Origin: Secundilactobacillus angelensis
GTDB lineage: Bacteria; Bacillota; Bacilli; Lactobacillales; Lactobacillaceae
NCBI RefSeq assembly: GCF_012641075.1
Contig: NZ_JAAXLJ010000005.1
Location: 1 to 64,000, forward strand
Length of the DNA stretch: 64,000 nucleotides
Direction: 5' to 3'
The notes below the pieces were generated by a model. It worked only from the letters and a program-made list of their open reading frames with translations. It was not told the DNA's origin and made no database searches. The position numbers were made by a program, and so were the translations under genes. Below, piece by piece: positions 1 through 64,000 of this stretch. Positions within the stretch are counted from its first letter, which is position 1. Each line of letters starts with the position of its first letter.

Positions 1-97
1 TAACCTGGATAACCCCATCAGCCCGTTCAGTACCACCTTTAATTTTTACATGTTTATCATCTATGCCTAGCAACAACTTCGTAGTATTATAATTCAT
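1..97 (-). mobile_element. ISL3-family transposase, 5' end only (rest lies outside the window)
   Basis: The minus strand reads ATG at 97-95 and stays open for 32 codons to the window edge. The translation contains KLLLGIDDKHVKIKG, which resembles the usual N-terminus of ISL3-family transposases (a short KLLGI-D-N-I motif before the zinc-binding region). An AAGGA ribosome site lies just upstream at about 105-112. Only the N-terminal end is visible, so the catalytic DDE residues cannot be checked. The element would extend leftwards. No inverted repeat could be identified on the right side. The family call rests on a short stretch. Confidence 0.6.
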
Positions 98-141
98 AAA
101 GGTATTCCTTCTTTCTAGAAATCTTCGTCGTGGTTGATTTT

Positions 142-174
142 AATGAATGGGCGGGAATGCCCGTTTTTTTATTA
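142..174 (+). terminator. possible short intrinsic terminator beside the transposase
   Basis: A CGGG-AATG-CCCG hairpin is followed by seven T residues. It lies in the leader of the transposase on the other strand, so it may stop read-through into the element. The stem is only 4-5 bp. Confidence 0.35.
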
Positions 175-198
175 AATTAAATAGTAGTGTAACAAAAA

Positions 199-241
199 AT
201 CTGTTATCAGTAATAGATAAAATCTATTACCAACAACAGAT
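199..241. repeat. nested inverted repeat ahead of the truncated transporter gene
   Basis: ATCTGTT (199-205) pairs with AACAGAT (235-241), and inside it TAATAGAT (211-218) pairs with ATCTATTA (222-229). The symmetry is exact at both levels. The repeat holds the in-frame stop that precedes the open frame of the next gene. Confidence 0.6.
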
Positions 242-277
242 ATTGTAGAACCATTATATCCAATCTTTTTAACAAAA

Positions 278-1054
278 ATGGGTGGCAATTATTTTCAGCA
301 GTTATTTGGAACAAGTGCCGGTATTTTCTTATTTGCGAGCATTGTTCAGGCGCTTTTTAAGTATCAAATTTCTATAAATGATTTTATGTTATATTTTATT
401 TCTGGACTATTTTGGAGTATCGGGCAGGCGGGTCAAGTTTGGTGCTTTAAAAAAGCAGGTGTCAGTACAATAATGCCTGTAACTACGGCATTTCAAACCA
501 TTGGAAATTCATTGATTGGCGGGTGGCTATTCAAAGAATGGGTTGGCGTATTTGATAATTTATTAGGGCTAGCTGCGTTAATCATAATTTTACTAGGTGT
601 TGCCATTTCTAATGGTTTGGTAAAAATTAAGCGTAAAGACATCATGATTTATTTGGTTTTGCTTGTGACAACTATCGGATATTGGGGATATTCTGGTTTC
701 CCGCACTATTGTCATACTAGCGGATTAGCTGGCTTTTTCCCTCAGTCCTTGGGGATGTTCATCGGTGCATCCGTAATTTACTTTGTTGGGCACAAAAAGA
801 TATCTGGAAACGACCCATTGGGAATGAGAAATATCATTTCTGGGATCGTATTTGGTGGTGCAGCGTCTACTTACTTGGTATCATTGGGTTTAAACGGGTT
901 AGTAAATGCTTTCGCTTTATCACAACTAAATGTAGTGATTGCGACAATGGTTGCAACGATAATTCTGAAAGAAAAACAAAAAAGCCAAATTATTTCAACA
1001 TTAGCAGGGTTAGTTATTTTAATTTTTGGGGTGTTTATGATGGTAAGCATCTAG
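278..1054 (+). CDS. GRP-family sugar transporter (RbsU/GlcU type), N-terminally truncated
   Basis: This is a hydrophobic 258-residue protein with about eight to nine predicted membrane segments and the G-x-A-x-STY-type glycine-rich helices of the glucose/ribose uptake (GRP) family, which transports sugars by proton symport. Family members are usually about 285-290 residues and begin with one further helix. Here the frame continues upstream of the ATG to about 221 and reads LYPIFLTKMGGNYFQQ, which looks like family sequence, but it then meets a stop inside a palindrome. There is no ribosome site before ATG 278 or elsewhere in frame. I infer that the 5' end was lost, perhaps through the adjacent insertion element. 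It is probably a pseudogene or poorly expressed. Confidence 0.7.
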   Translation: MGGNYFQQLFGTSAGIFLFASIVQALFKYQISINDFMLYFISGLFWSIGQAGQVWCFKKAGVSTIMPVTTAFQTIGNSLIGGWLFKEWVGVFDNLLGLAALIIILLGVAISNGLVKIKRKDIMIYLVLLVTTIGYWGYSGFPHYCHTSGLAGFFPQSLGMFIGASVIYFVGHKKISGNDPLGMRNIISGIVFGGAASTYLVSLGLNGLVNAFALSQLNVVIATMVATIILKEKQKSQIISTLAGLVILIFGVFMMVSI

Positions 1055-1124
1055 TAGTTAAGTAGGTTGATTCACTACAGAAAATAGCTTCAATGTTGTA
1101 CTTGATTTAAAAATTCAGGGGTAT

Positions 1125-1165
1125 AAAAAAATCGTCAGGAATTTGAAAGTTCTCGACGATTTTTT
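1125..1165. terminator. bidirectional intrinsic terminator
   Basis: AAAAATCGTC and GACGATTTTT form a stem with an inner GGAA/TTCTC pairing. It serves the transporter gene and could also serve ackA on the other strand. Confidence 0.8.
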
Positions 1166-1318
1166 ATGGTCCCAAAAATCAAAATACAGCCAATGTACAT
1201 TTGGGGATGATTCAAGTGCCAAATCTTTCAAAACAATACCCTATAATATCACTTAATTTCCTCAAATAGCGGTACGCTCCAGATAACAACGCAGCGTTAA
1301 CATTTTAATTTTAAGTGT

Positions 1319-2509
1319 TCACTTTTGTGTCAGTCGTTGCACATCCCGGACAATCATCAACTCTTCGTTGGTTGGGACCACCATGACTGTTACTGGGGCA
1401 CTGTCAGGACTAATAACTTGTTCTTTGCCACGAACTTGATTACGATCGTGGTCAATTTGAATCCCAAAGTAGCTTAACTGATCCGCAATTTTGGCACGCA
1501 TATCAATCCCGTTTTCTCCGGAACCAGCAGTGAACACTAAGGCATCTAAGCCGTTTAATTCAGCAATATATGAGCCGATATACCGAACGATTCGGTTGGC
1601 GTACATGTCCAACGCTAATTTTGCTTGTGGATTAGTATCCTGTGCCGATTCCAAATCACGTTGATCGGGCGATAGTTGAGAGATACCCAATAACCCTGAT
1701 TGATGATTTAAAATATCAATCATTTCGCTCATTTTGACGTGTTTTTTCTCAGCTAAAAATGAGACCAACGAGGGATCGATGTCGCCAGAACGAGTCGCCA
1801 TCATGACACCTGCCAGTGGTGTGAATCCCATGGAGGTATCAATGACTTTGCCATGATCAAAAGCGGAGATTGATGACCCAGATCCCAAGTGTAACGTAAT
1901 CAGTTTGAGATCAGACAGGGGTTTACCTAATAGTTCAGCAGCCCGAGCAGAGACGTAGCGGTGGCTTGTGCCATGAGCGCCATATTTACGGGCACCATAC
2001 TCTTTGTAGTATTGATAAGGAATCGGGTATAAAGCATTGATTTTAGGCATGTCGGTGTACAGTGCGGTGTCAAATACGGCTACTTGGGGCACGTTTGGCA
2101 GTAGTTGCTGAAAGATTTCAATGTATTCGGCTTCAATTGGATTATGCAACGGCGCATATTGAGCGAGCTCATGAATTTGTTTCAGTGCAGCGTCATCAAC
2201 AACCGCGGAGTCTGAGAAAATTTCTCCACCAGCTACGATTCGGTGACCAATACCAGCAATTTCATGCAAATGTTTGACGATTCCAGCTTCCTTCAAGTGG
2301 GAAAGCACCATCGCAGCGGCTAATCGATAGTCAATATTGTCCTGCGTTTCCTCGAACTTATCACCATCTGGTCGTTTAACTGTAAAAATGGAACCGGGTA
2401 AATTCAAGCGGTCAACTAAACCGGAAGCAATCACGGTTTCGTCAGGCATTGAAAAGAGCTTCCATTTTAAAGTTGAACTCCCTGCATTGACTGCTAATAT
2501 TTTCGTCAT
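1319..2509 (-). CDS. ackA: acetate kinase
   Basis: This 396-residue enzyme matches the family length. It converts acetyl phosphate and ADP to acetate and ATP in the cytoplasm, the ATP-yielding step of the phosphoketolase and Pta-AckA routes. Visible motifs are the N-terminal VNAGSSTLK phosphate loop, GHRIVAGG, VFDTALY, the LHLGSGSSISA signature, TRSGDIDP with its catalytic Arg, and TNEEL near the C-terminus. The start chosen is ATG 2509 behind GAGGTGG; a longer frame runs to 2581 but its extra residues do not fit the family. A second acetate kinase lies at 32971. The gene stands alone on its strand, with a terminator from the gene upstream. Confidence 0.95.
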   Translation of the reverse strand: MTKILAVNAGSSTLKWKLFSMPDETVIASGLVDRLNLPGSIFTVKRPDGDKFEETQDNIDYRLAAAMVLSHLKEAGIVKHLHEIAGIGHRIVAGGEIFSDSAVVDDAALKQIHELAQYAPLHNPIEAEYIEIFQQLLPNVPQVAVFDTALYTDMPKINALYPIPYQYYKEYGARKYGAHGTSHRYVSARAAELLGKPLSDLKLITLHLGSGSSISAFDHGKVIDTSMGFTPLAGVMMATRSGDIDPSLVSFLAEKKHVKMSEMIDILNHQSGLLGISQLSPDQRDLESAQDTNPQAKLALDMYANRIVRYIGSYIAELNGLDALVFTAGSGENGIDMRAKIADQLSYFGIQIDHDRNQVRGKEQVISPDSAPVTVMVVPTNEELMIVRDVQRLTQK

Positions 2510-2590
2510 CTTATTTCCACCTCGTTGTTTTCTATAACTTAAACATAAGTCTAGTCTAGCGAAGTGTGAAACCGTTTTCAAGCAAAAGCA

Positions 2591-2621
2591 AAAAAAGATT
2601 CCGCTGGTATACCGGAATCCT
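2591..2621 (-). terminator. intrinsic terminator of the histidine phosphatase gene
   Basis: GATTCCG and CGGAATC pair, followed on the minus strand by a run of seven T. Confidence 0.85.
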
Positions 2622-2661
2622 TGGTTCTTCTCGACTTCAGAGTTGAAAGCGTATTGGAAGA

Positions 2662-3303
2662 CTATTGATTATAAGCCTCTACGATAACTTCATCAGGGTA
2701 AACTGTTAATTCAGATATGCCACCGTTTTGCGGATAATTACCCTTGGTATCGACGCCGAGATAATCGATGATCGTACGAATGATAGTGCCATGACTGACC
2801 AGCAGAACTGATTCGCCGCTTTGACAGTGATCACGCAGTACTTTGAAGCCAGCTTTAACCCGTGAAATCACCTCGTCATAATCTTCCGCAGTGTGAGAAG
2901 GGTCGCTTTCTTTCATTGCTTTGCGAGCCTCTCTAAGCCCGCCAATTTCGAGGAGGTCGGCTTGGCTATTCTTACCATAAGGAGAGGCAATCCCCGCCCA
3001 AATGTCATCGGAATTCAAACCTTCGAAGAACCCAAAATTAACTTCACGGAATTCTGGCAGTTGATCAATCTCAGTGGGTGTCTGCTGGAGCTGGTTCAAG
3101 ATGATGTTGCGGGTACTGATGGCCCGGCCAAGATCTGATGAAAAAGCACGGTTAATGACAGCTCCTTGTAATTTTTCTGCAGCTTGTCGAGCTTGCGTGA
3201 TACCCTCTTCAGATAGGTCAGAGTCGATCCAGCCTTGCATCCGGTTGAAACTATTTAACATCGTGCTGCCGTGACGAACCAGATATACCGTAAATGAATC
3301 CAT
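2662..3303 (-). CDS. histidine phosphatase family protein (phosphoglycerate-mutase-like)
   Basis: The 213-residue protein has the RHG catalytic motif near residue 11 (LVRHGSTMLN), a conserved Arg in FSSDLGRA, a Glu in EFREVNFG, and a second catalytic His in VSHGTIIR. This is the branch-2 histidine phosphatase fold, which covers cofactor-dependent phosphoglycerate mutases and many broad phosphatases. The substrate cannot be told from sequence. The start is supported by AAAGAGG upstream. A relative lies at 48734; the two are clearly distinct proteins. Confidence 0.85.
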   Translation of the reverse strand: MDSFTVYLVRHGSTMLNSFNRMQGWIDSDLSEEGITQARQAAEKLQGAVINRAFSSDLGRAISTRNIILNQLQQTPTEIDQLPEFREVNFGFFEGLNSDDIWAGIASPYGKNSQADLLEIGGLREARKAMKESDPSHTAEDYDEVISRVKAGFKVLRDHCQSGESVLLVSHGTIIRTIIDYLGVDTKGNYPQNGGISELTVYPDEVIVEAYNQ

Positions 3304-3412
3304 ATTGATGACCTCTTTCAGATGTAATTTGTTATTATTGTGACGGAAATTGAACTAATGTGCAACCACGACTTATTTTTGAGAAATTTAATTGAAATCC
3401 AATTTTGGGTAT

Positions 3413-3440
3413 TTGATAACTGAGATATCAGTATTATACT
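3413..3440 (+). promoter_or_regulatory. sigma-A-type promoter for the nitrilase-family gene
   Basis: TTGATA (3413-3418), a 16-nt spacer and TATACT (3435-3440). The spacer holds an ACTGA-GATA-TCAGT inverted repeat that could be an operator. Confidence 0.6.
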
Positions 3441-3465
3441 AAAAAGGATATATGGAGGCGTAGGC

Positions 3466-4251
3466 ATGAAAATAACTATTTCACTAGCACAAATGGATAT
3501 TAGTTTTGGCGAACCTGCCGCAAATTTTTCTCGAATTGAATCGTTTGTTTCCCAGGCGGCACTTGAACAAGCAGACATCGTTGTTTTCCCAGAAATGTGG
3601 AATACCGGCTATGATCTCAGTCGTTTTGATGATATTGCCGATGTTAATGGTGCCCAGACAATGCACGTCATTCAGGCGCTGGCTAAAAAATACCACATTA
3701 TGATACATGCTGGATCAGTGGCTACTAAGCGAGATAATCAATTTTTCAATACCACGTATGTTGTTGATGAAAAGGGCGGGCTGCTGACAACGTATGATAA
3801 GGTTCATTTATTTGGTTTAATGCACGAAGATGAATTTTTGGCAGCCGGTGATCACAAAGATCGGTTCGAAGTTAAGGGAACACCAGCGACGAGTGTTATC
3901 TGTTACGACATTCGCTTCCCCGAATGGCTCAGAACCTTATCCTTAACAGACAGCCGCATCATCTTTGTGCCTGCTGAATGGCCGACATCACGGATGCCAC
4001 AATGGCGAAAGCTCTTAGCGGCTCGTGCAATCGAAAATCAAAGTTTTGTCGTCGGTGTTAACCGGGTAGGTGCGGATCCTGAAAACCGCTTTGGCGGCAA
4101 TTCTGTGGTGATTGATCCACTTGGTAACAACGTCTTGTATTTGGGTCATGAAGAAGAGTTAAAGACGGTCACGATTGATATCAGTGCAACCGATAAGGCT
4201 CGTGGTTTTATGCCGGTGTTTGCTGACCGGCGTCCTGACTTGTACGAATAA
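3466..4251 (+). CDS. carbon-nitrogen hydrolase (nitrilase superfamily, omega-amidase-like)
   Basis: The 261-residue protein shows the Glu-Lys-Cys triad of the superfamily: Glu in VVFPEMWNTGYDL, Lys in DKVHLFG, and Cys in VICYDIRFPEW. The length and the MWNTGY and HLFG stretches fit the YafV/Nit2-like omega-amidase branch, which hydrolyses omega-amides such as 2-oxoglutaramate in the cytoplasm. The exact substrate is inferred. A GGAGG site precedes ATG 3466. luxS follows 62 bp downstream with its own ribosome site, so the two may share a transcript. Confidence 0.85.
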   Translation: MKITISLAQMDISFGEPAANFSRIESFVSQAALEQADIVVFPEMWNTGYDLSRFDDIADVNGAQTMHVIQALAKKYHIMIHAGSVATKRDNQFFNTTYVVDEKGGLLTTYDKVHLFGLMHEDEFLAAGDHKDRFEVKGTPATSVICYDIRFPEWLRTLSLTDSRIIFVPAEWPTSRMPQWRKLLAARAIENQSFVVGVNRVGADPENRFGGNSVVIDPLGNNVLYLGHEEELKTVTIDISATDKARGFMPVFADRRPDLYE

Positions 4252-4313
4252 CATGAATCAGAAATCAGCGGTATAATAAATAGTGCACGATATAAAATTC
4301 AAGGAGGATTCTC

Positions 4314-4787
4314 ATGGCAAAAGTAGAAAGCTTTCAATTAGATCATACTAAAGTTAAGGCGCCGTATGTTCGTTTGATTACGGTGGAAAAAGGGCAAAAG
4401 GGCGATGCAATTTCGAATTTTGATTTACGGTTAGTTCAACCTAACGAAAATGCAATTCCAACCGCTGGCCTCCACACAATTGAACATTTATTAGCAGGTT
4501 TATTGCGTGACCGGATGGATGGTGTTATTGACTGTTCACCATTTGGTTGCCGGACTGGGTTTCATCTGATCATGTGGGGTGAACCAACAACTACTGAAGT
4601 TGCCAAGGCGTTAAAGAGTTCACTGGCACAAATCGCTAATGATATCAAATGGGAAGACGTTCCTGGCACGGACATTACCAGCTGTGGTAACTACCGTGAC
4701 CATTCATTGTTCTCAGCTAAGCAATGGTCTCGTGATATTCTTGAAAAGGGTATTAGTGACGACCCATTTGATCGAAATGTCATCTAG
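4314..4787 (+). CDS. luxS: S-ribosylhomocysteine lyase (AI-2 synthase)
   Basis: The 157-residue enzyme cleaves S-ribosylhomocysteine to homocysteine and the AI-2 precursor DPD in the activated methyl cycle. The metal site is complete: His54 and His58 in HTIEH and Cys124 in SCGNYRDH. Catalytic Glu57 and Cys79 (FGCRTGF) are present. Length and sequence agree with Lactobacillaceae LuxS over the whole protein. The start follows AAGGAGG. A strong terminator follows. Confidence 0.98.
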
Positions 4788-4800
4788 AAATTAAATATGG

Positions 4801-4849
4801 ACACACAAAAATAGGCATTCTCATAATCTGGGAATGCCTATTTTGTGTC
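4801..4849 (+). terminator. intrinsic terminator after luxS
   Basis: ATAGGCATTC and GAATGCCTAT form a 10-bp stem, extended by ACACAAAA/TTTTGTGT. Confidence 0.9.
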
Positions 4850-4894
4850 CAACCGCAACAACCGCTTGCTTTCTCTGATCGAATCATGAAATAA

Positions 4895-4929
4895 CAAAAA
4901 AAGAGTTCATCGACTAAATCGATGAACCC
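4895..4929 (-). terminator. intrinsic terminator of the cold-shock gene
   Basis: GTTCATCGA and TCGATGAAC pair across TTTAG, followed on the minus strand by TCTTTTTTT. Confidence 0.9.
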
Positions 4930-4948
4930 TTCTTATGGTTTAAACGAA

Positions 4949-5149
4949 TTAAGCAACAGTAACGTTGGCTGCTTGTGGGCCGCGGTCGCCTTGTTCTACG
5001 TCTAAGGTTACATGTTGACCTTCTTCAAGAGTCTTGTAACCATCAGCATTGATAGCTGAGAAGTGAACGAAAACGTCTGAGCCGTTTTCCAAAGTGATGA
5101 AGCCGTAACCTTTGTCGCCGTTAAACCATTTTACAGTACCTTGTTCCAT
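4949..5149 (-). CDS. cold-shock protein (CspA family)
   Basis: This is a 66-residue single cold-shock domain, the standard length. The RNA-binding motifs KGYGFI (RNP1) and VFVHF (RNP2) are intact. Such proteins bind single-stranded RNA and DNA and act as RNA chaperones. The ATG at 5149 follows GGAGG; a longer frame adds ten unlikely residues. About 300 bp separate it from phoU, room for the long structured leader usual in csp mRNAs, although I cannot delimit one. Confidence 0.95.
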
Positions 5150-5446
5150 AAGAGTGAAACCTCCGAGCGCATAGCGCAATATATTTGTGTATCTGAAACT
5201 TTAGAAATCGGGGAAGTCATTCTTGCGAACGTCGTACCAAAATTCCGAAGCATTAAATACATTAGTTATAAGATTAACAGCTATTGGCGTGAAAAGCAAG
5301 GGTAGTAACTTAATTATTTGAAAATATCTAGTATTTTTGGAGATTCAACGGGCTCTTTATCACCGCTGTTACGGGATTCATATCGTTAAGTGGAATATAA
5401 AAATTTAATTGAACCTATTTTTTGTGGAAATGATGATCTGCAATTC
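5150..5446. other. gene-free stretch: csp leader and promoter, phoU 3' end
   Basis: No coding frame is convincing. AT-rich sequence fits a csp promoter and 5' leader on the minus strand. I see no clear hairpin terminator for phoU here. Confidence 0.4.
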
Positions 5447-6124
5447 TTATCCGTTTGGATGCAAGCGTCCCTGATTTAATTCCACAATTTCACCGGTTTG
5501 GTTGTAAACCATTTCTTCAGCTAAATTAACGATTCGATCGCCGATGCGTTCTAACAGCTTTGTAACCATCAGATAGCTAGCACCCGCTTCAGCAACAGAA
5601 GGGTCAACTTGGATTGCTGCAGTGATGTCACGACGAATTTGATCGAACTTAGCATCCACATCCTGATCTTGGTTGGCGACTGCTTGTGCTGACTGCATGT
5701 CAAAACTTTGTAAAGCGGCGAGCGCTTCTTTTAACATCGTGCGAATCATGACAGTTAGTGCGGCGATGTCTGTTTCCACATCTTTGTTGCGTTGCGACCC
5801 CTTAACACGGATGGTTTCCAAGGCAATTCCGGTGGCGTGATCACCGATTCGTTCTAAGTCAGAACTGGCCTTTAAAATGGTGATGACGTGTCGGAAATCG
5901 TCAGCGACCGGTTGTTGTAGGGTCATCAACGTGAGGGCTTGTTTTTCAAGGTCAACCTCGTTTGTATTGATAGAATTGTCTTGCTGAACGAGGGATTGCG
6001 CGGCGGCTTTATCGTGACTAATGTAGGATTCAGTGGCTTGTTCAATTTGCGCACTCACAGCTTCTCCCATTTCAGTAAAAACCGAGAATAGTTTTTTGAG
6101 TTCGGTTGTAAAAATATTATTCAT
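5447..6124 (-). CDS. phoU: phosphate transport system regulator PhoU
   Basis: PhoU is a cytoplasmic helical protein of two similar three-helix halves that links the Pst transporter to Pho signalling and limits phosphate uptake. Both halves show the family's metal-binding acidic motifs (SDLERIGDHATGIA and LLERIGDRIVNLAEE). The length is 225 residues from ATG 6124; AGGAG lies 11 nt ahead. An upstream GTG at 6136 overlaps that ribosome site and is less likely. It is the last gene of the pst operon, 14 nt after pstB. Confidence 0.95.
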   Translation of the reverse strand: MNNIFTTELKKLFSVFTEMGEAVSAQIEQATESYISHDKAAAQSLVQQDNSINTNEVDLEKQALTLMTLQQPVADDFRHVITILKASSDLERIGDHATGIALETIRVKGSQRNKDVETDIAALTVMIRTMLKEALAALQSFDMQSAQAVANQDQDVDAKFDQIRRDITAAIQVDPSVAEAGASYLMVTKLLERIGDRIVNLAEEMVYNQTGEIVELNQGRLHPNG

Positions 6125-6138
6125 TTTATTTTTCACTC

Positions 6139-6894
6139 CTAACCAAATTTACCGTTTAGATAGTCACTAGTATCCTGCTTTTCGGGGTTCGTAAACATTT
6201 TACTCGTGTTGTCATATTCCACTAGGTTCCCATTTAGCATAAAAGCTGTGCGGTCTGCTATTCGTGAGGCCTGCTGTAAATTATGGGTCACAATGATGAT
6301 GCAGTATTCTTTCTTTAGCTCTAATAAAGTGGTCTCAATTTGAGCACTCGAAATAGGATCTAAAGCACTAGTAGGTTCATCCAACAAAATAATATCGGGT
6401 TGAACGGCCAATAATCGAGCAATACAGATTCGTTGCTGCTGTCCCCCAGAGAAAGACATGGCACTTTTATTGAGGTTGTCTTTGACCTCATCCCAAACTG
6501 CTGCTTGTTTCAGGGCTCGTTCGACTTGTTCATCGAGAAATTTTCGGTCACTATGACCAGTGAGTTTTAACCCATAAGTCACATTTTCATATACGGAAAA
6601 TGGGAAGGGGTTCGGCTGCTGAAAAACCATTCCAATCTGTTTACGCAACTCAACGAGGTCGATTGTGGATGCGTATATCTCACGTTCGTGGAACTGAAAA
6701 CTGCCAGTGATGGTCGTATTGGGAATTAAATCGTTCATCCGGTTTAGGCAACGCAGAAAAGTCGACTTGCCACAGCCAGAAGGCCCAATCAGTGCGGTGA
6801 TGCTATTATCTTCAAAATCCAAATTAACACCGTGTAAGGCTTCTTTTTTACCATAGGACAAGTGAACGTCTTTTGTTTCGAGAATGATAGACAT
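6139..6894 (-). CDS. pstB: phosphate ABC transporter ATP-binding protein PstB (second copy)
   Basis: The 251-residue ATPase energises phosphate import with PstA and PstC at the membrane. It has Walker [10 protein letters not shown], the Q-loop in [12 protein letters not shown], signature SGGQQQR, Walker [13 protein letters not shown] and the switch His in VTHNLQQ. The FQQPNPFP stretch is specific to PstB. It is one of two adjacent pstB genes, an arrangement common in Lactobacillaceae. The start follows AAAGGATC. Confidence 0.96.
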
Positions 6895-6908
6895 GACGTG
6901 ATCCTTTC

Positions 6909-7709
6909 TTAACCAAAGTTACCAGTGACATAATCATGGGTTGCTTGAATCATTGGCGTTTGGAAGATTCTTTCTGTTCGATCATATTCAAGCACGTGAC
7001 CCAGATGGAAAAAGGCAGTGTAAGTACTGATACGCGAAGCCTGTTGCATATTATGAGTCACAATAATGATGGTGTAGTTCTTGGCAAGCTCTTTGAGCGT
7101 AACTTCCAGTTTGGTTGTTGAAATTGGGTCTAAAGCACTAGCGGGTTCATCAAGCAATAAAATATCCGGTTTCATCGCAATTGCACGGGCAATGCATAGT
7201 CGTTGCTGCTGGCCACCAGACAAGGCCAGCGCACTTTTATTCAAATCATCCTTAACCTCATCCCACAAGGCCGCTTCCTTCAAACTAGTTTCGACTCGCT
7301 GCTTGAGTTCTTGTCGGTTGGTGATGCCTTGAGCCTTAAGGGCAAAAGTAATGTTTTCCGAGATGGATTTTGCGAATGGGTTGGGCTTCTGAAAAACCAT
7401 CCCAATGTGCTTTCGAACCTCATAGACGTTAACTTTCGAATCATTGATGTTTGTATGACGATAAATGATTTCACCTTTAATACGCGCAATCCGATCGTTT
7501 AGACGATTAAGTGATCGTAAATATGTCGACTTTCCAGAACCTGAAGCACCAATCAAAGCGGTAATCTGAAACCGGGGGAAACTCAAACTAGCATCAGACA
7601 TGGACGCGTGTTTACTGTTACCGTAATAGACTTGTAATTGATTAGTCGATAGCGCGATTTCTTCAGCTGGCGTAACAATGTGAGTTTGACTTAAATCGTA
7701 GGCTTGCAT
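6909..7709 (-). CDS. pstB: phosphate ABC transporter ATP-binding protein PstB (first copy)
   Basis: This 266-residue ATPase is paralogous to the next gene downstream. Motifs are Walker [41 protein letters not shown] and VTHNMQQ. It has an extra N-terminal stretch of about 16 residues ([13 protein letters not shown]) not found in the other copy. The two may form homo- or heterodimers; sequence does not say which. It follows pstA by 7 nt. Confidence 0.95.
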
Positions 7710-7716
7710 AGTAAAT

Positions 7717-8604
7717 TTACTTTCCTCCAGTCATTTTTTTATACATCTGATTGCCAATCGCACGGGCACCAAAGTTGAAAATTAAAATGACAATGATCAA
7801 GACTGCTGATGCGCCGGCAGAAATACTGACGGCATCAGGTGTTACACCTTCAGTATTTACTTTCCAAATATGAACAGCCAACGTTTCAGCCGGCCGCATT
7901 GGGTTGAGAAAACTACTACTAGAGGTTGGGTTCCAGTTCGAATAATCAAGAAGAGGGGCACTTTGACCAGCTGTATAAATCAGAGCAGCGGCCTCACCGA
8001 AAACACGACCAGCGCTAAGGATGATACCGGTGAGGATACCCGGCAAGGCAACTGGCAGGATGATGCCACGGATCGTTCGCCAATTGGAAAGACCCAGTGC
8101 ACTTCCTGCTTCTCGTTGACTATTTGGGACAGCGTGCAGTGATCCCTCAATACTCCGAACTAAGAGTGGCAAGTTAAAAAAGGTTAAGGCAATCGCCCCA
8201 GACAAAATCGAGAAACCCATGTGAAATTCAATGACGAATAAGAGGTAACCAAATAGTCCGACCACAACGGATGGTAACGAACTCAGTACTTCAATTGCGG
8301 TGCGAATTAGGCCGGTGAACCAATTATCGCCGGCGTATTCCGACAGGTAGATAGCAGACCCCAGTGCTAAGGGGAAGGAGATAATAAGAGTCAATACGAG
8401 CAGGTAGAGCGAGTTAAACAGTTGATCACGAACACCACCACCAGCACTAAAAGAACTGGAGGGTGAAGTTAAGAAGTGCCAACTGATGTGAGGAAAGCCA
8501 CTGAGAACAATGTCACCTAATAAAAAGAGCAATATCAGTACAACGATTCCTACTAGGAGATTGATTAATTGAGTTGCAATCCGGTCAGATTGATGTGGTG
8601 TCAT
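7717..8604 (-). CDS. pstA: phosphate ABC transporter permease PstA
   Basis: The 295-residue membrane protein has six predicted helices and the cytoplasmic EAA loop (EAGSALGLSNWRTIRGIILPVALPG, quoted in two parts: EAGSALGLSNW and RTIRGIILPVALPG). This loop contacts PstB. SSSSFLNP and the APLL-type loop are typical of PstA. Its start overlaps the pstC stop by 4 nt (ATGA), so translation is probably coupled. Confidence 0.95.
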   Translation of the reverse strand: MTPHQSDRIATQLINLLVGIVVLILLFLLGDIVLSGFPHISWHFLTSPSSSFSAGGGVRDQLFNSLYLLVLTLIISFPLALGSAIYLSEYAGDNWFTGLIRTAIEVLSSLPSVVVGLFGYLLFVIEFHMGFSILSGAIALTFFNLPLLVRSIEGSLHAVPNSQREAGSALGLSNWRTIRGIILPVALPGILTGIILSAGRVFGEAAALIYTAGQSAPLLDYSNWNPTSSSSFLNPMRPAETLAVHIWKVNTEGVTPDAVSISAGASAVLIIVILIFNFGARAIGNQMYKKMTGGK

Positions 8605-9524
8605 GATTTAATTTCGCCTCGCTTTCCGATATAGCGGATGATTAGGTTAAACACTAGGGACATTAATAATAGAATCAGTGCCAATGACCAAAGAGCGTTG
8701 TTCGGTAAGGTGCCCATGATCGTATTCCCAATGTTGGTAGTTAATTGGCTGGTCAATGTGGCCGTTGGGGTGACTAGATTGTGTGGCATTAACACCGCAT
8801 TCCCAATCACCATTTGGACGGCTAGTGCTTCGCCAAATGCGCGGGCCATTCCAAAGATGACGGCGGTTAATAAACGGGGCATGGCTGCCCGGAGTAGTAC
8901 TTTGTAAATGGTTTGAAAGCGGGTTGCTCCCAGTGCGAGCGAGGCTGAACGAAAATAGGCAGGAACCGCTCGTAAAGCATCAACTGCTAGTGAAGTAATG
9001 GTCGGTAATACCATTACGAATAAAACGATGGTCCCAGCCAGGATTCCCGAACCAGTGCCACCAAAGATGTGACGGATGGCTGGCACAACAACGGTCAAGC
9101 CAATGAACCCATAAACGACGGATGGAATACCGACTAGCAGTTCAATCACAGGCTGGAGAAACTTAGCGCCATTTTTAGGGGCAATATCGGTCATGAAAAG
9201 GGCTACTGCAATTGCAAACGGTGTGGCTAACAGAGCTGCCAAAATGGTGACACTAAAGGATGTCACGATCATGGGCAGTGCACCAACTTGTGGTTGACCA
9301 TGATCGTTCAACGTTCCGGGATTCCATTCTTCGCCAGACAGAAATTGCCAGAGGTTAACGTGGTTGGTCGTAAATGTTGCCACTCCACGAGAAGTAATGA
9401 AATACAGAATGCTAATGACAAGGATAATGATTGCTGCAATGCAGGTATAACTGATGATTCGGCCGGTAATGTCTTCACGAGATGCTTTGGATGGCGACAT
9501 TAATTTTTTTTGAATATCATCCAT
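8601..9524 (-). CDS. pstC: phosphate ABC transporter permease PstC
   Basis: The 307-residue permease has a first helix near residue 30 and a large extracytoplasmic loop carrying GEEWNPG, followed by five helices. The EAA loop reads SASLALGATRFQTIYKV, and GMARAFGEALAVQM is typical of PstC. The start chosen is ATG 9524 after TAGGAGG; an upstream frame start at 9548 would put the ribosome site inside the gene. A hairpin separates it from pstS. Confidence 0.95.
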   Translation of the reverse strand: MDDIQKKLMSPSKASREDITGRIISYTCIAAIIILVISILYFITSRGVATFTTNHVNLWQFLSGEEWNPGTLNDHGQPQVGALPMIVTSFSVTILAALLATPFAIAVALFMTDIAPKNGAKFLQPVIELLVGIPSVVYGFIGLTVVVPAIRHIFGGTGSGILAGTIVLFVMVLPTITSLAVDALRAVPAYFRSASLALGATRFQTIYKVLLRAAMPRLLTAVIFGMARAFGEALAVQMVIGNAVLMPHNLVTPTATLTSQLTTNIGNTIMGTLPNNALWSLALILLLMSLVFNLIIRYIGKRGEIKS

Positions 9525-9606
9525 TACGATCGTTCCTCCTAATATCATGATGTACTTGTTTCAACGCCAGCAGGAACGATGAAATTCGAGCTGGTTTCCC
9601 ATAGAC

Positions 9607-9649
9607 AAGCGGAAAATCAAGGCTAAATGTTTCGCCTGATTTTCCGCTT
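9607..9649 (-). promoter_or_regulatory. stable hairpin between pstS and pstC
   Basis: AAGCGGAAAATCA and TGATTTTCCGCTT give a 13-bp perfect stem, continued by GGC/GCC past a single-base bulge. No T-run follows, so it is not a simple terminator. In ABC operons such hairpins often stabilise the binding-protein mRNA or lower downstream expression. Confidence 0.65.
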
Positions 9650-9669
9650 ATAGGGCATGTGTAAAAGAT

Positions 9670-10566
9670 TTATTTTGTCACAACGTTTTTAGCGTTCTTA
9701 GTTACTTTCATGTCATGAATGCTGATGTAGCCAAGTTTGTTGACTAAGCTGCCTTGAACCTTGTCAGAACTCATGTATTTTAAGAAACCTTCAGTTGCTT
9801 TATCAGGTTGACCCTTCGTGTACATGTGTTCGTATGACCAAATCGTCCACTTGTTAGATGTCACGTTTTTATCGGTTGGTTTTACATTATCAATGGAAAG
9901 AGCTTTAACTTTTTCGTTCACGTATGAGAAAGCTAGATAACTGATCGCACCAGGTGTTGATGAAACCAGTTTTTGAACGGTACCGTTGGAATCTTGTTCC
10001 TGAGAAGTAACGGCCTTCTTACCTTCAAGTACTGCCCCTTCAAAAGTTGCTCGAGTACCTGAACCCTGGGCGCGATTGATGACAGCAATCTTTTGATCCT
10101 TGCCGCCAACTTGTTTCCAGTTGGTGATTTTACCTGTGAAGATGTCACGTAATTGTGCCATGGATACGTTGGTTACACCAGTACTAGGGTTAACAACCGG
10201 TGCCATACCTACGACAGCAACCTTGTGGTCAACTAATTTGTCCGCCTTGATGCCTGATGACTGTTCCGCAAAAATATCTGAGTTACCAACTTGAACTGCA
10301 CCTTGTTGAACTTGGCTTAAGCCGGTACCCGACCCCCCACCTTGAACGGTGAGATTAACGTTCTTGTTTGAAGCCTGGTAATCCTGGGCTGCTTGTTCAA
10401 CTAATGGTTGAAGAGCAGTTGAACCAACAGCAGTAATCTTCGTGACCTTTGCAGCTTTAGTATCATCAGAAGCTGACTTCTGACTAGACTTCGAACCACA
10501 ACCTCCTAATAACAGGCCAGTGAGACTAAAAGCAACTAACGTGGAAACCAGAGTTTTCTTATGCAT
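9670..10566 (-). CDS. pstS: phosphate ABC transporter substrate-binding lipoprotein PstS
   Basis: The 298-residue lipoprotein captures phosphate outside the membrane. Its signal peptide ends in LLLGGC with the lipidated Cys at about residue 23, followed by a Ser/Lys-rich linker. Phosphate-binding motifs are VGSTALQPL, GGGSGTGL, and RAQGSGTRATFE. It is the first gene of the pst operon behind a Pho box. ATG 10566 has AAAGGGG nine nt ahead; ATG 10572 is in frame but only 3 nt from it. Confidence 0.95.
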   Translation of the reverse strand: MHKKTLVSTLVAFSLTGLLLGGCGSKSSQKSASDDTKAAKVTKITAVGSTALQPLVEQAAQDYQASNKNVNLTVQGGGSGTGLSQVQQGAVQVGNSDIFAEQSSGIKADKLVDHKVAVVGMAPVVNPSTGVTNVSMAQLRDIFTGKITNWKQVGGKDQKIAVINRAQGSGTRATFEGAVLEGKKAVTSQEQDSNGTVQKLVSSTPGAISYLAFSYVNEKVKALSIDNVKPTDKNVTSNKWTIWSYEHMYTKGQPDKATEGFLKYMSSDKVQGSLVNKLGYISIHDMKVTKNAKNVVTK

Positions 10567-10626
10567 GAGCATATTCCCCTTTAAATGGATTGTGTCTTAG
10601 AAGGATTAATTCCTAAGCACAAGGTC

Positions 10627-10680
10627 AGTATAAAAGGTCTGCGTAAAGTTAATGTATAGGTCATGTAAAGTTTATGTAAA
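10627..10680 (-). promoter_or_regulatory. Pho box and promoter of the pst operon
   Basis: On the minus strand four hexamers, TTTACA, TTTACA, TATACA and TTTACG, lie exactly 11 bp apart (10675-10680, 10664-10669, 10653-10658, 10642-10647). This is the TTHACA direct-repeat layout bound by PhoP/PnpR-type regulators in Firmicutes. A TATACT -10 box lies at 10627-10632, 9 bp after the last repeat, so the repeats cover the -35 region as in Pho-activated promoters that lack a good -35. Confidence 0.88.
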
Positions 10681-10748
10681 ACGGGTTTTGTTGGGCATGA
10701 AAACGTGGGATAACTATGGTAACAACCGAAATGAAAAGGGGAAGCCTC

Positions 10749-11462
10749 ATGGAAAAAAGCATTTTGCTGGTTAGTGATAACGCTAATCTCTTAAAACGAT
10801 TGAGACAAATTATGGCTGATTGGCAGGTGATTAGCAGCCCAACGTATTTACCAGACTTCTTATTAAACCGTGATAACCAAACTTTAATTATTTTGGACTT
10901 AGACCATTTCTTTTCATTAGGGCATCGAATCGACACGCTGATTTTGATGCGTCAGCAGTTTCGTGGGCCACTATTAGCGATTCACAGGAAAAAACTAGGG
11001 ATCAGTATGCTCTACGATGTGTTTGATCGTTACCATTTTGATGAACTACTCTCTCTAGAGATGGGGAACCGTGAATTACGCGCCCGAATTCAGCAAAAGA
11101 TTTGGCGTTGTTATCAGCCACAATCAGAAAGCCGAGAAATGCTTAACACCGGACGGCTGCAAGTCGATTTTCAACACTATATGGTCACCATCAACGGTCG
11201 TCAGCTAACCATGGGCCCAGTGGATTTTCGGCTACTAGTCTACTTCATGCAACATGAAAACGTAGTCCTAACACGGAATCAGATTGCTGAAAGCGTCTGG
11301 CGTAACGGCCGAGACTCTACGCTGCGTTCGATTGATTCACACATCAGCAAACTACGAAAATTGATTGAGATTGATGCTAAAAATCCTCAATGTTTAAAGA
11401 CGGTTCGCGGCTTTGGTTATATCTTTAAAAGTCCAAGTGAAGAGGCACAAGCCAGGAACTAA
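10749..11462 (+). CDS. orphan OmpR/PhoB-type response regulator with a degenerate receiver domain
   Basis: This is a 237-residue protein. The C-terminal winged helix (about residues 135-230) is clear: LTMGPVDFRLLVYFM, LTRNQIAESVW, SIDSHISKLRKLIE and LKTVRGFGYIF. The N-terminal receiver keeps an Asp in LIILDLD, but the acidic pair reads S-D, and the usual Thr/Ser and Lys positions are not recognisable (LLAIHRKK and LLSLEMGN). No histidine kinase is adjacent. Its divergence from pstS across a Pho box suggests it regulates phosphate uptake; that is inference. ATG 10749 follows AAAAGGGGAAG; the frame upstream to 10716 is unlikely. Confidence 0.85.
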   Translation: MEKSILLVSDNANLLKRLRQIMADWQVISSPTYLPDFLLNRDNQTLIILDLDHFFSLGHRIDTLILMRQQFRGPLLAIHRKKLGISMLYDVFDRYHFDELLSLEMGNRELRARIQQKIWRCYQPQSESREMLNTGRLQVDFQHYMVTINGRQLTMGPVDFRLLVYFMQHENVVLTRNQIAESVWRNGRDSTLRSIDSHISKLRKLIEIDAKNPQCLKTVRGFGYIFKSPSEEAQARN

Positions 11463-11505
11463 CTGCTATAATAAGACCGAATAGTATACTTGAAAGGATG
11501 GTTTT

Positions 11506-11973
11506 ATGGCGGACTATATTCACGAGATAAGAGCATTAGTCGGACACCGGCCAATGATTTTGAATACTGCAGCGGGTGCTTTACTGGACGAGGATAATCG
11601 ATTGCTGCTACAAGAACGGGCTGATACAGGCGACTGGAGCTTCCCAGGTGGCTACATGGAATTTGGTGCCAGCTTTGCCGAAACCTGCCAGCGTGAATAC
11701 CTTGAAGATGCTGGTATTGAAGTTGAACCGGTTAAACTGATTCAGTTATTTGATAAGGATTTTTATACTTATCCTAATGGTGATCAAACGCAGCTTATCA
11801 CGGCGCTGTATTTAGTTCGCCAAACGGGTGGCAAACCACTGGATCACGTTACTGATGAAACCAAACAAGTTAGGTATTTTGATCTAGATAACTTGCCGAC
11901 TTTATTTAATGATCAGTCTAAGAAAATGGCACAAGCGGTCATTGACGAGGTGAACTCATGGCAGGCCGGCTAA
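11506..11973 (+). CDS. Nudix hydrolase
   Basis: The 155-residue protein contains a Nudix box at about residues 45-67 (GGYMEFGASFAETCQREYLE then DAGIEV). The REYLED core that binds metal is present. The Glu usually found at position 7 of the box is Ala. Nudix enzymes hydrolyse nucleoside diphosphates linked to another group, and the substrate here is unknown. The start follows AAAGGATGG. The gene overlaps the next by 16 nt, so the pair is co-translated. Confidence 0.88.
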   Translation: MADYIHEIRALVGHRPMILNTAAGALLDEDNRLLLQERADTGDWSFPGGYMEFGASFAETCQREYLEDAGIEVEPVKLIQLFDKDFYTYPNGDQTQLITALYLVRQTGGKPLDHVTDETKQVRYFDLDNLPTLFNDQSKKMAQAVIDEVNSWQAG

Positions 11974-12758
11974 AGTTAGCACCACACCAACCCAAGCAAC
12001 ATGATGCTTATGTGATCAATAACCAGACCGCAACCTTAACTGCAGATGGCAGTCATGGCATACAGCTTGATTCTGGGACAATGGTTGAAGTGACGCGTGA
12101 ATTTACGGATGACCACGGTGAACATTGGTATCAATTAAGTGACGGTGACTATGTATTGAAAAATGCCGTTACTTTGGCTCCGAGCTTATGGCGATTAGCC
12201 CTCGAAAAAGGTCAGCAACTTGTTAATCTTCATGCCGAAAACATCAACCAAATTTGGTGGGGAATGCCCAACGGCTGTGAACCTGCAGCACTGCTTGAAG
12301 GCTTGCACGTTAAGAATTACGCGATGACATTTGATTATTTAAGTTTTTTAAAGGAGATGCCCAGGGCGGCTGACTTTAACCCTTACCATGGGTTTGGTGG
12401 AGAACCTGATCAGGATGTCCCCGGACACTTTGAAGCGATTTTTCCGGAGCCGTTAGTTGAATGGGCAAAAAGATATGCCCCGGTCACGAATTTGAGTGGT
12501 TTACCTGCTGAAGAATTCCCACTTCATTTACAACAAAAAAAGCCCATCGTGGCTTACGTCACGGTGGGCTTTGAACAACCAGAATGGTCACAATATTCTT
12601 TCGGTCAAGCGTTAAGTAATAATCACGCGGTGCTAGTTGACGGCTGCTTTGGTAAACTTTTGCACGTTTCTGACCCGATAGATGGCCGTTACTGGCTGAG
12701 TATCACTGACTTTAAGACGGCTTATAATGCACGTCATTGGGCTGTCGAAATTAATTAG
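11958..12758 (+). CDS. C39-like cysteine peptidase family protein, apparently cytoplasmic
   Basis: This 266-residue protein has the papain-like C39_2 layout in its second half: Cys in WWGMPNGCEPAALL, His in NNHAVLVDGCFG and Asp in HVSDPIDGRYW. The N-terminal third resembles a small SH3-like domain (GTMVEVTREF, HWYQLSDGDYV). Most proteins of this type in lactobacilli are exported, but no signal peptide is visible here. GAGGTG precedes the ATG inside the end of the Nudix gene. Its stop overlaps the stop of the convergent peptidase gene. Confidence 0.75.
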   Translation: MAGRLKLAPHQPKQHDAYVINNQTATLTADGSHGIQLDSGTMVEVTREFTDDHGEHWYQLSDGDYVLKNAVTLAPSLWRLALEKGQQLVNLHAENINQIWWGMPNGCEPAALLEGLHVKNYAMTFDYLSFLKEMPRAADFNPYHGFGGEPDQDVPGHFEAIFPEPLVEWAKRYAPVTNLSGLPAEEFPLHLQQKKPIVAYVTVGFEQPEWSQYSFGQALSNNHAVLVDGCFGKLLHVSDPIDGRYWLSITDFKTAYNARHWAVEIN

Positions 12759-13849
12759 ATGCCTAGCTGAGTTTGCAGCCGAGCAACTTCAGGATCTTGA
12801 TAGTGAGTTTGGTAGCCCTGTAAGGCATCTTGCAAACTGAGACGGGGATTACCTTTACGATCATTTAGAGTTGTTGCGTGTGTTAGCACACTTAAAATGG
12901 CTTCTTCGACCACTGAGACCGTCATCCGGAAGTAACGGTCAATTTTATCATCTGTGATGGCGGCCTGCGAAGACAGCTCGGTTTTGGGATAGTGGGAAAT
13001 GCGGTTGGCGGTGGAAAACGCTAAGACAATTTCACCACTACCGTTGCCAATAAAGGCACCGGTACGAGTGATGCCAACGCTGGCACGTTTAGCGATCCGG
13101 GTTAATTGACGAGAATTGAAGGGAATATCGGTTGCCAGAATGGTGACGATACTGCCCTTTTCTTTTTGCTTTTTTTCAGCATTAAAGGCCGCTAATTTTT
13201 CACCTACTGGCACGTTATAGATGTTAAGGTCTCGCAGAAAACCATAGTTTGATAATACCAGTGCCCCCATTGTAAAGGACTTGCCATCAATCTTGATGAC
13301 CCGGCTGGCAGACCCGATACCACCCTTCAAATCATAGCAGCTCATACCAACACCGGCGCCAACGGTTCCTTCCTCGAAGGACTGACCAGTATGATGCAGT
13401 GTTTTCAATACGTCTTCCTTGGTGATAAAAACATCACGAATGTCATTAATATCGCCGTCGTTGCACTCCATGATGACGGGATTAACGGTACTGGTGGTAT
13501 CGCCAATCGCAGGGTTTTCAGCCATCATGTCTTCTGCTAGTGCGGTTTCAGCGGTACCAACGGCAAAAGTATTCGTGAGGACAATCGGCGTTTCAAGTGT
13601 GCCTAATTCGTTGATTTGAACGAGACCGGTACTCTTACCGAACCCGTTGATGACGTGAGCGGCAGCGGGTAGCTTGTTGAGAAAAACGTTGTCGGTGGTT
13701 GGCTTAACTACCGTGATACCGGTATGGTGGGTGCCACTGTTAAAAGTTGTTTGTCCCACGGTCACGCCGGGCACGTCGGTAATCAAATTTAACGGTCCAC
13801 GAACTGAATCTGTGCTAATGGTGTCTAAAAAGGGTTTTGAGAGTCCCAA
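12755..13849 (-). CDS. P1 family peptidase (DmpA/BapA-type aminopeptidase)
   Basis: The 364-residue protein belongs to the S58 family, whose members cleave themselves before a Ser that becomes the N-terminal nucleophile and then act on N-terminal residues or beta-peptides. The cleavage site is visible as GGIGSASRVI. LITDVPGVTVGQ at the N-terminus and NGSGEIVLAFSTANR near the C-terminus are family hallmarks. The start is TTG 13849, 7 nt after AGGAGG. Convergent with the C39-like gene, sharing 4 nt at the stops. Confidence 0.9.
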   Translation of the reverse strand: MGLSKPFLDTISTDSVRGPLNLITDVPGVTVGQTTFNSGTHHTGITVVKPTTDNVFLNKLPAAAHVINGFGKSTGLVQINELGTLETPIVLTNTFAVGTAETALAEDMMAENPAIGDTTSTVNPVIMECNDGDINDIRDVFITKEDVLKTLHHTGQSFEEGTVGAGVGMSCYDLKGGIGSASRVIKIDGKSFTMGALVLSNYGFLRDLNIYNVPVGEKLAAFNAEKKQKEKGSIVTILATDIPFNSRQLTRIAKRASVGITRTGAFIGNGSGEIVLAFSTANRISHYPKTELSSQAAITDDKIDRYFRMTVSVVEEAILSVLTHATTLNDRKGNPRLSLQDALQGYQTHYQDPEVARLQTQLGI

Positions 13850-14060
13850 AATAGTGCCTCCTCTTAATAATGACGAATTAAAACTTCAATAAATGATAAA
13901 ACGGTGAGATAATCTAACTCATTATAGCAATTATTTATTGGTAATGGCACAGTTTACGACCAATATACTTGCCATTGTTTTCCATCAAACAGCCGTAAAA
14001 CAATAAATTTTACGTCAGAATGTGTTACAACTAGGACAATTAATGTTAAGGAGCGATTTC

Positions 14061-14903
14061 ATGCTGAAACAAGATGGCCATTCACACACCGAGTTCTGTC
14101 CTCACGGCAGTGGCGATGATGTAGAATTAATGATTCAAAAAGCAATTCGTCTAGGATTTGAACGTTACAGTATTACTGAACATGCGCCGTTACCAACCGC
14201 ATTTAAACAAGAGTACGCAGGCCTGGAGACTGGCTACACAGAAGCGTCCATGGCAATGAGTGATTTGCCAGCTTATTTTAAAAAGGTCAAACGGATGCAA
14301 GATAAGTACGGAGCAAAGATTCACATCAACGTCGGTTTTGAAGTCGACTATTTATCTAACCACGTGCAGTGGACACGGGATTTCTTGAACGAATATGGGC
14401 CACAAACAACTGACAACGTTTTGTCGGTTCACTTTATGCAGGGGGCTAATCATAAGTTTTGGTGTGTGGACGACACACTGACAGATTTTGAAACCGGATT
14501 GCTGACACCCGCGGAGAATGGACAAGCACTGTATCGCCAGTATTTTAGGGCCGTTACAGAAGCGGTCACGGCAGATTTGGGTCAATATGCACCTAAACGA
14601 ATCGGTCATATGACGCTGATTAGAAAGTTTCAGGATTATTTTGGATTACCACGGATCTATGATGCTGATACGTGGCAGGTCATCACGACACTACTACAGA
14701 CCATTCAACAAAAAGGTGACCAACTTGATTACAATGCTGCCGGTCTTTATAAGGAGTTCTGCAACGAAACCTACCCGGATGATGCCATTCTTAAGCAGGC
14801 TCAGCAGTTAAAGATACCACTGGTTTATGGGAGTGACGCGCATAGCATTAAAGAGGTGGGTCACGGCTATCATACTTTGATGGCAATGATCAATGCTAAA
14901 TAA
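14061..14903 (+). CDS. hisK: histidinol-phosphatase, PHP type
   Basis: The 280-residue enzyme removes phosphate from histidinol phosphate, the penultimate step of histidine synthesis. It has the PHP-domain metal motifs DGHSHTEFCPHG at the N-terminus, SITEHAP, GFEVDYL and GSDAHSIKEVGHG near the C-terminus. The chosen ATG follows AAGGAG; an in-frame start at 14022 lacks one. It lies just upstream of the his operon but outside its T-box, so its control probably differs. Confidence 0.92.
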   Translation: MLKQDGHSHTEFCPHGSGDDVELMIQKAIRLGFERYSITEHAPLPTAFKQEYAGLETGYTEASMAMSDLPAYFKKVKRMQDKYGAKIHINVGFEVDYLSNHVQWTRDFLNEYGPQTTDNVLSVHFMQGANHKFWCVDDTLTDFETGLLTPAENGQALYRQYFRAVTEAVTADLGQYAPKRIGHMTLIRKFQDYFGLPRIYDADTWQVITTLLQTIQQKGDQLDYNAAGLYKEFCNETYPDDAILKQAQQLKIPLVYGSDAHSIKEVGHGYHTLMAMINAK

Positions 14904-14985
14904 ATTTTAATTTAACTAAACGTGATTAAATTAGGAGATTGTTAGGTTATTTGGCTCAAATTAATGAGAATTATTAAAGGTTACG
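14904..14985. other. short AT-rich spacer before the his promoter
   Basis: No gene and no convincing terminator are visible between hisK and the his promoter. Confidence 0.4.
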
Positions 14986-15015
14986 TTGACAAATTAAAAT
15001 TTGGTGTTAAATTAT
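14986..15015 (+). promoter_or_regulatory. probable his operon promoter
   Basis: TTGACA (14986-14991) is a perfect -35. An AT-rich -10 (AAATTA or AATTAT) sits 17-18 nt downstream. The T-box leader begins about 40 nt later. Confidence 0.55.
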
Positions 15016-15049
15016 ATACAACAATTAAAATTGAATGACAAAATAAGTT

Positions 15050-15333
15050 GTGATTAGAACAAGTAGTTGATCCCCAATGTGCAGAGAACTTGGAATGCTG
15101 GAAGCCAAGTGATTGGGACAACGAAACACCTCTATGAACTGATCAGCCGAATGAAGTAAGCTGCTCCGCATGTTTAGCGTTATCAGGGTTACCTTAACTG
15201 TTCTTGAAGTGTCTTCAATGACTAGTTATTGGCAACGTAAGGTCGTCATCGTGAGGTGACGACAAATTGAGGTGGAACCGCGATGATATCGTCCTCGCAA
15301 ACTAATTTATTTAGTTTGCGAGGATTTTTTGTT
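15050..15333 (+). promoter_or_regulatory. T-box leader, histidine-specific
   Basis: Stem I shows the CAGAGA motif and a GAA-A-CAC specifier at 15123-15129; CAC is a His codon. The T-box GGTGGAACCGCG lies at 15271-15282. It is followed by an intrinsic terminator with CCTCGCAAACTAA pairing TTTAGTTTGCGAGG and a T-run ending near 15331. Uncharged tRNA-His would stabilise the antiterminator and allow hisZ-hisC transcription. Confidence 0.93.
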
Positions 15334-15352
15334 TATCCAGGAGGAGGACAAC

Positions 15353-16498
15353 ATGATTAAAAATCGAAACTTGCCAAGTGGGACGCGAGATGAATTTGGG
15401 CCGCGAGCTGCTGTTAAAGAAACAATTTCCGGACAACTGTTTTCAATCTTCAAGCAGCGTGGTTTTACTAAGCTAACCACACCAATTCTCGAGTACGCTG
15501 ACGTCTTTAAACCACTGAACCTTGATAATTACCGGCCATATCAATTGCTGGATGAACAAGGGGAGGCATTAGTGCTTCGACCAGATTTGACTCTGCCGGT
15601 GGCACGGATGATGAGCACTACCGGGGTTGAACTACCAGCTAAATGGTACTACGGCGGCGATGTTTTCCGAGTCAAGAAGCAATTATCAGGCAGTTACAAT
15701 CAAGTCACTCAAGCTGGTATTGAATTAGTTGGTTCTAGCAGCATCAAAGGTGAACTTGAGTGTTTAACGATTGCACTAGCAGGATGCCGGGCCACTGGTG
15801 TTAAAGAAATGACTTTAGAATTAAGCGATGCTCGGTTTGTGGAAGCCGTTTTAGCAGCATTGCCAGTGCCAGAACCGACGAAGGTAGCGCTTAAACAAGC
15901 CCTGTTCGCCAAGAACTTGACAGTTTATAACCAGATTTCAGCGTTACTGACTGATACCGAATTTGGTGGTTTTCTTGGTGAATGGCCGTGGCTGTTTGGC
16001 GATTTTGATACGGTGATCAATGTCGTCAAACGTCTACCAAAGATTTCAAAGGTGCAGACAGTCATTGATAATTTGACCGCTGTGAATCAATTTATTAAAG
16101 AGCTCGCTCCTGAGCAGCGAGTTGTCCTCGATCTCAGTATTCCGTCACCGCAGACTTACTATACTGGCATGGCATTCCGAGGTTACACCCAAAACGCGTC
16201 AGATTATTTGTTCAGCGGTGGTCGTTACGATGATTTGTTAACCAGTTTTCAGCAAATTAAAGAGCCAGCTGTTGGGTTGGCCTTTGATGTTGATGCCCTA
16301 GCTGACCGGGTGCCGTTGCAAGATGCACCGCGACAAACTTTGATTTATTTCGACTCTGATCAGTGGCAGCAGGCGGAAATACTATTGAAAGAAACTCCTA
16401 ACAGTACGTTATGCTTGGCCGACAGCCGTGAAGAGGCTAACCGAATCGCTGTCAGTAACAATCAGCAACTATTGGATTTAACGAAGGAAGGTGAGTAA
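15353..16498 (+). CDS. hisZ: ATP phosphoribosyltransferase regulatory subunit
   Basis: The 381-residue protein is a catalytically inactive relative of histidyl-tRNA synthetase that partners the short HisG and confers histidine feedback. Visible class II synthetase-like parts are LPSGTRDEFGPRAA, LVLRPDLTLPVARM, and YYTGMAFRGYT with GGRYDDL. The start follows AGGAGGAGG directly behind the T-box terminator. First gene of the operon; hisG begins 1 nt after its stop. Confidence 0.95.
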   Translation: MIKNRNLPSGTRDEFGPRAAVKETISGQLFSIFKQRGFTKLTTPILEYADVFKPLNLDNYRPYQLLDEQGEALVLRPDLTLPVARMMSTTGVELPAKWYYGGDVFRVKKQLSGSYNQVTQAGIELVGSSSIKGELECLTIALAGCRATGVKEMTLELSDARFVEAVLAALPVPEPTKVALKQALFAKNLTVYNQISALLTDTEFGGFLGEWPWLFGDFDTVINVVKRLPKISKVQTVIDNLTAVNQFIKELAPEQRVVLDLSIPSPQTYYTGMAFRGYTQNASDYLFSGGRYDDLLTSFQQIKEPAVGLAFDVDALADRVPLQDAPRQTLIYFDSDQWQQAEILLKETPNSTLCLADSREEANRIAVSNNQQLLDLTKEGE

Positions 16499-17137
16499 AT
16501 GCCAATCAAGATTGCGTTAACCAAGGGCCGGGTGGAACAGCAAGTGGTGCCGTTACTTGAAGCAAGCGGAATTGACTGTAGCGGTATTCGTCATAAGGGA
16601 CGGCGGCTAATCTTTAATGAAGATCCGGTGTACCAAACAATTTTAGTTAAGGGGCCCGATGTCCTCACTTATCTCAATAGTGGGTCGGTTCATCTAGGCA
16701 TTGTGGGCAGTGACATTTTGGCTGAGCAGAACAACACTCAGTACGCCATGATGGATTTAGGGGTTGGCCGGTGCCGATTCGTTCTAGCTTCTACCAGTAA
16801 TTTCAATCCTCAGCAAGCTCGCAGGAAGATTATCGCGACCAAATACCCCAACATCACGAAACGCTATTTTCAAAGTATTGGTGAAGATGTGGAAATTATT
16901 CGCATCGAGGGCTCGGTAGAACTAGCACCGCTGATCGGCCTAGCAGACGCCATTGTCGATATTACCGAAACAGGGACGACATTACGGGAAAATAACCTTC
17001 ACGTTTATGCTGAATTACAGCCAGTCAGCACTCAACTGGTGGTGAACCGGTTAGCTTTGAAACAATATCAGTCGCAAATTAGAACCTTAGTTGAAAATCT
17101 ACAGCAAGCTAAACTTAAATTAGGAGTGAATGAATAA
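16499..17137 (+). CDS. hisG: ATP phosphoribosyltransferase, short form
   Basis: The 212-residue catalytic subunit joins ATP and PRPP in the first step of histidine synthesis. The short form lacks the C-terminal regulatory domain, which is why HisZ is needed. Motifs are IALTKGRVE, VGSDILAE, and the PRPP-binding DAIVDITETGTTLREN. Its stop overlaps the hisD start (ATGA). Confidence 0.97.
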   Translation: MPIKIALTKGRVEQQVVPLLEASGIDCSGIRHKGRRLIFNEDPVYQTILVKGPDVLTYLNSGSVHLGIVGSDILAEQNNTQYAMMDLGVGRCRFVLASTSNFNPQQARRKIIATKYPNITKRYFQSIGEDVEIIRIEGSVELAPLIGLADAIVDITETGTTLRENNLHVYAELQPVSTQLVVNRLALKQYQSQIRTLVENLQQAKLKLGVNE

Positions 17138-18417
17138 TGAAAATATTTAAAAATCAGACTTTAAATCAATTACTTGAACAAGTTGATCGTCAAACTGATC
17201 AGCAAGCCAACCAGCCGGAAGTTGAAGCAACCGTTGCCGGAATCATTGCCAACGTCATCAAGAATGGTGATAGAACATTAAAAGAGTATAGCCGCAAATT
17301 TGATAAAGTCGAATTAGATAGTTTGCGAGTGCCACAAGCTGACATTGACGCGGCGTATGAAAATGCAGACCAGGATTTGATTGACGCCTTGAATTTAGCT
17401 AAGAACAACATTATCAGCTACCACCAAAAAGAGATTCAACACGGTTTTGTTGATGCGGAACAAAAGGGTGTTGTCCGTGGTGAAAAAATCACCCCGTTAG
17501 CAGCTGTTGGTTTGTATGTTCCCGGTGGTACTGCCGCTTATCCATCATCCATTTTGATGAACGTCATTCCCGCTAAACTCGCTGGCGTGGGCAAAATCGT
17601 TATGGTAACACCGCCACAAAAGGACGGTATTGGCCAAGCCGTTTTAGCCGCCGCTAAGATTGCCGGCATTGATGAAATCTATCAAGTCGGTGGTGCGCAA
17701 GCCATTGCCGCTTTGGCATACGGGACTGAGAGCATCCCTCGAGTGGACAAAATTACCGGTCCAGGCAATATCTTCGTTGCTGTTGCTAAGAAACAAGTCT
17801 TTGGCCAAGTTGATATCGATATGATTGCCGGTCCCTCAGAAATCGGTGTGATTGCGGATGATGCGGCCAATCCTAAAGAGGTAGCCGCTGACTTGCTTTC
17901 CCAAGCGGAACACGACAAGATGGCGCGGCCAATGATGGTCACGCCGAGTGAAAAATTTGCGGTCGCTGTTAGTGATGAAATCGACCGTCAAGTGAAGACA
18001 TTACCCCGTGAAGAAATTGCCAGTGCCTCCGTTGCCAATAAAGGCTTTATCGCAGTAGTGGATGACCTTGATGAGGCCTTTACCGTCATGAACGCCATTG
18101 CGCCAGAACACTTGGAAATCGAGTTGGAAGATGCTATGCAGTATCTTAACCAAATTAAGAATGCCGGTTCTGTATTCTTAGGTTTCAACGCTTCAGAACC
18201 CGTGGGTGACTATGTTGCTGGTCCTAACCACATTTTGCCAACCGGGGGGACTGCTCGATTCTTCTCACCACTTGGGGTTTCAGACTTTGTTAAACGGACT
18301 CAGTTTGTCACCTACTCAAGGGAAGCCTTGAAGAAGGAAGAAAGGGCGATTACAACGTTGGCACGAGTTGAGGGGCTTGAAGCCCACGCCCGAGCTGTTG
18401 AATCACGATTTAACTAA
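17137..18417 (+). CDS. hisD: histidinol dehydrogenase
   Basis: The 426-residue zinc enzyme oxidises histidinol to histidine in two NAD-dependent steps. Signature stretches are [47 protein letters not shown], and APEHLEIE with the catalytic Glu-His pair. Full family length; translation is coupled to hisG through a 1-nt overlap. Confidence 0.98.
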
Positions 18418-18428
18418 GGAGGCTCACC

Positions 18429-19013
18429 ATGAGAGAAGCAACGGTTAAACGCAATACTAATGAAACACAAATTGAACTGAGTCTAAATTTAGATGACTAC
18501 GATACGATCAGTATTGATACCGGAATTGGTTTTTTGAACCACATGCTGGACGCCTTTGCTCGGCATGGCCGGTTTGGTCTTGTAGTTAAAGCTAATGGTG
18601 ACTTAAACGTTGACCCCCACCACACGACTGAAGATGTCGGGATTGCCTTGGGGATGGCGTTGAAACAAGCACTAGGTAATAAGGAGGGGATCGAACGTTT
18701 TGGTTCAGCTTTGATTCCTTTAGATGAAACGTTGAGCCGAGTGGTCATCGACCTGTCAGGACGTAGTTATTTGGTATTCAAGGCTGATTTAACAAATCCG
18801 CGACTTGGTGATTATGACACTGAAGTTACCGAAGATTTCTTCCAAGCCTTTGCTTTTAACGCTGAGTTAAACCTTCACGCGGAAGTCCTTTATGGCAGGA
18901 ACACCCATCACAAGATTGAAACCTTATTTAAGGCACTTGGTCGCGCGCTTCGGGCTGCAGTGACCATTAATCCAGAAATCAAAGGAGTGCCATCTACCAA
19001 GGGAGTGATTTAA
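18429..19013 (+). CDS. hisB: imidazoleglycerol-phosphate dehydratase
   Basis: The 194-residue monofunctional enzyme dehydrates imidazoleglycerol phosphate. The manganese-binding repeats are [28 protein letters not shown] and GRNTHHKIE. There is no fused phosphatase domain, consistent with a separate HisK. Its stop overlaps the hisH start. Confidence 0.98.
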
Positions 19014-19639
19014 TGATTGCGATTATCGATTACGACACTGGTAATACTAGAAACGTCAAAAAAGCAATGGACTTTCTAGCCATTCCTAATACGCTGTCAG
19101 CTGATCCCGATGTGATTTCGTCAGCAGATGGTCTGATTCTTCCTGGAGTTGGTGCCTTTGGAAAAGCAGTTGAGGCTTTGAAAGTGCGCGGCCTGATTCC
19201 AGTTATTCAACAGGCTGCCAAGCAAGGGATGCCCATTTTAGGCATCTGCCTCGGCATGCAATTACTATTTGACCGGAGCTTTGAATTCGGTGAAACGGCA
19301 GGGTTAGGCTTAATCCCCGGCGAAGTGGTTGCAATTCCAGAAAATCTTGGCGTAAAGGTGCCTCACATGGGCTGGGATCAGAACCAAGTGACACGCGTAG
19401 ACCCAATCGCCAACGGCTTTGACCAGCAATCAACTTATTTTGTTCATTCCTATTATGTCAAAACCCGGGCGCAATACATCTTAGCTGAAAGTGATTACGG
19501 TGTTAAAATTCCCAGCATTGTACGTCATCAAAACGTGATTGGTATGCAATTTCATCCAGAAAAGAGTGGCCGGATCGGCTTGAATGGTCTAGCAGCATTT
19601 AAGGAGTTGGTACTTAATGGAAATTATTCCCGCAATTGA
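19013..19639 (+). CDS. hisH: imidazole glycerol phosphate synthase, glutaminase subunit
   Basis: The 208-residue class I glutamine amidotransferase supplies ammonia to HisF. The nucleophile Cys is in GICLGMQLLF, and the His-Glu pair is in MQFHPEKSG. LPGVGAFG near residue 45 forms the oxyanion region. The gene overlaps hisA by 23 nt, the longest overlap in the operon. Confidence 0.97.
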   Translation: MIAIIDYDTGNTRNVKKAMDFLAIPNTLSADPDVISSADGLILPGVGAFGKAVEALKVRGLIPVIQQAAKQGMPILGICLGMQLLFDRSFEFGETAGLGLIPGEVVAIPENLGVKVPHMGWDQNQVTRVDPIANGFDQQSTYFVHSYYVKTRAQYILAESDYGVKIPSIVRHQNVIGMQFHPEKSGRIGLNGLAAFKELVLNGNYSRN

Positions 19640-20345
19640 TTTAAGAAATCAGCAATCTGTTCGGCTTTATCAAGGGGACTTTGAACAAACCACACTGATT
19701 GCCCAAGACCCGCTTCAGCAGGCTAAACAGATTGAAACAGCTGGTTTGAAACGGCTTCATCTGGTTGATTTAGATGGTGCCAAAAGTGGCCGGCCAGTAA
19801 ACCGCGAACTGATCAAACGCATCTGTGCAGAAACTGATTTAAAAGTTGAAGTTGGCGGTGGTATTCGAACCTTAGCTCAAATCAATGGCTATCTCACCAG
19901 TGGTGTCTCCAGAGTCATTCTTGGTTCTGCTGCATTAACTGACCCACAGCTAGTTCAAGAGGCCGTTAATCAGTTTGGCAATGATCAAGTGGTAGTGGGG
20001 ATTGACGGTAAAGATGGCAAAGTCGCCATTTCCGGTTGGCTGGAAGAAAGTGATGTATCCATGAGTACCTTGATGACGTCCATGGTGGCGGTTGGGGTGG
20101 TTAACTTTGTGGTGACAGACATCACTAAGGACGGTACATTAAGCGGCCCCAACGTGAACCTCTTGGGAAAACTCCAGCAGGAATTTCCAACCACCAGATT
20201 GATCGCGTCTGGTGGCGTGACCACCGTTGCTGATTTACAGAGCTTGGCTGACGCGGGCATTAAATCTGCCATTGTCGGCCGGGCTATGGCAACCGGTGAT
20301 TTGCCATTGAAGACTTTAGCGGAGGTGTCCAGTCATGCTAGCTAA
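19617..20345 (+). CDS. hisA: phosphoribosylformimino-5-aminoimidazole carboxamide ribotide isomerase
   Basis: The 242-residue TIM barrel opens ProFAR to PRFAR. The catalytic Asp is in [10 protein letters not shown], and phosphate-binding loops are VGGGIRT and ASGGVTTV; the second Asp is in [11 protein letters not shown]. The start follows AAGGAG inside hisH. It overlaps hisF by 11 nt. The PriA function is not expected because trp genes are not seen here. Confidence 0.97.
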
Positions 20346-21093
20346 GCGAATTATACCTTGTCTGGACGTGGATCATGGTCGCGTGAAGAAAGGCGTCAAC
20401 TTCGTTCATTTAACCGATGTTGGTGATCCCGTAGCAATTGCCGCTGCGTATGAGAAGCAAGGCGCGGATGAATTAGTTTTTCTGGATATTACGGCAACCA
20501 ACGAGAAGCGGCCAGCGATTGTGGATACCATCGAAAAAGTCGCCAGTCAAGTGTTTATGCCCCTAACAGTGGGTGGCGGGATTCATAGTGTCGCCGATAT
20601 GCAGCGACTGCTGAAAGCTGGGGCTGACAAAGTAGCGGTCAATTCTGCAGCGGTCCGCGACCCCAGCTTAATTTCTGAAGGCGCCGAAAAGTTTGGCGCC
20701 CAGTGTATCGTGTTAGCGATTGATAGTAAATGGGATGCAGAAAAACAACGCTATACCGTTTTCGTCAACGGTGGCCGAGAAGCCACTGATCTAGATGTCA
20801 TCGAATGGGCCAAGCAGGGTGTCAAAGCTGGCGCCGGTGAGCTGATGGTGACGAGTATGGACAAGGATGGGACCAGAAGTGGCTTTGATATTCCACTATA
20901 CCAAGCATTAACAGCGGCTGTGAATGTGCCGATTATCGCTTCAGGTGGCTGTGGCAAGATCGGCGATTTTAATGATATCTTTAATCAAACAGCTGTCGAT
21001 GCTGCCTTGGCTGCTTCTGTGTTTCACTTTGGTGAGTTCACGATTCCAGATGTCAAAGCGGCGTTGAAAAAGGATGGAGTGACAGTACGATGA
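20335..21093 (+). CDS. hisF: imidazole glycerol phosphate synthase, cyclase subunit
   Basis: The 252-residue TIM barrel uses ammonia from HisH to form imidazoleglycerol phosphate and AICAR. The catalytic Asp residues are in [14 protein letters not shown] and [18 protein letters not shown] and [11 protein letters not shown] bind phosphate. Paralogous to HisA, its upstream neighbour. The stop overlaps the hisI start. Confidence 0.98.
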
Positions 21094-21431
21094 CGTTGAA
21101 ACCCAATTTCGATAAATACCCAGATGGGCTTGTTCCAACAATTGTAGTGGACGATAAGACCCAGCAAGTTTTGATGATGGCGTACATGAATGCGAAAAGC
21201 TATCAACTCAGTTTAGACAGTAAGCAAACCTGGTTTTGGTCACGCAGCCGTCAAGAACTTTGGCACAAAGGGGCAACCAGTGGCAATACCCAAGACATCG
21301 TGGCAATTCAGATTGATTGTGATGAGGACACGCTACTTGTGCGGGTAAATCCGGCTGGACCAGCCTGTCATACCGGGCATACTAGCTGTTTCTACCGTGA
21401 TATTGAACTTAATTCAGCAGGAGGAAAATAA
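21090..21431 (+). CDS. hisI: phosphoribosyl-AMP cyclohydrolase
   Basis: The 113-residue zinc enzyme opens the adenine ring of PR-AMP. Motifs are [34 protein letters not shown] and the zinc Cys residues in [13 protein letters not shown]. It is separate from HisE, unlike the fused HisIE of enterobacteria. Confidence 0.97.
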
Positions 21432-21432
21432 T

Positions 21433-21753
21433 ATGCAAGACTTAGACGAACTGTATCAATTAATTTTAGACCGTAAAAATAATCCTAAGGAAGGTTCGTA
21501 CACGGATTACCTGTTTACTAAGGGTCTAGATAAAATTCTCAAAAAGGTTGGCGAAGAATCCACGGAAGTCGTGGTCGCTGCTAAGAATGATAGTGATGAC
21601 GAATTTGTTTATGAAGTTGCCGATTTAGCTTATCACGTGCTGGTTCTTATGGTTGACCGCGGCATCAGCGTTGACCAGGTCAAAAAAGAATTAGCGCAAC
21701 GTGAAGGGTTAATGAGTAAGACCAAGGAACGTCGAGACATTAAAGATCTGTAG
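21433..21753 (+). CDS. hisE: phosphoribosyl-ATP pyrophosphatase
   Basis: The 106-residue MazG-like enzyme removes pyrophosphate from [25 protein letters not shown] and [11 protein letters not shown] carry the metal-binding Glu residues, and [15 protein letters not shown] completes the site. ATG 21433 follows AGGAGG; an upstream ATT start is unnecessary. Spaced 1 nt from hisI. Confidence 0.96.
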
Positions 21754-21763
21754 GAGGTAGCCA

Positions 21764-22840
21764 ATGCTGAAAGAGGCAATTAAAAAACTAAAGCCATATA
21801 TCCCTGAACAGACCATTGAAGAAATCAAACGAGAACAAGGGTTAACGAAATTGGTTCGGTTATCGGCCAACGAAAATGCCTGGGGGACGTCTCCTAAAGT
21901 TGCTCAAGCAATTTTAGACTGGGGTGTACAAGATGCCAACCGGTATCCGGATAGTGAGTTGACTGGTCTTCGAAACGCAATTGCACAAGGCCTCAAGGTT
22001 AAGCCTGAGACGTTAGTTTTTGGTGACGGCCTCGATGAAATTATTCAGTTGTTGTCCAGAACATTACTTTCACCAGCGGATGAAGTCGTGTTAACCCAGC
22101 CGACCTTTTCTGAATACGCCCTTCACGCGGAAATCGAAGGAGCCAAGCTTGTCAACGTTCCCGTTGATACAGATGGTCTGACTGATTTGAAAGAGATGCT
22201 TGCCGCAATTACTCCTGCAACCGCGATGGTTTGGTTATGCAATCCCAATAATCCAACGGGGACGTATGTTACTCACCAAGCAATTGCGACCTTTATGGAT
22301 CAGGTTCCTAAATCAGTGACAGTGGTGGTTGATGAGGCTTATATTGATTTTGTCACTGATGAAAAACAGGCCTCGGTAGTCGACTTATTGCAAAAGTTTG
22401 ATAATTTGGTGGTTTTACGGACGTTCTCCAAAGCATATGGATTGGCTAATTTTCGGGTGGGGTATGCCGTTGTGGCACCGCAGTTAGCCAAAATACTACA
22501 AACAGTCCGACTGCCTTACAACTTGAGTACTTTTGCTGAAATTGCTGCTGAGGCAGCGTATGCAGATCAATCTTTCGTTGCAGACGTGGTTGATGCCGTT
22601 GCCAAGGAGCGACATAAGTGGCTATCGTTTCTTCAGAAATTAAAGGTTCAGTATTATCCATCACAGGCTAACTTCATCTTTTTTAAGATCACGGATGCTG
22701 CAAAACTGAGTCAAGAATTACTCCAAAATGGCTATCTCGTTCGAACAGGCTTGGGACCTGACTGGTTACGCATTACCGTTGGTCAGCCCACGGATAACCA
22801 AGTTGTACAGAACTTGATTCGAGCTTTCATTGAACAATAA
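21764..22840 (+). CDS. hisC: histidinol-phosphate aminotransferase
   Basis: The 358-residue PLP enzyme (class II aminotransferase) transaminates imidazole acetol phosphate with glutamate. The PLP Lys is in RTFSKAYGLANFRVGY; LSANENAWG, NPNNPTGTY and VVDEAYIDF are typical. It is the last his gene; a strong terminator follows. The enzyme may also accept aromatic substrates, as in other Firmicutes. Confidence 0.96.
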   Translation: MLKEAIKKLKPYIPEQTIEEIKREQGLTKLVRLSANENAWGTSPKVAQAILDWGVQDANRYPDSELTGLRNAIAQGLKVKPETLVFGDGLDEIIQLLSRTLLSPADEVVLTQPTFSEYALHAEIEGAKLVNVPVDTDGLTDLKEMLAAITPATAMVWLCNPNNPTGTYVTHQAIATFMDQVPKSVTVVVDEAYIDFVTDEKQASVVDLLQKFDNLVVLRTFSKAYGLANFRVGYAVVAPQLAKILQTVRLPYNLSTFAEIAAEAAYADQSFVADVVDAVAKERHKWLSFLQKLKVQYYPSQANFIFFKITDAAKLSQELLQNGYLVRTGLGPDWLRITVGQPTDNQVVQNLIRAFIEQ

Positions 22841-22848
22841 TAATTATA

Positions 22849-22898
22849 AAAAAAGTGCTACTGAGTTCGAAAAATATCGAATTTAGTAACACTTTTTG
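22849..22898 (+). terminator. his operon terminator
   Basis: AAAAAGTGCTACTGAGTTCGA pairs in large part with TCGAATTTAGTAACACTTTTT across AAAATA. Confidence 0.9.
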
Positions 22899-23009
22899 GT
22901 TGTTATCACACCTATGATATTGTTAGAATAAACATGGAGTTTTATAAATCAATTCATTCATGGTCAAATAAATGTGAAAAATAGTGAAAACGGTTAGGAG
23001 GAACGAAGC

Positions 23010-23879
23010 ATGGCACAGACTGCGTATATCTCGTTGTCTTGCCTACCATTACCGACTTTCATTGAAGGCCGCCATCTTGAGCTTAAACCTGATGGTAGGA
23101 AAACTAACCAAGTGCACTTAGAATACTTTGTGTTCGCTTTTGTACGTGTCGGACACCTGACGATGGTTCATGATGGTGTGGAGCAGCAAATTAATCAGGG
23201 AGAAGTATTTATTATGACCCCGGGATACCATAAATATACCTGGTGGGCAGATGAGGATAAGGTCGAGCTAGACTGGATTTACGCCTATGTTGCCGGAGAT
23301 TGGCACGTTCAATTATCGCTGACTCCGGCGCAAAATTCGATGAAATCGCTGATGCTTCATCCAGAAGTCCCTGTCCAAACACTATTTTTAAAGCAATTCA
23401 GATCAATCGAAGAGCCTGAAGTTGTTTATCCGATGGTTGATCAATTGGTGTCTAAGGAATTAAACTGCGATTCCAAACAATTTTTTGAAGCGCAAGGGAT
23501 TTTTATTAAATTAATCTCGTGGATGCAGATTCAGGATAATGCGAAAAATGAAGTTACTCAGATGTCGTTAACCATTCAAAAATACCTCAAGAAAAACTTT
23601 AGTAAGAAGATTACTGCTGCCACGTTAAGTAAACACTTTAATCTTCGGCCAAACTATATCGTGCGAGTATTACGGCAAACGATTGGACTCACCCCAGCGG
23701 AATTTTTGATGCAGTATCGGATGGAAGAAGCAACTCAGTGGCTGTTGAATACGGAAGCTTCCGTGGAAGATATTGCTCTGAACGTTGGTTTTCAAAACAT
23801 CTATTATTTTTCAACCTCGTTTAAAAAATATACTGGAGTTTCACCAACGCAGTACAGACAAGATGCAGAAGATTCTTAA
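23010..23879 (+). CDS. AraC-family transcriptional regulator
   Basis: The 289-residue protein has an N-terminal cupin-like sensing domain (LTMVHDGVEQQINQGEVFI and TPGYHKYTWWA) and a C-terminal pair of helix-turn-helix motifs at about residues 190-285: ITAATLSKHFNLRPNYIVRV and VEDIALNVGFQNIYYFSTSF, ending KKYTGVSPTQYR. This is the layout of sugar-responsive activators. The EIIC-type gene 200 bp downstream on the same strand is a plausible target, but a terminator lies between them. AGGAGG precedes the ATG. Confidence 0.9.
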   Translation: MAQTAYISLSCLPLPTFIEGRHLELKPDGRKTNQVHLEYFVFAFVRVGHLTMVHDGVEQQINQGEVFIMTPGYHKYTWWADEDKVELDWIYAYVAGDWHVQLSLTPAQNSMKSLMLHPEVPVQTLFLKQFRSIEEPEVVYPMVDQLVSKELNCDSKQFFEAQGIFIKLISWMQIQDNAKNEVTQMSLTIQKYLKKNFSKKITAATLSKHFNLRPNYIVRVLRQTIGLTPAEFLMQYRMEEATQWLLNTEASVEDIALNVGFQNIYYFSTSFKKYTGVSPTQYRQDAEDS

Positions 23880-23907
23880 AAATCGACTATCAGAAATTAG
23901 AGAAAAG

Positions 23908-23943
23908 GGCAGCTATCCAAGAAATTTGGGTAGCTGCCTTATT
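23908..23943 (+). terminator. intrinsic terminator after the AraC-type gene
   Basis: GGCAGCTATCC and GGGTAGCTGCC form an 11-bp stem with one wobble; TTATT follows. Confidence 0.8.
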
Positions 23944-23990
23944 AATTTAGATTAAATGAGAATTAAATTAAAATTTACTGTGAAAAAGTA

Positions 23991-24019
23991 TTGACATGAT
24001 TTCAAGTTGATGGTTTAAT
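23991..24019 (+). promoter_or_regulatory. promoter of the EIIC-type gene
   Basis: TTGACA (23991-23996), 17-nt spacer, TTTAAT (24014-24019). Confidence 0.7.
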
Positions 24020-24094
24020 AACAGCATAAACATTTTAATCATTTTCTCATTTTATCACATAATTCTCACAAAGAGGCAAAGAGAGGTCTTACAT

Positions 24095-25189
24095 ATGGAA
24101 AGTACACAAGCAGCACAAACTGACACTGAGAAAATGTCAGTCATGGATTATGTTTATAAGGTTTCGGCAGGTGTTTCAAATGCCGTCCTGGTCATGTTAG
24201 GGATTGGACTGTTAACCCAATCAATCGCTAACTTCGTTCACTGGCAAGCGCTTTTCCAAGTTGGTTCCATCGCACAATGGTTACTGGCACCCGCGTTCGG
24301 TGCCGCAATTGCCTCACAAATGAAAGTTAATACTTTGGTATTATTCAGTGCTATGATTTCTTCGACAGTTGGTGCAAATGCAGTTTACTTCACTGGAACT
24401 GCAATGCACGCCGCAACTGCGACGGGTAACAAGATGGTTGAAGCAGCTCAATCAGGGATCTTCACCACTGGGCAACCAATCAGTGCCGTTGCAGCTGGTT
24501 TAGTCGCTGTCCTAGTTGGTAAGTATCTTACTGGTAAGACACCGCTAGACATGATGTTGGTGCCATTAGCGGCTACCCTAGTGGGTTCGATTGCAGGACT
24601 TGGCTTGGCAAGTGTTACGACGCCAGCTTTGAACTGGATGAGTGCTTTCATCGCTCAATCAATGCAAGTTAACCCAGTTGTTGGTTCAGTATGTGTTTCC
24701 CTTGCTTGGTCATTATTCTTGATGACGCCTGCATCATCTGCAGCGCTATCAGTTGCCGTTATGCTCTCACCATTAGCTGCCGGTGCTGCACTAGTTGGTA
24801 CCACTGCACAATTTGTTGGTTTCACTGCCATCTCATGGCGTCAAAACAAGATCGGTGCTAACATCGCTCAAGGAATCATCACACCCAAGGTTCAATTCCC
24901 TAACCTGTTGAAGAATCCTCGACTAGCAATTCCATCATTTATTGCTGCTGGGGTATGTGCACCACTAGCTACCGTGTTCTTCGGTTTTAAAGTTTCATAT
25001 ACCCTTGGTGGCTTGGGATTAAACTCTTTGATTGCACCAATCAACTTGGCTTCAAGCAGTATGCCAATGTTTATTGCCTACATGGTAATGGCAGTGTTGG
25101 CACCAGCAGTCATCTCATTGTTTGTCTACCGTTTGCTTCTCACCTTTGATTGGGTTAAGAGTGAACAGCTGCACTTGGAAATTGTTTAG
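24095..25189 (+). CDS. PTS_EIIC_2 / PfoR-type membrane protein
   Basis: The 364-residue protein has about nine to ten hydrophobic segments and many Ala/Gly-rich helices. It resembles the PTS EIIC-like family typified by PfoR (LLAPAFGAAIASQM, TPLDMMLVPLAATLVG, MTPASSAALSVAVMLSPLAAGAALVG). No EIIA or EIIB gene is adjacent, so PTS-driven transport is unproven; the substrate is unknown. It has its own promoter and follows an AraC regulator. GAGAGG precedes the ATG. Confidence 0.8.
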   Translation: MESTQAAQTDTEKMSVMDYVYKVSAGVSNAVLVMLGIGLLTQSIANFVHWQALFQVGSIAQWLLAPAFGAAIASQMKVNTLVLFSAMISSTVGANAVYFTGTAMHAATATGNKMVEAAQSGIFTTGQPISAVAAGLVAVLVGKYLTGKTPLDMMLVPLAATLVGSIAGLGLASVTTPALNWMSAFIAQSMQVNPVVGSVCVSLAWSLFLMTPASSAALSVAVMLSPLAAGAALVGTTAQFVGFTAISWRQNKIGANIAQGIITPKVQFPNLLKNPRLAIPSFIAAGVCAPLATVFFGFKVSYTLGGLGLNSLIAPINLASSSMPMFIAYMVMAVLAPAVISLFVYRLLLTFDWVKSEQLHLEIV

Positions 25190-25209
25190 TTTAATTTAAG
25201 TCAAATATT

Positions 25210-25241
25210 AAGACCGCATGACGATGCCATGCGGTCTTTTA
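25210..25241. terminator. terminator between the convergent EIIC-type and dedA genes
   Basis: AAGACCGCATG and CATGCGGTCTT form an 11-bp perfect stem with T and A runs either side. Confidence 0.9.
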
Positions 25242-25853
25242 GTGATTTCGTTTCTTATAGTAATAACGACCAATCAGCAGCGCAATTAGAATTGTCACGC
25301 CTACTAGTATAATGGTTGAAGCCTCTTCGAACCAGCCCATCACGACCTGCCAATGCGTGCCTGCCAAGCAGCCTGCGTTAATCAGTACTGTATTCCAAAG
25401 CAGCGTTCCTAATGTTGACAGGCCAACAAACGACCAAAAAGGAAATTCTGCCATGCCAGCGGGAATAGAGATTAAGCTTCGAACTACTGGAACAAAACGA
25501 CCATAAAAAATGGCAATGGTACCACGTTGGTTAAAGAAGTCACCAGCTCGTTTAATGTCGGTTTGTTTTAGGCGAAGTAAGCGACCGGTACGAGTATTGA
25601 CAAACTTACTGAGTCGGTCCACTGAAACTAACCGGCCAATGCCGTAAAGGATAACTGCACCCAGAATTGAACCAACCGTTGCAGCCACAATCGATCCCCA
25701 AACAGTGAGACTTGAGGTGAGTGTCAAAAATCCGGTAAAGGTAAGAATGACCTCTGAAGGAATCGGCGGGAAAATATTTTCTAAAGCAATCAAGAATACA
25801 ATTGCCAGATAACCATACTGATCGATGAGAGTCATGATCGTTTGCGTGTTCAT
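25239..25853 (-). CDS. DedA family membrane protein
   Basis: The 204-residue inner-membrane protein has the SNARE-associated/VTT fold. Typical parts are ENIFPPIPSEVILTFTGFL, GAVILYGIGRL, and FYGRFVPVVRSLISIPAG with its conserved Arg residues. Recent work on other bacteria links DedA proteins to recycling of lipid carriers such as undecaprenyl phosphate. The exact role here is inferred. AAGGAG precedes the ATG. Confidence 0.93.
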   Translation of the reverse strand: MNTQTIMTLIDQYGYLAIVFLIALENIFPPIPSEVILTFTGFLTLTSSLTVWGSIVAATVGSILGAVILYGIGRLVSVDRLSKFVNTRTGRLLRLKQTDIKRAGDFFNQRGTIAIFYGRFVPVVRSLISIPAGMAEFPFWSFVGLSTLGTLLWNTVLINAGCLAGTHWQVVMGWFEEASTIILVGVTILIALLIGRYYYKKRNH

Positions 25854-26074
25854 AGGCGCTCCTTATAGCGTAGTAAAAGAATTTCTTTAAGTGTATCGAA
25901 GTTTTAGTGCTTCAGTCAAACGACAGCAACGTGACTTAGAGATTCTTAAGAATTGAAGTATTGGGTGAAGCCTGAGGGATGGATGACGAAATTGCCCCCG
26001 TTTTAAAACGTTGCATTTAGCGTTGTTTGGCGCTACGCTAGTACTTAAAAAAACTTTTTAGATAGGAGTCAACA
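25854..26074. other. intergenic, no gene seen
   Basis: Holds the divergent start regions of dedA and the orphan EIIA gene. I could not place a promoter with confidence. Confidence 0.3.
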
Positions 26075-26395
26075 ATGACCGATGACGAGCAACACGTTTC
26101 AATGCAGTTGATTTTGATTGCAAGTGACGTCAAGAAATTGGCTTTTGAGGGCATCAAATTGGCCAAACTCGGAAAGATTTCTGAAGCACAAGGTAAATTT
26201 GAGGCTGCACAGCAGCGGTTGGGTGAAGGACATCAAGCCCAAAGTAAGTATATTAGTGAACGGGTAAATTCCGATGATGGGCCATCTTTGCTAATGGTTC
26301 ACGCGCAGGATCATTTAAGTATGGCAATGACGACGATTGAACTTGGACAAGAACTGGTTGCCATTTACGCACAGGTACAGCAACTCAAACGTTAA
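26075..26395 (+). CDS. orphan PTS EIIA, lactose/cellobiose type
   Basis: The 106-residue helical protein matches the trimeric EIIA-Lac/Chb family, which relays phosphate from HPr to an EIIB. The phosphorylated His is His76 in LLMVHAQDHLSMA, with the family's second His at 80. No EIIB or EIIC of the lactose family is adjacent, so it must serve a permease elsewhere or have a regulatory role. TAGGAG precedes the ATG. Confidence 0.9.
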   Translation: MTDDEQHVSMQLILIASDVKKLAFEGIKLAKLGKISEAQGKFEAAQQRLGEGHQAQSKYISERVNSDDGPSLLMVHAQDHLSMAMTTIELGQELVAIYAQVQQLKR

Positions 26396-26512
26396 TATCC
26401 GAACTTTATTGCATATTATATTTATAATGTTCATTATTTGTTTGAATAGGTAGTTGCAACATGATAATATAAAGTTATTGATTATATAAAACCGAATGAG
26501 GGGTAATGGCAC

Positions 26513-27811
26513 TTGGACACTGTTAAAAACAATCGCTCCGTTGTTAAAAATTTAATTTTAGGCTTTCAGCATTTATTGGCCATGTATTCTGGTGATATTT
26601 TAGTTCCGTTACTCGTTGGTGGCGCGTTGCATTTTACCGCTGCTCAGATGACTTATTTAGTTTCGATGGATATTTTTATGTGTGGGATTGCCACTTTGCT
26701 GCAACTAAAGCGAACGGCAATCACAGGGATTGGCTTGCCAGTTGTTCTCGGGTGTGCGGTGGAATACGTCGCACCACTTCAAAGTATTGGTAACCATTTT
26801 GGTTGGACTTATATGTATGGTGGAATTATCACCGCCGGATTGTTTATCATTTTGGTTGCCGGACCATTTGCTAGTTTGAGACGCTTCTTTCCGCCAGTGG
26901 TAACAGGCTCACTCATCACACTAATCGGCTTTACGCTGATTCCCGTAGCGTTTCAAAACCTTGGTGGTGGAGATGCAACCGCTAAAAGTTTCGGCTCACC
27001 GATGAACTTGACGTTAGGATTTACCACTGCATTAGTGATTATTGTCATTAATATTTGGGGTCGCGGTTTCATCAAACAGATTGCAATCTTGATTGGCATT
27101 TTAGTTGGTACGCTCTTAGCGATTGCACTTGGGCGAGTTGGTTTTGCGCCTGTCAGTGCAGCTCACTGGCTGCAATTACCGCAGCCATTTTACTTTGGCG
27201 TTCCCCGTTTCGAGTGGTCGTCGATTGCAACGATGATTTTGGCCGCCGTAACTTGTATGATTGAATCGACTGGGGTGTACTTTGCCCTAGCTGAAATTAC
27301 AGGACGTGACTTGAACACTAAAGATCTCAAGCATGGTTATCGTTCTGAAGGGTTGGCAGCTATTCTGGGTGGTATCTTTAACACCTTTCCCTATTCAACT
27401 TTTTCACAAAACGTTGGGATCGTTCAATTATCAGGAATCAAAACCCTACGGCCAGTTTATTATTCAGCCTTTCTGTTGATTTTCTTGGGTTTAATCCCCA
27501 AGTTTGGCGCAATTGCGACTTTGATTCCGGCCTCCGTTCTGGGTGGCGCTATGCTGATTATGTTTGGAATGGTGGGTGCCCAAGGAGTTAAGATGCTGAT
27601 GAAAGTTGAACTCAATAATCGTAATTTACTGATTATTGCTGTTTCAGTGGGTCTTGGCCTTGGTGTTACCACCCAGCCGCAATTGTTCCAGTTTTTGCCC
27701 GCAGAAGCGCAAACTATTCTTAGCAACGGAATGGTTGTCGGCAGTTTTACAGCTGTGATTTTGAACGTGTTACTTAACAATACGTCGTTGCAGCATAAAA
27801 TCGAAGACTAA
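26513..27811 (+). CDS. NCS2 family purine permease (xanthine/uracil type)
   Basis: The 432-residue transporter has about 14 hydrophobic segments. GFQHLLAMYSGDILVPLLVG at the N-terminus and the NAT signature around FSQNVGIVQLSG place it in the nucleobase-ascorbate family, xanthine branch. Substrates are likely purine bases taken up with protons. The start is TTG 26513 after GAGGGG; the nearby ATG leads to an early stop. I see no purine riboswitch upstream. Confidence 0.88.
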   Translation: MDTVKNNRSVVKNLILGFQHLLAMYSGDILVPLLVGGALHFTAAQMTYLVSMDIFMCGIATLLQLKRTAITGIGLPVVLGCAVEYVAPLQSIGNHFGWTYMYGGIITAGLFIILVAGPFASLRRFFPPVVTGSLITLIGFTLIPVAFQNLGGGDATAKSFGSPMNLTLGFTTALVIIVINIWGRGFIKQIAILIGILVGTLLAIALGRVGFAPVSAAHWLQLPQPFYFGVPRFEWSSIATMILAAVTCMIESTGVYFALAEITGRDLNTKDLKHGYRSEGLAAILGGIFNTFPYSTFSQNVGIVQLSGIKTLRPVYYSAFLLIFLGLIPKFGAIATLIPASVLGGAMLIMFGMVGAQGVKMLMKVELNNRNLLIIAVSVGLGLGVTTQPQLFQFLPAEAQTILSNGMVVGSFTAVILNVLLNNTSLQHKIED

Positions 27812-27915
27812 TTCGGGATACGTGTTTAGAAAAAGGCGCATCGTCGCATAAAAACGTTATTGATGACCAGTCAAGTCAACCATTCTCATTGAATTCTAAT
27901 TGAACGTCATGACAA

Positions 27916-28020
27916 AATCCGCTACTATAAAGTTGCTAAACACTTGTTGGCATACGATTTCGCCGTCGTGTGCTAAAGGGGAACCGCAATGACGTGAGTT
28001 GTTGCGGTCCCCTTTTATTT
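27916..28020 (+). ncRNA. candidate small RNA with its own promoter and terminator
   Basis: TTGAAC, a 17-nt spacer and TACTAT form a promoter-like pair near 27900-27930. About 20 nt on, GCATACGA and TCGTGTGC form a perfect 8-bp stem. Next comes a strong terminator, GGGGAACCGCAA with TTGCGGTCCCC and TTTTATTTT, ending near 28020. No open frame fits. It could instead be a distant terminator for the permease gene or a leader of the next gene. Confidence 0.4.
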
Positions 28021-28101
28021 TAAGCTCATTCGTTGCATTTTCACTGAAATTTCAATATGATTACGGCATCTTAAACGAAGTTGAAGTTAGGGGGTAACGT
28101 G

Positions 28102-28890
28102 ATGATATCTGAAACGTATCAAAGAAAACCATTACCAGCAGAACTAGAGACTATCACTCTTTCCCAGCAATTAGTGAATCGATTACACGAAAGCTATGCG
28201 TGGGTTGCGGTGGCAGGAGAACAACCATTTGCTAGTTTGATTTCCCCAGCAGGGACGGATGAAGAGGCTTTGTATCACTTCATTGATAATGCAACCTTGA
28301 ACCACCATCGGTTAAGCAGATTTATGAACCATCCGGTGACTGCAGAAGAAGTTCTCGGCAGTTTTCAAACTGATGAGGTGGTGCCCGTCGCTGAACAGTA
28401 TTTAGGTAGTTATCTGTTGCAGCAAAGTCAGCGTAATGATCTACTGTTGCCAATGATGAACGTGCTATCGCTCGCAAATTATGATGTAATTGGTGTGTTT
28501 GCCGCCATGGTGACGCCCCAGACTGAATCGTTATCCGATACGTTGATCGAAATGACAGCCCGATTACTGGCACGGTTAGCACCAAATCTTATCACCCTCG
28601 ATCATGTGCCTGATGAAGCAGATTATATTTTGCCGCCACACTTGTTGATTGCTATTGAGGATACTCAGGGTAACCCGAGTGATATACCAGTCGCTTTATT
28701 AGATTGGCTGCCTGATCATCTCACTCAGATCAAAACGTTGGCGGACGGTGACCAAAACGGGCTGCTTAACTTGCTGAACGAACAAACGGATGATGGCAGT
28801 ACGGTAGTTCGTGACTGGCTGATTCGAAATGACGATAACCAACAGATATTTTCTCAGTGGATCTTTCAGCATCGAGAGCAGGTTAAATGA
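28102..28890 (+). CDS. hypothetical protein
   Basis: I do not recognise this 262-residue protein. It is acidic, without signal peptide or membrane segments, and looks mostly helical. Its middle repeats short hydrophobic stretches (LLLPMMNVLSLANYDVIGVF, ALLDWLPDHL). The start chosen is ATG 28102 after AGGGGG. It lies between a permease and a nucleoside enzyme but has its own spacing on both sides, so context gives little. Coding character is supported by length and codon use like its neighbours. Confidence 0.7.
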   Translation: MISETYQRKPLPAELETITLSQQLVNRLHESYAWVAVAGEQPFASLISPAGTDEEALYHFIDNATLNHHRLSRFMNHPVTAEEVLGSFQTDEVVPVAEQYLGSYLLQQSQRNDLLLPMMNVLSLANYDVIGVFAAMVTPQTESLSDTLIEMTARLLARLAPNLITLDHVPDEADYILPPHLLIAIEDTQGNPSDIPVALLDWLPDHLTQIKTLADGDQNGLLNLLNEQTDDGSTVVRDWLIRNDDNQQIFSQWIFQHREQVK

Positions 28891-28965
28891 GCCCATTTTT
28901 AATGATTAAATCCGGGATATGTATGGTATTCTTATTGTTAATATATTAAAGGAGAATCTCTTGTC

Positions 28966-29439
28966 ATGAATAATATTTACTTAGCAGCACCATTCTTCAG
29001 TGATGGTCAAAACCAGCGTGTTAACGAAGTGGTGAGCTTATTAAGAGCCAACCCTACAGTGGCGGATGGTGGCATTTTTATCCCTTCTGAACATCAGCAA
29101 GAAGATTTAGAGTTTGGTACGTTTAAATGGCAGGTGGCAACGTTTAATAGTGATGTCCGCCAAGTGCACAAGGCGGATGCCGTCGTTGCCATTTTGGATT
29201 ACCAATACGAAGAAACCAAGGAAAACGAGCCGGATTCAGGTACCGTCTTTGAAATTGGTGCTGCGTGGGAAGCCGGTGTTCCAGTAATTTTGGTGCAATA
29301 TGATGAGAGTAAAAAGTTGAACTTAATGTTAGCGCAGTCTTATACTGCTTTCTATAATGGCAAAGAAGCCATTCAAACATTAAAGACTTACGATTTCAAT
29401 GATTTACCGCAACACTATACTGATAAAGAAGTTTTTTAA
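28966..29439 (+). CDS. ntd: nucleoside 2-deoxyribosyltransferase
   Basis: The 157-residue enzyme transfers deoxyribose between nucleobases, a salvage reaction typical of lactobacilli. YLAAPFFSDGQNQRV binds the nucleoside, and the nucleophile Glu is in PDSGTVFEIGAAW. Length matches the family. Whether it prefers purines only (type I) or both classes (type II) cannot be told. AAAGGAGAA precedes the ATG. Confidence 0.95.
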   Translation: MNNIYLAAPFFSDGQNQRVNEVVSLLRANPTVADGGIFIPSEHQQEDLEFGTFKWQVATFNSDVRQVHKADAVVAILDYQYEETKENEPDSGTVFEIGAAWEAGVPVILVQYDESKKLNLMLAQSYTAFYNGKEAIQTLKTYDFNDLPQHYTDKEVF

Positions 29440-29553
29440 TCGTTCAATAGCGAAGATATGGGACAAAAGTCTATATCGAAAAGTATTTAATTTAATTTCT
29501 TGACACACACATCCTAAAATTTACTTTAGTTCATTCCTAAATATAGCCTTAAC
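29440..29553. other. spacer before the first structured repeat
   Basis: AT-rich, no gene. Contains TTGACA at about 29501, a possible promoter with no clear target. Confidence 0.3.
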
Positions 29554-29668
29554 CTGTTCCGCAACTCAGATTCCGGCCATATAACACCAAACAACGCCAT
29601 CCCGATAAAAACCATCGGAATGACGTTGTTTGGTGTTATATTCTGGAATCTACCGAGTTGTGTCACAG
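29554..29668. repeat. structured intergenic repeat, family 2, copy A
   Basis: A near-palindrome of 115 nt. ATAACACCAAACAACG pairs with CGTTGTTTGGTGTTAT, CCGAT with ATCGG at the tip, and outer arms AGATTCC/GGAATCT, CAACTC/GAGTTG and CTGT/ACAG continue the stem. A related copy is at 40038 with base changes that keep pairing. Both follow a gene stop. Confidence 0.8.
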
Positions 29669-29820
29669 CCTCTATATATATCATCAGCCATTAATTTCGA
29701 ATATGTTATAAATTAGTAACATGCTTGAAATCGAAATATATTCTTAATAAATGTTACCTTGTGATATAATTTTCTATTGTTAGAGGAGTTTCAGTGTTTT
29801 ATGAGAGGATGACGTGATAT

Positions 29821-31653
29821 ATGAGTAAACCAAGAAAGATGATCCTTGGCGTTTTAGCTTTAGGGGTTATCGTAGGCGTAGGGTTTACGCAGTTTGGGAC
29901 AAGTAATAGCAGTGTTAGCCAAACCGTTGTAGCTCACGCGGATTCAACGATTAATGCTAAGGACAAGGGTATGGTTGGCGATGGGAAAACCGATAATGCT
30001 CAAAAGCTTCAAGATATTATTGATTCAGCTAATCCGGATCAAAATGTGACCATTCAAGTGCCAAAGGGAACTTACTTGTTCACCAATGCCGAATTGAATG
30101 CGATTGTACTCCATTCAAACCTTACCTTTAATTTTGATAAGGATGCCGTTTTCCAAATCAAGAAGGGCGACCGGATACCATTCGTTTATCCTAGTCCAAA
30201 GGGTGGCTACGATGGCGGAATCAGTAACGTCACTTGGAACAACGCCACTTTCCGCGGCGATTACAATACTAGTGATGGCCAAAGTGTGTTCGTTCAATCG
30301 ATCCACCATGCTAAGAATGTTACCTTTAATAACTGTACTTTTGACAATGCTGAATCACCAACTGGTCACTACATAGATCTTGATGGTAGCCATGGTATCG
30401 ACATCAAGAGTTCGACTTTTACTGGGTTTAACGCGAATACTAACTTTGATTACAAAGAAGCCATTCAAGTTGACTATTCTAACTCTAAAGCCATGTCGTA
30501 CCACCAAGCCGGTGATGTGTATGATAACTTACCATCATATGATGTTAATGTGACGGGAAACAAGTTTGTCCCACTGTCAAATGCTTCAGGTACTGTGAAG
30601 TCATTTGCACCAAACCCAATTGGTCAACACGTGGTTTATGCCAAGGGTGTCGATGGTATCATCCACGACATTCATTTTACTGACAACTACGTGCAAGATG
30701 CGAAGCCACAGCTAAATGATGATGGTGCTAACATTCACTTCATCTGTGTGTCAAACCTTTACATCAGTGGTAATACCTTCGAAAACAAGGGTGCTTTAGG
30801 TTCAGGTAACTATATTCGAATCTTTAACACTTCACCAACTGTGAAGATGTCAAACATTCAAATCACGAACAACAAGTTTGTTAACTTGGATCCAAATAAC
30901 CGTTATATCTTCTTTGATAACTCAAAGGGTGCTGGTATTTCGGGCGTTAAAGTCACTGGTAACAAGATTACTAGTTCTAAGAGCAATATTCCGTTTGTTT
31001 TAAGTGCGGGTATGGACTCTAGCGATATGACAGTTAGCTCAAATACTAACAACAAGAGCGCGGCAATCAAACCAACTGATGTCAAAAATACTTCTAAATT
31101 ACAGAAGCTGACTGGTAAGTACAAGGGTAACAAGGCCACAAACAAAAAAGAATCATACGTTTCTGGTTACAATATCCAATACGCAAAGTTAACTTCATCG
31201 TATGCTAAGAAGTACAGTCTTTATAACCATATTCGTGGGCATAAGGGCTGGTACATCTTCAATTCTAAAGATGGTTGGTCACATGCGAAGAAGTCTGGCA
31301 TCGTTTACGTTGACATGCGTGCAACGGCCGACAGTGGCAAGTGGTACCGGATTCGCTTTAGTTCTAGTACCAGTGCACGTAAGTACTGGGTTCGCTCTGG
31401 TGCGTTGAAATTTGATAAGATCACTTATGAGTCCTATGAACGGACGTTGAACCCATTGAAGAAGTACACCATGTACACCAAAGTCTTCAATGACCCACAA
31501 TTAGCTAAATTAGCTGGGACAACGGCCGACTTAGGTTCCAAAGAAGTTTCCATCACTAAGCGAGCACGGCGAGTTTCAGTACTCAATGGTAAAACCTCTA
31601 CCTACTATTTGGTTAATGACAAATATTGGACAAGAGCCAATGCTTTCTACTAA
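29821..31653 (+). CDS. secreted right-handed beta-helix protein (pectate-lyase-like)
   Basis: The 610-residue protein has an N-terminal signal (hydrophobic residues about 8-25, then VVAHADST). Residues 45-420 form a parallel beta-helix of the GH28/pectate-lyase-3 type: GMVGDGKTDNAQKLQDII opens the domain, and many N-x-T-F and N-x-F-V turns follow. The last 170 residues hold two copies of an SH3-like, Tyr/Lys-rich wall-binding module (YNIQYAKLTSSYAKKYSLYN; TYESYERTLNPLKKYTMY). No LPXTG motif is present, so wall attachment is probably non-covalent. Its polysaccharide substrate is unknown. Confidence 0.82.
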   Translation: MSKPRKMILGVLALGVIVGVGFTQFGTSNSSVSQTVVAHADSTINAKDKGMVGDGKTDNAQKLQDIIDSANPDQNVTIQVPKGTYLFTNAELNAIVLHSNLTFNFDKDAVFQIKKGDRIPFVYPSPKGGYDGGISNVTWNNATFRGDYNTSDGQSVFVQSIHHAKNVTFNNCTFDNAESPTGHYIDLDGSHGIDIKSSTFTGFNANTNFDYKEAIQVDYSNSKAMSYHQAGDVYDNLPSYDVNVTGNKFVPLSNASGTVKSFAPNPIGQHVVYAKGVDGIIHDIHFTDNYVQDAKPQLNDDGANIHFICVSNLYISGNTFENKGALGSGNYIRIFNTSPTVKMSNIQITNNKFVNLDPNNRYIFFDNSKGAGISGVKVTGNKITSSKSNIPFVLSAGMDSSDMTVSSNTNNKSAAIKPTDVKNTSKLQKLTGKYKGNKATNKKESYVSGYNIQYAKLTSSYAKKYSLYNHIRGHKGWYIFNSKDGWSHAKKSGIVYVDMRATADSGKWYRIRFSSSTSARKYWVRSGALKFDKITYESYERTLNPLKKYTMYTKVFNDPQLAKLAGTTADLGSKEVSITKRARRVSVLNGKTSTYYLVNDKYWTRANAFY

Positions 31654-31668
31654 ACCAAATTAAGTATT

Positions 31669-31697
31669 AAAAAAGCCGACCGTTGATATCGGTCAGC
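31669..31697 (-). terminator. probable minus-strand terminator
   Basis: GCTGACCG and CGGTCGGC pair, followed on the minus strand by TTTTTT. It could catch read-through from the metalloprotease gene. Confidence 0.6.
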
Positions 31698-31865
31698 TTG
31701 AATGATTGCTCTATGTGCATTCACCATAAGTGAATAATGAAAAATTGGTGATATGTACGTTTGATTTCTCATCTATTATATTACCATGCCGGAAAGCTCG
31801 AATTCAATAACATTTGAATTTGACACCGGACTGTAATGTAGGTGAGAAATTTGGCAGAGAATAGA

Positions 31866-31911
31866 GGAACCTTGCAAAGTTATTCAAAATAGCTTGCAAG
31901 GTTCTTTTTTG
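31866..31911 (+). terminator. intrinsic terminator
   Basis: GAACCTTGCAA and TTGCAAGGTTC form an 11-bp stem, followed by TTTTTT on the plus strand. It lies 210 bp after the beta-helix gene. Confidence 0.8.
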
Positions 31912-31916
31912 CTGGT

Positions 31917-32798
31917 TTAGTGTTGTGCATCATGAATGGCAAGGGCTAACTTTGCACGGTTAATGTCTGTTTTGTCCAGAATGTTAAATCCGTTTTTACT
32001 CGTTTTCACCTTGTCGTAGTTGTAAATGTTCGGTGTGCTGCTATTGGCAGCCATGGCATCTCCTGCATTAGTAGAATGTTGCAAACCTAACGAGTGGCCC
32101 ATTTCGTGAGCGACAATGTTGGCATATTCGAAGGTGCGGGCCTTCACGTCAATCTTTTGGCTCACGATAGTTCGTTTTTGCAAGGTGATCTTCTTTTTTA
32201 CCTGGCTGAGCTGGTCAGCTCGATACAGATTGTAATCATGCGCAAAATTAGCTTTATTTGCAATCTTATGACCGTAAGCCTTCACTCTCTTGTTCAGTGT
32301 TTTTACGGCACTGGCTGTAGTTTGTTTAATCATTTTGTTTCGGATTGTCGGCAGCTGTTTAGTGTAATCCGTTTTTTCAAGTGACAGTTGGTGTTGTGCT
32401 GGCTTCCACCAGGCATCGGCGCTGGTATTCTTGCCAGTCATCGTCACCGTCAGCGTATGGTTGGACTGAGTGCCACCAACAAAAACTTTGTGTCCAAGTT
32501 TCTGATTCCAGTAATTCATTGCGAGCTGAACACTTTTCTTGACTTGAATATTTTTACTGGCTACGTACACTTTGGTGGTTTCATTTGGCAATAATGCGGT
32601 TTGAGACTTATAGCTTAAACCATAGCGGTCAGCCAGCTCCTCAGCGTGAGCTTGATAATATGTTTCACTATGGTGCAAGTCTGCTGCGGTCGGTGTCAGT
32701 GTGGTTGCGTGTCCGGTGGTCTCGGATAAGGTAAATGGTAACGTCAAGCCTACCATTAATGCTGACAGCACGACAAAAAAGCTTCCTTTTTTCAACAT
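31917..32798 (-). CDS. secreted zinc metalloprotease (matrixin-like)
   Basis: The 293-residue protein has a signal peptide of about 30 residues. The zinc motif HEMGHSLGLQH (HExxHxxGxxH) lies near residue 235, followed by a DAMAANSS stretch in the Met-turn position. This is the metzincin layout. A Lys-rich helical region (about 120-215) precedes the catalytic site. ATG 32798 follows AGAGGGGG; the longer frame to 32870 lacks a ribosome site. The target protein is unknown. Confidence 0.85.
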   Translation of the reverse strand: MLKKGSFFVVLSALMVGLTLPFTLSETTGHATTLTPTAADLHHSETYYQAHAEELADRYGLSYKSQTALLPNETTKVYVASKNIQVKKSVQLAMNYWNQKLGHKVFVGGTQSNHTLTVTMTGKNTSADAWWKPAQHQLSLEKTDYTKQLPTIRNKMIKQTTASAVKTLNKRVKAYGHKIANKANFAHDYNLYRADQLSQVKKKITLQKRTIVSQKIDVKARTFEYANIVAHEMGHSLGLQHSTNAGDAMAANSSTPNIYNYDKVKTSKNGFNILDKTDINRAKLALAIHDAQH

Positions 32799-32888
32799 GA
32801 TTCCCCCTCTAAAAGAATCCCTATTACTGGTGTTATTCAGCATTTTATCTAAAAGCAGGTAGTTGCTCAACGAATATGCACTTTTTTC

Positions 32889-32907
32889 GAAAGGTGTATG
32901 ACCTTTC
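32889..32907. promoter_or_regulatory. palindromic operator candidate before the second ackA
   Basis: GAAAGGT and ACCTTTC are separated by 5 nt. The palindrome sits just upstream of a TTGACT -35-like box at 32915. Confidence 0.45.
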
Positions 32908-32970
32908 CGTGAACTTGACTTAAAAGGACATTATCTCCTGTAAAATAGAGGTAAACGGAGGTATTGACCT

Positions 32971-34164
32971 ATGACCAAAATACTGTTGATCAATGCAGGG
33001 AGTTCTTCTTTGAAGTGGCAGCTGGTAAATATGCCGGCTGAGCACGTCATCGCCTCGGGGCAAGTTGAACGGTTAAATTTGCCTGGAACGATTGTTAAAG
33101 TTAAAGTCGGTAAGAAAAAGACGAAAGAAGTTGTGGAGACTCTGGATGAAATGACGGCAATTGATCGGGTTCTTAAACGTTTGATTACGGTTGGTGGGGT
33201 TGAGACTTTAGATGAGGTCGAAGCGGTGGGCCACCGAGTAGTAGCTGGTGGGACCCTTTTTAAAGGCCCGGTTAAATTAATTCCTAGCCGTATTAGTCAG
33301 TTAAAAGAGTTGGGTGAATTGGCGCCACTGCACAATCCGTTGGAAATTAAGTGTATTGAACTGTTAGCGCAAAGACTATCTGGCGTACCGCAGTATGCGG
33401 TGTTTGACAGCGCATATTTTCATAGCCTACCAGAAAAAACGGCAATTTATGGCATTCCGTACGAGTGGACGAAAAAGTATCAAATTCGGCGGTATGGTGA
33501 ACATGGCATTTCTCACCAGTACTTAGCTAATCGAGCTGCTGAAATGTTGAATCAACCGCTAGAGGGCTTGAATTTAATCACCATGCATTTAGGCAGTGGG
33601 GCTTCAATTACCGCGGTGAAAGATGGTCAGCCATTTGATACCTCCATGGGCTTAACTCCAGTTACGGGTGTCATGATGGGGACTCGTAGTGGTGACGTGG
33701 ATCCAACGTTAGTGCCATATTTAATGAAACGGTTGGAATTAGAAACACCGGAAGTGGTCTTACAGGAACTCAACGCGTCGTCAGGTTTACTGGGAGTTTC
33801 GGGTGTTTCTTCAGATATGCGTGATTTGCATGAAGCCGCTAAAAGTAACCAGCGAGCAAAACTTGCCTTAGATATGTTTGTGACTCAAATCGTGAAACTC
33901 GTGGGTGGGTATTACACGGAAATGGGTGGGGCGGATGCGTTAGTGTTCGCTGGTGGTATTGGTGAGAAGGACCCTGTAATTCGTCAGAGAGTTATTGAAG
34001 GGTTAAGCATTTTAGGGATAAAAATCGACACAGCATTAAATAAAGCAGGCAACACAGGATCATTAGAGACCGAAGATAGTCGCTCTAAAATTTTGCTTAT
34101 CCCGACAAACGAAGAGTTAGCGATGGCTCGAGGAGTACAGCAATTGATGGATGAAGTAAAATGA
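32971..34164 (+). CDS. ackA: acetate kinase (second copy)
   Basis: The 397-residue enzyme has the same motifs as the copy at 1319: INAGSSSLKWQL, GHRVVAGG, VFDSAYF, MHLGSGASITA, TRSGDVDP and TNEELAMA. The substrate-pocket segment VFDSAYFHSLP differs from VFDTALYTDMP in the other. It has a palindrome upstream that the other lacks, suggesting separate control. GGAGG precedes the ATG. Confidence 0.95.
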   Translation: MTKILLINAGSSSLKWQLVNMPAEHVIASGQVERLNLPGTIVKVKVGKKKTKEVVETLDEMTAIDRVLKRLITVGGVETLDEVEAVGHRVVAGGTLFKGPVKLIPSRISQLKELGELAPLHNPLEIKCIELLAQRLSGVPQYAVFDSAYFHSLPEKTAIYGIPYEWTKKYQIRRYGEHGISHQYLANRAAEMLNQPLEGLNLITMHLGSGASITAVKDGQPFDTSMGLTPVTGVMMGTRSGDVDPTLVPYLMKRLELETPEVVLQELNASSGLLGVSGVSSDMRDLHEAAKSNQRAKLALDMFVTQIVKLVGGYYTEMGGADALVFAGGIGEKDPVIRQRVIEGLSILGIKIDTALNKAGNTGSLETEDSRSKILLIPTNEELAMARGVQQLMDEVK

Positions 34165-34180
34165 CAAAACTCGGTCACGT

Positions 34181-34226
34181 TAATAAGCCCCATCCCGGTT
34201 TCTGCCGGGACAGGGCTTATTTGTAT
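34181..34226. terminator. terminator between convergent ackA and esterase genes
   Basis: AATAAGCCCCATCCCGG and CCGGGACAGGGCTTATT form a long stem with one mismatch pair. Confidence 0.9.
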
Positions 34227-34258
34227 TATTCAAAAATGTGGAATTGTCCAACCGCTTG

Positions 34259-34870
34259 TTAGAGATTCTTGATCCAAGACTGAGCCGCCATCAACTCCGT
34301 TTGGGTGAGATGGTGTGATTGATGATTTTTGAATACTTCGACTGACGCTTGCGCATTTTGTAGTTGGCTCATTAACTGATCAAAATTGTCTTCTGACACG
34401 ATCGGATCAACGTCTCCGTAAGTTGCAAACGCCCTATAACCTGATAAATTACGGGTTTGCTGCGGTGGGGTGATCATCATCGGATGGAGTAAAACAGCCG
34501 TTTTAAAAGTTGTGGGCTGATTTAACCAGGCATAGGCAGCAATATTAGCGCCGTTAGAAAAACCCAGCACAATTAACTGCTTGGCATCAAGTTGATAACA
34601 CTGTGTTTCTTTTTCAATTGTATTGAGTAACCAATCAGTTTCCTGTTTCAAGTTTTCTAAATCAAATGAACCATCTTCGTGGCGGATAAAGTAACGGTTA
34701 CTGCCATTTTCACTAACGCGTCCGCGGATACCTAATTTTGGGTGCTCCGGAAATAAAAAGGTCGCAATTGGCAGCAGATCGCTTTCATCGCCACCAGTAC
34801 CATGTAACATGAGGACGGGGGCTAAATCTGGATTGCCGGGGAAAAAAGCAGAGTGAATATCAGTTGTCAT
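34259..34870 (-). CDS. alpha/beta hydrolase, MhqD-like carboxylesterase
   Basis: The 203-residue hydrolase has the oxyanion region LMLHGTGGDE, nucleophile Ser in GFSNGANIA, Asp in YGDVDPIV and His in QSHHLT. It overlaps the upstream dioxygenase gene by 11 nt. The same pair, ring-cleaving dioxygenase plus esterase, is known in Bacillus as mhqO-mhqD, induced by quinones and catechols. A detoxification role here is inferred from that pairing. Confidence 0.85.
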   Translation of the reverse strand: MTTDIHSAFFPGNPDLAPVLMLHGTGGDESDLLPIATFLFPEHPKLGIRGRVSENGSNRYFIRHEDGSFDLENLKQETDWLLNTIEKETQCYQLDAKQLIVLGFSNGANIAAYAWLNQPTTFKTAVLLHPMMITPPQQTRNLSGYRAFATYGDVDPIVSEDNFDQLMSQLQNAQASVEVFKNHQSHHLTQTELMAAQSWIKNL

Positions 34871-35834
34871 TGGGAGCCTCCTCTGAGTTAAACGGGATTA
34901 AGTTAGCTTCAATCGATGCGCGTTGTCCTTCCAAGAATGGTGGTAATTCCAAGTGAACACCTGCTTCATCGTAAGTTTCGTCCACTAGGAAACCGGGCCC
35001 GTCCGTCGCAATTTCAAATAGCACACCCGGAGCAGCTCGAAAGTACTCAGACTGGAAATAAAATCGTTCAACAAAGCCGGAATCGTGCAGACCAGCAGCT
35101 TGAATTCGCTTGATCCAGTAGTTCAGGCTATCTGTATCGGGTGTTCGGAAAGCCATATGGTGAACGGTACCATATCCCTGAATGCCATCTGGCAGGATTA
35201 GACTGGCTTCCACAATGACTTGGGCGCCGTGGCCACCTTCGTGTAGTTCATAAAGCGTTTGGGAGCCCTGTTTTTCAAGCTTGGTAAAGCCCATGGTACT
35301 GGTTAAAAGGTGTCCGAGTTTTTCTGGTTGGGCAACGGTGATGATTGTTGGGCCTAGCCCACTGATTGCCATATCGCTTGGGACTGGACTATGTCGATAA
35401 GGAGTCCCACCTGGTAAGCCGGTATTGTGCTCATCGGAAATTAATTGGTACCGCTGTTGGTCAAAATCATAGAAGGGGAGAATCTTAGCGCCAAAATGTT
35501 CCTGAATGTCATCGATTTTAACGCCATTTTCCGCCAGACGGTTCGCCCAAAATTTTAGAGCAGCATCATTTGGTACCCGAAAACCAATTCGAGAAATGCT
35601 ATTTTTGCCATAATGACCTTGAGCTATTCCTGGAAAGTCAAAAAAGGTGAGGTCAGTACCAGCAGTTCCCATGTCGTCTGTAAAATATAAGTGGTAAGTT
35701 GACACATCATCTTGATTAACGGTTTTTTTAATTAAATGCAGTCCGAGCACAGTCGTCATAAAATGAAACATTTTGGGTGCACTTGATGTAATGGCTGTGA
35801 TGTGGTGTAAACCGATTAAATCAGTCTTTTCCAT
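34860..35834 (-). CDS. ring-cleaving dioxygenase, glyoxalase/VOC fold (MhqO-like)
   Basis: The 324-residue protein contains two VOC modules. The first opens with LIGLHHITAITSSAPK and FMTTVLGLHLIKKTVNQDD; the second with YGTVHHMAFRTPD. Metal ligands are probably the His in LHHIT, His in VHHMA and Glu in PGVLFEIATDGPGF. Such proteins are proposed to open aromatic rings of quinone-like compounds. It leads a two-gene operon with its own promoter and GGAGG ribosome site. Confidence 0.85.
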   Translation of the reverse strand: MEKTDLIGLHHITAITSSAPKMFHFMTTVLGLHLIKKTVNQDDVSTYHLYFTDDMGTAGTDLTFFDFPGIAQGHYGKNSISRIGFRVPNDAALKFWANRLAENGVKIDDIQEHFGAKILPFYDFDQQRYQLISDEHNTGLPGGTPYRHSPVPSDMAISGLGPTIITVAQPEKLGHLLTSTMGFTKLEKQGSQTLYELHEGGHGAQVIVEASLILPDGIQGYGTVHHMAFRTPDTDSLNYWIKRIQAAGLHDSGFVERFYFQSEYFRAAPGVLFEIATDGPGFLVDETYDEAGVHLELPPFLEGQRASIEANLIPFNSEEAPNDN

Positions 35835-35871
35835 TGTATTTCCTCCGGTATCAAAGCTTAATTTTGAACGT

Positions 35872-35900
35872 ATTATGACAGATTATTGGGTTTTGGACAA
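35872..35900 (-). promoter_or_regulatory. promoter of the mhqO-like/esterase operon
   Basis: On the minus strand TTGTCC, a 17-nt spacer and CATAAT. I see no MhqR-type palindrome. Confidence 0.55.
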
Positions 35901-35950
35901 TTATATTGCCTTATGGTTGTGGGGTGGAAGCGGCCTACAACATGACTTAA

Positions 35951-36229
35951 TTCTCTGAACGCCTGTTTTCACACCTTGGCTTAATCGGGCTACAACAGGC
36001 AGAGAGCTGCATGGAAGGCACAACGAACATAAATCCAAACCCGGGATTTTTGTCCGTATCACCTTCCACTCCGCTCTCTGAACGCCTGTTTTCACACCTT
36101 GGTATAATCGGGCTGCAACAGGCAGAGAGCTGCATGGAAGGCACAACGAACATAAATCCAAACCCGGGATTTTTGTCCGTTTCACCTTCCACTCCGCTCT
36201 CTGAACGCCTGTTTTCACACCTTGGTTTC
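35951..36229. repeat. tandem array 1 of the 97-nt palindromic element (period 123 bp)
   Basis: A partial 3' arm at 35951-35979 and two full units at 35994-36090 and 36117-36213. Each unit folds end to end: AACAGGC/GCCTGTT, AGAGAG/CTCTCT, TGGAAGG/CCTTCCA and a central ATAAATCC/GGGATTTTT hairpin. Internal loop CTGCA faces CTCCG, and a GAAC bulge sits on the 3' side. Confidence 0.9.
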
Positions 36230-36334
36230 ACCTTGTCACACAAGCGTAAATGAACTGTAATTCCCATGTTTTCACTCTGTTTCATTCATGCGTTACACTA
36301 GACACAATTAATAATTTAGAACAAGGGGAATTAC

Positions 36335-37237
36335 ATGAAAACTAATCATTTACTCAAAAGCATTTTTACTGGCTCATTAGCACTCGTTAGTGTATTGACA
36401 CTCAGCACGACGGCGTTCGCAGCTAAGACTAAAATTGCCGACGTTTCACAGTATCAGGGGAATATCAACTGGTCTAAGGCCTCCAAGGATTTACGGATGA
36501 CCATTATTCGGGTTAAACACGGTAATCCTGGCGACAGTGACTATCGAGTTGATACGAAGCGTGACGTCAATGCTAACGGTGCCTACAAATATGGAACACC
36601 ATTTGGTCAATATGACTATGCTGAATTCAATAGTACTTCAGATGCAGTGAGCGATGCTCGTCAATTCTATGCGCTATCCAATAAGCATGCAAAATTTTAT
36701 GCGCTGGATAACGAAAAGCGAGTTGGAAAAGGTAGTGAACAGTCATACGTTAACGCTTGGTACAACACCATGCGGACACTGACTAAGAAGCCATTAGTTT
36801 ACTATTCATACCAAAATTACGTCAACGTCCACAAAATTAGCTATTCTAAGTTTAACGGTTCATGGATCGCTAATTATTCCGCTAAACCGAATGTTTCGAC
36901 TGATTTATGGCAGTATACCAGTTCCGGCTCACTTTCAGGCGTCAGTGGTCGGGTTGATTTAAGCCGGACCGTCGATAATTCAACCGTTACAAAATGGTAC
37001 ACGAATACACCAAAGGACACGTATTTCACCAGTGTTTCTAATGGTCAACAATTACGTGTAACCCGGAACATCAATCGTTATCAGACAGCTAATCTCACTG
37101 GTAAAAAGGGCAGTGTGAAGTACAATTCAACTGTTACAGCAAAATCCATTGCACGGTCAACCAGTGGCACTTACCGAATTCAGCTGACTGATGGTAGTTA
37201 TATCACTGCTAACAAGAGTTATATCCAAGCAAAATAA
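36335..37237 (+). CDS. secreted GH25 lysozyme
   Basis: The 300-residue protein has a signal peptide ending near residue 30 (STTAFAAKT). The GH25 domain (about 34-215) starts with IADVSQYQGNINW, and the catalytic pair is Asp125-x-Glu127 in FYALDNEKR. It would cleave the beta-1,4 bond between MurNAc and GlcNAc. The last 75 residues form an SH3-like wall-binding tail (YFTSVSNGQQLRVTRNINRY). It sits alone between two tandem arrays of a structured repeat. Likely an autolysin rather than phage lysin, since no phage genes are near. Confidence 0.92.
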   Translation: MKTNHLLKSIFTGSLALVSVLTLSTTAFAAKTKIADVSQYQGNINWSKASKDLRMTIIRVKHGNPGDSDYRVDTKRDVNANGAYKYGTPFGQYDYAEFNSTSDAVSDARQFYALSNKHAKFYALDNEKRVGKGSEQSYVNAWYNTMRTLTKKPLVYYSYQNYVNVHKISYSKFNGSWIANYSAKPNVSTDLWQYTSSGSLSGVSGRVDLSRTVDNSTVTKWYTNTPKDTYFTSVSNGQQLRVTRNINRYQTANLTGKKGSVKYNSTVTAKSIARSTSGTYRIQLTDGSYITANKSYIQAK

Positions 37238-37300
37238 GTTTGAAGTAGAAGTCATCGTCCCTTGGGATGGTGGCTTTTTTGTGCTTAACTGGGCTACAGC

Positions 37301-37576
37301 TCTCTAAACGCTTGCTGTCGCACCCTGGGTTTAACTGGGCTGCAGCAGGCAGAGAGCTGCATGGAAGTAAACAATGCCATAAATCCAAACCCAGGATTTT
37401 TGTCATTATTCACTTCCACTTCGCTCTCTAAACGCCTGCTTTCGCACCTTGGGTTTAATTGGGCTACAGCAGGCAGAGAGCTGCATGTAGGTGGTTTCCG
37501 ACATAAATCCAAGCCCGGGATTTCTGTCAAAAGCCCCCTACACTCCGCTCTCTAGACGCCTGCTTTCGCACCTTGG
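37301..37576. repeat. tandem array 2 of the 97-nt palindromic element (period 124 bp)
   Basis: A partial 3' arm at 37301-37330 and full units at 37344-37440 and 37468-37564. Compared with array 1 the stems change in step: AGCAGGC/GCCTGCT, TGGAAGT/ACTTCCA, and TGTAGG/CCTACA. Internal loop CTGCA faces CTTCG or CTCCG; the bulge reads AAAC or AGAC. Confidence 0.9.
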
Positions 37577-37637
37577 GTTGATTTCTTTCATTAAAATGCT
37601 ATGATAAAACTAACATCTATTCTGAGAGGTCGCCATT

Positions 37638-37700
37638 ATGCATAAAATTAAGCCAACTCAATTGAATAGTCGATTTTACTTTTGGTTTTTCCAGTACTGA
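37638..37700 (+). CDS. aromatic amino-acid leader peptide
   Basis: A 20-residue frame starts at ATG 37638 after GAGAGGTC. It ends in FYFWFFQY and a TGA stop, so seven of its last eight codons are for Phe, Tyr or Trp. The stop codon lies at the start of a hairpin series ending in a terminator before an aminotransferase gene. This is the form of a ribosome-stalling leader peptide. Too short for ordinary gene finding; no function as a protein is implied. Confidence 0.8.
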   Translation: MHKIKPTQLNSRFYFWFFQY

Positions 37701-37819
37701 TCTGTGAAGAGCCAGAAGCATTTTGTGATTAAATGCTAAATGACCACACAGATCAGGTTCTGACTGTGTGGGAGAGGCTTCAAGACCCGTGCAGTTACTG
37801 GCTGTACGGGTCTTTTATA
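37697..37819 (+). promoter_or_regulatory. transcription attenuator behind the aromatic leader peptide
   Basis: Segments: 1 CTGATCTGTG (37697-37706), 2 CACACAGATCAG (37745-37756), 3 CTGTGTGGG (37764-37772), 4 CCCGTGCAG (37786-37794), 5 CTGTACGGG (37802-37810). 1:2, 2:3, 3:4 and 4:5 can all pair; 4:5 with AAGA/TCTT and TTTT is the terminator. Stalling early on the aromatic codons would leave 1:2 and 3:4 formed, giving read-through. Confidence 0.75.
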
Positions 37820-37838
37820 TTATAAGGAGTGTTTTGCT

Positions 37839-39008
37839 ATGAGTCGATTGTCGGAAAAAATGAAACATGAGTTAAAACAGATTCAGCCTTCATCTATATT
37901 GAAGTTTAATCAAGAAATTTCTAAGGTGCCTGATATGGTGAAGCTGACCATAGGCGAACCGGATTTTAATACCCCTGATCACGTTAAGCAGGCAGCTATC
38001 CGCAGTATCGAGAATAATGAAAGTCACTACACGAATTCTCGTGGGACTGAAGGCTTACGCCAGGCTGCTTCAAAATTTTTACACGATAAATATAACGTTA
38101 ACTACGATCCTGAATCTCAAATTTTAGTGACTACTGGTGCCACAGAAGGGATTTTCTCCTCACTGACAGCAATGTTAAATCCGGGTGACACTGTGATTAT
38201 TCCAACACCGATCTTCCCGCAGTACATTCCGGTTGCTATTTTGAATGGTGCCAAACCGATTTTCCTGGATACTTCTGATAACGGGTTCATTTTGTCGCCA
38301 GAAAAATTACAAGCTACCATTGAAGCCAATAAGGATACCGTCAAAGCGGTTGTCATGAACTTCCCGTCTAATCCAACCGGCGTTACTTACAATCGTCAAG
38401 AATTGCAGGCGCTCGCGGATGTTTTAAAGCAATACGACATTTTCGTTTTAAGTGATGAAATTTACTCGGAATTAACTTACGGCGAGCATCACGTGTCAAT
38501 GGGTGAACTATTGCCAGACCAAACCGTGCTCTTAAACGGGGTCTCTAAGTCCCATGCTATGACTGGTTGGCGGATTGGCCTAGTATGTGGGCCAGTAGAT
38601 GTGATTTCAGAAATTGGCAAAGTTCACCAGTTTGCCATTACTTCTGCGACTGCCAATGCGCAAGCGGCAGCTGAAGAAGCATTTAAAAATGGTCCGGACG
38701 ATGGGGTTGCAATGCGGAAAATTTACCAACAACGTCGAGATCTTTTGCTTGCCGGATTAAAGAAAGCCGGCTTCGAATGTGCTAATCCGAAAGGGGCATT
38801 CTACCTCTTTGCGAAGATACCAGCCAATCTGAACCAGGATAGCGTGGCATTTTGCTATGAGCTTGCCAAAGAGGCAAAAGTAGCTGTGATTCCAGGTGCT
38901 TCATTTGGTCCTGGTGGTGAAGGTTACGTTCGAATCAGTTACGCAGCCAGCACCGATGCATTGAAGAAAGCAGTTGAACGCATTCAAAAATTTGTTGATC
39001 AGCATTAA
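37839..39008 (+). CDS. class I/II PLP aminotransferase (aromatic or acetyl-DAP type)
   Basis: The 389-residue enzyme is fold-type I. The PLP Lys is in LNGVSKSHAMTGWRIG, with LTIGEPDFNTP, VTTGATEGIFS, NFPSNPTGVTY and VLSDEIYSEL. Sequence resembles both AraT-type aromatic aminotransferases and PatA (acetyl-diaminopimelate aminotransferase). The leader peptide rich in Phe, Tyr and Trp favours an aromatic role; this is inference. AAGGAG precedes the ATG. The dehydrogenase gene follows after 29 nt. Confidence 0.88.
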   Translation: MSRLSEKMKHELKQIQPSSILKFNQEISKVPDMVKLTIGEPDFNTPDHVKQAAIRSIENNESHYTNSRGTEGLRQAASKFLHDKYNVNYDPESQILVTTGATEGIFSSLTAMLNPGDTVIIPTPIFPQYIPVAILNGAKPIFLDTSDNGFILSPEKLQATIEANKDTVKAVVMNFPSNPTGVTYNRQELQALADVLKQYDIFVLSDEIYSELTYGEHHVSMGELLPDQTVLLNGVSKSHAMTGWRIGLVCGPVDVISEIGKVHQFAITSATANAQAAAEEAFKNGPDDGVAMRKIYQQRRDLLLAGLKKAGFECANPKGAFYLFAKIPANLNQDSVAFCYELAKEAKVAVIPGASFGPGGEGYVRISYAASTDALKKAVERIQKFVDQH

Positions 39009-39037
39009 TTGCATAAATGAGGAAGAGGGAAGACGCT

Positions 39038-40033
39038 TTGAAGTTTTTGTTATACCACGCACGTGAAGATGAATTAGTCGCCGTTAAGGAATGGATGAAG
39101 TTGCATCCTGATGTTCAAGTGGATACCAACGATGTCCCACTGACAGAAGAAACGGTTGAACTGGCTAAGGGTTACGATGGCATTGTGATTCAGCAACATA
39201 TTCCGGTGGATTCGCCGAAAATTTATCAACGCCTTCACGAATTAGGTATCAAACAGCTAACGTTGAGAATCACTGGTTATGAAATTGTTGATCTCAAGCA
39301 AGCTGCCGAAAATCACTTGGTGGTCACCAACGTGCCGGCATATTCGCCCCGATCCGTTAGTGAACTAGTTCTAGCACATGTGATGAAGTTGGTTCGTCAC
39401 TTAGGGATTGCGCAAGCCCGGGAAGCTCACCATGATTTTACTTGGGGTGGGTTGGAAGCAAACGAAATCCATAACCTGACCATCGGCATTATTGGTGCTG
39501 GAAAAATTGGTAGCGCGGTTGCTCGAATTTTTAAGGCCTTGGGTTCAACTGTAATTGCCGCTGACCCCATTCATCGGCCAGAGTTAGGGGATACACTGAC
39601 GTATACTGATCACGAAACTGTTTATAAAACAGCTGATATCGTGACGATGCACACGCCGTTAACGGCTGAAACACATCATATGATCGACAAACACGTTTTT
39701 CAAATGATGAAGCCGTCAGCTTTCTTCATCAACGCTTCACGTGGTCCGGTTGTTGTGGCGGATGATTTAGTGGCCGCGTTGGAGCAGGGTGAGATTGCAG
39801 GGGCTGGAATTGATACCATCGAAGGGGATAGCCAGATTTTTAGCCAGGATTGGTCGGATAAGAACCTAAATAATCCACCACTGGAAAAATTACTGACGAT
39901 GCCAAACGTTAGTGTCAGCCCGCACGTTGGCTTTTACACGGATGCTGCAGTAGCAAACATGGTGGAAATTGCTTTGGATGATGTGTTGACAATCGTTCAA
40001 GGTGGCAAGAGTCGCCATCAGGTTACCGAATAA
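39038..40033 (+). CDS. D-2-hydroxyacid dehydrogenase (D-LDH/HicD family)
   Basis: The 331-residue enzyme reduces 2-oxo acids to D-2-hydroxy acids with NADH. The Rossmann motif is GIIGAGKIGSAVARIF; catalytic residues are Arg in INASRGPVV, Glu in the TIEGD region and His in SPHVGFYTD. The start is TTG 39038 behind GAGGAAGAGGG; ATG 39017 lies before that site. As second gene after an aminotransferase it could turn phenylpyruvate or indolepyruvate into the D-hydroxy acid. Plain D-lactate formation is also possible. Confidence 0.88.
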   Translation: MKFLLYHAREDELVAVKEWMKLHPDVQVDTNDVPLTEETVELAKGYDGIVIQQHIPVDSPKIYQRLHELGIKQLTLRITGYEIVDLKQAAENHLVVTNVPAYSPRSVSELVLAHVMKLVRHLGIAQAREAHHDFTWGGLEANEIHNLTIGIIGAGKIGSAVARIFKALGSTVIAADPIHRPELGDTLTYTDHETVYKTADIVTMHTPLTAETHHMIDKHVFQMMKPSAFFINASRGPVVVADDLVAALEQGEIAGAGIDTIEGDSQIFSQDWSDKNLNNPPLEKLLTMPNVSVSPHVGFYTDAAVANMVEIALDDVLTIVQGGKSRHQVTE

Positions 40034-40037
40034 TTAA

Positions 40038-40142
40038 ACTTCAGACCCCAGCTATGCAACATAAATTAGCACCGTCCCGATAAAGATCATCGGAATGGTG
40101 CTAGTTTGTGTTATATTCTGAAGTCTACCGAGTTGTGTCACA
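40038..40142. repeat. structured intergenic repeat, family 2, copy B
   Basis: ATAAATTAGCACC pairs with GGTGCTAGTTTGTGTTAT using G-T wobbles, CCGAT with ATCGG, and ACTTCAG with CTGAAGT. The 3' tail TCTACCGAGTTGTGTCACA is identical to copy A although its left partner is missing here. It starts 5 nt after the dehydrogenase stop. Confidence 0.8.
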
Positions 40143-40145
40143 CCT

Positions 40146-40168
40146 TTTTACACTCGGATAGTGTAAAA
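40146..40168. promoter_or_regulatory. perfect palindrome, operator candidate for the esterase gene
   Basis: TTTTACACT and AGTGTAAAA are separated by 5 nt and lie 33-55 bp before the ATG, where the promoter should be. Confidence 0.55.
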
Positions 40169-40200
40169 TATTGTTAAAATAGTGAAAGTTGGTGATACAA

Positions 40201-40968
40201 ATGGATCTACCGCAAGCTTTTTACTTTAAAGCGGGTAAACCAGCTGTATTATTGCTACACACCTTTTCCGGTACACCAAATGACGTTCGCGTAATGGGAC
40301 GTAGCTTGCAAAAGCGGGGATATACGGTATTAGGTCCGATGTTTACGGGTCATGGTACAGTCGATCCGCAGCAGATTTTTCAAACAGGTAATCCGGCTCA
40401 CTGGTGGCAGGATACAGTTAAAGCAATCCAGCAATTAACAGCGGACGGACATAACCAGATAGCGGTTTTTGGTGAATCCCTAGGTGGTTTATTTGCGATG
40501 AAAGCATTAACTCAGTCTGAAAATGTTGTTACAGGTGGCACCATTGATACACCACTTTTTCCAGTGGACACGAGTCGGGTTGCAAAGCGCTTTTTGGAAG
40601 AATGTCAAAGCTGGTACCAAAAGCAACGTCTGACAACTGATGAGATTATTTCAAAAATGCAGTTTTTATCTGAAAATATTAACCCCATGTTAGCAAGCAT
40701 TGGTGAGTATACTCAACCGATTCACGATGAGCTTAGCGGCCTAACTAAACCGGTTTTTATCGCTCAAGGTGATGCTGATGAATTGCTTGATCGTAGTATG
40801 GGCCAGCGGTTAGCGGACTATTTGTCGGTGAGTGCGCCTGTGACTTATCGGCATTATCCAGGAGCGCCACACGTCATGACCTTTAGTCCACAGGGGCGTC
40901 AGTTAAACACTGATATTGGCGATTTCTTGGAGACGGTTATGCCAGTAGAATCTAGACGAAACGACTGA
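40201..40968 (+). CDS. alpha/beta hydrolase, carboxylesterase type
   Basis: The 255-residue enzyme resembles the Est30-like monoacylglycerol lipase/carboxylesterase group. The oxyanion region is LLLHTFSGTPNDV; the nucleophile Ser is in FGESLGGLFA; Asp is in AQGDADELL and His in GAPHVMTF. It is predicted to be cytoplasmic. ATG 40201 is preferred to an in-frame codon at 40189. The ribosome site is weak. Confidence 0.88.
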   Translation: MDLPQAFYFKAGKPAVLLLHTFSGTPNDVRVMGRSLQKRGYTVLGPMFTGHGTVDPQQIFQTGNPAHWWQDTVKAIQQLTADGHNQIAVFGESLGGLFAMKALTQSENVVTGGTIDTPLFPVDTSRVAKRFLEECQSWYQKQRLTTDEIISKMQFLSENINPMLASIGEYTQPIHDELSGLTKPVFIAQGDADELLDRSMGQRLADYLSVSAPVTYRHYPGAPHVMTFSPQGRQLNTDIGDFLETVMPVESRRND

Positions 40969-41148
40969 TCAATTGATCGGTCGTTTTTTAGATTCTGGCT
41001 ACGAGTCCCGTGAACACAAGGTTTTTCCATTTTTTTCGTTTTTTTTAAAAAAACTGGTAAACTAAATTCTCGAAGAAACGTTGATTTTAAGCGCTTCCAG
41101 CGTACTATTAATGATAGATACATAAATAATCAGAGGGGGCCGAGTAGC

Positions 41149-41442
41149 ATGGAAAAACGACATATTTTGAACAAGCATACTTATTTTTTGGGGACGTTAG
41201 CAGTAGCTGTTGGATACGGTTTGACACAATTTCCGAATCTTGCTTATGCTGCTAGTAATAGCATACTGGCCAAGGTCAACCGTCAGAATTTGACGGAAGC
41301 AGTCTTTATTGGCATGGGGTTGTTTCTATGCTTACTAGGCCTTTTTGGCTTAGATCGCTATCGGGCTCGGCATCCGCGTAGAGAGAAGACGGGAATGCAG
41401 GCGAGCACTGAAATGACTGGGTCAACATCAACGCAGCAATAA
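41149..41442 (+). CDS. small membrane protein of unknown function
   Basis: This 97-residue protein has two hydrophobic segments (about 13-33 and 48-66), a short loop between them and a basic, then polar tail (RYRARHPRREK). The first segment ends in AYAAS and might be a signal peptide. I do not recognise a family. AGAGGGGG precedes the ATG. The next gene starts 13 nt downstream, so the two are probably co-transcribed. Confidence 0.7.
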   Translation: MEKRHILNKHTYFLGTLAVAVGYGLTQFPNLAYAASNSILAKVNRQNLTEAVFIGMGLFLCLLGLFGLDRYRARHPRREKTGMQASTEMTGSTSTQQ

Positions 41443-41455
41443 ATGGGGGATAGTC

Positions 41456-41947
41456 ATGAAAAGAATCGATTTAACTAATCAACGCTTTGGCCGATTAACA
41501 GTGACCGGTTTTGCAGGTAAGGGGAAAAACGGGAATGCCTTATGGAACTGCAGGTGTGATTGTGGCGAGGAGATCGTTGCGGACGGCTATTTATTGCGTA
41601 AAGGCAACACCAAAAGTTGTGGTTGCCTTCGGCGCCAACGCGGTCGGGAAGCGATGAAAAGTGATGTCCGGCTGATTGCAAACTCTGGAAACGTTCGTAA
41701 TCTTCAACAAATCAATGGGACTAGCGTTGTCTCAATCATGAAGAGACGAAAAACCAACACTTCGGGGATCCCGGGTGTTTGCTACGATAAGCAATCCAAG
41801 CGCTGGGTTGCACGGTTAATGATTCGGGGGAAGTACGTACTTAATCGGGGGTTTCTGACATTTGAAGAAGCAGCAACTGCGCGAGAAAATGCAGTTGAAG
41901 AAAACTTAAGTCAGGTTCTAGACAGACACGTCAAAGTGGTTCAGTAA
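41456..41947 (+). CDS. AP2-domain protein with a zinc-ribbon-like N-terminus
   Basis: The 163-residue protein has Cys pairs in WNCRCDCGEE and KSCGCLRR (about residues 31-60), a zinc-ribbon pattern found with AP2 and HNH proteins of phages. Residues 100-150 form an AP2/ERF-type DNA-binding domain: SGIPGVCYDKQSKRWVARL then GFLTFEEAATARENA. No HNH nuclease residues are visible, so it probably binds DNA without cutting it. No phage genes are near. GGGGGA precedes the ATG. Confidence 0.8.
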   Translation: MKRIDLTNQRFGRLTVTGFAGKGKNGNALWNCRCDCGEEIVADGYLLRKGNTKSCGCLRRQRGREAMKSDVRLIANSGNVRNLQQINGTSVVSIMKRRKTNTSGIPGVCYDKQSKRWVARLMIRGKYVLNRGFLTFEEAATARENAVEENLSQVLDRHVKVVQ

Positions 41948-41960
41948 ATAACAGAATATA

Positions 41961-42005
41961 CAAAAAATGATTACCAGTTGTTTGCAGTTGGTAATCATTT
42001 TTTGT
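41961..42005 (+). terminator. terminator after the AP2-domain gene
   Basis: AAAAAATGATTACCA and TGGTAATCATTTTTT form a 15-bp perfect stem. Confidence 0.92.
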
Positions 42006-42029
42006 GTGTATTAACTAAGTAGCGCAAAA

Positions 42030-42066
42030 AGCATTCATTTCCGATTAATTTTCAGAAATGAACGTT
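42030..42066 (-). terminator. terminator of the Ser/Thr-rich protein gene
   Basis: GTTCATTTC and GAAATGAA pair, followed on the minus strand by TGCTTTTTG. Confidence 0.75.
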
Positions 42067-42072
42067 TGATTG

Positions 42073-43875
42073 CTATACTCTTGACCCGAGATTGATTTTA
42101 CCAGAAAGACTGATGAAGTAGGCCCCTAATTGGGTAACGTGGGAGCCACCACCGCCATTATCCGCGGCAAACTGGTGAAGTGATTGTCCGTTGTTTGCAA
42201 TTGCATCGCGAGATGTTTGAGCGTTTTGCTCAGTATCTTTAGAAGTAGCTTGCGCAGAGTTATGAGTTTGGGCAATCCGTTGCTTCTTCTGTGAATTGCT
42301 TTGGCTGGTCTGACTATTGTTCGTATTAGAATCTTGATTGCTAGACTTGTTAGTGGTTGCATTATTTTCCTGACGGACAGATTGTGAAGCATTCCCCAGT
42401 TGAATCACGATTGGCATTGTGTTGTTCTGGAAAGGATTCAGTTGTTTGCGAGCATTGCTGATTTTAATGGTTAACACTGAATCAGTTGTCCCTAAGGCTG
42501 TGTTTCCTTTGACACCGTTACTTAAAATGACGGTGCCATTCTGCCGCATGTCGTTTAATTGCTGCTGGATTTGCGCCCGTACGTTAGTCCCCGGTTGGCC
42601 GCTAACAGTCATCTGACCAGCAGGCTTTCCGCTTTCGTTAATGATGTTTACGGTTGCTGTAGGTGCGGCAACGGTACTTGCCGTGTTGCTGTCAGTGGTT
42701 GTTGCGATATTTGTATCAGTTGTAGCTGTTGAGCTGTTTTCACTGGTACCAGTATTCGTTGTAATCGAGCTACCTGTTGAGCCAGTGTTAGTATGCGCGT
42801 GAACGGGGCCGGTTTGGCCAATACCATAGCCACCAAGTTGCATCGCCGGTAAATTATTTCGTTTAACTGAAACGTTAAAACTGTATTCGCCGGTGGAGCC
42901 AATTGGGGTAGTTGCAGTAGTCACAATCCAGTTACTGGTGTCCCAAGTACTGTTTTGATTTGGCTCTGGTTTGTAGTAATAACTGACCGTGATTGGGTTA
43001 GAATCCTTTAACGACTTTACCGTCTGATCAATCGTGCCACTGGTATTGGCACTAGCATAATCGAAATCATATCCGGTAAAGGGAATCACGTTGGTGTCGG
43101 TCGTGTACTTTTGTCCCTCAGTTGCGTAGTTGGTTGGAATTGTATAAGTCCAAAGCACTTTGTCAGGATCAGTAACGTCAACGTAACGAACCACAATTGA
43201 TGACAGTGGCATGTATACTAAGTTGGCGGTTTGAGGATCTTTTTCATAGGTACTTGGAATATCGGAATTAACGTCACCAACATACGAGTAACCAGGAATT
43301 TGAGCAACTAAGGCGTCCTTGTCTTTAATTGAGGAATCAACGGCACCCTGATAATTGCTAGTTTCAATTTTTGAATGAGTCAAACCATCAAAGGCATTTA
43401 CCAGTAAATTACCCATTGGTTCGGTTTCTGTTGTCCCGTTGCCGGTATTATTGTTTGAACCAGTATTAGTACTGCTGCTCGATGAACTTGAACTATTGGA
43501 ATTAGTGGAGCTAGTTATCACCGTGGTACTAGAATGGCTAGAACTAGTTGTCGTCGTAGAAGTAGATGTGGAGCTAGTAGATGTTGTACTGGTAGTTTGA
43601 GTTGTTGAAGTTGACGACGCAGAACTACTATTTGAGCTTGTGGAGGTGGACGAAGAACTCGAAGATGACAGAGTTACACTGTTGGTGCTAGTTGCAAAAG
43701 AGCCGGGTCTTTCTGCAGATGCAGAGCCGTTAGCGGGTGTACTGGTAACCGTAGTCGTTGTTTCCGGCTGACCAGCATATGCATCCATCCTCTGTAATTG
43801 AAAGCCAGCTAAAACAGTTGCTGAAAAGAGGCAAGCTGCTAACCATTTATCTTTTGCTGTCTTACTTAATCTCAT
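42073..43875 (-). CDS. secreted Ser/Thr-rich surface protein with MucBP-like region
   Basis: The 600-residue protein has a signal peptide (KWLAACLFSATVLAGF, cleavage near AYAG). Residues 45-155 are almost only Ser and Thr with Asn, a probable glycosylated stalk. Residues 200-310 resemble a mucin-binding MucBP repeat (VVRYVDVTDPDKVLWTYTIP; VSYYYKPEPN). A second Thr/Ser/Asn-rich stretch and a Gln/Asn/Lys-rich tail follow. The C-terminus (AYFISLSGKINLGSRV) has no LPXTG motif, membrane anchor or positive tail. It lies 16 nt after an Mga-like regulator on the same strand. ATG 43875 has AAGGAA ahead. Confidence 0.75.
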   Translation of the reverse strand: MRLSKTAKDKWLAACLFSATVLAGFQLQRMDAYAGQPETTTTVTSTPANGSASAERPGSFATSTNSVTLSSSSSSSTSTSSNSSSASSTSTTQTTSTTSTSSTSTSTTTTSSSHSSTTVITSSTNSNSSSSSSSSTNTGSNNNTGNGTTETEPMGNLLVNAFDGLTHSKIETSNYQGAVDSSIKDKDALVAQIPGYSYVGDVNSDIPSTYEKDPQTANLVYMPLSSIVVRYVDVTDPDKVLWTYTIPTNYATEGQKYTTDTNVIPFTGYDFDYASANTSGTIDQTVKSLKDSNPITVSYYYKPEPNQNSTWDTSNWIVTTATTPIGSTGEYSFNVSVKRNNLPAMQLGGYGIGQTGPVHAHTNTGSTGSSITTNTGTSENSSTATTDTNIATTTDSNTASTVAAPTATVNIINESGKPAGQMTVSGQPGTNVRAQIQQQLNDMRQNGTVILSNGVKGNTALGTTDSVLTIKISNARKQLNPFQNNTMPIVIQLGNASQSVRQENNATTNKSSNQDSNTNNSQTSQSNSQKKQRIAQTHNSAQATSKDTEQNAQTSRDAIANNGQSLHQFAADNGGGGSHVTQLGAYFISLSGKINLGSRV

Positions 43876-43891
43876 CAACGCCACTTCCTTT

Positions 43892-45370
43892 CTATTCTGT
43901 GTCTTGGTTTGGAAATAAATCTGGTAACTTATTTCGCTTGGTATCTAGAATCAGATCTGCCAGGTTAGACCAATCAACTGGTGTAGGCGGATCCTGCCAG
44001 ATAACCTGAGCTTGAGTCACTTTGTTTGAATGAAAATCAGAGATATAAATATCTGTGTCTTCGGTTAAATGGGTATCGATAATGATGTGCGCGTGATTGA
44101 ACCCATCCAGAGAACGAATAACATAATTGGTATATAGCGTCCCCTGTGAGAAGTCTACGCAGATGTGAACTTGGTCGCGCATCAATTCGGTTGGCACGGA
44201 ATTGATTAGCGCGAACATGTAACTGAAATACAAATTCACCGCCATCTTTTGGGTTAAAAGCAGGTCTTCTCGTCGCTGTAACTTTGTAATGTTATGCGAA
44301 ACAGCAATGTCAAAGGCGGGATAAAGCTCCGAAAAGAATTTGACTTGGTCAGGATCGATAAAAGTCGTCGGTTCAATGTAAAAAGTTGTGAACTGAAAAT
44401 GGATGCTTAACAGACTATCTTTTAATTGCTGATTATCCACTAAGCGAGTAGTGAGCAGAACGTTATTGTTCTCCATTTCGCCCATGAACTGCTGAGTTAA
44501 TTCATCAACCGCAGGAATATCAGCGGCTAATTTGCCCATTTCGTCAAATCCTAGGTAGCCTTGTGCAATCAGAAAACTGTCCAAATAGTTGAACTCATCA
44601 GCAGTCAATGTCAGCTGCTTGGCCAGCAGTTTCTGGAGTTGATCCATCATTGCTTGACTCGATTCCGTTGGCTTGATGTGGAGCTTTTGATCAGAGCCAA
44701 TCGGGTTAGAATCGAGCATCCGCAGCAACCAAACTCGCAAGAAAGTTGATAATTTGGTTGCTTGTGTTGGGTTCAGCTCATCCGGTAATTCACTTTGGAT
44801 CGTTGAAACTATGTCAGAAATCAGTGGATTTAACGGTTCAAAGGGTTCTGAAACACCGTTGTACATTGTGTAATACAGTTGAAACAAGTGCAGTCGAATC
44901 GTAAATTCCTCACCCGCGTAAAGACTACTGGCTTGGAAGAACCCGTGCTTTCTTAAAACTGGGTCAAGCGAATCTAGCGCACGATAGAAAACCGAACTGC
45001 TCATATAATTGGCAGTGACGTATTGCCGCTTGGTGTATAAATTACTGTAGAAGAACTGATATTCCAAAGCTGTAAAAAGTGGTGACCGGTTTAAATACAA
45101 CAGGGTGACTTTTTGCAGGAGATAAGAATTCAGCCCAAAAGCTTGCCACATTCCCTTATTAGGTTCGTCCAAATAGCAGGGCGTGTTTTCTGAAATGGCT
45201 GCTAAATCAGCATTCATAGTTTCAAAGTACTTATTCAACTGGTAGTTCGTCAATGACAACGACTGCGCTAACTCTTCTTTATTCAAGACTTGGTCAGCTT
45301 GTTGGGTGAAACGGGACAAAATGTCCAAACAAATGTTATCATTTTTCGTTAGTAAAAACGTATAATCCAT
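43892..45370 (-). CDS. Mga-like helix-turn-helix regulator
   Basis: The 492-residue protein has an N-terminal helix-turn-helix (about 20-60: VLNKEELAQSLSLTNYQLNK) and a long helical body with the layout of Mga/PRD-type virulence regulators. The C-terminal 120 residues resemble an EIIB-like domain (QVHICVDFSQGTLYTNYVI). Such proteins control surface-protein genes in streptococci and related bacteria. The next gene is a surface protein, which fits. ATG 45370 follows AGGAAGG. Family assignment is by overall pattern, so moderate confidence. Confidence 0.75.
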   Translation of the reverse strand: MDYTFLLTKNDNICLDILSRFTQQADQVLNKEELAQSLSLTNYQLNKYFETMNADLAAISENTPCYLDEPNKGMWQAFGLNSYLLQKVTLLYLNRSPLFTALEYQFFYSNLYTKRQYVTANYMSSSVFYRALDSLDPVLRKHGFFQASSLYAGEEFTIRLHLFQLYYTMYNGVSEPFEPLNPLISDIVSTIQSELPDELNPTQATKLSTFLRVWLLRMLDSNPIGSDQKLHIKPTESSQAMMDQLQKLLAKQLTLTADEFNYLDSFLIAQGYLGFDEMGKLAADIPAVDELTQQFMGEMENNNVLLTTRLVDNQQLKDSLLSIHFQFTTFYIEPTTFIDPDQVKFFSELYPAFDIAVSHNITKLQRREDLLLTQKMAVNLYFSYMFALINSVPTELMRDQVHICVDFSQGTLYTNYVIRSLDGFNHAHIIIDTHLTEDTDIYISDFHSNKVTQAQVIWQDPPTPVDWSNLADLILDTKRNKLPDLFPNQDTE

Positions 45371-45388
45371 GGCAGCCTTCCTAATCAT

Positions 45389-45996
45389 TCTTACTCGATT
45401 AATATTCCACCCTAAATTATACCTTATTATAGTACGTTTGCGTCAATTAATCAGTTTTTCGGATTAATTTGGTTCACCATTTTTTTTAAAAAAAACAAAA
45501 AAAGTGGGAGACTCGAAGTATTGAATTAACGGGGCTTTCAAGCCATAATAAGACTGTATTAAAGGTGCTCTTGCTTAAGTTTGTTGATGGCTAACGACCT
45601 GGAAATTAGCTTGGGAATCTTAATACAAGGGTTAAACATGACGACATACTTGTATTTTAAATAGAAAACCGGGTGGCTTTGGGAGTTATTTTTTACAGTG
45701 AAGGTTGATATTGGAGAGAATATTGGTCCGAATGCAACTGCGAAAACCATCAGTTTAACTTTAAAATGTTGAGTGTCGTAATGAGTTGTGTTTGTCGCCG
45801 CGTGGGGGCGTGGTGGCAAGATGCAGCGTTAGATAAAAGTGTTTGGTGACGACGAGTCATTTAAACACCAGTTTTACCAGCGATAATGATTACTGTCGAC
45901 ACTGCTGACTCCCCGTCTGAGTGCCGGCTTCGAATGAATATCGCAATAAGCCAACTTTACTTCGCGTTCCCCAACAACAGTAAGGTTTTACAAAAA
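45389..45996. other. 600-bp gene-free stretch
   Basis: The Mga-like gene's promoter should lie at its left end. One minus-strand frame (45559-45819) has no ribosome site and no recognisable features. Plus-strand reading from about 45580 gives two short open pieces broken by a stop, which could be remains of a gene, but I recognise nothing. Confidence 0.4.
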
Positions 45997-46041
45997 TAAC
46001 AGGTTATCAGCGTGTAGGGATGCTGGTAACCTGTTTTTTTG
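45997..46041. terminator. bidirectional terminator beside serA
   Basis: AACAGGTTATCAGC pairs with GCTGGTAACCTGTT, flanked by A and T runs. It ends serC-serA transcription. Confidence 0.9.
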
Positions 46042-46043
46042 GA

Positions 46044-47207
46044 TTATTTTCGGAGTAACCGGACGCGATAAACGGCGTCAATGGCGCTCAATTGGTCGAG
46101 AATGACCGCGTCTTGTTTTTGCAAATGGTTCACATCAATAATGGTATACGCAACCTTATCCTTAGCGGCGTTACTCATGTTTTCAATGTTAATGTTAGCG
46201 TTTGCCAAGATTGTGGCAATTTGGCCGACCATGTTAGGGATGTTTTGATGCATCACAGTGATTCGGTATGGTGTGCCAAATGGAATTTGTAAATTCGGCA
46301 AGTTCACGCTGTTCTGAACGTTACCAGTTTCCAAAAAATTCATGATGGTTTCGGCACCTTGAACGGCACCGTTAGTTTCGGCTTCGCCCGTAGAGCCACC
46401 AATATGGGGTGTGATTACAACGTCTTTGCGGTTAAGAATTTCGTCGCTACCGAAATCTGTAAAGTAGCATTTAGCATGGCCACTGTCTAGGGCTTTAAGC
46501 ATCTCCGTGTTATTGACGATGCCACCACGCGCAAAGTTAAAGACAGTGACGCCGTCTTTCATTGCAGCAAAGGCCTTGGCACCAATCATCCCGGTCGTTT
46601 CCTCATTCTTAGGGACATGGACGGTTACGTAGTCAGCATTTTTAAGGGCAGTGGCCAAGGTTTTCGCCCGTTTAATATCAGTGGAGATTCGCCATGCGGC
46701 ATCCGATGATAGATAGGGGTCGTAGGCGATAACTTTCATACCTAACTGGCTTGCTGCATTGGCGACTAGTGATCCAACGTGGCCCACTCCAATAACGGCC
46801 AACGTTTTGCCCAATAGCTCTTGACCACTGAACTTAGTCTTATCATGTTCGGTGCGCTTGGAAATATCAGCACCGCTATTGTGAGCGGCGTAATCAGCAG
46901 CAGCGAACAGGTTTCTGGATGCGGCAACCAACATAGCGACCATCAATTCCTTCACCGCATTGGCGTTGCTACCAGGAGTGGTGAAAACAGCGGTGCCATT
47001 GGCGGTGGCTTTGTCGATGGGCACGTTATTAAATCCCGCACCAGCCCTAACGATGACCTTTAAACTTTTGGGCAGCTCTAGTTCGTGAAGGTTCACTGAA
47101 CGGATGAGATACGCATCCGCGTCATCGGTTTGGTTGATTTGGTATTGATTGGTAAGTCGATCTAGACCTGCTTTAGCAATTGCGTTGTACGTTTTAACCT
47201 GATACAT
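46044..47207 (-). CDS. serA: D-3-phosphoglycerate dehydrogenase
   Basis: The 387-residue enzyme starts serine synthesis by oxidising 3-phosphoglycerate. The substrate domain has VIVRAGAGFNNVPID; NAD binding is AVIGVGHVGSLVANA; catalytic Arg is in FNFARGGIVN and His in VITPHIGGST. A C-terminal ACT domain (about 315-387: YRITVMHQNIPNMVGQIATI) may bind serine. It lies 12 nt after serC in one operon controlled by a serine leader peptide. Confidence 0.96.
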   Translation of the reverse strand: MYQVKTYNAIAKAGLDRLTNQYQINQTDDADAYLIRSVNLHELELPKSLKVIVRAGAGFNNVPIDKATANGTAVFTTPGSNANAVKELMVAMLVAASRNLFAAADYAAHNSGADISKRTEHDKTKFSGQELLGKTLAVIGVGHVGSLVANAASQLGMKVIAYDPYLSSDAAWRISTDIKRAKTLATALKNADYVTVHVPKNEETTGMIGAKAFAAMKDGVTVFNFARGGIVNNTEMLKALDSGHAKCYFTDFGSDEILNRKDVVITPHIGGSTGEAETNGAVQGAETIMNFLETGNVQNSVNLPNLQIPFGTPYRITVMHQNIPNMVGQIATILANANINIENMSNAAKDKVAYTIIDVNHLQKQDAVILDQLSAIDAVYRVRLLRK

Positions 47208-47219
47208 AAAGATAACCTC

Positions 47220-48296
47220 CTACAAGTTCTTTTCAAAGTGATAGAGTTCGTTAACCAGTGCTTGAACACCTTCAAACGGCATGGCGTTGTACAGACTGGC
47301 CCTTAAGCCACCAACGCTACGGTGCCCCTTCAAGTTCAACAGTCCGTGAGCCGTTAGATCATCAATGGCTGCTTGATCGATTTTGGAATCGTCAGTCATG
47401 AACGGTACGTTAGTTAAAGAACGATCCGCTGGCTTCACTGGATTACTGAAGAGTTTTGATTGATCTAAAAAGTCATAGAGCAGGCTAGACTTCTTTTTGT
47501 TGAGGGCTTCCATCGCTTCGATACCACCAATTTCTTTTAGCCATTTTAGCGTTAAGCCGGTTGCGTAAATATTGAATACTGGTGGCGTGTTTGGCATCGA
47601 GTTCTTTTTAGCGAAGAGTTGGTAGTTAAAGACACTAGGAATATGGTCAACCTTTTTTATCAACGATTTTTTAACGATGACCAGGGTCACACCTGCAGGA
47701 CCCAAGTTCTTTTGAACCCCGGCAAAAATTAAATCGAAGTCAGTGACGTTATAGTGTTGTGCCATAATGTTCGAGGACATGTCAGCTACCAACGGTGTAC
47801 CATTGGTTTGGGGTAAGTCGTGGTAGGCAGTGCCTTCAATCGTATTGTTAGTACAAATATGCAAATAATCGTAAGTATCAACGGGAAGCGTTGATGTCCG
47901 GGCTGGCAGCCGGTCATAATGGGTGCCCTTGGTTGACGCTAACGTATCAACTTGATAGCCAAGGTTAGCAGCCTCTTCACCGGCTTTAGCTGCCCAGTGA
48001 CCAGAATCCAGTAGGGCGATTCGATGATGTTTTGTGGCTAAATTCATAGGTACTGCGGCAAATTGTCCTGTACCGCCGCCCTGAAAGAACAACACTTCGT
48101 AGTCATCTGGAATCCCCATGAGATCACGTAGATCCTGTTGAGCAGTGTTGATGATATCATCGAAAAGTGCGGAACGGTGGGTAATTTCCATAATACTCAT
48201 TCCTGTTCCACGCAACGACGGGAGTTCGGTTTGAATTTGGTTGATGACTTGGTCTGGTAACGTTGCTGGACCAGCGGCAAAATTATAAACTGTCAT
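47220..48296 (-). CDS. serC: phosphoserine aminotransferase
   Basis: The 358-residue PLP enzyme converts phosphohydroxypyruvate to phosphoserine. Motifs are VYNFAAGPATLPDQV at the N-terminus, FFQGGGTGQFAAVPMN, and GVQKNLGPAGVTLV with the PLP Lys. SVGGLRASLYNAMP near the C-terminus is typical. ATG 48296 follows GGAGG; the longer frame overlaps the attenuator. First gene of the serC-serA operon. No serB is seen. Confidence 0.97.
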   Translation of the reverse strand: MTVYNFAAGPATLPDQVINQIQTELPSLRGTGMSIMEITHRSALFDDIINTAQQDLRDLMGIPDDYEVLFFQGGGTGQFAAVPMNLATKHHRIALLDSGHWAAKAGEEAANLGYQVDTLASTKGTHYDRLPARTSTLPVDTYDYLHICTNNTIEGTAYHDLPQTNGTPLVADMSSNIMAQHYNVTDFDLIFAGVQKNLGPAGVTLVIVKKSLIKKVDHIPSVFNYQLFAKKNSMPNTPPVFNIYATGLTLKWLKEIGGIEAMEALNKKKSSLLYDFLDQSKLFSNPVKPADRSLTNVPFMTDDSKIDQAAIDDLTAHGLLNLKGHRSVGGLRASLYNAMPFEGVQALVNELYHFEKNL

Positions 48297-48316
48297 GAGA
48301 TATTCCTCCAAATAAA

Positions 48317-48444
48317 TTAAAATAAAAACCCTCACAGCGGACACTGTGAGGGTGGTTGATTACAGATATTACGGCCTCACAGTTGAATTAAAATTCATCT
48401 GTGTAGGACCAATGAGTGCACATGAAGAGCGGTCTACGCAGATG
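48317..48444 (-). promoter_or_regulatory. transcription attenuator behind the serine leader peptide
   Basis: Reading the minus strand: segment 1 CATCTGCGTAGACC (48431-48444), 2 GGTCCTACACAGATG (48396-48410), 3 ACTGTGAGG (48375-48383), 4 CCTCACAGT (48343-48351), 5 CGCTGTGAGGG (48329-48339). 1:2, 2:3, 3:4 (9 bp perfect) and 4:5 pair in turn; 4:5 plus TTTTTATTTT is the terminator. Stalling on Ser codons frees segment 1, so 1:2 and 3:4 form and transcription continues. Confidence 0.82.
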
Positions 48445-48496
48445 TGACTGTAGACCAGGAGGATGATACTGTTTGCATGTTATTTAGCTTGTTCAT
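48434..48496 (-). CDS. serine leader peptide
   Basis: A 20-residue frame starts at ATG 48496 behind GGGAGG, spaced normally. It contains SSSWS at positions 11-15 and a further Ser at 19, then TAG. The stop lies within segment 1 of the attenuator ahead of serC-serA. This is a classical layout for ribosome-mediated attenuation by charged tRNA-Ser. Confidence 0.82.
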   Translation of the reverse strand: MNKLNNMQTVSSSWSTVTSA

Positions 48497-48733
48497 ATCA
48501 ATAACCTCCCTTTCTTTAATTAAAATTTAACAGAAGGGAAAAGACTTGTCAACGAAAATATTAATATTATTAGCCTCTTAAATGGAATGGAAACGGTTCC
48601 TGCTAATAATGGGCAATATTAAGAGTGATGAAATTTAATTAAGGTTGGAATTGTATGAGGATTGTTGATACTATAAAATCATTGGTAATCGCTTCAATAA
48701 GAACATAAATAGTGAGAAATGGGGACACAAAGT

Positions 48734-49345
48734 ATGACTGAATTTTATTTCATCCGCCATGGGCAGACCGAAGCTAACGCACTTGGTCTCAAGCAGGGGA
48801 CGATCAATTCCGATATCACCTTTTTAAATGAAAATGGAAAAAAGCAGGCCAAGCATCTACACGATCATTTTGACCTGAAATTTGCCGATCAGTTGCTTAT
48901 CAGTCCCTTACACCGGACACAGGAGACCGCAGCGCTTCTGAATACCACGGCGAAACTTCCCACCGAAACGGATTCAAGATTACTTGAAATCTCATACGGC
49001 AAATGGGATGGCTTGAAGAATTTGGATCTGCAGACAAAATACCCTGATGTTTTTGATCCGGTACTACATGATGTTTTGCCAAGCTATACCAAGTATGCAA
49101 CTGACGGCGAAACTTTTGATCACGTGGTTGATCGGGTAACAGCTTTTATGACAGATTATGCAAATCGTTCGGCAAACGGGAAATTCATCGTTGTTACTCA
49201 TGGTTTTACGGTAAAAGCCGCCGCATTGGCAGCACTTCAGCCACAAGATGCAATGACGCTTCCTGAACCAGAAAATACCAGTGTGACCAAAATCAGTTTG
49301 ATTGATGGTCGATATTATCTTTGGTTTTATAATCGGTTGTACTGA
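48734..49345 (+). CDS. histidine phosphatase family protein
   Basis: The 203-residue protein has FIRHGQTEAN with the catalytic His near residue 8, LISPLHRTQETA with the second Arg, EISYGKWDG with the acid, and VTHGFTVK with the second His. It belongs to the phosphoglycerate-mutase-like phosphatases; substrate unknown. ATG 48734 gives the usual start for this family. An in-frame ATG at 48719 would add five residues. Confidence 0.85.
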   Translation: MTEFYFIRHGQTEANALGLKQGTINSDITFLNENGKKQAKHLHDHFDLKFADQLLISPLHRTQETAALLNTTAKLPTETDSRLLEISYGKWDGLKNLDLQTKYPDVFDPVLHDVLPSYTKYATDGETFDHVVDRVTAFMTDYANRSANGKFIVVTHGFTVKAAALAALQPQDAMTLPEPENTSVTKISLIDGRYYLWFYNRLY

Positions 49346-49357
49346 TGTGGCAAACTA

Positions 49358-49843
49358 TTAGAGTGCTTTAACCATATTATACCAGGTTTCACCGGCGTGG
49401 GTGGAAGCTGAAACACCTTCGTTAACGTAGCCATTACGCTCGTAGAAGGGAACTAACTTTTCCAGACAGGTGAGGGTGATAGCGTCACGATTCTGGGTGC
49501 GCGCAACTTTAGCTAGTTCACTGAGTAGTTTACTGCCGAGTCCTTGCTTGCGTGCGGTGGTAGATACTGCCAGACTTAAAACTGTTTGGTAACGGTCTGT
49601 TGGCTGATTAGCTTCAAGGTGATCGTACAGGGCATCATCGATGTAACGCTGATTAGAAGCTGGTCCCACAATATAGCCTAAAACTTGGTGGTTATCAGTG
49701 GCAACGATAAAAGTGTCACTGATGCGCTTGATACGTTCTGCCATACTCATTCGTGTAGCGACTTCGTCAGGAGTAAAGCCTTGATTTTCAATAATCATGA
49801 TTGCGTCAAGTTGGTCTGCCTGGGCTGGTTGGAAAGTTATCAT
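49358..49843 (-). CDS. GNAT family N-acetyltransferase
   Basis: The 161-residue protein has the acetyl-CoA pyrophosphate loop in STTARKQGLGSKLLSEL (Q/RxxGxG/A) at about residues 92-108, and the C-terminal FYERNGYV turn typical of GNAT enzymes. The acceptor substrate is unknown, with weak resemblance to arylalkylamine-type acetyltransferases. It is convergent with the phosphatase gene. Confidence 0.88.
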   Translation of the reverse strand: MITFQPAQADQLDAIMIIENQGFTPDEVATRMSMAERIKRISDTFIVATDNHQVLGYIVGPASNQRYIDDALYDHLEANQPTDRYQTVLSLAVSTTARKQGLGSKLLSELAKVARTQNRDAITLTCLEKLVPFYERNGYVNEGVSASTHAGETWYNMVKAL

Positions 49844-49902
49844 GTGTTGCCTCCGGTTAAATTAGTCAAAACAATGTTTTCATTATAATCGGAGTTTTGA
49901 CA

Positions 49903-49939
49903 AAAAGAAAACACCTCAGCCAAATGGCCAAAGTGTTAA
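49903..49939 (-). terminator. terminator of the HTH-domain gene
   Basis: AACACTTTGGCC pairs with GGCTGAGGTGTT (two wobbles), then TTCTTTTTG on the minus strand. Confidence 0.8.
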
Positions 49940-49945
49940 GTTCAA

Positions 49946-50575
49946 CTAATTAGCGTAAAGCCAAACTCTCATAGTGAGTAAATAACCTTCAACTAACGGC
50001 ATATCTTTTTTGTCGGGTAGGTTATTTTCTAATACTTCAATTGTTTTTTGGGACCATGGATGCAATTTCTTTTCGTTGGAGATTAATGCCAATTGACCGG
50101 GTGTGAATAGTTCTGCCAGTCCAAGACGCTTCACTCTACCAAAACGGTACCGCATTGCTAATGTCCAAAGATAATCGTAAATAGATTGTTGGGCAGTAAG
50201 ATCTAACGGTGTTGTTTTAGTTAATTCATTTAATCGATCTGTTAATTGCTTTTCCAATTGTGAGTCAGAAATTGGAAAGGCCGTGACCAATTGGCCAGGT
50301 TTTGAAAGTGATTTTAAGAGATCCAAGGTTGCTCGGAATAAATAATTTTCCTGACCGTAAACGGCTACTTGCTGATCAACTGAAGGATCGACAACTAAAC
50401 TGTAATGCGCCAGAAAGTCAGTTACCCAATTGAGGTCGTGACGAATAGTATCTGAATCGACATTTAAGATTTGAGTTAGCTCGGATAGCGGTACGTGTTT
50501 CGGCGCGTGGGTCACTAGTAAAAGGGTTAAATGAGTGAGTCGCTCAGTAGCTTGTGGGTCTTGATTTTTAATCAT
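49946..50575 (-). CDS. HTH-domain protein, possible transcriptional regulator
   Basis: The 209-residue protein has a helix-turn-helix-like stretch at about residues 25-50 (VPLSELTQILNVDSDTIRHD), resembling the DeoR or BglG/Mga N-terminal fold. The remaining helical region (PLDLTAQQSIYDYLW) is not recognised. ATG 50575 follows GGAGGG; the frame extends to 50608 but without a site. It lies alone, 227 bp downstream of carB on the same strand order. Confidence 0.6.
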   Translation of the reverse strand: MIKNQDPQATERLTHLTLLLVTHAPKHVPLSELTQILNVDSDTIRHDLNWVTDFLAHYSLVVDPSVDQQVAVYGQENYLFRATLDLLKSLSKPGQLVTAFPISDSQLEKQLTDRLNELTKTTPLDLTAQQSIYDYLWTLAMRYRFGRVKRLGLAELFTPGQLALISNEKKLHPWSQKTIEVLENNLPDKKDMPLVEGYLLTMRVWLYAN

Positions 50576-50752
50576 TTTCAATCCCTCCTTGATAACAAGT
50601 AGTTTCAATTCTATGCCTTTATAGTTTAATCATCGCAGGTTAAAAGCCCCGTGTCAATCATAAAGTAAACGGTTTCATCAAATTCTTGATAACGAACTGC
50701 TTACAATTCGATTATTTCAAATAGAACTGTTTTTCAGCATATTCTAAACAGC

Positions 50753-50789
50753 AAAACGCCCTCAGCATTTATTGTTGGGGGCGTTAGTT
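50753..50789 (-). terminator. carAB terminator
   Basis: AACGCCC and GGGCGTT pair around a looser middle stem; TTTTGC follows on the minus strand. Confidence 0.75.
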
Positions 50790-50801
50790 TAGTTAAAATT
50801 T

Positions 50802-53800
50802 TTATCCTGCTTGCTTAGCGCTCGTTTGCTTGACCAGTGCAGCAACGGTGTCAGCTGCGGTAAACAAGGTGACCTCGTGGCTCAAAGCGCGCGTTGTCAA
50901 TTGTTTAGCCAAATCACTTTCATCTTCCGTTGCCAGAACAAAAGCGAGATTGTCTGGCCATTCTTGATCCAATTGGTAAACTTGGTGCGGATATCCACCA
51001 GCGTCGAGGGCGGTCATTAAATCAATGTTTTTGGCGTCATACGGTGTGACCAGAATTGGACCAGTTTTATCGCTGTCGAAGTCGTAGCTGTCAAAGAGGG
51101 CTTTATGCAGTGCTTCTGACAGTGTTTTACCGTGGCCAAGGTCTTCACCAGTTGACTTCATTTCTGGGCTAAGTGCGGTTGGTGCGCCCGGTAATTTGGC
51201 GAATGAGAAGACCGGTGCCTTTACATATACACTATCTGGTTCAGGATACATGCCTGGCTGCAGGTCGATTTCGTCGAATGACTTGCCAATAATGAGTTGG
51301 GTAGCCAACTGTGCCAAATGCATGTGCGTAATTTTACTCATAAACGGTACGGTTCTTGAAGCCCGTGGGTTCACTTCAATCACGTAGACCTGATCGGCAA
51401 CGATAAACTGAATGTTCATCATCCCGATACAATGCACAGATTCACCAATCTTAGTTGCAATTTGAACGATTTCAGCCTTTTGAACGTCAGTTAAAGTCTG
51501 TGGTGGATACATGGCGATAGAATCACCTGAGTGCACACCGGCACCTTCTAAGTGTTCCATAATACCAGGAATAAAGACTTGGTTGCCATCACTGAGGATA
51601 TCGACTTCACATTCAGTTCCCTTGATGTACTTGTCAATCAAGATTGGTTCGCCATGGCTGTGTTTCAAGGCAGGTACCAGATAATCATTGAGTTCATCTT
51701 GATCGTGCACGATTGCCATTCCTTTACCACCAAGAACAAAACTTGGCCGTACTAAAACGGGGTAACCTAATTTTGTAGCGATTTCGTGAGCACCAGGAAT
51801 GTCAGTTGCGGTATCACCAGCTGGATGAGCAATCCCTTGGTCGATCAGAAGATCCTCAAATTCGTGTCGGTTTTCAGTCTGTTCAATACCAGCCATGTTT
51901 GTGCCGAGAATTTTAACCCCACGGTCTGTGAGTTGTTGGGTTAAATTAATGGCAGTTTGGCCACCGAACTGAACAATTACGCCAATTGGTTTTTCTAAGT
52001 TGACGATGTTCATGACTGAGTCGATGGTGAGCGGTTCAAAGTATAATTTATCAGAAATCGAAAAATCCGTGGAAACCGTTTCTGGATTGTTGTTAATGAT
52101 AATGGCGTTGTAACCTGCTGATTGCAGGGCCTTAACGGAGTGGACAGTGGTGTAGTCAAATTCAACACCTTGGCCGATTCTGATGGGGCCGGCACCCAGA
52201 ACAATCACACTGTTTCCGAGAGGCTGACTTTCGTTTTCAGTGCCCACAGTACTGTAAAAGTAGGGGGTGAAACTCTCAAATTCAGCAGCGCAGGTGTCCA
52301 CCATTTTATAAACCAAATGCTGATCAGCCATGGCGTGAAGCTTGGCTAGTGCTGAATCGGTTACATCAGTCACAGCTTTAATCATATCATCATCAAAACC
52401 CAATTTTTGAGCTTTTAAAACCGTCTCGGCGGTTAGCATGGTCGTTGTGAGTTCCTTTTGCATGTCGATAATATTCATTAATTTTGCCAAGAAGAACATA
52501 TCGATCTTGGTTGATTCATGCAATTGCTTGATGGTTGCACCTTTGCCAATGGCAGCAAAGATTTCAAACAACCGAATGTCGGTTGGCGTTTTGATTGTTT
52601 CCAGGAGTTCGGCCAATGACTTGTCTTTGGCATCGTCTGGTAAGAGACTGGCTTGCATCTGGGAATCCAATTCAAGAGATTGGACAGCTTTTAGGAGTGA
52701 TTCTTCGATGTTGCTACCAATCGCCATCACTTCACCAGTGGCTTTCATTTGCGTACCAAGTTTACGATCCGCGTGGTAAAACTTGTCAAAGGCAAAGCGG
52801 GGGATTTTAGCGACAACGTAATCAAGCGCTGGCTCGAACATTGCGTAGGTCGTCTGCGTGATGGGGTTGATAATCTCGTCAAGATTAAGACCCACTGCAA
52901 TTTTGGCCGCAATCTTGGCAATGGGGTAGCCAGTAGCTTTGGAAGCCAAGGCTGACGAACGACTGACACGTGGATTAACTTCAATGACGTAGTAGTGTTC
53001 ACTATAAGGATCCTGGGCGAGCTGCACGTTGCAGCCCCCCTCGATTTTAAGGGCGTTAACGATGGTCAGAGATGCGTCCCGCAGACGTTGATACTCTTTG
53101 TCGTTCAACGTCTGAGTTGGCGTAAACACGATTGAGTCACCAGTGTGCACGCCGACGGGATCGAAGTTTTCCATACCAGCAACGATAATGGAAGAACCTT
53201 TGTGATCACGCATGACTTCGAATTCGATTTCCTTGTAGCCGGCGATGCTCTTTTCAACTAAGCATTCAGTTTCTGGCGACATGGTGAGACCACGATTTAA
53301 GACGGTCTTCATTTCGTCATCATTGTGAGCAAAACCGCCGCCAGTTCCACCCAGCGTATATGCTGGCCGGATGATTACTGGATAGCCGATTTCATGGGCA
53401 AAATCTAACCCAGTCTGAAGGTCATAAACCGTCTTCGAAGGCGGAATCGGCTGACTCAAGTCGTTCATTAAATCTTTAAAAGCTTCCCGGTCTTCAGCCT
53501 GGTTAATGGTATGCAAGTTAGTTCCCAGCAATTCAATTCCTAAATCTGCTAAGATGCCTTTTTTCGCAAGTTCCACGGCTAGATTCAACCCTGTTTGGCC
53601 ACCCAAAGTCGGTAGGATAGCATCGGGCTTTTCCTTCTTTAAAATGGCGGTAACGCTATCTATCGTCAGTGGCTCTAGGTAGACCTTATCGGCAATTTCG
53701 TCATCGGTCATGATCGTAGCAGGATTGGAATTGATCAGGACCGTGTCATAGCCTTCTTCTTTTAAACTTAAGCAGGCTTGGCTGCCGGCGTAGTCGAATT

Positions 53801-53873
53801 CAGCTGCTTGACCAATGACAATCGGGCCGGAGCCAATGATAACAATTTTATTTAAATCCGTTCTTTTAGGCAT
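50802..53873 (-). CDS. carB: carbamoyl-phosphate synthase large subunit
   Basis: The 1023-residue enzyme makes carbamoyl phosphate from bicarbonate, ammonia and two ATP. Two homologous ATP-grasp halves are visible: [20 protein letters not shown] at about residue 11 and [20 protein letters not shown] at about 555. ATP-binding loops are [12 protein letters not shown] and [11 protein letters not shown]. The C-terminal allosteric domain is short. Total length is nearer the arginine-specific CarB (about 1030) of Bacillus than the pyrimidine PyrAB (about 1070). It overlaps carA by 8 nt. Confidence 0.96.
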
Positions 53874-54936
53874 GCTGTACTCCCCCGTTCGTGTTCATTA
53901 AACCCATGAATTTACTGAATAGACGTGTCGCTTCGTGTGGTCCTGGTGCCGCCTCTGGATGATACTGAACAGAGAAGACCGGTTTACCTGGATAGCGCAG
54001 TCCTTCGCAAGTATGATCATTGATTTCAACAGCAGTGACTTCAAGGGGAGTTTCAGAAACGGAATCGATATCGACAGCGTACCCATGGTTTTGAGATGTG
54101 ATGATAACCTCATCCGTGAGTAGGTTTTTGACAGGGTGGTTGATGCCTCGGTGACCAAAGACCATTTTATAAGTGCGAGCGCCATTTGCCAGCGCCAAAA
54201 GCTGATGGCCTAAGCAAATACCAAACAGTGGGTAATGCTCTTGTAATTGACGGATGACGGGCAAAAAGTCGGTAAACTCTTCAGGGTCACCAGGACCGTT
54301 AGAGAGTAAGATACCATCAGGATTTAAAGCTTCAATTGACTCAAAAGTGGCCTCAGGAGTCACAACGGTAACGTTGGCACCAAAGTTTTTCAGGAATTCT
54401 ACGATATTGGCTTTAACACCAAAATCAACCAAGACAACGTGGTCAGGCTTCTCGTCCTCAGGGTGTGAGAAAGTGGCTGACTTAACGATCATGTCGACTG
54501 ATTGCGTCTTGTTAAAACTGCTGGTATCAAGTGGTTGATTGGTGAGACTAGCCTTCATAGTCCCGTGCTTTCTGATGATTTTGGTTAATTGACGGGTGTC
54601 AACACCTGCAATTCCTGGGACGTTTGACTTCTTTAAAAATTCATCTAAAGTCATGACGCTTTGATAATGAAAAACCGTCGATGCAAGTTCTTGCATAACA
54701 ACGGCTGATGCGGCAACCGTTGGCGATTGGTTCGCATGAAGCGAAATGCCGTAGTTACCGATTAATGGGTAAGTAAACGTGATAATCTGATTCGTATATG
54801 AAGGATCAGTAAGTGTTTCTTGATAGCCCACCATGCTGGTTGTGAAAACCAGTTCGCCCTTAATTTCTTTAGTTAAGTCACCCACGGCGGTGCCAACAAA
54901 TTGATCCCCATTTTCAAGCGTTAAATATTTTTTCAT
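53866..54936 (-). CDS. carA: carbamoyl-phosphate synthase small subunit
   Basis: The 356-residue glutaminase subunit supplies ammonia to CarB through a tunnel. The nucleophile Cys is in [14 protein letters not shown]; the His and Glu are in [12 protein letters not shown]. The N-terminal domain shows [22 protein letters not shown] 54936 follows GAGGAGG; the frame to 54954 is not needed. First gene of the operon. No PyrR attenuator or peptide leader is seen in its short 5' leader. Confidence 0.96.
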
Positions 54937-54992
54937 GTCTGATAGCCTCCTCAATTACCGCCTCGCTGGACGGAGTTAATTGCTTTTTGTAT

Positions 54993-55021
54993 AAGATAAG
55001 GTTTTTTTAGAAGAATGTCAA
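54993..55021 (-). promoter_or_regulatory. carAB promoter
   Basis: On the minus strand TTGACA, a 17-nt spacer and TATCTT. The leader to the carA ATG is only about 50 nt. Confidence 0.7.
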
Positions 55022-55422
55022 GGCGGAATATACATAAAAGCAGCCATTTTCAATTAAATATAAGCTATTTAGTTAAAATATGAATACTTATAGAGATAAA
55101 ATGCTACTATATTTTATGCATAACCTAAAACAGCGTACGATGACATATCTTGTTAAAACCCACGTACAAAAAGGTTTACAACAAACAATGGTAGAATCAG
55201 TAAGGCGTTAATCGAAAAGTGTTATGCAGAAAAATGAATATACAAAAGTTTTTTCTGAATATCTGCCTTCCACGGTAACGATCTTGCTAGATTTGAATTT
55301 GATTTTAAACTATATTTCCGAATAAAGCTAGTCAAATATCCATAATTAATTCGCTTTTAATCAGTTATTATAGATTAGCAGATGATTATATCTTGTATGA
55401 GATTGTAATTCACAAACAATTC
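55022..55422. other. 400-bp AT-rich gene-free stretch
   Basis: No gene seen. It lies between two minus-strand units. TTATGCATAAAAT and TATTCATA motifs at about 55079-55123 faintly resemble ArgR half-sites, but I cannot support an operator. Confidence 0.35.
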
Positions 55423-55466
55423 AAAATAAGGGTGGCTCACCATTGCTGGTGGGCCACCCTTATTTG
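55423..55466. terminator. terminator of the 76-residue protein gene
   Basis: AAATAAGGGTGGC and GCCACCCTTATTT form a 13-bp stem, continued by CACCA/TGGTG. Confidence 0.92.
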
Positions 55467-55487
55467 AACAAGTCTGCTGTTGATCAG

Positions 55488-55718
55488 TTACTTTGCACTG
55501 GCAGTCTTTAAATTGCCTTCAACATACTTGCGAATATCGTCTTCGGATTCAGTCATGAATGGTTTCATTTGTTCTTCGGTCTTCATTGTATCGTGACCGT
55601 TGTGCTCCATGAGGTAATCCCAAATGGCGTCGCGAACTGGCATTTCTTCGTCGCTCCAGTCAAAAGCGTCATTCATGTTGTAATCTAAGAATAAAGTCTT
55701 ATCTACTGATTCTGCCAT
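55488..55718 (-). CDS. small acidic hypothetical protein
   Basis: I do not recognise a family for this 76-residue protein. It is strongly acidic, with no membrane segment or signal, and contains repeated Asp/Glu-Trp patches (AFDWSDEEMPVRDAIWDYL). A good ribosome site (AAGGAGG) and a strong terminator show a dedicated single-gene transcript, supporting that it is real. Confidence 0.75.
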   Translation of the reverse strand: MAESVDKTLFLDYNMNDAFDWSDEEMPVRDAIWDYLMEHNGHDTMKTEEQMKPFMTESEDDIRKYVEGNLKTASAK

Positions 55719-55940
55719 ATTGAATTCCTCCTTATAACTTCATTGTAGTGCTTTATTTTTCAGTGTTAAATAATTTGCTTATCCATAAAATTAAGTGTTC
55801 TTTATAATACGCTTATGTGGATGTTCAGATCACCAAACAAGCAGTCTCGTTATTTAACAAAATCAACTTTTAGTGCTAGTATGAATTTGTTAGGGTATCC
55901 TAACGTATGAAATTTAGAAAATAAAGGGAGCGCGATTTAA

Positions 55941-56087
55941 ATGGCTAACAAGTTAAGTAAAGAACAGCGTAAGGCATTGATCGAAAAGGCAGAGGAAGAC
56001 CGTGCTAAGCACCCAAAGGCTAAGAGTGGCAAGTCAGGTTTTGCAACCATTGATGAAGCTGCTGAAAAGCTAGAAAACCAAAACTAA
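55941..56087 (+). CDS. 48-residue small conserved-looking protein
   Basis: A complete frame ATG 55941 to TAA 56087, preceded by AAAGGGAG and followed by a terminator. The protein is highly charged and Lys/Ala/Glu-rich, probably two helices (KLSKEQRKALIEKAEEDRAK and IDEAAEKLENQ) joined by a basic GKSG loop. No hydrophobic segment. Function unknown; a role as a nucleic-acid or ribosome-associated small protein would be a guess. Confidence 0.7.
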   Translation: MANKLSKEQRKALIEKAEEDRAKHPKAKSGKSGFATIDEAAEKLENQN

Positions 56088-56123
56088 TCAAAAACGGCTT
56101 TGGCAGTTGCCAAAAGAAACTTA

Positions 56124-56171
56124 AAAAGAGCGTGATCGCAGTCATTTCACTGTAATCACGTTCTTTTTTTA
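56124..56171. terminator. terminator between the small gene and the lipoyl-carrier gene
   Basis: GAGCGTGAT and ATCACGTTC with inner CAGT/ACTG form the stem; A and T runs flank both sides. Confidence 0.9.
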
Positions 56172-56540
56172 AGCAGTTTTGACGTCTACCAGCCAGTTAT
56201 CTTGAGTAGCGTGACTAGCTAACTGGTCATTTTGTTTAAGCAGGTCATTGTTACGCGCAATAATCGTTCCTTTAACGGGTGACTTCAAAGTTTCAACGGC
56301 TTTTGCACCTTCCATTTCAAGCAGGTCATCATCGGGTTCTAGTTGATTGTCTGGCGATGAGAAATCCATAAAGGTGATGTCACCAAGATCTTCATAAACC
56401 TGATCAGTCATGCCAAGTCGCATGACACCCGGCTTGATTTCTTGATACCAAACACCATCCTTTTCTTGGGGTTCAAATTTAGCTGGTTTCCCACCGAATA
56501 AATGTTTGATGCTGGTAATTAATTTAGTCCAAAATGACAT
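56169..56540 (-). CDS. GcvH-like lipoyl carrier protein
   Basis: The 123-residue protein matches the H-protein lipoyl fold. The lipoylation hairpin is LEMEGAKAVETLKSPVKG, with Lys at the EGAKA position. The N-terminus (MSFWTKLITSIKHLFGG) is amphipathic and not part of standard GcvH. No glycine-cleavage genes are near. Firmicutes GcvH-like proteins of this type are known from lipoate-dependent ADP-ribosylation (SirTM) loci, but no macrodomain or sirtuin gene is adjacent here. A lipoate ligase gene is divergent from it. Confidence 0.88.
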   Translation of the reverse strand: MSFWTKLITSIKHLFGGKPAKFEPQEKDGVWYQEIKPGVMRLGMTDQVYEDLGDITFMDFSSPDNQLEPDDDLLEMEGAKAVETLKSPVKGTIIARNNDLLKQNDQLASHATQDNWLVDVKTA

Positions 56541-56685
56541 AGTGAATCGCTCCTCCTCATTCGTTCTTCATAGCATAGTATACCGAGGTTCATCCAAGAA
56601 AGAAAGCGTTTCACGTTGTGCTGGAATCCACTGAGAAAAACCCGTAAAATAGAATTATCAAATATCTGAAAAAGGGGCCTCTCTT

Positions 56686-57726
56686 ATGTTCTTAATCGAT
56701 ACCAGCCGAGATGGCAAACCAGTTTATGATCCAATCGTAAATCAGTCCCTGGATAACTACTTGATCAATGATCTCAAGTTACCAGGTCACGGCCTGATCA
56801 TGTATATTAACGAACCGTCTGTCATTGTCGGTGTGAACCAAAACGTTTTTGCTGAGGTTAACGTGCCTTACTTGCGTGAGAACAACATTGCGTTGGTTAG
56901 ACGGACTTCTGGCGGGGGTGCGGTATACCATGATATGGGTAACCTCGTCTTCGAAAATATCGTAGTGGGCGAGACGGATGACGGTGCTGAATGGGGTAAT
57001 TATAGCGTCTTTGCACAGCCGGTCCTTGATGCACTCCATGAGCTTGGTGCCACGGAAGCAGTTTTGCGGGGCAATTCAGACTTGGTTGTCAACGACCATA
57101 AGTTTACTGGCATGACCATGGTTAAATCTGGCGATGCTTACGCTGCGGGGGGAACCTTGATGTATGATATGAACCTTGAAGCCGCAAGTGAAGCACTCCA
57201 CCCGGTAGAGACGCGCATTAACGGAAAATGGGTGAAGTCTAACCGCAGCAACATCGAAAACATTAAACACCATTTAAACCCCGAATATCAGAATTTGACC
57301 AGTGAACAATTCAAGACACAGTTATTATTGAAACTTTTCCACGTTGATAAGTTGGAAGAGATTAAAACTTATCACTTAAACGATCACGATTGGCAGATTA
57401 TTGATGAACGGTTAGCGGAACAATACCGCACTGATGACTGGAACTTTGGAGCTAATCCAGGGTTTAACCGTTACCGTTTCAGGCAATTTGACAGTGGTTC
57501 GGTTGCAATTAACTTTATGGCTGAGGGTCAGCAAATGACCAAGGTTGCAGTTTACGGGGATCTGTTAGATGATAAATTAGCGCGGAAGCTAGAAGGGCAA
57601 CTCACAAATGCGACACTGGATGCCAGCGACTTACGGAAACGACTGAGTAAGCGTTGGCTACGGAAGGTCATGTCCGATGACGACATCGAGGTGCTAGTTG
57701 ACCAATTATTAATTGAAAAGCAGTAG
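56686..57726 (+). CDS. lplA: lipoate-protein ligase A
   Basis: The 346-residue enzyme activates lipoate with ATP and attaches it to carrier lysines. The N-terminal catalytic domain has VGVNQNVFAEVN, RRTSGGGAVYHDMGNLVF and the Lys in VNDHKFTGM. The C-terminal accessory domain (about 250-340) is present. Its divergent neighbour is a GcvH-like carrier, a plausible substrate; the pyruvate dehydrogenase E2 is another. GGGGCC precedes the ATG. Confidence 0.93.
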   Translation: MFLIDTSRDGKPVYDPIVNQSLDNYLINDLKLPGHGLIMYINEPSVIVGVNQNVFAEVNVPYLRENNIALVRRTSGGGAVYHDMGNLVFENIVVGETDDGAEWGNYSVFAQPVLDALHELGATEAVLRGNSDLVVNDHKFTGMTMVKSGDAYAAGGTLMYDMNLEAASEALHPVETRINGKWVKSNRSNIENIKHHLNPEYQNLTSEQFKTQLLLKLFHVDKLEEIKTYHLNDHDWQIIDERLAEQYRTDDWNFGANPGFNRYRFRQFDSGSVAINFMAEGQQMTKVAVYGDLLDDKLARKLEGQLTNATLDASDLRKRLSKRWLRKVMSDDDIEVLVDQLLIEKQ

Positions 57727-57733
57727 GTGAATC

Positions 57734-58042
57734 ATGGCAAAAGCAAAGTACCCAGTTGAAGAATATATCGGTGTACCAGTTGAACAAGATGATAGTGGTC
57801 AGTACGTGATCCCTGATGAAGCCAACTTTCAGTTACATTCTTGGCGGACGGGCAGACATACTAAGGGTAAATTAAAGGGAATCGGGCAGGTGTTCTTGAC
57901 CGAAAATCATTTGACGGTGGCGGTGATTGCCACTAAACCTGTGGCGTATAAGGATCGTCACGCCATTACACCGATGCAACGATTTACCAGTGAATTTGTC
58001 AGTGAGGACTTAGTTCAGCTTGCGAAAAGTAAACTCACTTAA
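57734..58042 (+). CDS. hypothetical protein downstream of lplA
   Basis: I do not recognise this 102-residue protein. It is soluble, with a basic patch in the middle (SWRTGRHTKGKLKG) and a C-terminal helix. It begins 7 nt after lplA and ends before a terminator, so it is co-expressed with the ligase. A link to lipoylation is context only. Confidence 0.7.
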   Translation: MAKAKYPVEEYIGVPVEQDDSGQYVIPDEANFQLHSWRTGRHTKGKLKGIGQVFLTENHLTVAVIATKPVAYKDRHAITPMQRFTSEFVSEDLVQLAKSKLT

Positions 58043-58045
58043 ATT

Positions 58046-58086
58046 AAAAATGGCTTCAACCCGAGAAGGATTGAAGTCATTTTTGC
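58046..58086. terminator. terminator between convergent transcripts
   Basis: AAAATGGCTTCAA pairs with TTGAAGTCATTTT; A and T runs on both sides. Confidence 0.85.
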
Positions 58087-58101
58087 TGTATACATATTCA
58101 T

Positions 58102-59112
58102 TTACTTTTTAACAGCAATGGCAGAAACTTTTGGCAATTGATCCACAAACTTCAGGTAAGCTGCCTCTTCAGAAGTTTCCTGAATTGAAGCTGTTTCTGT
58201 TGTAACATTAGCGTTGTGAAGTTCTTCTTCGTTAACATCAATGAGATGGGTTTCAGTGGCATTACCAATTAAATCAATCCAGTAACGGTCATCTGACTGG
58301 TGAACTTTAGTCTTTACCATACCACCAGGGTTATAAACCGAAATCGTGTGGTCGAACTGTCCCACATTAGGATGGACCATCGCAAAAGCCAAACTAGTAG
58401 CGGACATTCCAGTTCCACAAGCGTTAGTGAACCCAACGCCACGTTCGTAGGTCCGAACGAATAGCTGGTTCTTACCAAGGATTTGAGCGAAGCTGACATT
58501 CACGCCATCTGGGAAATAGTCGTTAGCACCATTCAGACGGGCACCTAGCTCGCCTAAAAGGGGACCGTTCATCGTTTCTTCATCCACGAAGCTAATTAGG
58601 TGAGGATTAGGCACAGCGATTGCCGTGAAATTCAGGCCTGGCGCAAGTGCCGGAACGGGTTGGTCAATCAATGCGCCGTCACCAAGGTTGGTAAATGGGA
58701 AATCGGCTGGCTTAAACCGCACTGGCGAAATTTCTACACTGAAAGCAGGAACGCTAGCAGCTAAATCATTTTGCCGGCTGACTTGTAAGTCTGCAGTTAG
58801 GGTTTCAACTTTAAATTGATTGGTGTGGTTCTTTTCAGCCAAATAGCGTGAAACGGTTCGTAAACCGTTCCCACACATTGAAGCTTCACTACCATCGGCG
58901 TTGATCACACGCATCTGTCCTAAAACGTTGGCGTGGTTAGATGAATTCACAACGAGTACCCCATCGGCACCGTCAAGAATCCCTGTGTCTGGGTTGGTGA
59001 CTTGTTGGGCTAGTGCGGATAGTTCATCGTCGTTTAGCTGCTGGTCAAGAGTGGTTTGATCTAACAGGAAAAAATGGTTTTCAGATCCATGTACTTTACG
59101 TAATTGCACCAT
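58102..59112 (-). CDS. dapF: diaminopimelate epimerase
   Basis: The 336-residue enzyme converts LL- to meso-diaminopimelate. The two catalytic Cys are in ASMCGNGLRTV (about 80) and FTNACGTGMSATS (about 230). Other epimerases are about 275 residues; here a C-terminal extension of about 40 residues is rich in Glu and Ser and ends KVSAIAVKK. AAGGAG precedes the ATG. It follows the aspartokinase gene by 86 nt on the same strand and is probably in its operon. Confidence 0.96.
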   Translation of the reverse strand: MVQLRKVHGSENHFFLLDQTTLDQQLNDDELSALAQQVTNPDTGILDGADGVLVVNSSNHANVLGQMRVINADGSEASMCGNGLRTVSRYLAEKNHTNQFKVETLTADLQVSRQNDLAASVPAFSVEISPVRFKPADFPFTNLGDGALIDQPVPALAPGLNFTAIAVPNPHLISFVDEETMNGPLLGELGARLNGANDYFPDGVNVSFAQILGKNQLFVRTYERGVGFTNACGTGMSATSLAFAMVHPNVGQFDHTISVYNPGGMVKTKVHQSDDRYWIDLIGNATETHLIDVNEEELHNANVTTETASIQETSEEAAYLKFVDQLPKVSAIAVKK

Positions 59113-59198
59113 AGTTTTGACTACTCCTTGTTGTTGATAAATAATCGTGTTGCCATTCTATCAGTCTTTAATCAAAATGTCTCTCTTTTGGATCAAAT

Positions 59199-60563
59199 TT
59201 AAGCTGGCTCACTGCTGAAAAAGGCGTTATAGATTGATTTAACAGCTTCGCCAGCATCTGCACGGCGGGTACCCAACATGATGGAAATCCGTGAGGCACC
59301 CTGGTTGATCATATGCACGCCAATGTCGTGTTGAGCTAGGGGTTGAATGATTTGTTCAATGACGCCAACTTGATTACGCATGCCTTCACCAACGACCATG
59401 ATGATGGCATAATCATCGATCCATTCTAATGTATCAGGGTCGAGAGCTTCTTGAATATCATGACACATGTTATGGACGGTATCTTCGTCAAACTGGGTCT
59501 TATCGAAGATCACGGTTAAGTCATCGATCCCAGAAGGCATGTGTTCATAAGACACATTGTATTTTTTAAATACTTGTAACAGCTTCAGGGTAAACCCAAC
59601 TTCTTTGTTCAACAGGTAGCGGTGAAGATAAAGCGCCGCAAATCTGGTAGAACTGGCAACGCCGGTAATCGTTTGTGCTGGTTTGAAATCCTTTTCGGGC
59701 ACGATTAAAGTGCCAGGAAGATTTGGTCGGTTGGTATTTTTGACGTTGATGGGAATTTCGCCCTGAATTGCGGGAATTATGGCTTCGTCATGGAAAACAG
59801 AGAAGCCAGCGTATGAAAGTTCTCGCATTTCACGGTAAGTCATGCGGTGAATTGCTAGTGGATGGGCGACCAGCTTTGGATTAGCGGCGTAGATAGCGTC
59901 CACATCAGTGAAGTTTTCGTAAAGGTCCGCCTTCAATCCACGGGCAACAATTGCACCGGTAATATCTGAGCCGCCACGAGAAAAGGTGGCAATCTGACCT
60001 TCAGGTGTAAAGCCGAAGAAACCTGGAAAAACTAAGATAGAATCATCCACATCCACATGGGATAAATGTTGATATGTTTCTGGCAGCACCGTTGCGTTAT
60101 TAGGCTCATCACTGACGATAATACCCGCTTCTTTAGGGTCCACAAAACGTGCCTTTAGACCCAAGTGAGTCATGACGGTTGCCATCAGACGAGCGTTCAA
60201 ACGTTCACCGTGTGCTTTGAAAGCTGCGAGGAGATAGTCATCGTCCGGATAGTCAGTAGTTGGTAGTTCGCTCAAGGCTTGCCAAATAGGTGCGAGAGCA
60301 TCTTCATCCAGATTAAAGTAATCACCAATTGCTTGATAGCGACTGAAGATCTGGTTGAAAACGTCGCTCGTATCTGCATGTTTAATCGTTAATTCTGCAT
60401 ATTTGATGAGTAAATCCGTCACTTTAATGTCACCATCATGACGTTTCCCTGGCGCTGAGGTGATAATCACCTGACGCTCAGGATCAGTTTTCATTATTGA
60501 AATCACTTTTTCAAACTGGGGTCCGTCAGCTAACGAACTGCCCCCAAACTTAACGACTTTCAC
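59199..60563 (-). CDS. aspartate kinase
   Basis: The 454-residue enzyme phosphorylates aspartate, committing it to lysine, threonine and methionine synthesis. KVVKFGGSSLAD is the N-terminal kinase signature; FSRGGSDITGA and DVDAIYAANP bind substrates. Two C-terminal ACT domains (about 320-450) suggest feedback control by an amino acid. The start chosen is GTG 60563 with AAGGAG 8 nt ahead; GTG 60572 overlaps that site. Divergent from the lysA operon. I see no L-box on this side. Confidence 0.92.
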   Translation of the reverse strand: MKVVKFGGSSLADGPQFEKVISIMKTDPERQVIITSAPGKRHDGDIKVTDLLIKYAELTIKHADTSDVFNQIFSRYQAIGDYFNLDEDALAPIWQALSELPTTDYPDDDYLLAAFKAHGERLNARLMATVMTHLGLKARFVDPKEAGIIVSDEPNNATVLPETYQHLSHVDVDDSILVFPGFFGFTPEGQIATFSRGGSDITGAIVARGLKADLYENFTDVDAIYAANPKLVAHPLAIHRMTYREMRELSYAGFSVFHDEAIIPAIQGEIPINVKNTNRPNLPGTLIVPEKDFKPAQTITGVASSTRFAALYLHRYLLNKEVGFTLKLLQVFKKYNVSYEHMPSGIDDLTVIFDKTQFDEDTVHNMCHDIQEALDPDTLEWIDDYAIIMVVGEGMRNQVGVIEQIIQPLAQHDIGVHMINQGASRISIMLGTRRADAGEAVKSIYNAFFSSEPA

Positions 60564-60767
60564 ATTAAACACTCCTTGTCCGTCCTGCTTTATCAGAAAC
60601 GGTTAATAATTACATTGAATTCTAACAGTTTATTTTTCTTTGGCAAATTTTTTTTGACAGGAAATGAGGGTGTTTTTGTGGGGCAACTGTAGGAAGTGAA
60701 TTTTTTTGAAATTTAGTTTTGGGGGGTGTGGAAAGGGTGGTGTGGCAACGTTTTCTAATCCAGTTCC

Positions 60768-60864
60768 GTCAAGCAGAGACTTGCACCTAAGAAGACCTGG
60801 ACATAAATCCAAGTCCGGGATTTTTGTCCGAGTGTCCTTAGGCTCCAGTCTCTAAACGCTTGAC
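60768..60864. repeat. 97-nt palindromic element, single copy
   Basis: Outer arms GTCAAGC/GCTTGAC, then AGAGAC/GTCTCT and CCTAAG/CTTAGG, with the conserved centre ACATAAATCC/GGGATTTTTGT. Internal loop TTGCA faces CTCCA and the bulge is AAAC. Same length and plan as the four copies at 35994-37564 though most stem bases differ. Confidence 0.9.
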
Positions 60865-60929
60865 TTCACCCTTTATTTTCATTATTCCCTTGACTATCTT
60901 AGAAAACAATTATAGAATTTGATTAAATC

Positions 60930-61171
60930 GAAGAGGTTGCAACCGACATTAGTCAGTTCACTCAGTCACTGTTATGACTAAGAGGTGGACCAAAAGGGGA
61001 CGTTGCCGAAGCGCTGATTGTTACAGCAGTCAGTTTGCTGGGACGTGATTGAATAAATCACGGACTGTCGCAGATATAACGTCTGCGGAGCGCTATCGAA
61101 AATGAGTCCATAATGAATGAGTCATTAAACGTGGGGTCCTTTTGTTTAGCGCAAACAAAAGGATCCTTTTT
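60930..61171 (+). promoter_or_regulatory. lysine riboswitch (L-box) with terminator
   Basis: Conserved L-box parts occur in order: GAGGTTGCAACC, AAGAGGTGGACC, GGGGACGTTGCCGAAGCG, AGTTTGCTGGGACGTG, CACGGACTGTCGCAG and GCGGAGCGCTATCG. An intrinsic terminator follows, GGTCCTTTTGTTT with AAACAAAAGGATCC and TTTTT (61134-61171). Lysine binding should favour termination before lysA. Confidence 0.93.
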
Positions 61172-61203
61172 CGTACATTCTATTAATCACCGGAGGGCAT
61201 AAC

Positions 61204-62520
61204 ATGAGCGAGCAATTGACGAACCAACAGATCAACGAGGCAGGACATTTAACCATTGGCGGGGTTGACGCAGATGAGTTAGCGTCGAAATACCAAACAC
61301 CACTGGCAGTCTACGATGTTTCTAAAATTCGTGGCCAGATTCGGCGGTTCAAATCAGTTTTTGAAGCAAACGGTGTTGATTATGCGGTCAGCTATGCTAG
61401 CAAAGCCTTTGCTGCAGTTGCTATGTTCCAAGTGATCGATCAAGAGCAAGGTCACATTGACGTGGTTTCCGGTGGCGAACTTTACACCGCCATTCAAGCT
61501 GGCTTTCCAATGACACGTGTTAGTTTCCACGGTAACAATAAGTCGCTTGATGAGTTGGAAATGGCCGTTAAAAATCACGTTGGTGTTATTGTCCTCGACA
61601 ACTTCCATGAAATTGAGTTACTGGATCAAGTCCTTAGGGAACGGGATGCCAGTTCAGCAGTGATGCTGAGAATTACCCCAGGTATTTCGGCTCACACCCA
61701 TGAGTACATTTCCACCGGCCAGGAAGATAGTAAGTTTGGGTTTGATTTAAAGACTGGCCAAGCTGATGAAGCTCTGCAAGAAGTTCTAGCGAACAGCCGG
61801 ATGAACATGTTAGGGATTCACGCCCACATCGGTTCCCAGATTTTTGAACTAAATGGTTTTCAGATGGCGGCTAAAAAACTAGTTGAAATCGCCGCTAACT
61901 GGCATAATCAGTACGATTATCAACCAGAAGTGATCAACGTCGGTGGTGGGTTTGGTATTCAATACACTAAAGATGATCATCCATTGGCACCTGAAGACTT
62001 CGTTGATGCCATTGTTAAGACCATCAAACAAAGTGTGACTGATCAAGGCTTAGACATGCCGGCCGTTTGGATTGAACCTGGTCGTTCAATTGCGGGTCCG
62101 GCAGGATATAACCTTTATACGGTTGGTTCCCGGAAAGATGTTCCTGGGCTGACGTCATACGTAACCGTTGACGGCGGTATGGGCGATAACATCCGTCCAG
62201 CTCTTTATCAAGCCAAGTATGAAGCGGTTTTAGTTGATCAGCCGACCGCAGCACCCACAGAAACGGTACACATTGCTGGTAAGTATTGCGAGTCCGGTGA
62301 TATTTTGATCGATAAGCAACCTTTGCCAGCAAGTAAACCAGGTGACGTATTGGCAATTCTTGATACTGGTGCGTACGGCTACTCAATGGCATCCAATTAT
62401 AACCGCAACCCAAGGCCAGCGGTTGTCTTCGTCGAAAACGGTCAATCAACGTTGGTTGTAAAACGTGAGACGTATGCTGATTTGACGCGGTTAGACCAAC
62501 CATTACCAGAATCATTTTAA
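61204..62520 (+). CDS. lysA: diaminopimelate decarboxylase
   Basis: The 438-residue PLP enzyme makes lysine from meso-diaminopimelate. PLP Lys is in VSYASKAFAAVAM; the PLP phosphate loop is NVGGGFGIQY; IEPGRSIAGPAG and GKYCESGDIL with the catalytic Cys complete the site. The start follows GGAGGG behind the riboswitch terminator. It leads a lysine operon with dapH and the deacetylase gene. Confidence 0.97.
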   Translation: MSEQLTNQQINEAGHLTIGGVDADELASKYQTPLAVYDVSKIRGQIRRFKSVFEANGVDYAVSYASKAFAAVAMFQVIDQEQGHIDVVSGGELYTAIQAGFPMTRVSFHGNNKSLDELEMAVKNHVGVIVLDNFHEIELLDQVLRERDASSAVMLRITPGISAHTHEYISTGQEDSKFGFDLKTGQADEALQEVLANSRMNMLGIHAHIGSQIFELNGFQMAAKKLVEIAANWHNQYDYQPEVINVGGGFGIQYTKDDHPLAPEDFVDAIVKTIKQSVTDQGLDMPAVWIEPGRSIAGPAGYNLYTVGSRKDVPGLTSYVTVDGGMGDNIRPALYQAKYEAVLVDQPTAAPTETVHIAGKYCESGDILIDKQPLPASKPGDVLAILDTGAYGYSMASNYNRNPRPAVVFVENGQSTLVVKRETYADLTRLDQPLPESF

Positions 62521-62567
62521 TAAAAAACTACCTATTATTAATAAACTAAGAGAGTTGAGGCAATAAC

Positions 62568-63278
62568 ATGGCAAAATTAGACGCACAGCAAATTATTGAT
62601 TTCATTGGCAACGCACCAAAGAAAACACCAGTTAAGGTATACATCAAGGGTGATTTAACTAACTTAGCAGTGCCTGATAGTATTAAGGCTTTCATTGAAA
62701 CAAAGACTGGTGTATTGTTTGGCGATTGGTCCGATGTCAAAGCCTTTCTTGACCAGCATCAGACAGAGATTACGGACACTGAAATTGAAAATCAGACGCG
62801 TAACTCCGCTGTCCCTCTACTAGATATGAAGGAAATCAATGCTCGTATCGAACCAGGAGCAATCATCCGTGATCAAGTGCTGATTGGTGACAACGCAGTT
62901 ATTATGATGGGGGCTACCATCAACATCGGTGCCGAAATTGGTGATGATACCATGATTGACATGGGTGCTGTACTGGGTGGCCGTGCTATTGTGGGGAAGC
63001 ATTCCCACATAGGTGCTGGCACCGTTTTAGCTGGTGTGGTTGAACCCGCGTCCGCTGAACCGGTTCGGGTTGACGATAACGTGTTGATTGGTGCTAACGC
63101 AGTAGTCATCGAAGGTGTTCACGTTGGCGAAGGTGCTGTGGTTGCTGCGGGTGCGGTGGTTACACAAGATGTTGCACCGCATACCATGGTTGCAGGCGTG
63201 CCAGCCAAGTTTATTAAGAATGTTGATCAGAAGACTGAATCTAAAACGGGTCTCGAAGATGATTTAAGAAAGTTGTGA
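62568..63278 (+). CDS. dapH: tetrahydrodipicolinate N-acetyltransferase
   Basis: The 236-residue protein has an N-terminal alpha-helical domain and a left-handed beta-helix of hexapeptide repeats (about 90-215: [36 protein letters not shown]). It acetylates tetrahydrodipicolinate in the acetyl branch of the DAP pathway. Full length for the family. GAGG lies before the ATG. The deacetylase gene starts 5 nt after its stop. Confidence 0.96.
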
Positions 63279-63282
63279 TGAA

Positions 63283-64000
63283 ATGGCAGTATTAACGGAA
63301 GACGCGCTAATCAATATTCGTCGCGATTTGCATCAGATTCCAGAACTGGCACTACATGAAGTCCAGACATCAGCTTATCTGGAAAAGATAATTGCCGGTT
63401 TTGATCAGACTCATTTGCAAGTAAAAAAGATCGCGGATTTACCTACCGCTTTACTGGTTAGAGTTGAAGGCAGTTCACCTAAAAGGACGGTTGGTTATCG
63501 GACCGATATTGACGCCTTACCAGTTACCGAAGAAACCGGATTACCCTTCGCTTCCAAGCATCCGGGTGTAATGCACGCCTGCGGACACGATATTCATATG
63601 ACTGTGGCATTAGGTGTCCTCAGCTACTTCGCTGAACATCAACCAGCTGACAACATGATTTTTTTCTTCCAGCCGGCTGAGGAAAGCGAAAATGGTGGTA
63701 AGTTGGCCTATGAACTAGGCGTGTTTAAAGATCAGTGGCGGCCCGATGAATTTTACGGGCTACATGATAATCCTGATTTACCAGCTGGTGCTATTGGGTG
63801 TCGAATGGGCACGCTGTTTGCTGGCACCACTGAAGTTAACATTGATTTAGAAGGTAAGGGCGGCCACGCAGCTTATCCACAAGATGCCAATGACATGGTG
63901 GTTGCTGCTGCTGAATTGATCAACCAGGTGCAAACCATCATTTCCCGGAGTATCGATCCCATTGAGGGCGGTGTGATTACCCTTGGTAAATTGGAAGCTG
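63283..64000 (+). CDS. N-acetyldiaminopimelate deacetylase, 5' part (runs off the window)
   Basis: The frame is open from ATG 63283 to the edge (239 codons). It is an M20-family amidohydrolase: RRDLHQIPELALHE, RTDIDALPV with a metal Asp, HACGHDIHM and FFFQPAEES with catalytic Glu, and GKGGHAAYP. In this position after lysA and dapH it should remove the acetyl group from N-acetyl-LL-diaminopimelate. It may be the dapL/ykuR type. The C-terminal part is not visible. Confidence 0.92.
   Translation, partial: MAVLTEDALINIRRDLHQIPELALHEVQTSAYLEKIIAGFDQTHLQVKKIADLPTALLVRVEGSSPKRTVGYRTDIDALPVTEETGLPFASKHPGVMHACGHDIHMTVALGVLSYFAEHQPADNMIFFFQPAEESENGGKLAYELGVFKDQWRPDEFYGLHDNPDLPAGAIGCRMGTLFAGTTEVNIDLEGKGGHAAYPQDANDMVVAAAELINQVQTIISRSIDPIEGGVITLGKLEA

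Follow-up and report, generated by a model that had tools for sequence, protein, structure and literature searches.

A putative aromatic leader-peptide attenuator with a codon-sequestering helix in Secundilactobacillus angelensis, and its wider family in Lactobacillales

The attenuators of the enterobacterial trp and phe operons contain a short frame rich in the regulated amino acid, and their RNA terminates when it is left untranslated. Leaders regulated by TRAP carry repeated (G/U)AG triplets to which this protein binds. Panina and co-workers reportedly compared aromatic regulation among low-GC Gram-positive bacteria in 2003, and their study may describe part of the leader family considered here.

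The published systems closest to the present locus are cited here and below by PMC number and from the accessible parts of each article. Leader peptides for histidine before hisZ and hisS copies in bacilli represent leader-peptide attenuation in Firmicutes (PMC2965389); as far as the accessible text of this 2010 survey goes, no leader-peptide system beyond Proteobacteria and Actinobacteria was known before its own his case, except the atypical ermC leader. The uORFC-13-1 motif of Acholeplasma aroF combines an upstream frame containing a Phe codon with a terminator and was read as attenuation (PMC8632094). According to the part seen of another study, no T-box was found in Streptococcus pyogenes (PMC9382623). 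In Streptococcus agalactiae, gbs1262 and gbs2033 were described as putative aromatic riboswitches conserved in Lactobacillales, with leaders of these types upstream of ABC transporters and, for gbs2033, of aroFBC-tyrA in Enterococcus faecium (PMC4448216). The term leader peptide is absent from the accessible main text of that paper, in which the elements are read as riboswitches. Finally, the Rfam family RF02863 (sRNA_2410) is an E. faecium small RNA detected as two transcripts on a Northern blot, for which the accessible text gives no function (PMC5593968). A literature search that left most subscription journals outside yielded, among the matches listed, no published aromatic leader peptide in Lactobacillales.

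The leader, its RNA segments and the operon

The window analyzed is a stretch of 64,000 nucleotides from Secundilactobacillus angelensis (contig NZ_JAAXLJ010000005.1, positions 1 to 64,000, forward strand), to which all coordinates refer. It contains a leader frame of 20 codons that opens with ATG at 37638 and ends with TGA at 37698-37700. The peptide ends, over codons 13-20, in F Y F W F F Q Y, with seven aromatic residues among the eight. An earlier sequence-only reading had proposed this frame, its ribosome site and its aromatic end, and its coordinates proved correct when read from the window sequence. The features of the locus are as follows.

37578..37605, + strand: promoter-like site TTGATT-16 nt-TATGAT with TG before the -10 element (9 of 12 consensus positions; pattern match only)
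37624..37629, + strand: Shine-Dalgarno sequence GAGAGG of the leader frame
37638..37700, + strand: leader peptide frame MHKIKPTQLNSRFYFWFFQY, stop codon included in the coordinates (sequence, conservation)
37679..37691, + strand: segment A, CUUUUGGUUUUUC, within the aromatic codons; pairs with B (minimum-energy fold)
37698..37706, + strand: segment 1, UGAUCUGUG, starting at the stop codon; pairs with segment 2
37706..37718, + strand: segment B, GAAGAGCCAGAAG, sequestering the aromatic codons (fold, genus alignment, codon/partner covariation)
37744..37756, + strand: segment 2, CCACACAGAUCAG; pairs with 1 and with 3
37760..37772, + strand: segment 3, CUGACUGUGUGGG; pairs with 2, forms the antiterminator with 4
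37784..37795, + strand: segment 4, GACCCGUGCAGU, 5' arm of the terminator (window pairing, folding)
37801..37812, + strand: segment 5, GCUGUACGGGUC, 3' arm of the terminator, followed by a U tract (hairpin pattern)
37839..39008, + strand: class I/II aminotransferase, 389 aa (PF00155, E 3e-74)
39017..40033, + strand: D-2-hydroxyacid dehydrogenase (PF02826, PF00389)

A stretch similar to the -10 element was seen by eye in relatives within the genus, and insertions within the leader frame in the Secundilactobacillus alignment measure 3 nt. A search of the same genome with one pattern, meant to reveal further copies of the leader, gave four matches, compared with two and four for the control pattern. 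One of the four is the leader itself; L108 overlaps a paralogous aminotransferase gene but is on the opposite strand, and L107 and L109 were rejected, as the stretch inspected contained no leader.

The aminotransferase gene starts 138 nt past the leader stop codon. Its best NCBIfam match is PRK07309.1 (568 bits, under the cut-off of 576). The dehydrogenase frame opens with ATG at 39017; judged by eye, TTG at 39038, which follows a purine-rich stretch, may be the true start. The Pfam assignments bear out the aminotransferase and hydroxyacid dehydrogenase that had been predicted downstream of the leader. Together the two enzymes could make phenyllactic acid, a compound of interest in food. In the region immediately before the promoter-like site, repeated stretches at 35900-36300 and 37300-37560, in which short frames overlap on both strands, flank a gene at 36335-37237, which we take to recall a lysozyme. 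Rfam matches within the window include a T-box (15041-15299), a lysine riboswitch (60924-61103) and a cspA thermoregulator (4900-5340).

The leader RNA folds with high stability, at -73.4 kcal/mol; 200 dinucleotide shuffles average -46.2 (sd 4.0; z = -6.8), and not one of them folds as low. The sequence-only reading had listed five segments with pairings 1:2, 2:3, 3:4 and 4:5, the last a terminator, and all four are present in the window sequence; the terminator-like hairpin spans 37782-37814 with 15 pairs (pattern match only). What that list had missed is a further helix with a segment just after the stop codon: in the minimum-energy fold the aromatic codons at 37679-37691 pair over 13 bp with 37706-37718 (A:B). 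Because the codons are sequestered in this way, untranslated RNA should terminate. Window pairings, the genus alignment and folding agree that the antiterminator 3:4 and the terminator are mutually exclusive.

Distribution and covariation of the leader

The leader frame lies directly upstream of the orthologous aminotransferase gene in 14 of 15 Secundilactobacillus genomes. S. silagei, the fifteenth, has an intact leader, which ends a contig, and the gene starts another. Of these two S. silagei contigs (L037, L144), that with the leader stops ~120 nt past the terminator and that with the aminotransferase carries unrelated upstream sequence, so that leader and gene look as if separated by an insertion. 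Searched with the aminotransferase at 1e-100, 101 of 121 genomes of the family Lactobacillaceae gave a match, and the best-match loci were read for 70 of the 101 (L246 was dropped). In 38 of these 70 genomes the best homologue follows an aromatic leader frame that has a ribosome site; by the same frame test no leader was recognisable upstream of the other 32. The same kind of frame was found before none of 35 paralogous aminotransferase genes and in none of 105 reverse-complement controls. Twenty of the 32 leader-less loci were run against Rfam and yielded one T-box, so that T-boxes leave most of these loci unexplained. Orthologues without the frame, or without aromatic codons in it, had been named as evidence that would speak against the reading; they amount to one genome at most within the genus and to 32 of 70 in the family. 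An alignment of orthologous leaders, also called for, revealed aromatic codons and pairing kept while bases change.

At E 0.01, a covariance model built from 13 leaders matched 113 of the 397 family genomes searched, the weakest of these matches possibly by chance; it recovered a held-out, divergent member of the genus at 4.9e-7. We read 70 model matches, 40 of which had been taken strongest first with some lower picks for spread. All except one (69/70) contain an aromatic frame, with six aromatic codons in the six-codon run in 51, five in 13, four in 3 and three in 2, related leaders not being independent. AAGGAGG is matched at 4 nt or more upstream of each of these 69 leaders. The remaining match, L103, was a false positive and was dropped, also from the multi-group scan, the shuffle comparison and the codon tally below.

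Other genes behind the same kind of leader encode a TrpX-like ABC binding protein (PF04392), a transketolase or the dehydrogenase alone. A transketolase behind an aromatic leader (L105 by Pfam, L135 and L329 by eye) would link the supply of erythrose 4-phosphate to aromatic need. Membrane proteins resembling PTS_EIIC_2 by similarity follow the aromatic leaders L078, L082, L083, L091, L096 and L098, PF13303 being confirmed for L078 and L098, the only members tested; at L081 such a protein comes after the hydroxyacid dehydrogenase. These proteins may transport an aromatic compound. One genome has a second leader (L085, G253:C1:942582) before a 191-aa protein that matches no Pfam family and, by eye, recalls prephenate dehydratase-like proteins.

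Pairing was assessed in the 13 genus leaders. Of all alignment cells, 99.1% are paired in 1:2 and 96.8% in 2:3; the latter includes nine two-sided cells, and none of 500 shuffles scored as high. In A:B 98.8% of cells are paired, with two unpaired. Variation in this helix is nearly all on the B side, as A to G opposite U; without two-sided change it has no covariation support of its own within the genus. Beyond the genus we give the codon/partner comparison, in which the best codon helix was sought within 112 nt downstream, identical frames were counted once and L097, lacking the motif, was left aside. In about nine loci the wrong codon was taken as anchor, and some of these pair by chance. When leaders from all groups are taken together, the fourth codon of the aromatic run is fully paired in the best helix of 135 of 146 unique leaders. 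A UGG codon faces CCA in 46 of 53 leaders, and where Ser replaces Trp, AGC faces GCU in 76 of 76. CGG faces CCG in two of three leaders (Paucilactobacillus), and the single GGC faces GCU. For 8 of the 76 AGC leaders the best helix is found farther downstream, 103-113 nt past the stop codon and not at 56-81. The codon/partner swaps seen in these sequences probably reflect few independent events, since codon states are common to related genomes. In a shuffle test with a slightly different anchor (144 leaders, identical frames counted once), each downstream region was shuffled 200 times; no more than 10 of the shuffles matched the codon helix in 114 leaders, and more than 10 did so in 30.

A peptide profile brought up leaders that end in YFSYFR or a similar sequence from other families of Lactobacillales (peptide matches L123, L124, L126 and L140 have no leader frame and were rejected). 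Four of six such loci match RF02863 over its cut-off. At E 0.001, RF02863 matches 157 of 295 genomes of the order, in 47 of 75 genera (71 over the cut-off), and none of 14 control genomes; many genomes have two or more matches. Among the matches listed we read 70 loci, 40 of them chosen for spread (L269, L270 and L275 are identical with L122, L120 and L130), and in all 70 there is an aromatic leader frame whose six-codon run has four or more aromatic codons. With the start chosen, the ribosome-site match is at least 4 nt in 59 of the 70, 3 nt in ten and absent in one. Read from sequence, the downstream genes mostly encode TrpX-like proteins and shikimate dehydrogenase (aroE), also prephenate dehydratase; Pfam confirmed one member each among the relatives for shikimate dehydrogenase, prephenate dehydratase, DAHP synthase, TrpX-like protein and transketolase. 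The genes behind the leaders fall within aromatic metabolism, with the aminotransferase here (its aromatic substrate being putative) and genes of aromatic pathways or transport in relatives. The final Arg codon of RF02863-type leaders is AGA in 73 and AGG in 3 of 76 (identical frames counted once; L100 lacks the core). Because the Arg and stop codons can pair downstream, as seen by eye, we do not claim the final Arg as a peptide signal.

At class level, 26 of 299 genomes gave a match, 21 of them within the order and 5 outside. Seven loci outside the order were read. Six are clear leaders preceding genes that read as DAHP synthase, prephenate dehydratase, transketolase or TrpX-like protein. The seventh (L330, G865:C36) is weaker and ends NIWYSYRR; by eye, the gene behind it resembles at its start what we take to be a sodium-coupled transporter. 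In Sporolactobacillus, placed in another order by NCBI taxonomy, the leader precedes an aminotransferase in three of three loci. The window element itself gave no RF02863 match at E ≤10 in 37500-37900, and its own genome none at E 0.001. On these sequence grounds, the orphan Enterococcus small RNA family RF02863 looks like the terminated transcript of aromatic leader-peptide attenuators (e.g. L118, L250-L319).

Ribosome position, switching and alternative readings

We consider it likely, with a probability of about 0.8, that the leader is a ribosome-mediated transcription attenuator sensing charged Phe-, Tyr- and Trp-tRNA. Without translation, A would pair with B, 2:3 and 4:5 would form and transcription would stop. 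A ribosome stalled on the aromatic codons by uncharged tRNA would cover A and leave segment 1 free. Segment 1 would then pair with 2 and segment 3 with 4, so that the terminator could not form and the aminotransferase/dehydrogenase operon would be transcribed. A ribosome that reached the stop codon would cover segment 1, allowing 2:3 to form and 4:5 to terminate. From sequence and folding we infer that the leader is transcribed and translated, that ribosomes actually stall, that amino acids elicit the response and in which direction control operates.

To follow switching, a ribosome was set at each codon, the RNA 3' of it was folded to the end of segment 4, and the expected 3:4 pairs were read; the calculation treats a truncated transcript at equilibrium and does not model kinetics. 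A ribosome with the Trp codon in its A-site left 3:4 ahead of 2:3 in 12 of 13 genus leaders. When it stood at the stop codon, 2:3 exceeded 3:4 in all 13 (nearly tied in L015), and with no ribosome A:B and 2:3 prevailed in 12 of 13 (narrowly in L016). The aromatic run occupies codons -8 to -3 from the stop. At a ribosome edge of 13 nt, the mean number of expected 3:4 pairs in the 13 leaders was 7.0-8.6 on codons -8 to -4 ([FY]-Y-F-W-F), compared with 0.6-0.8 on the last F, Q, the final codon and the stop, and 1.4-3.4 on the five codons before the run. Individual leaders deviate: L014 is weak everywhere, and L020 switches on at just two codons; L015 is already on before the run and stays half on at the stop; in L010, L011 and L018 the on state includes the Arg codon that precedes the run. 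The leader at 37638 itself gives an uneven profile, with 0.6 at the third and 1.2 at the fifth aromatic codon. Whatever the assumed edge, the stretch of switching codons spans about five codons; it shifts with the edge, from -7 to -3 at 9 nt, to -8 to -4 at 11 and 13 nt, -9 to -5 at 15 nt and -10 to -6 at 17 nt, the last including two non-aromatic codons.

In 85 diverse leaders, antitermination on the run minus that at the stop averaged 0.239, compared with 0.049 in 680 shuffles, and exceeded 0.2 in 46 of 85 versus 118 of 680. A peak over both sides was found in 25 of 85 leaders versus 23 of 680 shuffles, leaving 60 of 85 without a peak. Several leaders (L065, L066, L068 and more, also some of RF02863 type) look on almost throughout the frame. 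In other groups many leaders have no simple switch pattern, and several, by eye, have further segments that the measure ignores. The position of the ribosome on the regulatory codons selects the antiterminator in equilibrium folding only, and the exact window depends on the assumed edge and on the leader.

Attenuation by the ribosome, as the sequence-only reading had it, is supported by conservation, pairing and folding, and is amended by the A:B helix and by the wide leader family. The dehydrogenase is an odd gene to induce on starvation, which counts against this reading. A T-box was rejected at the leader, with no RF00230 match in the search at gathering, which did find the T-box at 15041, nor at E ≤10 in 37500-37900; the Rfam trpB motif RF04312 reached 23.7 bits compared with its cut-off of 59, and no Rfam family scored over its cut-off at the leader. 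A different use of the ribosome would be nascent-peptide arrest of the TnaC type, in which free aromatic amino acid stalls the ribosome at the stop codon by way of QLN and the aromatic end, turning the operon off. The motif [QKH][LMVI]N does occur in 107 of 145 unique leader frames (identical frames counted once), the first aromatic codon lying mostly two to four codons past its Asn, and it is also present in leaders with other RNA downstream. Synonymous codon differences amount to 78% at its middle and 35% at its first position, compared with 3-11% at the four positions before and 14% after, a comparison that is biased, and suggestive only, because the positions were picked by the motif. However, in the codon tally, with identical frames counted once, F and Y codons replace one another and W gives way to S, R, G, L, Y or A, a pattern that fits codon reading better than a fixed sensor; the end residues of the leader peptides differ, and in the folding scan the switch window falls, on average, on the aromatic codons themselves. 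We regard such arrest as unlikely, although the conserved QLN motif may give the nascent peptide a share in the control.

It is far less probable still that the element is a riboswitch binding an aromatic amino acid or precursor directly, as proposed in 2015 for the S. agalactiae elements, where structured leaders with terminators and short RNAs in RNA-seq were described (PMC4448216, accessible part). A riboswitch needs no reading frame, yet an aromatic frame is present in all 70 RF02863 loci read and in the window family. Hardly credible, in our estimate, is a constitutive terminator with a chance frame, or a small functional protein, without amino acid control. Some relatives do lack the leader, and a terminator-like hairpin lies downstream in all 86 loci examined, including the false positive L103, so that the hairpin alone is weak evidence and a poor discriminator; conservation, the paralogue control, covariation and codon-dependent folding speak against a chance frame. 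Alongside ribosome-mediated attenuation we put forward, as a tentative and rather doubtful extension, that one ancestral leader, combining a codon-locking helix with a conserved peptide (QLN, then YF-x-YF), is the common aromatic regulator of Lactobacillales, replacing T-boxes. Its peptide would aid pausing, so that codon starvation and nascent-chain sensing would be combined, and sRNA_2410 would be its terminated transcript.

Comparison with described attenuators and riboswitches

Uncoupling of transcription and translation has been reported for Bacillus subtilis. If the wide family holds, the ribosome in lactic acid bacteria would follow RNA polymerase closely enough to steer it, which would bear on transcription-translation coupling in the phylum. 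The family would also give an orphan Rfam RNA a function and set codon reading beside a proposed riboswitch class as an alternative; for uncharacterised genes, among them those of the PTS_EIIC_2 membrane proteins behind the leader, it would predict a role in aromatic metabolism or transport.

As in the enterobacterial trp and phe attenuators, the position of the ribosome would pick terminator or antiterminator. Unlike these, the window leader, from Lactobacillaceae, has three aromatic amino acids in one run, and five segments together with a helix made by the codons themselves. Firmicute systems of related kind differ in other respects. The his leaders concern histidine and other genes, an aminotransferase not being mentioned in the accessible text (PMC2965389). 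Ribosome-mediated transcriptional attenuation at bmrC/bmrD of Bacillus subtilis controls a drug transporter in response to antibiotics (PMC4191407, accessible part), and the T-box of trpXYZ in Streptococcus suis provides starvation antitermination of a TrpX transporter but binds tRNA directly (PMC9382623, accessible part). As far as described in its source, uORFC-13-1 is confined to Acholeplasma and unknown environmental organisms, and its gene and structure differ from those of the window leader (PMC8632094). The gbs1262 and gbs2033 elements share leaders and terminators with the present family, a likeness drawn from their description (PMC4448216, accessible part). The RF02863 loci share with the window element a terminator, a helix between codons and partner segment and an aromatic leader, which in these loci mostly reads QLN...YFSYFR; the window element differs in keeping Trp and in placing B about 20 nt after the stop codon, compared with mostly 56-81 nt. 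The window element is best read as leader-peptide attenuation with a codon-sequestering helix, and as part of a wide family of aromatic leaders.
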